Origin: a virus
Reading direction: 5' to 3' (one strand)
DNA: 22,511 nt
Virus record (IMG/VR): IMGVR_UViG_3300009285_007571
Location: 1-22,511 of that record
Under the pieces are notes generated by a model. It did not search any database, was not told the origin of the DNA, and saw nothing but the letters and a program-made list of their open reading frames with translations. How positions within the stretch are numbered: the first letter of the stretch is position 1; each line of letters starts with the position of its first letter. A program made the position numbers and the translations under genes. This document shows, one piece after another, positions 1 to 22,511 of the stretch.

Positions 1-222
1 TAGCCGGAGCCGTCGCCGGAGCCGTCGCCGTAGCCGTAGCCGTAGCCGGAGCCGTAGCCGTAGCCGTCGCCGTCGCCGTCGCCGGAGCCGTCGCCGGAGC
101 CGTCGCTGTAGCCGTAGCCGTTGCCGGAGCCGTAGCCGTAGCCGTTGCCGGAGCCGTTGCCGGAGCCGTCGCCGTCGCCGTCGCCGTCGCCGTAGCCGGA
201 GCCGTAGCCGGAGCCGTTGCCG
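1..222. repeat. Hexanucleotide tandem repeat, 37 units
   Basis: Consecutive 6-bp units of the form NNGCCG on the plus strand (tagccg, gagccg, tcgccg, ttgccg), with one variant tcgctg at 103-108. The array reaches the left window edge, so the copy number is a minimum. It is the coding sequence of the Gly-X protein and a likely site of length variation or assembly collapse. Confidence 0.97.
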
Positions 223-239
223 GATCTTATGCTTTCCAT
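1..239 (-). CDS. (Gly-X)n low-complexity repeat protein, 3' end outside window
   Basis: An ATG at 239 opens a leftward frame that stays open to the window edge (at least 79 codons). After MESIRS the protein is an almost perfect Gly-X alternation with X = Tyr, Ser, Asp or Asn. The DNA is 37 tandem hexamers (1-222): by my count 12 encode Gly-Tyr, 10 Gly-Ser, 11 Gly-Asp and 4 Gly-Asn. Every codon ends in C; the only break is one Gly-to-Ser change near 105. The start lies inside the last codons of the upstream DUF6948-like gene (13-nt overlap), so translation is probably coupled. Uniform wobble bases mean the repeat could be held by DNA slippage alone, so selection on the protein is not proven. 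Function is unknown; a flexible, possibly surface-exposed or self-associating protein is inference. True length is unknown. Confidence 0.6.
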   Translation of the reverse strand, partial: MESIRSGNGSGYGSGYGDGDGDGDGSGNGSGNGYGYGSGNGYGYSDGSGDGSGDGDGDGYGYGSGYGYGYGDGSGDGSG

Positions 240-571
240 ATAGGCACCTTTTTGATGGAAAGACGTGCTCTCTCTGTACAGTTAAGTAGCTCGATTGCTT
301 GTATTAGCTTTACTTCGGACACTTCGCATGGAAACTTACAAGCATTTGGGTTTGAAAATCCTTCTTCAGCTGCTTGTGATAAACTAGCAGCGCCGCTCCA
401 ATACCATAGGCGACGTGCGTTTAATAGAATTACTTCTTGTCCGTTTTGGCTTTTAAGCCAGCCAGCGAAAACTCCCGCGTTTTGTGCTCGACAGATTATA
501 TAACGCATCCCTTCAGTTTTTTCTTTTCTCACGTATTCGACTTCGTTGATTTTGATCGTATCAGGTTCCAT
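227..571 (-). CDS. DUF6948-like phage protein
   Basis: 114 aa. I recognise the pattern of a conserved phage family (DUF6948, from memory): an AGVFAGWL segment at about residues 32-39, then LLNARRLWYWSGAASLSQ (about 49-66), then a NACKFPCEV segment and an ELLNCTERA segment near the C-terminus. Family function is unknown to me. The start at 571 is set by GGAGG at 576-580, part of the TGGAGGCTT box used by several leftward genes. The stop overlaps the ATG of the Gly-X repeat gene. A structured noncoding stretch of about 185 bp precedes it. The fold is probably small and globular; no signal peptide or membrane segment is visible. Confidence 0.8.
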   Translation of the reverse strand: MEPDTIKINEVEYVRKEKTEGMRYIICRAQNAGVFAGWLKSQNGQEVILLNARRLWYWSGAASLSQAAEEGFSNPNACKFPCEVSEVKLIQAIELLNCTERARLSIKKVPIWKA

Positions 572-757
572 AAAGCCTCCATTTTATGAAAGGATGATTC
601 CTTTCAGTACCATAGCCCCTTCGTGAGGAGCTTTGGTACCGCTGTGTGTGCCACTATGTCAGGAGTCTCTAATGTTTAGGCACCTTCCCCTGCTCGTCAC
701 TGCTGCGTAATCGCACGGACTGCTTCGTCGCCGGGCCAAGAACCCGGCTGACTTCAC
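572..757 (-). other. Structured leader between two leftward genes
   Basis: 186 bp without a gene. It holds three inverted repeats: 588-605 (7-bp stem, loop tgat), 607-639 (12 of 14 positions pair around a 5-nt loop) and 730-748 (6-bp GC stem, loop of 7). None is followed by a clear T-run in the leftward direction. The first two lie just upstream of the ribosome site of the DUF6948-like gene, so they could control its translation or protect a processed mRNA end. A 9-codon ORF (ATG at 613) overlaps the hairpins and is not credible alone. Confidence 0.5.
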
Positions 758-1402
758 TCAAATGCTCGCCAGCTCCGCATCCGCATCCAGCTTGGCCGTC
801 TTCGCCAGCTTCGCTTCCTCGAGTCGCTTGATGATGATGCCGGTCTTGGTGCCTGCGACCCTGAAGCTGTCGTACAGCGCACGCCGGGTGAGATCTTTGT
901 CGGCGTCGAGCTTCTTCTGCAAGTACGCCTTGACCGTCGCGAGATCCCGGCCGGTCGCTTCCATGATTGCCTGAACGACCAGCGAGGCGCCAGAGACTCC
1001 GCCACCACCTGCCGCACGCCCCTTACCCCAACTGCCGGCCTGGATCTGCGCGTTCAGGTCGTCGATCGCTATCACCATGTCTTCTTCCGACATGGGATCA
1101 GTCGAAGGTGAAGCCAGCTCGTCGCCGAACTTTTGCTCTGCTCCGTGGCCGGCAAAGCGCGCCAGCAAGCTGAGCGGCAACGGAATCAGCCGCGTTTCGC
1201 CGTTCCGAAAGTCCATCCTGATACTCACGGCGCCGGCTTGCAGTTGCACCAAGCTGCCGTCGGATTCCAGCTTTCCTTCGTCGATAATGGTTTCCTTGAG
1301 CACCTTCTTCTTCCCTGCAAACTGCACTGTCCGCCCATCAGACATCTGCACGGGGAAGTATTCCGTCTTGCTCTTCGTTACTGTCTCAGTTGCTTCACTC
1401 AT
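758..1402 (-). CDS. Conserved phage hypothetical protein, 214 aa
   Basis: Starts at 1402 with AAGGAG about 10 nt upstream. The N-terminal third reads like a small beta domain (EYFPVQMSDGRTVQFAGKKK at 14-33). A glycine-rich linker (RAAGGGGVSG, near 130) leads to an Ala/Lys-rich helical C-terminal domain from about 140. The layout suggests an N-terminal sensor or binding domain joined to a helical bundle. I recall similar proteins in metagenomic podovirus-like genomes but no assigned function. A two-hairpin leader (1422-1477) precedes it. Confidence 0.75.
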   Translation of the reverse strand: MSEATETVTKSKTEYFPVQMSDGRTVQFAGKKKVLKETIIDEGKLESDGSLVQLQAGAVSIRMDFRNGETRLIPLPLSLLARFAGHGAEQKFGDELASPSTDPMSEEDMVIAIDDLNAQIQAGSWGKGRAAGGGGVSGASLVVQAIMEATGRDLATVKAYLQKKLDADKDLTRRALYDSFRVAGTKTGIIIKRLEEAKLAKTAKLDADAELASI

Positions 1403-1421
1403 TTGTGTGTCTCCTTGAAAG

Positions 1422-1477
1422 GTGTGCTGCTCGCGATAGCGAGGCAGGCCACACTCGACAGGGATTGCTCCCTGTCG
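1422..1477 (-). promoter_or_regulatory. Tandem hairpin leader upstream of the 214-aa gene
   Basis: Two adjacent inverted repeats fill the 83-bp gap. At 1456-1477 a perfect 9-bp stem (cgacaggga/tccctgtcg) closes on GCAA in the leftward transcript, a stable GNRA tetraloop. At 1422-1454 a longer bulged stem (gtgtg-ctgctcgc pairing with gcga-g-gcag-gc-cacac) has a 4-nt loop. There is no T-run, so neither is a typical intrinsic terminator. The second ends just before the ribosome site, fitting a translational control or RNA-processing element. Confidence 0.55.
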
Positions 1478-1485
1478 GCTGGGGC

Positions 1486-1704
1486 CTACTCACAGCGTGC
1501 TTCGAGTTCGTCGATTCGACGGCGAAGCTCTTTGATTTCTTCGCGGCAGGCAGCTTTTTGGCCTGCTGCGTCTGCATGTTTGTCTAGTGCGTCTTTTACT
1601 GCTGCCCAGTAATTAATACCCTCTTCAGAGGTTTTCCATTCAAAGGCTTGAGAGATTGTGCGTGCTGCCTCTCTTATATCCTTTGCAGTTCTCGTGTATA
1701 TCAT
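1486..1704 (-). CDS. Small hypothetical protein with C-terminal coiled coil
   Basis: 72 aa from the ATG at 1704, chosen because GGAGGCC lies directly upstream; an in-frame ATG 13 codons earlier (1743) has no such site. The N-terminus (MIYTRTAKDIREAARTISQ) is helical, a short WKTSEEGINYW segment follows, and the last 20 residues (EEIKELRRRIDELEARCE) have heptad spacing typical of a coiled coil. No function recognised. It lies 51 bp from the upstream 70-aa gene in the same leftward run. Confidence 0.65.
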   Translation of the reverse strand: MIYTRTAKDIREAARTISQAFEWKTSEEGINYWAAVKDALDKHADAAGQKAACREEIKELRRRIDELEARCE

Positions 1705-1755
1705 CTTAGGCCTCCATTTAGTTGACGTGTCCATGTTTGACAACGATCTACCCGT

Positions 1756-1968
1756 TTAGTTCCCCAAGTCTTGCGCCGACTCGCGCAGAACTGTCCTCTT
1801 GCCCCTCGCCACAAAGCGCGACGAGCCGACCGGCTTAATCGTAAGCACCTTAACCTTCGCGAGCCGCTCCCACATCTGCTCGATCTCCAGCGCGGCAACG
1901 AGATCGCCGGCGAAGAAGGTGACTCCGCGCATCTTGCCTTCGCGGAGATAGCACAGGCGGTAGAGCAT
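1756..1968 (-). CDS. Small hypothetical protein, 70 aa
   Basis: Starts at 1968 behind GGAGGCTTGA, the box shared by this module. The sequence mixes short beta-like stretches (KVKVLTIKPV, SRFVARGKRTV) with a helical LEIEQMWERLAKV segment. It has no transmembrane segment and no motif I can name. It follows the 39-aa membrane peptide gene by 12 bp and belongs to the leftward operon. Confidence 0.65.
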   Translation of the reverse strand: MLYRLCYLREGKMRGVTFFAGDLVAALEIEQMWERLAKVKVLTIKPVGSSRFVARGKRTVLRESAQDLGN

Positions 1969-1980
1969 TCAAGCCTCCAT

Positions 1981-2100
1981 TCATTCCAGATACGCCGATG
2001 CCACCAGCAAGCTCAACCAGCTTACCGCCAGCACCACAAGAGCCAGCACGGCGATGCCGGGCCAGCCGATCTCTTCCTCTCCATTATAAGGGGGGATCAT
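1981..2100 (-). CDS. 39-aa single-pass membrane microprotein
   Basis: MIPPYNGEEEIGWPG, then a hydrophobic stretch of about 20 residues (IAVLALVVLAVSWLSLLVAS) ending AYLE. Its ATG overlaps the stop of the upstream 55-aa gene (ATGA) and its stop is 12 bp before the next start. The acidic N-terminus and one transmembrane helix suit a small inner-membrane protein such as a lysis or exclusion peptide, but nothing identifies the role. Confidence 0.6.
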   Translation of the reverse strand: MIPPYNGEEEIGWPGIAVLALVVLAVSWLSLLVASAYLE

Positions 2101-2264
2101 AGGGTCATCTCCAGCACTGCCTTGCCGTCTTCATTTACTACCAGCAGCGATCGATACATCTCCTCTTGCAGAAACCCGATCAGCATGAGCACGTCTTCCC
2201 ATGTTTCCAGGAAGACCTGCTCTGCGTGTCCTTCTCCGGTCCAGCCAGTTACTTTGTACATCAT
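2097..2264 (-). CDS. 55-aa hypothetical microprotein
   Basis: Begins MMYKVTGWTGEGHAEQVF and ends AVLEMTL. Two adjacent ATGs (2264 and 2261) follow GGGAG. The start overlaps the stop of the upstream 59-aa ORF and its own stop overlaps the next start as ATGA, so three small genes are translationally linked. The pattern (short beta strands, LLVVNEDGKAVLEM hairpin) suggests a tiny alpha/beta fold. No known family recognised. Confidence 0.6.
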   Translation of the reverse strand: MMYKVTGWTGEGHAEQVFLETWEDVLMLIGFLQEEMYRSLLVVNEDGKAVLEMTL

Positions 2265-2440
2265 TTTTCTCCCTTTATTCTTTTCACCAGGTCAAGCATT
2301 TGCTCTTTGGGGTCTCCACGAAAGGCAACGGCATCAAGCCCCTGAATTACAAGTGCTCTTATCGCAAGCAGCTTTATTACATCTTCGTTGCAGGTTTCAA
2401 CAACCTGCAATGCAGCTTGTTGCATTATTTGCTTGTACAT
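2261..2440 (-). CDS. 59-aa helical microprotein
   Basis: Starts MYKQIMQQAALQVVETC at 2440 behind the TGGAGGCTT box and ends LVKRIKGEK. Predicted almost wholly helical, with a basic C-terminus. Its stop overlaps the ATG of the next gene. Codon use is more AT-rich than in the structural genes. Function unknown. Confidence 0.6.
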   Translation of the reverse strand: MYKQIMQQAALQVVETCNEDVIKLLAIRALVIQGLDAVAFRGDPKEQMLDLVKRIKGEK

Positions 2441-2456
2441 TTAAGCCTCCAATTTT

Positions 2457-2510
2457 GACGTGTATTATTGCACGTCCATTATATGACCATAACTCGCGGG
2501 AATAATTCCC
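2457..2510. promoter_or_regulatory. Two dyad motifs in the gap before the microprotein operon
   Basis: GACGTG (2457-2462) and CACGTC (2471-2476) form a 6-bp inverted repeat with an 8-nt spacer. GGGAAT-A-ATTCCC (2498-2510) is a perfect 13-bp palindrome. Both lie in the 84-bp gap ahead of the 59-aa gene and could be operator sites or small hairpins. The sequence ACACGTCAA next to the ribosome box also occurs upstream of the 72-aa gene. Confidence 0.4.
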
Positions 2511-2524
2511 CAGAGCGCCCACAG

Positions 2525-2614
2525 TTATTCCCCTCGCCTGCCCTCCGGCAGCGACACAATCGCCACGAGCAGGATGATGAAAAGCACGGGCCAGCTCAAG
2601 AGTATATCAAGCAT
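2525..2614 (-). CDS. 29-aa membrane peptide
   Basis: Opens MLDILLSWPVLFIILLVAIV and ends SLPEGRRGE. It is nearly one transmembrane helix with a basic tail, giving an N-out/C-in prediction. AAAGGAGAC lies about 5 nt before the ATG at 2614, a strong site for so short an ORF. It sits 12 bp after the 122-aa gene. Small phage membrane peptides of this kind can act in lysis or superinfection control; the role here is not shown. Confidence 0.55.
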   Translation of the reverse strand: MLDILLSWPVLFIILLVAIVSLPEGRRGE

Positions 2615-2626
2615 GTTTGTCTCCTT

Positions 2627-2995
2627 TCACGAGTCAAGGATGATCGCTGAGCCTGGCACTTGGATCTTCCCCCTAAATGCCAGCCCAATGTCCCTTTCAC
2701 ATTGCGCCAGCATTTCCTCGCTCCACCCCTGCGACTGCACGTAGGCATTTGTGACTTGGTTGAACGAGGCGGCGAACACTCCCACCGCGTGCACCCCGCC
2801 GCGCGAGACGTGCTTCTGTGCGAGCATCGACAGCGCATGGGCAGCTTGCTTCGCTATGCCTGCATTTATTACCAGCGCGAACATGCTGCGCCCGTATTGC
2901 GCTGCGACAGGCCGAAAGCAAGGGTCGAGATCGAGGAATTCGTCCTTGGGCAGAGGTGCGATCTCGCTCGGCGGCGAAACTTCATGGTTATTCAT
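2627..2995 (-). CDS. Hypothetical protein, 122 aa
   Basis: The start at 2995 (MNNHEVSPPSEIAPLP) is preferred over an upstream in-frame ATG at 3043 because AAGGAG sits 8 nt before it and the ATG overlaps the stop of the helix-turn-helix gene. An acidic, proline-rich N-terminus (about 1-25) precedes a helical core (MFALVINAGIAKQAAHALSM) and a C-terminal QCERDIGLAFRGK segment. No family recognised. The tight coupling suggests action with the preceding DNA-binding protein or nuclease. Confidence 0.7.
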   Translation of the reverse strand: MNNHEVSPPSEIAPLPKDEFLDLDPCFRPVAAQYGRSMFALVINAGIAKQAAHALSMLAQKHVSRGGVHAVGVFAASFNQVTNAYVQSQGWSEEMLAQCERDIGLAFRGKIQVPGSAIILDS

Positions 2996-3362
2996 CAAGT
3001 GGACTCCTTGGGGTTGTTGAAGCGAGTTCGTCAAGTGCTGCATTTACCTTTTCATTTGCTACAATACCTGTTGCTTTAAGCTTTGCCGTTCCGCTTGGTA
3101 CTCCTTGTGCTTCGAGTTCTTGCTGCATTGCAAGCAGTCGCTGCCCAGATTCATCAAGTTCTTGTTGGGTTGGTTCTCGTGGCCCAAGATTCTGCCAGAC
3201 TTCCCCGCGCACAATTCTACCTATTGTTACAATAGACACCTGATAATCCCTCGCGAGCTGCCCTTGGCTAATTGCTCCGCGTGCGTAGAACTCTCTGATC
3301 TGCTGCACCTGCGTAGCGGTGAGCTTGCTTGCCTTGGTATTCCTCGCGGCGAAAGCTGTCAT
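2988..3362 (-). CDS. Helix-turn-helix DNA-binding protein
   Basis: 124 aa. Residues about 12-60 match the resolvase/Hin-type helix-turn-helix pattern: KLTATQVQQIREFYARG, then ISQGQLARDYQVS and VTIGRIVRGEVW. Such domains are common in small phage DNA-binding proteins and beside HNH nucleases. Residues 62-124 are helical with an LDESGQRLLAMQQELEAQG stretch that may dimerise. The start overlaps the endonuclease VII stop (ATGA), so the two are translated together. It may be a regulator of the leftward genes, for which the adjacent inverted repeats are candidate sites, or a specificity partner of the nuclease. Neither is proven. Confidence 0.75.
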   Translation of the reverse strand: MTAFAARNTKASKLTATQVQQIREFYARGAISQGQLARDYQVSIVTIGRIVRGEVWQNLGPREPTQQELDESGQRLLAMQQELEAQGVPSGTAKLKATGIVANEKVNAALDELASTTPRSPLDE

Positions 3363-3730
3363 TTCCAGTCTCCGTGCCGCTTGAGATAATCAACAAGATT
3401 CTGCAAGGTGGCTTGGTTGTCTTGCACCTTGCCAAGAAAGTCATTGCACCGGCGGCAGAGCAGTCCACGTACATCTTTCGCCTCGCATTGCTGGTTAATT
3501 TGAAGCTTTGTCCTGTCAACATGCTTGTGGTCTACTTCCGGTTTTACCCCTATTTGCAACGCCGCTTTATCGAAAGGGTGTGCAAAGGGTATTTTGCATC
3601 CTGCGCACTTTCCGTCTTGCTCTTTCCACAGGCGATGAAACACATCTGAGTTAATTCGATATGTCATGTAAAGCTTTGGCAAATAGCCTACTGGTGCCCA
3701 GCCTGAGCTAATCTGTTCTTGCTCTTTCAT
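3359..3730 (-). CDS. Endonuclease VII family (HNH/His-Me) Holliday-junction nuclease
   Basis: 123 aa. The T4 gp49 signature is complete: CxxC at 42-45, DHKH at 67-70, and CRRCN at 92-96. These give the four zinc-binding cysteines (42, 45, 92, 95), the catalytic Asp67/His68/His70 and the metal-binding Asn96, spaced as in known endonuclease VII proteins. It should cleave branched DNA such as Holliday junctions and replication forks, clearing branches before packaging. Residues 1-35 are an extra N-terminal segment; the long C-terminal domain of T4 gp49 is absent. AAGGAG precedes the start at 3730. It lies immediately downstream of a long inverted repeat (3744-3922). Confidence 0.9.
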   Translation of the reverse strand: MKEQEQISSGWAPVGYLPKLYMTYRINSDVFHRLWKEQDGKCAGCKIPFAHPFDKAALQIGVKPEVDHKHVDRTKLQINQQCEAKDVRGLLCRRCNDFLGKVQDNQATLQNLVDYLKRHGDWK

Positions 3731-3743
3731 TTAAGTCTCCTTA

Positions 3744-3922
3744 TCTAACATCATCATCTAATCACACACACATACTCGTTCCGGTGCCTCCAAATCCCGC
3801 AAGCTGAAATTTGAAAGGTCGAAAGGATTTAAGAAAAAAAAATCAATTATAAAAACCCCCTTTAGGGCTTTCCCTTTCGAGGCACTCGATCGAGTATGTG
3901 TGTGATGTTATATGATGTTAGA
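3744..3922. repeat. Long imperfect inverted repeat upstream of the endonuclease VII gene
   Basis: The left arm (3744-3790) and right arm (3879-3922) are reverse complements over about 45 bp with a few gaps. They include a perfect 14-bp block (3765-3778 with 3891-3904) and matching outer ends TCTAACATCAT/ATGATGTTAGA. The right arm contains a 12-bp palindrome ACTCGATCGAGT (3884-3895). The 88-bp centre is AT-rich with an A9 run. The repeat base touches the ribosome site of the endonuclease VII gene. It could be a promoter/operator, a replication origin, a cruciform or a small inserted element. No target-site duplication is evident. Confidence 0.85.
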
Positions 3923-3994
3923 CCATAACCTGCCCAAAAAGTTCCCCAGTATTTTCAAGCCAGAAAAAGGAGCTTGCGCTCCCTCTCTTCCCAT
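3908..3994 (-). CDS. Possible 28-aa leader peptide
   Basis: ATG at 3994 follows the GGAGGCTT box. The peptide begins MGREGAQAPFSGLKILGNF and ends in a stop inside the right arm of the long inverted repeat. An in-frame ATG at 4027 would lengthen it to 39 aa. The frame contains the terminator hairpin at 3964-3982, the layout of a translated attenuator leader. Coding status rests only on the ribosome site. Confidence 0.4.
   Translation of the reverse strand: MGREGAQAPFSGLKILGNFLGRLWSNII
3964..3982 (-). terminator. Intrinsic terminator or attenuator, leftward
   Basis: In the leftward transcript GGAGC-GCAA-GCTCC (3982 to 3969) is followed at once by five T (3968-3964). The 5-bp GC-rich stem on a GNRA tetraloop plus T-run is a standard intrinsic terminator, though short. 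It separates the 129-aa gene from the endonuclease VII operon. Confidence 0.65.
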
Positions 3995-4025
3995 ATCAAG
4001 CCTCCATCCGAGCACCATGCCCGGC

Positions 4026-4048
4026 ATATCCGCCTGTCACGCGGATAT
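4026..4048. other. 8-bp inverted repeat after the 129-aa gene
   Basis: ATATCCGC (4026-4033) and GCGGATAT (4041-4048) pair perfectly across a 7-nt loop, just past the stop of the 129-aa gene. In the leftward RNA it would cover the alternative upstream ATG (4027) of the leader ORF. It could stabilise the mRNA 3' end or act with the attenuator. Confidence 0.5.
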
Positions 4049-4059
4049 ACCTGGAATGA

Positions 4060-4449
4060 TTACATCGCCGCAAGGACGTCCAAATCCGCCTGGGCGTGTT
4101 CCGCCGCAATCACGTCGTAGCCAACGCCGCGTTTCTCCGCCATCGCTGCCCAGACCGGGTTCTGTGTGGGCGCGCGGACTGTCCGCATCTCCCATGCATC
4201 GGTCGCCGATTCATAATGCGCGATCCCCTCCGCTACGGCATCATGGCGCATCCGCTCCGTGACCGTTATCACGTTCCCGTTCTTGTCGGCACGCGGCAAT
4301 GCAGCCATGCGCGTTAGGCGCACATTAAATCCATACACCAGCGCTTGTGCACGGTTCGCGCCCGATGCCTTGGTGCAATCGAATGTCAGTGGGGGAACGT
4401 TATCCTCGAACGTCCATTTTACCAGATTGCCTGTCATTACGTTCTTCAT
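4060..4449 (-). CDS. Conserved phage hypothetical protein, 129 aa
   Basis: First gene of the leftward unit. The start at 4449 (MKNVMTGNLVKWTFEDN) is chosen because GGAGG lies 7 nt upstream; an in-frame ATG at 4518 has no site. A beta-rich N-terminus is followed by a TKASGANRAQALVYGFNVRL segment. I recall similar Thr-Lys-Ala-Ser-x-x-Asn-Arg patterns in other phage small proteins without a known role. The remainder is helical. Its position next to the divergent control region suggests early expression. Confidence 0.7.
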   Translation of the reverse strand: MKNVMTGNLVKWTFEDNVPPLTFDCTKASGANRAQALVYGFNVRLTRMAALPRADKNGNVITVTERMRHDAVAEGIAHYESATDAWEMRTVRAPTQNPVWAAMAEKRGVGYDVIAAEHAQADLDVLAAM

Positions 4450-4888
4450 GGTGAGCCTCCATCGAATACCGACACATGTCGGCTGATGGTATGACCACGG
4501 CGCCGGCGGATGGTTCAAAATATCTCCATCACATTTTCAAATGACGTTCGCCGGCTGATCAGGAAATGTGATTGACGCAATGCCGACAGCCGACGCCGAC
4601 CATGCACCATCCCAGTGCATCCCCTGTTGCAGCGCACAACGGCTGTCGATTCCCCGTCAGTGTCACCTTCCCGACACCTGTCGAATTGCCGACTGCCCAA
4701 ATCAAGGCCGGAGGGGGGCAAAAACGAAACTTGAAAAAATGGGTAAATCCATCCTGATATATTTGCAGTCTGTGGGAATCACGCGCGTGTTATGGTTCAA
4801 TAAAGGGCGCGAATAAAGACAGCTCGGAACGTATATTATTCGCTTGTGTTAAAAGTGAACTAATGCTGTACTTTGTTGTCTTATTGTC
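4450..4888. promoter_or_regulatory. Divergent control region between leftward and rightward genes
   Basis: 439 bp with no convincing gene. Dyads seen: ccgaca-ca-tgtcgg (4469-4482); atcacattt (4528-4536) with aaatgtgat (4564-4572); ctgatcag (4555-4562); gccgacagcc near 4582 with ggctgtcg at 4641; ccgacacctgtcg (4671-4683), a second copy of the first motif; cacgcgcgtg (4780-4789); and gcgaataa (4809-4816) with ttattcgc (4836-4843). The right part (about 4725-4880) is AT-rich with TTGAAA at 4731 and TATATT at 4758, but their spacing of 21 bp is too long for a confident sigma-70 promoter. Regulator binding sites, promoters for both arms and an origin are all possible. Confidence 0.6.
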
Positions 4889-5005
4889 ATGGGTAGGCCC
4901 TCTTTGGTTAAACTGCTGTGTGCAGTGCCTGTTGAGCAGCAGGCAGATCGCCGTCAGCGTCTTGTCGAGCAGCTACTTGAACGCGCTAGGGCAAAACCTG
5001 AATGA
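4889..5005 (+). CDS. Possible 38-aa microprotein before the small terminase
   Basis: Begins MGRPSLVKLLCAVPVEQQ; the remainder is an Arg/Gln-rich helix ending in ARAKPE. Its stop overlaps the ATG of the small terminase gene (ATGA), which favours a real coupled ORF. No Shine-Dalgarno site is visible before the ATG, and an overlapping 79-codon frame (4863-5102) cannot be excluded, though it runs into the terminase gene out of frame. Function unknown. Confidence 0.45.
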   Translation: MGRPSLVKLLCAVPVEQQADRRQRLVEQLLERARAKPE

Positions 5006-5526
5006 ATGCTTCATCTCCCGACCTGATGCTCGCCGATCTCGCCGCCGCCCCTACGATGGGAGTCGTCGCCAAGGTGAACTACTCCCACCTCGACATGATT
5101 GACTACATCCTGGCCCACCCCGGCGCCAGCCTCAAAGACCTCGCCGCCCGTTACGGATACTCGATCGGGTGGATCTGCAATGTGCAAGCCTCCGACGCAT
5201 GGAAGTCAGCTTACGCTGCGCGGCGAGCCGAACTCGTGGACCCGGTGCTGGCGGCTACGATCGCGGAGCGCTTTGAAGGAGTGACGGCGCTCAGCCTGGA
5301 ACGGCTGCGAGAGAAGCTCGAGGCGCCGCAGGTGAGTGACCAGGTAGTGCTTCGGGCGGTAGAGCTGGGAGCGCGCGCAATGGGAGTCGGCGGCAATGCA
5401 CCCCCTGCCGCGCCGCCCCAAGACCACCTGGCGCAGCTGGCAAACCGCCTGCTGGACCTTCAATCGAACATTCGCAAAGGAGTGACTATAGATGGCCAAG
5501 CCAATGAAGTGCCCGAAGGTGCCTGA
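5002..5526 (+). CDS. Small terminase subunit (TerS), putative
   Basis: 174 aa. A helix-turn-helix is visible at about 43-62 (SLKDLAARYGYSIGWICNV), followed by an SDAWKSAYAARRAELVD helix, a central helical oligomerisation-type region and a Pro/Ala linker near 132-140. TerS proteins recognise the packaging site, form rings and stimulate the large subunit. The assignment rests on size, DNA-binding motif and position upstream of the large terminase; the five intervening small ORFs make the distance longer than usual. The end overlaps the next ORF by 35 nt. Confidence 0.65.
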   Translation: MNASSPDLMLADLAAAPTMGVVAKVNYSHLDMIDYILAHPGASLKDLAARYGYSIGWICNVQASDAWKSAYAARRAELVDPVLAATIAERFEGVTALSLERLREKLEAPQVSDQVVLRAVELGARAMGVGGNAPPAAPPQDHLAQLANRLLDLQSNIRKGVTIDGQANEVPEGA

Positions 5527-5605
5527 CTCGAAGCAGTGTCCGCCCACGCCGGCTATGCCGATGCGGCAACACGTTAAGATGGCGATGAAGGGGAAGATGA
5601 AGTGA
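5492..5605 (+). CDS. 37-aa Met/Lys-rich microprotein
   Basis: Starts MAKPMKCPKVPDSKQCPP at 5492 behind AAAGGAG. It has 7 Met, 8 Lys and 2 Cys in 37 residues and ends KMAMKGKMK. It overlaps the small terminase end in another frame, and its stop overlaps a GTG start (GTGA). Basic and disordered; nucleic-acid binding is only inference. Confidence 0.55.
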   Translation: MAKPMKCPKVPDSKQCPPTPAMPMRQHVKMAMKGKMK

Positions 5606-5718
5606 GAGGCCTCCCTCGTACTCGCGCGCCCTTTCGGGTAGGGAGAGTCAAGGGCAGGCAGACACCCCTTCCGGCGAAGCCGCGCGCGGTGAGAGTCAGG
5701 GCGCCTAGGGGTCGGTGA
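5602..5718 (+). CDS. 38-aa Arg/Pro-rich microprotein, GTG start
   Basis: The GTG at 5602 overlaps the previous stop and the TGA overlaps the next ATG (TGATG), so the frame exactly fills the gap between two ORFs. The product starts (M)RGLPRTRAPFRVGRVKG and ends VRVRAPRGR: 11 Arg, 2 Lys and no acidic residue. It resembles small nucleic-acid-binding peptides in composition only. Exact tiling is the main evidence. Confidence 0.5.
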   Translation: MRGLPRTRAPFRVGRVKGRQTPLPAKPRAVRVRAPRGR

Positions 5719-5849
5719 TGCCTGTTCATCGCAAAGCAGGCGGCTATCAGTGGGGCCAGCACGGCAAGGTCTACAAGGGGCCAGGTGCTGTCAAGAAGGC
5801 TGCCGCTCAAGGACGAGCCGCCGCCGGGTACAAAGGAAAGAGAAAATAA
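5718..5849 (+). CDS. 43-aa basic Gly/Lys-rich phage microprotein
   Basis: Starts MPVHRKAGGYQWGQHGKVYK and ends AAAGYKGKRK, with 11 basic and no acidic residues. The GGYxWGxxGKVYKG pattern is one I recall from many short-tailed phage genomes near packaging genes, without a function. It starts on the previous stop (TGATG), and its stop overlaps the next ATG (TAATG). Confidence 0.7.
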   Translation: MPVHRKAGGYQWGQHGKVYKGPGAVKKAAAQGRAAAGYKGKRK

Positions 5850-6058
5850 TGGAACGTCTCAGCGCAGAATCGTTAGAGCGTATCTTGATTGCCCTCGCTC
5901 AAGCTAAAACCGAAAGTGGATTAGCTGTCAATGTGCCGTTTCGGGAAGCGCTTCGGCCCTTACTTTTTGATATGCTACCTCCAGAGATACAGCAGCCTTG
6001 GCGCATGTGCGGAGACGCACCCTTTTCTGAAATCCACCCCTATTGTGAGAGTGAATGA
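5849..6058 (+). CDS. 69-aa hypothetical protein
   Basis: The start at 5849 (MERLSAESLERILIALAQ) overlaps the previous stop; AAAGGA lies about 12 nt upstream. Helical N-terminus (1-40), then a LLFDMLPPEIQQPW segment and an acidic tail ending in CESE. It is acidic, unlike the three basic ORFs before it. The stop overlaps the next ATG (ATGA). No family recognised. Confidence 0.6.
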   Translation: MERLSAESLERILIALAQAKTESGLAVNVPFREALRPLLFDMLPPEIQQPWRMCGDAPFSEIHPYCESE

Positions 6059-6147
6059 ACTCCGCCGAGCTGCTACTCCGAGGTTACAGGGCCTCCTCCC
6101 TCAAGTTCCCTTGGTGTTTGACTGTCTCGGCGGACCCTTATGTCTAG
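6055..6147 (+). CDS. Possible 30-aa microprotein
   Basis: MNSAELLLRGYRASSLKFPW, ending in VSADPYV. It is supported by ATGA overlap with the preceding gene and an 8-nt overlap with the next. No separate ribosome site, so it would depend on coupled reinitiation. Function unknown. Confidence 0.4.
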   Translation: MNSAELLLRGYRASSLKFPWCLTVSADPYV

Positions 6148-6451
6148 GATAATCTTTGGGAGCAAGCTCAGTGGCGAAACTGCGATCCACACCTTCGACT
6201 TCACGTCCCGCCTCACCTCCGCTGAAACCATCTCAACTGCGAGCGTTACAGCGTCTGTCTATAGTGGAACAGACGCCACCCCCTCGTCGGTTGTCAGCGG
6301 GTCCGCGACAATTTCTGGGAAAACGGTTACGCAGCCGTTGACTGCAGGGACAGAGGGCGTGACCTATCTGCTGGTGTGCCAGATTACGACCAGCCTGAGC
6401 CAGACGCTTGAGCTGAGCGCGTTTCTGACTGTGGTACCGGACCAGGGATGA
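6140..6451 (+). CDS. Small beta-sandwich structural protein, putative
   Basis: 103 aa, rich in Thr, Ser and Val with alternating strands. Features are a HTFDFTSRLTSAETISTASV start to the core, a SGSATISGKTVTQPLTAG middle and a VTYLLVCQITTSLSQTLELS segment. The pattern matches small Ig-like phage proteins often found before the large terminase in such genomes; some are annotated as fibre/tail adaptors, which I cannot confirm. Its stop overlaps the large terminase ATG (ATGA). Confidence 0.6.
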   Translation: MSRIIFGSKLSGETAIHTFDFTSRLTSAETISTASVTASVYSGTDATPSSVVSGSATISGKTVTQPLTAGTEGVTYLLVCQITTSLSQTLELSAFLTVVPDQG

Positions 6452-7956
6452 ACAAGGTTAAGCTCACCGCCGACTTGATCGAGAGCTTCGCCGGCCTCTT
6501 TTTGTCCGTGAACTACGACGTAGTTTCACGAAACGCGCCCTTCCACCGTGAAGTTTGGAGCATGTATTGCTCGGAACACCCTCAATGTGCCGTAGCTGCC
6601 CCCCGCGGGTCGGCAAAAAGCACCAATTTCACACTCGCTTACGGGCTTTCTGTCGCTTTGTGGCGGGAACAGAGCTATATTATCGTCCTGGGCTCATCGG
6701 AGGAGATGGCGGCGGAGAGTGTCGGTGAGTTTTCGTTCGAGCTGCACGAAAATGACGACATTATCCGAGAATTTAACATAAAACGCTTCATTACAGACAC
6801 GAAAACGGACCTTATCGTTGAGTGCCAAGATGGATACCAGTTTCGTATCCTTGGGCGCGGTCCTGGACAGAAGATTCGCGGCCGAAAGTGGCGAGGAAAG
6901 CGCCCTGGGTTGCTGCTTTTCGATGACGTAGAGGATGATGAGCAAGTCGAGACGAAGGAACAGCGACAAAAGTTCCTTCATTGGTTCTTTCGGGCGGCGA
7001 AGCAGTGCGTGCGGCTTGACGGCAAGTGCCGGGGGCACGGAACTATCCTCAACGAGGATTCGATGCTTGCCAATTTGATGAAGAATCCTGAGTGGTTGAC
7101 CAAAGTCTACAGGGCGCATAAAAGCTTTGACGACTTTAGTGAGCTTCTCTGGCCGGACAGGCTGTCGGAGGAGGTTCTCCGCGCGAAGCAGCGCGAGCTT
7201 GTCGCGGCCCACGACGCCGCCGGCTATTCGCAGGAGATCCTTAACGATCCTCAGGACAACTCCGACGCGTTTCTTCGCCGTGACGACTTTATCCCGATGC
7301 GTGAGGGAGACTTCGAAGCGGCTAAACGCGTGAACGCTGGGTGGGACTTCGCAGTAAGCAAGTCGGACCTAGCAAACCGGACCTCTTGCACAGTCGGCGG
7401 CAAGGACACTCAGAACATTATGCACTTTTTAGACTTTCGTGTAGGCCGCTGGAACCCAGCAGTATCTCCAGCTGAAAAGGCAGCAGGCGGGAACGGCTGG
7501 ATTGATGAAATGTTCGATGTAGAAGAACGTTGGCACCCCGAAGCCCACTTCGTAGAGGGCGGCGTTATTTGGAACGCAGTCATGAATACTGTATACCAAG
7601 AGATGCAGTTAAGGGATAAGTTCCTTAACATAGTCGTGCTTAATCCTATAAAGGACAAAGCTACCCGTGGAACACCACTGAAGAAGCGGCACCGTGCTGG
7701 CGCCACTAGGTGGAACACCGCCGCCGAAGGCTACGAAGGGGCAAAGGACGAAATGCTTAGGTTCACTGGCGGAGCGCAAGCCCGACTTGACGACCAGTTT
7801 GACTCCGCCGCTATCCTTGTGAATGGCTTTGAGGGCACGCCGCTTGTAGAAGAAGAAGAGTTCTACACTGCGGAAGAGCAAGAGATGGAGAGAGGATTTT
7901 GGAACTCCCGCCGAGCGGCGCCGCGAGACGGACGCTCTTTGGTCACAGGCTACTGA
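6448..7956 (+). CDS. terL: Large terminase subunit (TerL)
   Basis: 502 aa, the usual size. The N-terminal ATPase has Walker A APRGSAKST (51-59) and Walker B GLLLFDDVEDDE (154-165). The C-terminal RNase H-like nuclease has its acidic residues in AGWDFA (Asp300), HFVEGG (Glu370) and LDDQFDSA (Asp448/449/452). It powers DNA translocation into the prohead through the portal and cuts the concatemer. It overlaps the preceding gene by ATGA, and its stop overlaps the next ATG by one base. The Gly/Arg-rich RILGRGPGQKIRGRKWRG stretch (133-150) is typical of short-tailed-phage terminases. Confidence 0.93.
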   Translation: MNKVKLTADLIESFAGLFLSVNYDVVSRNAPFHREVWSMYCSEHPQCAVAAPRGSAKSTNFTLAYGLSVALWREQSYIIVLGSSEEMAAESVGEFSFELHENDDIIREFNIKRFITDTKTDLIVECQDGYQFRILGRGPGQKIRGRKWRGKRPGLLLFDDVEDDEQVETKEQRQKFLHWFFRAAKQCVRLDGKCRGHGTILNEDSMLANLMKNPEWLTKVYRAHKSFDDFSELLWPDRLSEEVLRAKQRELVAAHDAAGYSQEILNDPQDNSDAFLRRDDFIPMREGDFEAAKRVNAGWDFAVSKSDLANRTSCTVGGKDTQNIMHFLDFRVGRWNPAVSPAEKAAGGNGWIDEMFDVEERWHPEAHFVEGGVIWNAVMNTVYQEMQLRDKFLNIVVLNPIKDKATRGTPLKKRHRAGATRWNTAAEGYEGAKDEMLRFTGGAQARLDDQFDSAAILVNGFEGTPLVEEEEFYTAEEQEMERGFWNSRRAAPRDGRSLVTGY

Positions 7957-8144
7957 TGAAAGTTCCTCGCCGTGCTGGTGTTTCGCAGCTTCGCATCAAG
8001 CCAGGAGTCGACGGGACCTTTGCCGTCTGGACACAATACGCCTGCCTCAAGACCTTTGACACCTTCGCCGAAGCCGCCGACTACCTTAAGTTCGCCTGTT
8101 GCTTCGCCGTGAAACACGAGCAGTTGAGGCTGCCTGGATTCTAA
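7956..8144 (+). CDS. 62-aa hypothetical protein between terminase and portal
   Basis: The start at 7956 (MKVPRRAGVSQLRIKPG) overlaps the terminase stop as TGATG; the in-frame ATG at 7899 lies inside the terminase gene and is not needed. The FAVWTQYACLKTFDTFAEAA stretch suggests a small beta-beta-alpha fold with an amphipathic helix. The stop overlaps the portal ATG (TAATG). No family recognised. Confidence 0.65.
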   Translation: MKVPRRAGVSQLRIKPGVDGTFAVWTQYACLKTFDTFAEAADYLKFACCFAVKHEQLRLPGF

Positions 8145-10186
8145 TGCTGAATCTTCTTCACCCCATCAAGCTCGACGCCGCTGCGATCAAGGCGACCAAT
8201 CTCTGCGATCGCTTCGATGACGCCGACTTGCGTCTCATCGGCGACGAGTGCTGGACGGGCTACGCGCACGACGAACGTTCTCGGTCAGTCTGGATGAAGC
8301 GCAACGAAGCGGGCATGGACCTCGCGTTACAGATACAGAAGGACAAGAACTTCCCCTGGCCTGGCTGCGCTAACGTTGCTTTCCCCTTGGTCACTATCGC
8401 TGCGATGCAATTTCACGCCCGCGCCTACCCAGCTATAGTCAACGGCACCGACGTAGTGAAGTGTGCTGTCTTTGGACTTGACCCCACCGGCGAGAAAACC
8501 CTCCACGCCGAGCGCGTTTCCACTCACATGAGCTGGCAGTTGCTTTTCGAAGACAAGTGCTGGGAGGATCAAGAGGACAAGGCGATCCTTAACCTGAGCA
8601 TCGTCGGGACGAACTTCAAGAAGTCCTACTTTTCCTCCGGCAAGGCCCATAACGTCTCCGAACTCGTCCTCGCGAAAGACCTTGTTTTGGACTACTGGTC
8701 TAAGTCTGTCGAAGACTGCCCACGCAAGACCCATCGCTTGCCGATGTTCCGCAACGAAGTCTACGAGAATGTCATGCGAGGCAAGTGGCAGGATGTGCTT
8801 GAGGAGTCTTGGTATCAAGGGACACCCGCGCCTCAACGTACGCAGGAACAGATTCAACAGGACAACCGGCAAGGTTTGACTCCGCCAGCGCCCGACGACA
8901 CTACGTCGCTGCTCTTCCTCGAGCAGCACGTCAACATGGACCTCGACGACGATGGCTACGCCGAGCCCTATATCATCACCTTCGAGTCTACATCTCGTCA
9001 AGTCGTTCGTATCGTCTGCCGTTTCGACGACGAGGAAGACGTCGAGCGCGTAGCGGCTGGCCCCCAGAGGGGCAAGATCATCAAGATAGCGGCCCTAGAG
9101 TACTTTACCAAGAAAACCTTCATCCCGTCGCCTGACGGCGGCATCTATGACATTGGCTTTGGTGTATTCTTAGGGCCGCTTAACGAAGCAGTGAACTCGC
9201 TGGTCAACATGTTGTTGGACAGTGGGACGATGCAGACGACAGGCGGAGGATTTCTTGGCCGCGGTGCGAAGATTCGCGGCGGAGTCTACACTACTGCGCC
9301 CTTTGAGTGGAAGCGAGTCGATTCCACCGGTGACGATCTGCGGAAGTCAATCTTTCCGCTCCCGGTCAACGAGCCTTCGCAGGTCCTCTTTTCCTTGCTC
9401 AGCTTGCTGATCAACTACACCAACCGGATCGCTGGAACTACCGACATGATGGTCGGCGAGAACCCCGGCCAGAACACGCCGGCCGAAACTGCCCGCACGA
9501 TGGTAGAGATGGGGCAGAAGATCTACACTGCCATCTTCAAGCGTATCTGGCGCTCGTCGAAGGAAGAATTCGCCAAGTTGTACAGGCTCAACGGGAAGTA
9601 TTTGCCACTTGATCGCGACTATCCTGGCGGTGCATCGCGGGACGACTATCGTGGAAGCCCCGACGAGATCGCACCCGTCGCTGACCCGAACATCACTAGC
9701 GATTCGATGCGCTTGCAGCTCGCCACCGCGCTGAAACAGTCCGCGATGACCACGCCTGGCTACAACAGGGACGAAGTCGAGAAGCGCTTCCTCAAGGCCC
9801 TTCATGTTGAGGGTATAGATCAAGTCTTCCTCGGAGGCCAGCCTCCGCCCGAAGACCCGAAGTTGCAGGTCGAGAGACTGAAAACTCAACGAGATCTGGA
9901 GATAGAAAACATGAGACTTCAATCATCGCAGCAAGAGTTCATTTTGGGCTTGATGGAAGAGCGAAAGGTCAACAACGCAAAGATCATCAAGATGATGGCG
10001 GAGGCAGAGCAAGCTGCGGCCAACGCGCAGAGCGAGCAAGCCTATGCCCAGGTCGCCGCCCTCAACGCGCAGATTGCGGCGGCGAAGACTCAGAGCGATG
10101 CACTGAATGCCAAGATCGAGCACCTTTTGCGCGCCGCCGAAATTCGCTCTGCGCACGAAGTCGGCATGAAGGCAAAAGCGGCTTAA
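8144..10186 (+). CDS. Portal protein
   Basis: 680 aa from the ATG at 8144 that overlaps the preceding stop (TAATG); an in-frame ATG at 8099 is less likely. The signature segment KNFPWPGCANVAFPL (68-82) followed by AMQFHARAYPAIVNG (87-101) is shared with portals of short-tailed phages. The protein should form the dodecameric vertex that anchors terminase and tail. Residues about 575-680 are an Ala/Gln/Glu-rich coiled-coil region, consistent with a C-terminal barrel or an internal extension. The size fits P22-like portals (about 700 aa). Confidence 0.88.
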   Translation: MLNLLHPIKLDAAAIKATNLCDRFDDADLRLIGDECWTGYAHDERSRSVWMKRNEAGMDLALQIQKDKNFPWPGCANVAFPLVTIAAMQFHARAYPAIVNGTDVVKCAVFGLDPTGEKTLHAERVSTHMSWQLLFEDKCWEDQEDKAILNLSIVGTNFKKSYFSSGKAHNVSELVLAKDLVLDYWSKSVEDCPRKTHRLPMFRNEVYENVMRGKWQDVLEESWYQGTPAPQRTQEQIQQDNRQGLTPPAPDDTTSLLFLEQHVNMDLDDDGYAEPYIITFESTSRQVVRIVCRFDDEEDVERVAAGPQRGKIIKIAALEYFTKKTFIPSPDGGIYDIGFGVFLGPLNEAVNSLVNMLLDSGTMQTTGGGFLGRGAKIRGGVYTTAPFEWKRVDSTGDDLRKSIFPLPVNEPSQVLFSLLSLLINYTNRIAGTTDMMVGENPGQNTPAETARTMVEMGQKIYTAIFKRIWRSSKEEFAKLYRLNGKYLPLDRDYPGGASRDDYRGSPDEIAPVADPNITSDSMRLQLATALKQSAMTTPGYNRDEVEKRFLKALHVEGIDQVFLGGQPPPEDPKLQVERLKTQRDLEIENMRLQSSQQEFILGLMEERKVNNAKIIKMMAEAEQAAANAQSEQAYAQVAALNAQIAAAKTQSDALNAKIEHLLRAAEIRSAHEVGMKAKAA

Positions 10187-10201
10187 CACAAGGAGACCCT
10201 G

Positions 10202-10771
10202 ATGGCCTTAGAAACATATGTACAGTCACTAACAACCCAGCATGGCGCTGGGACGGCGATGAACACTTACACTACTGCAAAGTCTGTCATTAACGCGCAG
10301 GCCCTTTACACTCTGCCTGCGAACTTTTGGACAGTGGGTAGATTTCTTGATATTCAAGTGGAAGCTGCGCTGAGCAACATCGTCACCACCCCAGGGACCA
10401 TTACTTTCCAGGTGATGATGGGGACCATTGTCGTGCTTACTTCAGGAGCCCTTCAGCTCAACGCGACAGCGCACACGCTGCTTCCTATTAGCATCGACGC
10501 ACGCTTGACATGTAGGGCAGTCGGCGCTGGCACGTCGGCGAATCTGATGGGTCAAATGTGGGTTCGAGGCATACAGCCGACGTTGACTGCTACGCAAGTA
10601 GACGCCGTGAACGTCTCCGGCGTGTTTGCTGGCCCTGCGACTGCTCCAGCTGTCGGTACTGGCTTCAACAGCACTATTGCCAACGTTTTGGACTTCTGGG
10701 TCGGTTTCTCGATCAGCAACGCAGGCAATGGCATTACGATTCACCAGTACACAGCAAAGACTTTCATATAA
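10202..10771 (+). CDS. Beta-sandwich virion protein, putative
   Basis: 189 aa behind AAGGAG. It is strand-rich with a TLPANFWTVGRFLDIQVEAA segment (38-57), then TPGTITFQVMMG and a DFWVGFSISNAGNGITIHQY end. The same layout recurs in the genes at 15644 and 16306, suggesting a duplicated jelly-roll-like decoration or spike protein. Similar proteins sit near head genes in related phages without a firm function. Placed directly after the portal gene. Its stop overlaps the next ATG (TAATG). Confidence 0.65.
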   Translation: MALETYVQSLTTQHGAGTAMNTYTTAKSVINAQALYTLPANFWTVGRFLDIQVEAALSNIVTTPGTITFQVMMGTIVVLTSGALQLNATAHTLLPISIDARLTCRAVGAGTSANLMGQMWVRGIQPTLTATQVDAVNVSGVFAGPATAPAVGTGFNSTIANVLDFWVGFSISNAGNGITIHQYTAKTFI

Positions 10772-11067
10772 TGCGTCCGCCGACTGAAGAGGAGTTCAAC
10801 GAGTGGCAAGGTCTCTACGTCACTCAGTACGTCAAGCATCTTCTCAACCAGAAGCGGGAAGAGCTGCGTCAGGCGTGGGAGCATGGAAGTATGACCGACT
10901 ATAGCAAGGAAGGCACTGTCCTAGTGAACGTAGGCAACATGGGCACGTGTAAGGGCTACGCTTTCGTGGCAGAGTTGAGTTACGAAGATATTTTGACGGA
11001 GACAGATAATGACGAACCCAAGCGGGCTGGACCCCCGCGGAGTGGCGGTCCTGATCAAAACGTATGA
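10771..11067 (+). CDS. 98-aa hypothetical protein
   Basis: Starts on the previous stop (MRPPTEEEFNEWQGLYVTQY). Helical N-terminus with a LLNQKREELRQAWEHG stretch (24-39), then a short beta segment (VLVNVGNMGTCKGYAFVAEL). The last 20 codons overlap the GroES-like gene in another frame (59 nt); that tail (KRAGPPRSGGPDQNV) looks unconstrained, so the ancestral stop may have been earlier. Function unknown. Confidence 0.65.
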   Translation: MRPPTEEEFNEWQGLYVTQYVKHLLNQKREELRQAWEHGSMTDYSKEGTVLVNVGNMGTCKGYAFVAELSYEDILTETDNDEPKRAGPPRSGGPDQNV

Positions 11068-11335
11068 ACCGGAACGGAAGGGCAGCGTGATCGAGATTCC
11101 TGACAATGTGCAAGGCCGACTGGCGATGGTGGATAATCGTGCAGTGGTCGTGGCAATTGGGCCAGGAGCTTGGCATGACGAGCCTGTCCCACGAGCGCAG
11201 GTAGGTGAGAAAGTCCTTGTGACCAAGTTCGCCGGCTTTATGGCGAAGGGGCCAAAAGACGGGCAGATGTATCGCCTGGTGAATGATCGAGACATCTTCT
11301 GTGCCATAACGGACGAAGGAGACAGCAATGGCTGA
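11009..11335 (+). CDS. GroES-like co-chaperonin, putative
   Basis: 108 aa, close to GroES (97). The Cpn10 layout is visible: RGVAVLIKTYEPERKGSVIE (10-29, first strand and mobile-loop region), a VVVAIGPG turn (46-53), VGEKVLVTKFAG (65-76) and DRDIFCAITDE (93-103) as the closing strand. Phage co-chaperonins such as T4 gp31 replace host GroES so that GroEL can fold the capsid protein. Its place between portal and scaffold fits that job. The roof loop is shorter than in GroES. No groEL is present in the window. Confidence 0.75.
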   Translation: MTNPSGLDPRGVAVLIKTYEPERKGSVIEIPDNVQGRLAMVDNRAVVVAIGPGAWHDEPVPRAQVGEKVLVTKFAGFMAKGPKDGQMYRLVNDRDIFCAITDEGDSNG

Positions 11336-12188
11336 AGTTGAAGAAGTTGTCAAAGTCGAGTCGAAAGCAACGCCCGAAGCACAGGCTGCCGCCGAGAAGA
11401 TCGGCTGGATTCCGCCAGCTCGTTTCAAGGGCGACTCCGCCGGCTTCGTCGATGCAGACGAGTACATCAAACGTGGTGAGACAGTGCTCCCGATTGTGAA
11501 GGAACACAACAAACGGCTGGAGAAGGAACTCTCGGCTGTCAAGTTGGCGAATGCGGAGACAGAGAAAAAGCTTGCTAAGGCGATGGAATTGCTGGAGGAG
11601 ATTGAAGAGCGTCACGGCGTCGAGACGCAGAAGGCAGTCGAGAGTGCGCGGAGGCAGCTCAAAATTGACCTAGCTGCTGCCAGCGAAGCCGGAGATCACG
11701 CTGCGGTAGCGGAGCTGACGGACCAGATGACGCAGCTCAAGACGACGGAGAAGAAGGCGGAGAAGCCAGAAGAAAAGACGCCGTCGGCCTTCGTGCCCGA
11801 CGACGACCTTAAAGTGTGGCTTGCTGACCACTTGTGGTACGGTAAAGATCGTCGGAAGACTGCTCTTGCACTCGGCATCGCGCAGGAGCTGCGGGAAGGT
11901 GGAGAGACTTCGACGGGTCTCACCTTTTACAAGCTCGTCGCGGCGGAAGTCACAAAGACTCTCGGCGGCAAGGAAGAAGCTCCCGCTGATAAGGTCGAAG
12001 GTGGGCGAAGCGGCAGTGAGACCGAAACGCGCGCTGCCGGCAAGAAGGGCTACATGCACCTTCCTGCTGAAGCAAAGGCTGCCTGCGATGCCGACGCTAA
12101 ATCGCGTGTCGGCCCGGACAAGCGTTACAAGGACGCCGCTGCTTGGCGCGCGAGATATGCTGAATTGTACTTTGCACAGGAGAGCTAA
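11328..12188 (+). CDS. Scaffolding protein, putative
   Basis: 286 aa, rich in Ala, Glu and Lys. GWIPPARFKGDSAGFVDADE (26-45) is a conserved N-terminal element I associate with podovirus scaffolds. A long coiled-coil region follows (about 58-150), then a charged Pro/Glu/Lys linker, a LKVWLADHLWYGKDRR helix and a basic C-terminal domain, which in scaffolds contacts the coat protein. It would direct prohead assembly and leave before DNA entry. ATG overlaps the GroES-like gene by 8 nt. Confidence 0.75.
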   Translation: MAEVEEVVKVESKATPEAQAAAEKIGWIPPARFKGDSAGFVDADEYIKRGETVLPIVKEHNKRLEKELSAVKLANAETEKKLAKAMELLEEIEERHGVETQKAVESARRQLKIDLAAASEAGDHAAVAELTDQMTQLKTTEKKAEKPEEKTPSAFVPDDDLKVWLADHLWYGKDRRKTALALGIAQELREGGETSTGLTFYKLVAAEVTKTLGGKEEAPADKVEGGRSGSETETRAAGKKGYMHLPAEAKAACDADAKSRVGPDKRYKDAAAWRARYAELYFAQES

Positions 12189-12189
12189 G

Positions 12190-12714
12190 ATGGCAATTGA
12201 AAAACTGAATCCTGCATCTAGGCCGCAGCGTAATGCTGAGCGTAAGCGTGTCCCGATGTCTGTCCCTGTGCAGCGGCTTGCCGCGCCGGACATCCCCGGC
12301 TACCATCTTCACTGGTTTGTCGGCACCCAGGAGCGCCTACAGCGTGCTCTCGATGGCGGCTACGAGTATGTGGATGACCGTGAACTTAAGCTTAACAACG
12401 CGAGTCTCGGCGGCGAGTCTACCGCTTCTGGTAACACCGACATGGGTTCGCGAGTCAGTATTGTATCTGGGCAAGAGGTAGGGAAGGACGGACAGCCAAC
12501 TCGGTTGATCCTAATGAAAATCAAGCAAGAGTTGTTCGAGGAAGATCAAAAGCTGGTAGACAACAGGAATGAACGAGTCGCGGCTGCGCTGCGTGGTGGA
12601 ATGATCGGGGCTGAGCAAGATCGGCCTGGTGAATCAAAATTCCGCTACGTAGACAAGTCGCGCACCAAAATCCCTGACCTCTTCACCCCCAAGCGGCCCA
12701 AGGCGGCTGCATAA
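12190..12714 (+). CDS. Conserved capsid-cluster protein, 174 aa
   Basis: The start at 12190 (MAIEKLNPASRPQRNAERKR) has AGGAG 7 nt upstream; a longer frame from 11821 runs through the scaffold gene and is a shadow. The conserved core is PGYHLHWFVGTQERLQRALD (about 37-56), then LNNASLGGESTASGNTDMGS, and a C-terminal KSRTKIPDLFTPKR. This family is regularly placed between scaffold and capsid genes in related phages; function not known to me. A minor capsid or assembly role is inferred from position. Confidence 0.7.
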   Translation: MAIEKLNPASRPQRNAERKRVPMSVPVQRLAAPDIPGYHLHWFVGTQERLQRALDGGYEYVDDRELKLNNASLGGESTASGNTDMGSRVSIVSGQEVGKDGQPTRLILMKIKQELFEEDQKLVDNRNERVAAALRGGMIGAEQDRPGESKFRYVDKSRTKIPDLFTPKRPKAAA

Positions 12715-12729
12715 CTGACGGAGAATTTC

Positions 12730-13341
12730 ATGGCGAATGACAACCGTCCCTCTGGGTTCAGTCCCGTTTCATATTTGAACGGAGCTCCCTGGAACGGACA
12801 AGCAAGGATGTACTCTATCGCCGCGAGCTATGGGACCGCCCTTTACATCGGCGATCCTGTAATAAGCAGCGGAACGGCTGACACCAATGGCGTCCCAGGC
12901 ATTGTGATCGGCGCGGAAACTGGTGCCCTGCGTGGTGTGATTGTGGGCCTTGGAAGGTACGAGGGCTTGATGGCAAATCCCTCCAACCTCGACATCACCT
13001 ACCGGCCGGCAAGTGACGCTAATGTCTGGTACGCGATGGTAGCGGATGATCCGAATCTCGTCTTTGAGATTCAGGAAGAGTCCAACGGCACAGCTCTGGC
13101 CGCGACCGAAGTCGGTCTTAACCAGATCGGTGCGAGCGGCAGTGGCAACGGCTACGTTTCGGGGTGGCAGCTGTCCAGCTACACCGGCGCAACACCCGCC
13201 ACTACGGCTACACTACAATTGCGTCTCCTTGGCCTCGCGAGGAAGCCGGCGGGCACCAACGTCTTTGGTGCGTATGCGAAGTGGCTCGTTCAGATCAATG
13301 TCCATGAGCTTGGACATGGTACTGGCGCCGCTGGCGTTTAA
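12730..13341 (+). CDS. Capsid decoration (structural cement) protein
   Basis: 203 aa behind CGGAGAA. The opening NRPSGFSPVSYLNGAPWNGQ (5-24), the SIAASYGTALYIGDPVISSG segment and the RGVIVGLG strand match phage head cement proteins that sit before the capsid gene. They bind outside the mature shell and stabilise it against DNA pressure. The C-terminal region (KWLVQINVHELGHG) resembles other members, which often end in a beta strand. HELGH here is not taken as a protease motif. Confidence 0.75.
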   Translation: MANDNRPSGFSPVSYLNGAPWNGQARMYSIAASYGTALYIGDPVISSGTADTNGVPGIVIGAETGALRGVIVGLGRYEGLMANPSNLDITYRPASDANVWYAMVADDPNLVFEIQEESNGTALAATEVGLNQIGASGSGNGYVSGWQLSSYTGATPATTATLQLRLLGLARKPAGTNVFGAYAKWLVQINVHELGHGTGAAGV

Positions 13342-13352
13342 GGAGAGCTACC

Positions 13353-14270
13353 ATGGCTGGAATTATCAACACAGGCAGTCATCCCAAGCTCTTGTGGCCT
13401 GGGATTTTCGATACGTGGGGGCAGATCTACGACTCCCACGCAAAGGAGCATACGGATCTGTTCGACATCAGAAGCTCCGACAAAGCGTACGAACAGGCGT
13501 TGCAGGTCACGCCGTTTGGTATTGCGCCGGTCAAGACGCAGGGAGCAGGGGTCACGTATGACTCTGAAGTCCAAGGCGCCGTGACGACTTACACGCATCT
13601 TGCTTACGCGCTTGGCTACATCGTCACCTTCGAAGAGCTGCGCGACAACCAGTACAAAGAAGTCGCTACGCGGCGTGCAGAGGCCAATGCGTTCTCGATG
13701 AATCAGACGGTGGAGACGGTCGCGGCGTTCCTCTACAACAACGCCTTCGTTACGACCTACTTCACGACTGGTGACGGAGTAGCGCTGTGCTCCACTGCGC
13801 ATGTGAATGCGACTGGTGGAACGTACAGCAACGCGCTGTCGCCGGCGGCCGACTTGTCTGAAGCCTCGCTTGAAGATCTGTCAATTCAGATCATGGGCGC
13901 GGAGAACGACACTGGGCTGTTGATCAGCGTGATGCCGGAGTCGCTGCATGTGTCTCGCCAAGAGTGGTTCAACGCCAACCGCATTCTTGGGTCGGTGTTG
14001 CAGTCCAACACAGCGACCAACAACATCAACGTCCTGAAGGCGACCAACGCGTTCCCGAAAGGGATCAAGATGTGTCACTACTTCACGTCGGCAGGTCCAT
14101 GGTTCTTGCGGACTAACATCCCTAACGGGATGACGATGTTCTGGAGGGACGAGCCGATGTTCGACCAAGACAACGACTTTGACACCAAGAATGCCAAGGC
14201 TGCGGCGTATATGCGTTTCAGCGTGGGTTGTACTGATCCACGCGGCATTTACGGCAGCAACGGTCCGTAG
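13353..14270 (+). CDS. Major capsid protein (HK97-fold type)
   Basis: 305 aa behind AAGGAG. MAGIINTGSHPKLLWPGIFD opens the protein. A TYTHLAYALGYIVTFEEL segment (about 79-96) fits the long-helix/spine region, and FLRTNIPNGMTMFWRDEP lies near the end. Gene order (scaffold, 174-aa protein, cement, capsid) makes the call strong. No long N-terminal delta domain is present, fitting use of a separate scaffold. The gene is followed by a strong hairpin, as expected for a highly expressed cistron. Confidence 0.85.
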   Translation: MAGIINTGSHPKLLWPGIFDTWGQIYDSHAKEHTDLFDIRSSDKAYEQALQVTPFGIAPVKTQGAGVTYDSEVQGAVTTYTHLAYALGYIVTFEELRDNQYKEVATRRAEANAFSMNQTVETVAAFLYNNAFVTTYFTTGDGVALCSTAHVNATGGTYSNALSPAADLSEASLEDLSIQIMGAENDTGLLISVMPESLHVSRQEWFNANRILGSVLQSNTATNNINVLKATNAFPKGIKMCHYFTSAGPWFLRTNIPNGMTMFWRDEPMFDQDNDFDTKNAKAAAYMRFSVGCTDPRGIYGSNGP

Positions 14271-14433
14271 AGACTGACTATACGGGGCGCGCGTGTTATT
14301 TTGCCATAATGCGCGCGCCTAAATAGGCAGCCTGACGAGTTAGAAGCCGGTGCCGGCCTCTCCGGTAGGGCCTTCGGGCAAGGCAGTACGCGTTGGCGGG
14401 GCAGACCCCCGTCCCACTTTAACGGAGATGTAA
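14271..14433 (+). other. Structured noncoding stretch after the capsid gene
   Basis: 163 bp with no ORF. Beyond the strong hairpin at 14286-14319 it contains a gccttcgggc UUCG-loop hairpin (near 14371), a GCCGG/CCGGC pair (near 14346) and a cgggg/ccccg pair around cagac (near 14398). The pieces could form a multi-stem RNA ending just before the ribosome site of the next gene. I could not fit a tRNA cloverleaf. Confidence 0.55.
14286..14319 (+). terminator. Strong hairpin after the capsid gene
   Basis: GGCGCGCGTGTTAT (14286-14299) pairs over 14 positions, two as G-T wobbles, with ATAATGCGCGCGCC (14306-14319) around a 6-nt loop. No T-run follows, so rather than full termination it may block 3' exonucleases or give partial termination, raising capsid mRNA over downstream genes. 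Confidence 0.5.
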
Positions 14434-15621
14434 ATGAATCCAATCGGAAGTGTTACGAACTTCCCGCAGGGCTTTGCCAACGGACTTTCTGTCCGCGGTA
14501 TGCCCTTGCTGCAAATGCAGCCGGGACAGGCCTTTTTCCTTGGAAACGGGCCTACGCTGGTGCCGAATCAGCGGGCGTCTGCGGATGGGAATCGAGGAAC
14601 CTTTCTTGATCCTTTTTCTACCCTTGACTATGCAGTGAACAGCGGCTGTACGCCTGGCCGCGGAGACATTGTGTTTGCCCTTCCAGGGCATCGGGAGGCG
14701 ATCTCAGACGCTACATCGACACTGTTGCAGTGTTCGGGAGTCGCAGTCATTGGCCTTGGCGCGGGTTCGCTGCGTCCGACCTTTACCTTCGATACTGCCG
14801 CGACCGCGAACATCCCAGTGGTTGGGTCGAACATGAGCATTCAGAATTGTCTGTTCGTTGCCAACTTCGCCGACGTTGCCTCGGTGTTCACCGGCGTAGG
14901 GGCAAGCATTACTGCTTCGATCGCGGCTACTACAATGACAGTCACCGCAGTCGGTTCCGGCACAATCTATCCTGGAGCAACGATTGCAGGTACTGGCGTT
15001 ACTGCGGACACAGCTATCATTTCGCAGGTCACGGGGACGACAGGCGACACAGGAACGTACTTGGTCACGAAGTCGCAGACGGTTGCCTCGACCACGATCA
15101 CCACGGCGGCGAAGGACTTCGCTGTGGATGCCTGTGAGTTCAAGGACACTTCAAGCATCTTGAATTTCCTGACCGTCTTCACCGGCGAGGCTACTGCGAA
15201 CGCCAACGATGGCTTCTCAATGACGAACTGTCGAATTTCGAGCCTAGGAACCACTGCCGCGACGACCGCGATTGTTCTTGGCGCAGCCATCGATAGAATG
15301 GACGTCAGTGGGAACTTCGGTGTTTGGGCCATCCTGAACGACACTGCCGCGATGATTGCGGGTGGGGCGCACAACATGACGAACTTCCTGTTCGCCAAGA
15401 ACGTGCTCTTCCGTCCGAACACTAGTTCAGATGGCGGCTCGTTTATCAGTTCGTCCAGCACCGCTTGCACTGGCAACTGCACCGATAACCGGATGTGGCA
15501 GCTTGATGGCAGTGCAGGTATCTGGATCGCCACGGGGACGAAACTCGGGTTCTTCGAGAACTACTCCCCGATCACAGGCGCCGCCGACAAGTCCGGCCTC
15601 ATCAACCCGGTTGCGGTCTAA
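14434..15621 (+). CDS. Right-handed beta-helix virion protein with an inserted domain
   Basis: 395 aa. The N-terminal part contains GNRGTFLDPFSTLDYAVNSG (52-71) and GRGDIVFALPGHREAI (75-90), typical of phage parallel beta-helix proteins. Rungs continue at VAVIGLGAG and MSIQNCLFVANFADV. At about 154-227 a Thr/Ala/Gly-rich module interrupts the helix (IYPGATIAGTGVT, GTTGDTGTYLVTKSQTVAST) before rungs resume at FAVDACEFKD. No catalytic residues can be assigned. It could be a head fibre, spike or glycan-binding protein. CGGAG precedes the ATG. Confidence 0.7.
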   Translation: MNPIGSVTNFPQGFANGLSVRGMPLLQMQPGQAFFLGNGPTLVPNQRASADGNRGTFLDPFSTLDYAVNSGCTPGRGDIVFALPGHREAISDATSTLLQCSGVAVIGLGAGSLRPTFTFDTAATANIPVVGSNMSIQNCLFVANFADVASVFTGVGASITASIAATTMTVTAVGSGTIYPGATIAGTGVTADTAIISQVTGTTGDTGTYLVTKSQTVASTTITTAAKDFAVDACEFKDTSSILNFLTVFTGEATANANDGFSMTNCRISSLGTTAATTAIVLGAAIDRMDVSGNFGVWAILNDTAAMIAGGAHNMTNFLFAKNVLFRPNTSSDGGSFISSSSTACTGNCTDNRMWQLDGSAGIWIATGTKLGFFENYSPITGAADKSGLINPVAV

Positions 15622-15643
15622 CCCTCTTTAAAGGACTACAAAA

Positions 15644-16282
15644 ATGTATGACAAGACTGAACTTCTCTCGCGGGATTACCTGGCCGCAGAGCAAGGATCG
15701 TATTTCACGTCGTGGCTGGCCGCGACTGCTAATACCGCAGTGGCGACGACTACCCAGGCGATAGGTTCGACAAGCCCAAGCTTAGTTATCTACAACGGAC
15801 AGCCAGCGGGCGGGAAGAGTCTGTATCTCCGCTACGCGAAGTTCGAGATAACAACGGCGACTACTGGCCTGACGACTGTCGAGCACGTCGGTGTGCTGAA
15901 CAGTGGCAGCATCCATACCACTGTCGGCACCTTGATGGCTACGCCAGTCAATGTAAACGGTTCGTCGGGCGAGGGCTCGCTGACAATCCTCTACGGCGGC
16001 GTCAACGTTTGCGCTACGCCGGCGGCGGCTTCCAGAGTCGTCCACACAGGCACTGTGGATAATGCGATCGCAGTCGTACTGGACAACTGGACCCTTGTGT
16101 ATGGAGAGGGCGCCACGAGTATGAACAAGATCGGGACGATGACGCTAGTGAAAGTGATCAGTGTTGCTCTTCCGCCGGTCATTGTTGCTCCGCGACAGTA
16201 CTACACACTGGGCTTTTGGGGCGCAAGTTGGGCGGCATCTGCTCCGACTTACCGCATGGCAGTAGGCTGGCTTGAACTGTAA
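15644..16282 (+). CDS. Beta-sandwich virion protein, putative (paralogue 2)
   Basis: 212 aa behind AAAGGA. Features are a SPSLVIYNGQPAGGKSLYLR segment (45-64), then a KFEITTATTGLTTVEHVGVL stretch and a C-terminal YYTLGFWGASWAASAPTYRM region. The 'LYLRYAKFEI' strand aligns by eye with 'LYIMDGSFAW' in the next gene, and the general plan is like the 10202 gene. Probably a repeated jelly-roll decoration or spike component. No signal peptide; intergenic gap 22 bp from the beta-helix gene. Confidence 0.6.
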   Translation: MYDKTELLSRDYLAAEQGSYFTSWLAATANTAVATTTQAIGSTSPSLVIYNGQPAGGKSLYLRYAKFEITTATTGLTTVEHVGVLNSGSIHTTVGTLMATPVNVNGSSGEGSLTILYGGVNVCATPAAASRVVHTGTVDNAIAVVLDNWTLVYGEGATSMNKIGTMTLVKVISVALPPVIVAPRQYYTLGFWGASWAASAPTYRMAVGWLEL

Positions 16283-16305
16283 ACTCTCTCAAAAGGAATC
16301 TTCTC

Positions 16306-16827
16306 ATGAGCAACATTGATCGTCTCGCTTACAATCGTGCCGGGCAGATGTTCTGCGGAGCAAACGTCGCGGCGAAAAGCGTGGTGGCAGTCAGCACTAC
16401 GGCAACAGGCGTCATCCTGTACAATCCGACAGGAAGCACGAAGACGCTGTACATTATGGACGGCAGCTTCGCGTGGACTACTGTGCCGGGTGCAGTGCAT
16501 AACCTGGGATGGGCTATCATGGCGCCACAAGTTACGGTGCCGACAGGCCTCACTGCCATCGGTTCGGGGGTGCAGAGCTGTCAGGGCACCGGCAATGCAG
16601 GCAACGCAGTAGCCTTGATGTATGACGCTGCGACTCTTGGCGCTGCACCTGTAATACGACGGATCTTTGGAGGCGCTGCTTGGGGCACCTCTGTCGGTGT
16701 GTCACCGTACAGTATCATCGACTACGTTGATGGTGCGCTGGCTGTGCCGCCCGGCGGAGCCTGTGTCTTCGCCGCCGTGACGACTACCAGCATCGGCCTC
16801 GGCAGCATGACCTGGATTGAGATCTAA
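16306..16827 (+). CDS. Beta-sandwich virion protein, putative (paralogue 3)
   Basis: 173 aa behind AAAAGGAA. It opens MSNIDRLAYNRAGQMFCGAN, then GVILYNPTGSTKTLYIMDGS (about 44-63), and closes with VPPGGACVFAAVTTTSIGLG before the short tail SMTWIEI. The arrangement of strands parallels the 212-aa protein just upstream, suggesting tandem duplication and divergence. It lies 12 bp from the next gene start. Confidence 0.6.
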   Translation: MSNIDRLAYNRAGQMFCGANVAAKSVVAVSTTATGVILYNPTGSTKTLYIMDGSFAWTTVPGAVHNLGWAIMAPQVTVPTGLTAIGSGVQSCQGTGNAGNAVALMYDAATLGAAPVIRRIFGGAAWGTSVGVSPYSIIDYVDGALAVPPGGACVFAAVTTTSIGLGSMTWIEI

Positions 16828-16839
16828 AGGAGAAATGCG

Positions 16840-17259
16840 ATGGCGCAAGTCGTGGTAACGAAGGTCACAGAGGCGGATTCGCATCTTGTAGTCAGGGTGG
16901 ATATGTTGAGCGACGGAACGGGGGAGTTGCAGAATTACATCTTCCTCTCCCCCTCCGACCTTAATCCAGCCCGAAAGAACAACAAGCCGACATTCCGTAT
17001 CATGCAAGCGTGGTATGGACTTGTGTGGTTTGACGTATCGATCTCCGCCGGGACGCTCCAGCCGGTGCCACTGTGGACCTTCCCTCGGGACCACGGGCCG
17101 CATGTGGACTTCAGGAGCTTCGGCGGCGTGATTGACACGGGGGTCTACGAAGATCCAGCTATCGACGACAGCGGCAAGCTGTGTATGACTACTAACGGTT
17201 TTGCACAGCTTGGATCTCAGGGCAGTCTCGTGCTTGAGCTAAGGAAGACAAATGGCTAG
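16840..17259 (+). CDS. Conserved phage structural protein, 139 aa
   Basis: Starts behind AAAGGAG. The TEADSHLVVRVDMLSDGTGE stretch (10-29), MQAWYGLVWFDVSISAG (55-71), HVDFRSFGGVIDTGVYEDP (88-106) and a LCMTTNGF segment leading to the SLVLELRK end mark a beta-rich family I have seen in podovirus-like structural clusters, of unknown function. Its stop overlaps the next gene by 8 nt (ATGGCTAG), so the two are co-translated and may interact. Confidence 0.65.
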   Translation: MAQVVVTKVTEADSHLVVRVDMLSDGTGELQNYIFLSPSDLNPARKNNKPTFRIMQAWYGLVWFDVSISAGTLQPVPLWTFPRDHGPHVDFRSFGGVIDTGVYEDPAIDDSGKLCMTTNGFAQLGSQGSLVLELRKTNG

Positions 17260-19282
17260 ACAAGAGCGTCTGCGCTTTCGGACGATGTTCGGACGGCAAG
17301 GCGTACAATCGGACGGGACCTGTGCAGACTATCGTGCAGGTCTCGACCCGCTGCTGTGGGACGATGCAACGGCGAAGGGATATGCAGGGCTGGACACAGG
17401 GGCGTTGAGGAACAGAGTAGAATGGACAACGGTTGAAGGGAGAGGCCGAACGACGCACGCGATCTTTGGGCGAAGTAAGCCCTTTGGTGGCGGATCGCCG
17501 CCGACAGAGATTGTGTCGTTTGGAGCGACGCTGCAGACTTCGTTGGTGCCTTGGTGGGGACTAGGAATCAGTACCCCCACCTTCACCCGCGCCACGACCG
17601 CCTACGTTCAGGACTGGGAAGGGATCTACCGGCTAGCGCTTTCTGGAGAAAGCCGGTTCACGGGAGCGCGGGTCGAGCAAAACTTACTCAAGACTACGAG
17701 TGAGGATTTCAGTAACGCGATCTGGTTAACTGATACAGGTGGGACAGGGACGTGCAGCAAAACTAATAATTACGGCATCGCACCAGATGGTTCTCAGACT
17801 GCGGCACGAGTAGTAGCGACTCGTGGTTCTGGTTTTGGACTGCTTAGTAATGGATCGGGAGATTACACCACAGCAGGAAGTCATACGCAGGTCGTAAGTG
17901 CGTGGCTGAAATCGAACACAGGCGCTGATCAAACCATCACACTGTCGTCTAGGTCTGGCCTAAACGCAGCAGATTTAGTAACGATCACGTCGGAGTGGAA
18001 ACGGTTTGCAGTCACGCGATCCCATTCCAATGCTGGAAACGGTATTTACGCAGGCGTGTACACGTCAGGGGATGCGTCAGTGGATTTTTTGATCTGGCAT
18101 CCAATGGATCAGGTTGTAACTTCCTCGTTATCTGCTCAAGGATACGGAAATCCAACAAACAAAAATCCCGGCGAGTACGTCTCCGTCGGCGTGGAGTCCG
18201 CTCCTAGTTACCACGGCGCAAACGTAGATGGCGTCAAATGCTTCGACACCCTGAACGGGAACACGGTCGCAAGTAATGTCGTCACCGAAGCAACTGGCGC
18301 GCCGATTACCTCAGCGAACAGTTCTACTCTCACCACGGATACAGGCGGGCCGTTTGGTGAACCAGATGAACCTTCACAGGCCAATGTCCTTGGCACGACC
18401 GCTGCCATTGTCCGCACGATGTCAGATGCTGGATGGGTGGCAAGCAATGTCACTAAAGGAACGGCAACAGGGTCTGATGGAATCGCAGCGGTAGCGGCGA
18501 GCCTTACGGCGACGGCTGGTAATGGAACAGTTCTTTATACGACTGTCCTCGGGGCTGCGGTGCGCACGTTCTCGCCTCGTGTCAGACGCAAAACCGGAAC
18601 TGGGACCGTCGAAATTACCGGCGACAACGGCGCGACGTGGACAGGGATCACGCTTACTGCGGATTACCAGCCCTTCGTGTTCACTACGGCTAGCGCGGCG
18701 AATCCAGTAATCGGCTTTCGCATCGTTACGTCGGCAGATGCAATTGAGGTTGATTGGAACATGCTCGTTGCTGGTGCCGTCGCACCAGCTCTGCCGATCC
18801 CGCTGAATGTCACAACCGCAGCAGACGTGAAACAGTACGTCAGCGCAGGCAATGTCCCGACGAACAACTTCACGCTCTACGGCGAGTCTCAGTTCCCCAT
18901 CGTCCCGCCTGCCGGGGACTACTACCTGTGGGGCAGTTACGTCGATGCCAACAATTCGACCTCAGTGCTTTGGGACGGCACGAACCTGATCGCCAGAAGG
19001 CGGATCGGCGGCACGAGCAACGATGCGACGATCGCGCTGAGTCCAACCGCAGGAACGGTATTCAAGTGGGCCGCGCGGTTCTCCAGTACAACTGGAACTG
19101 ATATTGCGGTTGATGGAGTGATCGGAACTAACGACGCCACGAGCACGGCTTGCCAGATCGGGACGAACTTCCAGATCAATGCAGATGGGAATGGGGCAGG
19201 GCAACCATCCGGCACCACCCGCAATGTGAGGATATACAAGACCGCGCTTTCGTCCGCTCGACTTGAGGAACTGACAGCATGA
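17252..19282 (+). CDS. Large multi-domain adhesin or tail-spike-like protein
   Basis: 676 aa. Residues 1-75 are an Arg-rich N-terminal module, perhaps for virion attachment. FTRATTAYVQDWEG (111-124), VEQNLLKTTSEDFSNAIW (141-158) and APDGSQTAARV (177-187) are the hallmark of carbohydrate-binding-like modules in phage receptor-binding proteins, reaching about 310. A Thr/Ser-rich Ig-like stretch spans about 310-550. The last 120 residues (NNFTLYGESQ to NVRIYKTALSSARLEELTA) look like a LamG/concanavalin-type domain. No enzymatic motif seen. It probably binds host or environmental glycans. Its stop overlaps the gp4-like start (ATGA). Confidence 0.65.
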   Translation: MARQERLRFRTMFGRQGVQSDGTCADYRAGLDPLLWDDATAKGYAGLDTGALRNRVEWTTVEGRGRTTHAIFGRSKPFGGGSPPTEIVSFGATLQTSLVPWWGLGISTPTFTRATTAYVQDWEGIYRLALSGESRFTGARVEQNLLKTTSEDFSNAIWLTDTGGTGTCSKTNNYGIAPDGSQTAARVVATRGSGFGLLSNGSGDYTTAGSHTQVVSAWLKSNTGADQTITLSSRSGLNAADLVTITSEWKRFAVTRSHSNAGNGIYAGVYTSGDASVDFLIWHPMDQVVTSSLSAQGYGNPTNKNPGEYVSVGVESAPSYHGANVDGVKCFDTLNGNTVASNVVTEATGAPITSANSSTLTTDTGGPFGEPDEPSQANVLGTTAAIVRTMSDAGWVASNVTKGTATGSDGIAAVAASLTATAGNGTVLYTTVLGAAVRTFSPRVRRKTGTGTVEITGDNGATWTGITLTADYQPFVFTTASAANPVIGFRIVTSADAIEVDWNMLVAGAVAPALPIPLNVTTAADVKQYVSAGNVPTNNFTLYGESQFPIVPPAGDYYLWGSYVDANNSTSVLWDGTNLIARRRIGGTSNDATIALSPTAGTVFKWAARFSSTTGTDIAVDGVIGTNDATSTACQIGTNFQINADGNGAGQPSGTTRNVRIYKTALSSARLEELTA

Positions 19283-19992
19283 CCACCCCCTCTGACAACA
19301 CTCCCCTTAGCATCATCGCCGACGGCTATTTCGACGCTGGCATTATCCAGGAGGGCGATTCTCCAGACAGCGAGCAGATCGTCAGCGGAATGCGTCGCCT
19401 CACTGACATCATCAACTTTGAGCAGATTCAAGGCCTCAAACTCTGGCTCAATTCTGACCAGTCCGTTACCCTTACCGCAGGCACAGGTACGTACACCTTT
19501 GGTCCTGCGGGAACGAACGTGATGGCTAAGCCGACGAGGGCGATTGATGCATGGTACACAGACTCCAACGGCAACCGCCGTCCGCTTGTTCCGCTCGCCT
19601 GGAAGGAGTATGTCCGCCTCAGTCAAGTGACCCAAACCGGCGCAATCAACAGCTACTTCGTAAACAAGCAGGCGACGCTGCTGAGTGTGTTCTTCTGGCC
19701 CATCCCCGACGCCACCGCTGCGACAGGCACGGCGCACCTGCTCCTCCAGACCCAGGTCACCGGCTTCGTCTCCGTGACGGAGACGATGAATTTCCCGGCG
19801 GAGTGGCGGGCGTTCCTGCATTGGGCCTTGGCGGATGAGCTGGCGACAGGTCAACCGCAGGCGATTATGGATAGGTGCCAGCAGAGGGCGGAACGGTACA
19901 GGGCGTTCCTTGAAGATTGGGATGTAGAGGACAGTCCTACGCGTTTCACACCGGATTCGCGAGCAGGTTACATGACGGGAAGATTTAGATGA
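19279..19992 (+). CDS. P22 gp4-like tail accessory / head-completion protein
   Basis: 237 aa. The helical start (PLSIIADGYFDAGIIQEGDS, then PDSEQIVSGMRRLTDIIN) followed by a beta domain (SVTLTAGTGTYTFGP) and a C-terminal helical RAFLHWALADELATGQP segment is the pattern of gp4/T7 gp11-type tubes. These bind below the portal ring and extend the DNA channel. Position before a gp10-like gene supports it. T7 gp11 is similar in size (about 200 aa). ATGA links it to the adhesin gene upstream and to a 19-aa ORF downstream. Confidence 0.75.
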   Translation: MTTPSDNTPLSIIADGYFDAGIIQEGDSPDSEQIVSGMRRLTDIINFEQIQGLKLWLNSDQSVTLTAGTGTYTFGPAGTNVMAKPTRAIDAWYTDSNGNRRPLVPLAWKEYVRLSQVTQTGAINSYFVNKQATLLSVFFWPIPDATAATGTAHLLLQTQVTGFVSVTETMNFPAEWRAFLHWALADELATGQPQAIMDRCQQRAERYRAFLEDWDVEDSPTRFTPDSRAGYMTGRFR

Positions 19993-20048
19993 AATCGCAT
20001 ACTATACGAAAAATAGAGCGTGGCATAAACTGGGCTGAGGTGCCTTAA
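19989..20048 (+). CDS. Possible 19-aa microprotein bridging two tail genes
   Basis: MKSHTIRKIERGINWAEVP. Its ATG overlaps the upstream stop (ATGA) and its TAA overlaps the next ATG (TAATG), so it exactly bridges the gap. It is basic. It may be a real tiny protein or only a device that lets ribosomes reach the gp10-like gene, which has no good Shine-Dalgarno site of its own. Confidence 0.4.
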   Translation: MKSHTIRKIERGINWAEVP

Positions 20049-21469
20049 TGCCGCCTCAGGCACAAACGGTCGATCTGCCGAAACGGTTGCCTCTGGTAAT
20101 CACTCCTGAGAACCGCGACTATACGACTGACAAGGATTCCAAGCTCGTCAACTGTTACATGGAGCGGCTAGCGGACGGATCGTACTGGCTGTACAAGCGG
20201 ATGGGCCTCGCCGTAGACAGCCAGCCGCCGGGAGGCGCCGCTACTGGCGCTGGAGCATACAACTGGCTCGGTAACATCTACACGATCTTCGGCAATACTC
20301 TTTACAAGGACGGCGTAGCAGTCAGCGGCACCCTCGACACGACGAACGGAGTGTACAAGTTCTCCTCCTGTCTTGATCTCTACACGCCGAATGTAAAGAA
20401 GCTTCAGATAGGCAACGGCGTCAAAGCATACAATTATGACGCCGCCAATGGACTTGTATTGATCAACGACGCACAGTTTCCCGCCACCTTCGTTAAGGGC
20501 TGGGCGTATTTGGATTCTGTCACCTATGTTGCCACAGCCGCCGCCGCGATCCAGGGGAGCGAGCCCGACGACCCAGTAAGCTGGGACGCGCTCAACGTGA
20601 TCTACGCCGCGATTGAGCCAGACCTTGGTGTTGGCCTCACCAAGCAGCTCGTCTACGTTATCTTTATGAAACAGTGGAGTACAGAGGTATTCTATGACGC
20701 TGAGAACGCTGCGGGATCTGCACTGTCACCAGTTCAAGGGGCAAAGGTCAACTACGGGTGCGTGACCGCCGACTCTATTGTCTACATCGATGGCATCCTC
20801 ATTTGGGCCTGCACTAACCAGTCCTCTGGTACGCAGGTTATCAAGATGGAGGGACTCAAGGCAGAGATCATCTCTACGCCGGCGATCGACAGGTTGCTGC
20901 GAGAGGGTGATTTCACTACGACCTACGCCTTCCTCCATAAAGACGTTGGGCACCGCTTTTACATTCTCACCCTCACCGTGACTAACATTACTTTGGTCTA
21001 CGACCTAGAGTCTCGGATGTGGAGCCAATGGACTGACGTAGATGGAAACTACTTTCCCTTTGTCGCGGCGACTTATGATGATACGACAAGGAACCATATC
21101 CTTCAGCACGAGAGTGACGGGCAGCTATATTTAATGGATCAGAGCTACTACGATGACGCCGGCGATGTGATAACTGTAGACATTGTGACACCGAACTTCG
21201 ACGGGGAGACTAATCGGCGGAAGCAGCTCAACGTGATGAAGTTCGTCGCCGACCAAGTGCCCGGTAGCATTCTTAAAGTGCGCAAGAACGACCATGACTA
21301 CACTACCGACAAGTGGTCCAACTTCCGCAATGTAGATCTCGGTACAAAGCAACCGATGCTGACGAACTGTGGCAGCTTCGTTCGCCGAAGCTATCACATG
21401 CAGCATCAGAGTCCTACGGCCTTCCGCCTTAAAGCGATTGAGCTTCAACTCGACCTGGGAACTCTCTAG
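20048..21469 (+). CDS. P22 gp10-like packaged-DNA stabilisation (tail nozzle) protein
   Basis: 473 aa, equal in scale to P22 gp10 (472). The N-terminal KLVNCYMERLADGSYWLYKR (32-51) and RMGLAVDSQPPGG are the conserved opening of this family, followed by repeated beta blades (NIYTIFGNTLYKDGV; GWAYLDSVTYVAT; IYIDG-like strands) and a LVYDLESRMWSQWTDVDGN blade. It should form the hexameric tail nozzle that plugs the portal channel after packaging and carries the needle or fibres. It starts on the stop of the 19-aa ORF. Confidence 0.8.
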   Translation: MPPQAQTVDLPKRLPLVITPENRDYTTDKDSKLVNCYMERLADGSYWLYKRMGLAVDSQPPGGAATGAGAYNWLGNIYTIFGNTLYKDGVAVSGTLDTTNGVYKFSSCLDLYTPNVKKLQIGNGVKAYNYDAANGLVLINDAQFPATFVKGWAYLDSVTYVATAAAAIQGSEPDDPVSWDALNVIYAAIEPDLGVGLTKQLVYVIFMKQWSTEVFYDAENAAGSALSPVQGAKVNYGCVTADSIVYIDGILIWACTNQSSGTQVIKMEGLKAEIISTPAIDRLLREGDFTTTYAFLHKDVGHRFYILTLTVTNITLVYDLESRMWSQWTDVDGNYFPFVAATYDDTTRNHILQHESDGQLYLMDQSYYDDAGDVITVDIVTPNFDGETNRRKQLNVMKFVADQVPGSILKVRKNDHDYTTDKWSNFRNVDLGTKQPMLTNCGSFVRRSYHMQHQSPTAFRLKAIELQLDLGTL

Positions 21470-22511
21470 TGGCCCTCGTAATCACTCCCGCGCCGACCTA
21501 CGCTGATGTCGTCTTGGTCGATCCGGCGACTCAAAAGGGGAAATTCAATCCGATCTGGCTGAAGTGGTTCCTTGACCTGTCGAGCCAAGTTAATACGTCG
21601 GCGGGCTCCGTCACAAGCGTTGCGCAGACGTTCACAGGCGGATTGATCTCAGTAAGTGGGTCTCCAATCACCACTACAGGAACGCTTGCGCTGACGGTGG
21701 CGGGGACGAGTGGAGGCGTCCCGTACTTTTCTGGCGCGACAACTTGGGCATCTTCTGCAGCGCTGGCCGCCGGCGGACTCGTTGTCGGCGGAGGGGCAGG
21801 CGTAGCGCCTTCAACAGTTGCGGCAGGCGCGACTACGCAAATCCTCGTTGGCGGTGGAGCTGGTACTGCTCCGGTATGGACTACTGCGACAGGTACAGGA
21901 GCGCCAGCGCGGGCAGGAAGTCCAACGTTCACAGGAACGCTTGGTGCAGCGAATGGAGAGTTCTCTTCCACATTAAGAGAATCCGGCATTGGTGCACCAG
22001 TCTCTGGATCTGGTGTTGAGACTTCGTTCAGTGCAGGAGAAGGCTATTTATTTGCCTTTGACCGAAGCGGCAGTGTCTTTTTGCCAATGCACGTTAGAGG
22101 CTCAACAGTATCGTTAAACATAGGGAATACGGAAAAACTCAGTATTGATGCGGCCGGCGCGGTTACTATTCCAGGCACAATTACAAACAGTGTTTTGACA
22201 GCAGGCCGCGTCCCATTCATCGGAACGGCAGGACTGATTACCGACGACGCGGCATTCACTTTTACTACCAGCACAGGCACACTTACTTTATCCAAATCCT
22301 ACGCTGGCGCGAAAGTTCTGGTGAATGACAACACCAGCACTGACGCTGCAGCCCAGTCGGTGTTTTCCTTCCTGTGTGGCGCACAAGGTCTTGTGCTGGT
22401 TCAGAACTCACAGAATTATGTAGGCGCTTTAGGTAAAACGCTCATCTATTCCGATGGTGTCGGCGGGATAGATATGTACACGTCGGCGGCAACTGCGCTG
22501 CGATTTGGCAC
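21469..22511 (+). CDS. Tail fibre protein, 5' part (runs off the right edge)
   Basis: The frame opens with GTG at 21469, sharing one base with the gp10-like stop (TAGTG), and stays open for 347 codons to the edge. The N-terminus (ALVITPAPTYADVVLVDPAT, then GKFNPIWLKWFLDLSSQVNT) fits the virion-attachment end of short-tailed-phage fibres. Thr/Gly/Ala-rich repeats follow (GGLVVGGGAGVAPSTVAAGA and ILVGGGAGTAPVWTTATG are a degenerate pair), then SPTFTGTL, a common fibre repeat. Likely a trimeric fibre shaft. No in-frame ATG near the start; receptor-binding and any chaperone domain lie beyond the window. Confidence 0.75.
   Translation, partial: MALVITPAPTYADVVLVDPATQKGKFNPIWLKWFLDLSSQVNTSAGSVTSVAQTFTGGLISVSGSPITTTGTLALTVAGTSGGVPYFSGATTWASSAALAAGGLVVGGGAGVAPSTVAAGATTQILVGGGAGTAPVWTTATGTGAPARAGSPTFTGTLGAANGEFSSTLRESGIGAPVSGSGVETSFSAGEGYLFAFDRSGSVFLPMHVRGSTVSLNIGNTEKLSIDAAGAVTIPGTITNSVLTAGRVPFIGTAGLITDDAAFTFTTSTGTLTLSKSYAGAKVLVNDNTSTDAAAQSVFSFLCGAQGLVLVQNSQNYVGALGKTLIYSDGVGGIDMYTSAATALRFG

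Follow-up and report, generated by a model that had tools for sequence, protein, structure and literature searches.

The window analyzed here is the complete record IMGVR_UViG_3300009285_007571, a virus contig of 22,511 bp in which terminase, portal, major head and endonuclease VII genes are present and which, as a whole, had no megablast match among cultured phages. Two overlapping genes on the minus strand occupy its left edge:

1-222, minus strand: hexamer array of the form GGC-NNC, 37 units with one Gly to Ser change (TRF and pattern search).
3-239, minus strand: Gly-X array gene, partial; a MESIRS leader followed by (G-[Y/D/S/N])n, about 37 hexamers.
245-250, minus strand: Shine-Dalgarno-like AAGGTG of the array gene, 5 nt before its ATG at 239 (read from the sequence).
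227-571, minus strand: DUF6948 gene, 114 aa (PF22253, E = 1.3e-25); the array gene starts within it and shares its final 13 nt.
576-580, minus strand: Shine-Dalgarno sequence GGAGG of the DUF6948 gene (read from the sequence).

The array was the only one detected by TRF in the window (1-222, period 6, 37 copies), and the pattern GGCNNC x5 had 27 match sites in the record, every one of which fell within it. An earlier note on this DNA had described 37 hexamers with a single substitution and four X codons, all ending in C, and both TRF and codon reading confirmed this: X is encoded by TAC, GAC, TCC and AAC only, the lone exception at the Gly position is AGC (Ser), and the 36 units scored contained Tyr 11, Asp 11, Ser 10 and Asn 4 times. 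The near absence of decay, also claimed there, holds for the Gly codon and for the third base of X; the first and second bases of X are highly variable, and thus the array has not simply been homogenised. The minus-strand ORF (3-239) has its own ATG and Shine-Dalgarno sequence and continues off the end of the record, showing that the array of the window is truncated. A match of the array to the Pfam family TrAA12 was below the cut-off and compositional, and an assignment to collagen-like or RTX repeats was also rejected, as the period is 2 residues and neither a G-X-Y triplet nor a GGXGXDXXX nonapeptide is present.

The upstream gene clearly belongs to Pfam PF22253 (DUF6948), scoring 89.7 bits against a cut-off of 27, and this family was matched by 61 of 67 DUF6948 homologues. 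Pfam gives no function for it. The AlphaFold model of DUF6948 was confident (pLDDT 93). All 50 VIA-align matches listed were Sm/Lsm or Sm/Lsm-like entries, the best with a Z of 7.2 (2.2 Å, 60 residues), a value in the range below 8 that, according to the warning of the tool, may mean merely a common arrangement. The best Foldseek rows were all Sm proteins (best E 1e-3). At the sequence level, DUF6948 members had weak matches to Pfam SM-ATX, Hfq and LSM (E 0.015-0.16, 1-3 members each), hhalign comparison with small Hfq and archaeal Lsm alignments gave a probability of 0.5% or less, i.e., no significant relation, and a PDB sequence search yielded no match. Because Z was below 8 and no profile relation to either Hfq or archaeal Lsm emerged, we claim a fold resemblance only: DUF6948 is predicted to be a small beta-barrel with a fold closest to Sm/Lsm.

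The association of the two genes was examined from both sides. A viral collection was scanned with a degenerate DNA pattern of twelve Gly-[Y/S/D/N/A/T] units, blind to the neighboring gene, and at least 120 array places were found. An HMM of DUF6948 grown from the window protein was run over the ORFs of these loci, and 90 copies of DUF6948 were listed. When arrays containing Tyr plus Ser, Asp or Asn and having an upstream flank of 450 nt or more were counted, DUF6948 was located directly upstream on the same strand in 69 of 86 such Tyr-mixed arrays among the matches listed, and several of the 17 misses were second or later arrays of one locus (L034, L056, L120 and L124). Non-Tyr arrays of the same scan served as an internal control: DUF6948 was upstream of just 2 of the 20 other listed arrays with a flank of at least 450 nt, which were mostly Gly-Ala, Gly-Ser or Gly-Thr only, and both of these were Ser/Asp arrays.

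The second set was built from the DUF6948 sequence itself, with a 23-row alignment because the 67-row version was too divergent to search for loci. It comprised 80 viral loci, 59 bacterial or archaeal assembly loci and cultured-phage records, and 129 genes were left after dropping duplicates and loci short of downstream DNA (L013 and L160, which are one contig, were excluded from variant counts). An alternating-Gly ORF was found downstream of 125 of these 129 genes, with ten or more units in 118, and in 120 of the 125 it overlapped the DUF6948 stop codon. Control positions passed the alternating-Gly score in 14 of 1150 cases with a maximum of 10, whereas the median score behind DUF6948 was 27. 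As judged by this linkage and overlap, DUF6948 and the Gly-X array form the first and second genes of a conserved module carried by hundreds of phages, and the proposal of the earlier note that related phages should carry the repeat beside DUF6948 was borne out in both directions. Contig ends within 400 nt of DUF6948 cluster on its downstream side (28 versus 6 upstream), which explains why the window stops at the array.

Firm occurrences of the module were those in cultured phages of Pectobacterium, Iodobacter, Vibrio and Chlorobiaceae, in bacterial isolates (Prevotella sp. F0043, L272 and L273; Colidextribacter sp. OB.20, L222) and in a Monoglobus plasmid (L276). Assemblies named as hosts belong to many phyla, many of them being metagenome bins, where viral contigs can be misplaced. 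In Iodobacter phage phiPLPE (EU876853), the array ORF (L134, about 1172-1406) carries no annotation in GenBank. No description of DUF6948, of its near-obligate downstream Gly-X partner or of phage Gly-X motifs was found in the open literature, subscription journals and preprints being outside the scope of this search.

A repeat of this kind can stay open in several frames, which makes an open frame weak evidence of coding. The reading frame was therefore judged by relatives, from the position of the array relative to ATGs no more than about 20 nt away from the stop codon of DUF6948. Such ATGs with an open path were in the Gly-X frame in 99 cases and in another frame in 7. Out-of-frame ATGs further upstream fell into the Gly-X frame in 94 cases and into the two remaining frames in 119 and 8. 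In one case (L034), DUF6948 and the array were naturally fused within one ORF. These comparisons of predicted starts show the Gly-X frame to be the coding frame.

Arrays anchored by DUF6948 were not selected by composition and could be used to analyze variation. Their mean diversity per hexamer position was 0, 0, 0.10, 0.45, 0.49 and 0.11, i.e., the two bases that determine X vary several-fold more than the others, and within an array the synonymous positions show almost no variation. Simple homogenisation, as suggested earlier, is an incomplete explanation, as it does not account for this difference between positions that change the amino acid and synonymous ones. Ser (34.5%), Tyr (27.4%), Asp (23.9%) and Asn (3.6%) dominated X, the one-step neighbors His, Cys, Ala and Thr accounted for about 1% each, and Tyr, Asp and Ser/Asn were all present in 103 of 108 arrays. 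The encoded chains are acidic and almost free of Lys and Arg (D+E 868 versus K+R 16). Ser was encoded by TCN in 1185 cases and by AGY in 32, as expected if it derived from TAY by one change. Synonymous codes differed between arrays (GGC, GGT, GGA or GGG for Gly; C- or T-ending X codons) and the residues were the same, so that the residue alphabet is conserved despite differing codons. Units followed one another in near-random order, 20 of 83 arrays contained block duplications, and the repeat period was 2 residues throughout. Tyr spacing was also random (237 YY neighbors observed, 238.4 expected).

This pattern bears on two rival explanations. One is a diversity-generating retroelement that mutates X codons of the NNC/NNT type. 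Variable first two bases and a fixed third base are in its favor; however, about 96% of X codons came from four of sixteen dinucleotides rather than from a broad NNY set (the search pattern sets part of this share, although the residue bias persisted in the DUF6948-anchored set), and no reverse transcriptase is annotated in the complete, fully annotated genome of phage Ymer. We regard this explanation as extremely improbable. The other is an element acting at the DNA or RNA level, such as a recombination hotspot or a translation attenuator, with an incidental peptide. GGC dominated in 97 of 112 arrays, AT-rich phages included, and the array extends over the stop codon of DUF6948, both of which would suit such an element. 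Nevertheless, it appears very unlikely, as arrays built on GGT, GGA or GGG and on T-ending codons encode the same residues and additional C-terminal domains are fused in frame behind some arrays.

One of these domains (~150 aa), which is conserved, followed the array in frame in about 25 phage or prophage ORFs, mostly from Bacteroidota and Clostridia assemblies, and contained invariant AH and WHHxLTGSCxxGR-type motifs (alignment A5). One copy is located as follows:

L245:6363-6812, plus strand: ~150-aa domain with the WHHxLTGSC motif.

Its model was confident (pLDDT 92), and neither a Pfam or NCBIfam family nor a convincing structural match was found for it. Tetrasphaera phage TJE1 has a stand-alone relative, orf51. 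In two loci, L060:398-739 and L096:13016-13357, the array was followed by another C-terminal domain (YWLxTIxxFA...), also with no family match. A protein encoded on the minus strand of L116 (3287-3833 in strand coordinates) combined DUF7666 with a Gly-X array and the first part of the FAHG/WHH-type domain, which links DUF7666 proteins to this type of array. One phage contig (L056:1680-2968) contained five tandem paralogous array genes, whose arrays differed and whose ends were identical (MGLKAFLKFG ... EPNLTSAGATVVEE).

Related phages revealed rapid change of the array. Ymer and Amona are 95% identical overall, and 1704 + 4057 nt (5.8 kb) around the array gene are without any difference; within this identical tract, the arrays were 222 nt in Ymer and 204 nt in Amona and were separated by 12 unit edits of about 30. 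Array genes of cultured Pectobacterium phages were 204, 222, 252, 258 and 270 nt long, all in frame, and length differences among seven related isolates were all multiples of 6. These isolate comparisons call for caution, as the published genomes of the Pectobacterium phages Ymer, Abuela, Amona and Koroua are metaSPAdes assemblies of short (NextSeq 300-cycle) reads (PMC11445585). Metagenome loci also had different arrays between identical or similar flanks; for example, the flanks of L141 and L142 were 90% identical and their arrays used different Gly codons. Thus, whole units turn over fast and in frame inside otherwise identical DNA. The earlier suggestions that this is a phage gene, that its length can change by 6 bp without a frameshift and that it can vary rapidly agree with the genes of these cultured isolates.

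Such turnover raises the question of a neutral or selfish microsatellite, in which a slipping and expanding hexamer would be tolerated at the end of an operon. Unit-wise length change, the block duplications and the pile-up of contig ends at the array are compatible with it. However, in phages with many different hosts the array is tied to a single gene family, its start codon and frame are retained, and the same residues are produced from different codons, with the easily reached His, Cys, Ala and Thr near absent. This reading is already disfavored and we consider it highly improbable. Phase-variation contingency loci likewise have a short tandem repeat and rapid copy-number change, but the 6-bp unit holds the frame and allows no on/off switching, and unit order and X content change besides number.

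The genes around the module are mainly those of recombination, replication and methylation (RecE, RecT, Sak4, ERF, Bet, methylases and primase), with one Acb2/Tad1-type anti-defence gene and only one tail family among the neighbors listed. In Ymer, the module is on the early strand together with SSB, Erf and exonuclease VIII, and a tail fibre gene lies between them on the other strand. The earlier idea that the polymer coats a surface finds no support in these neighbors, which are not virion genes in the main, and on the basis of the neighbors and the early-strand position in Ymer we favor an early intracellular role for the module over a virion coat.

A related proposal is a virion or adhesin component, in which a flexible Gly-rich segment of variable length is exposed on the particle. 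The adhesins of T-even phages (gp38) are Gly-rich and hypervariable, have hypervariable loops between poly-Gly motifs and are encoded in the tail-fibre operon. The array is also a Gly-rich, hypervariable phage protein, and in Ymer-genus phages a tail fibre gene adjoins DUF6948, although on the opposite strand. Unlike gp38, the array is outside the tail-fibre operon and has no hypervariable loops between poly-Gly motifs. Moreover, most arrays end the ORF without an anchoring domain (the tail is shorter than 20 aa in 147 of 182), and, given also the early-gene strand and its neighbors, we judge this proposal quite unlikely. A counter-defence decoy, in which the acidic polymer mimics nucleic acid or a defence target and an arms race drives the reshuffling, would fit the strong net acidity, the fast turnover in isolates and the early neighborhood with methylases and the Acb2/Tad1-type gene. 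Still, the chain contains as much Tyr and as much Ser as Asp and so is not a classic dense acidic mimic, and its alphabet is constant among phages whose hosts differ widely; an arms race would be expected to shift composition and not order alone. We consider the decoy unlikely.

Our preferred explanation assigns both products to one early process. Gene 1 (DUF6948) would encode a small beta-barrel that is Sm/Lsm-like by predicted fold, and gene 2, which normally starts inside the end of gene 1, would encode an acidic, presumably disordered Gly-[Tyr/Ser/Asp/Asn] polymer that is co-translated with the barrel. Units would be gained, lost and shuffled in 6-bp steps by slippage or recombination; their turnover would sweep out synonymous differences and selection would keep X mixed. 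We strongly infer that selection acts on composition (Gly alternation and the presence of Tyr, Asp and Ser/Asn) and not on unit order. The polymer may be a multivalent low-complexity chain that joins DUF6948 inside the cell in an assembly on nucleic acid of the phage or the host, early in infection, when recombination and replication take place. Such a pair would resemble a nucleic-acid chaperone whose disordered acidic tail has become detached, or a condensate former of the sticker-spacer type. Joint action of the chain and the modeled barrel on nucleic acid is what we infer from these features, and the natural DUF6948-array fusion fits it. Self-association of the polymer, also suggested earlier, is plausible.

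Both comparisons have limits. The module is similar to Hfq/Sm/Lsm chaperones in having a predicted small barrel of Sm topology with an acidic disordered chain attached or nearby, and Hfq is autoregulated by its acidic C-terminal domains (PMC5606850). However, the module lacks sequence-profile similarity to these proteins, and its polymer is usually a separate overlapping gene, has a strict two-residue period and is hypervariable. As in FUS-type low-complexity domains, the array is rich in Gly, Ser and Tyr and its composition is kept as order changes. It differs from them in its rigid Gly alternation and random Tyr spacing; even aromatic spacing has been described for some phase-separating domains.

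Taken as a whole, the explanation of a module with a composition-held, order-free polymer and an early nucleic-acid assembly with an Sm-like barrel is offered tentatively, with chances somewhat short of even. It is possible, if rather doubtful, that the module represents an undescribed class of phage system: a near-universal gene pair in which composition is held while length and order are rewritten, and which builds an early nucleic-acid assembly or blocks one of the host. Annotation pipelines call the array gene hypothetical or miss it and low-complexity filters mask it in searches, yet it is half of a conserved module that spans phages of many bacterial groups. The array also offers a clean natural test of whether selection on disordered proteins acts at the level of composition or of sequence, because X varies against nearly fixed synonymous positions and the array changes inside 5.8 kb of identical DNA; cultured phages with the module make direct testing possible.
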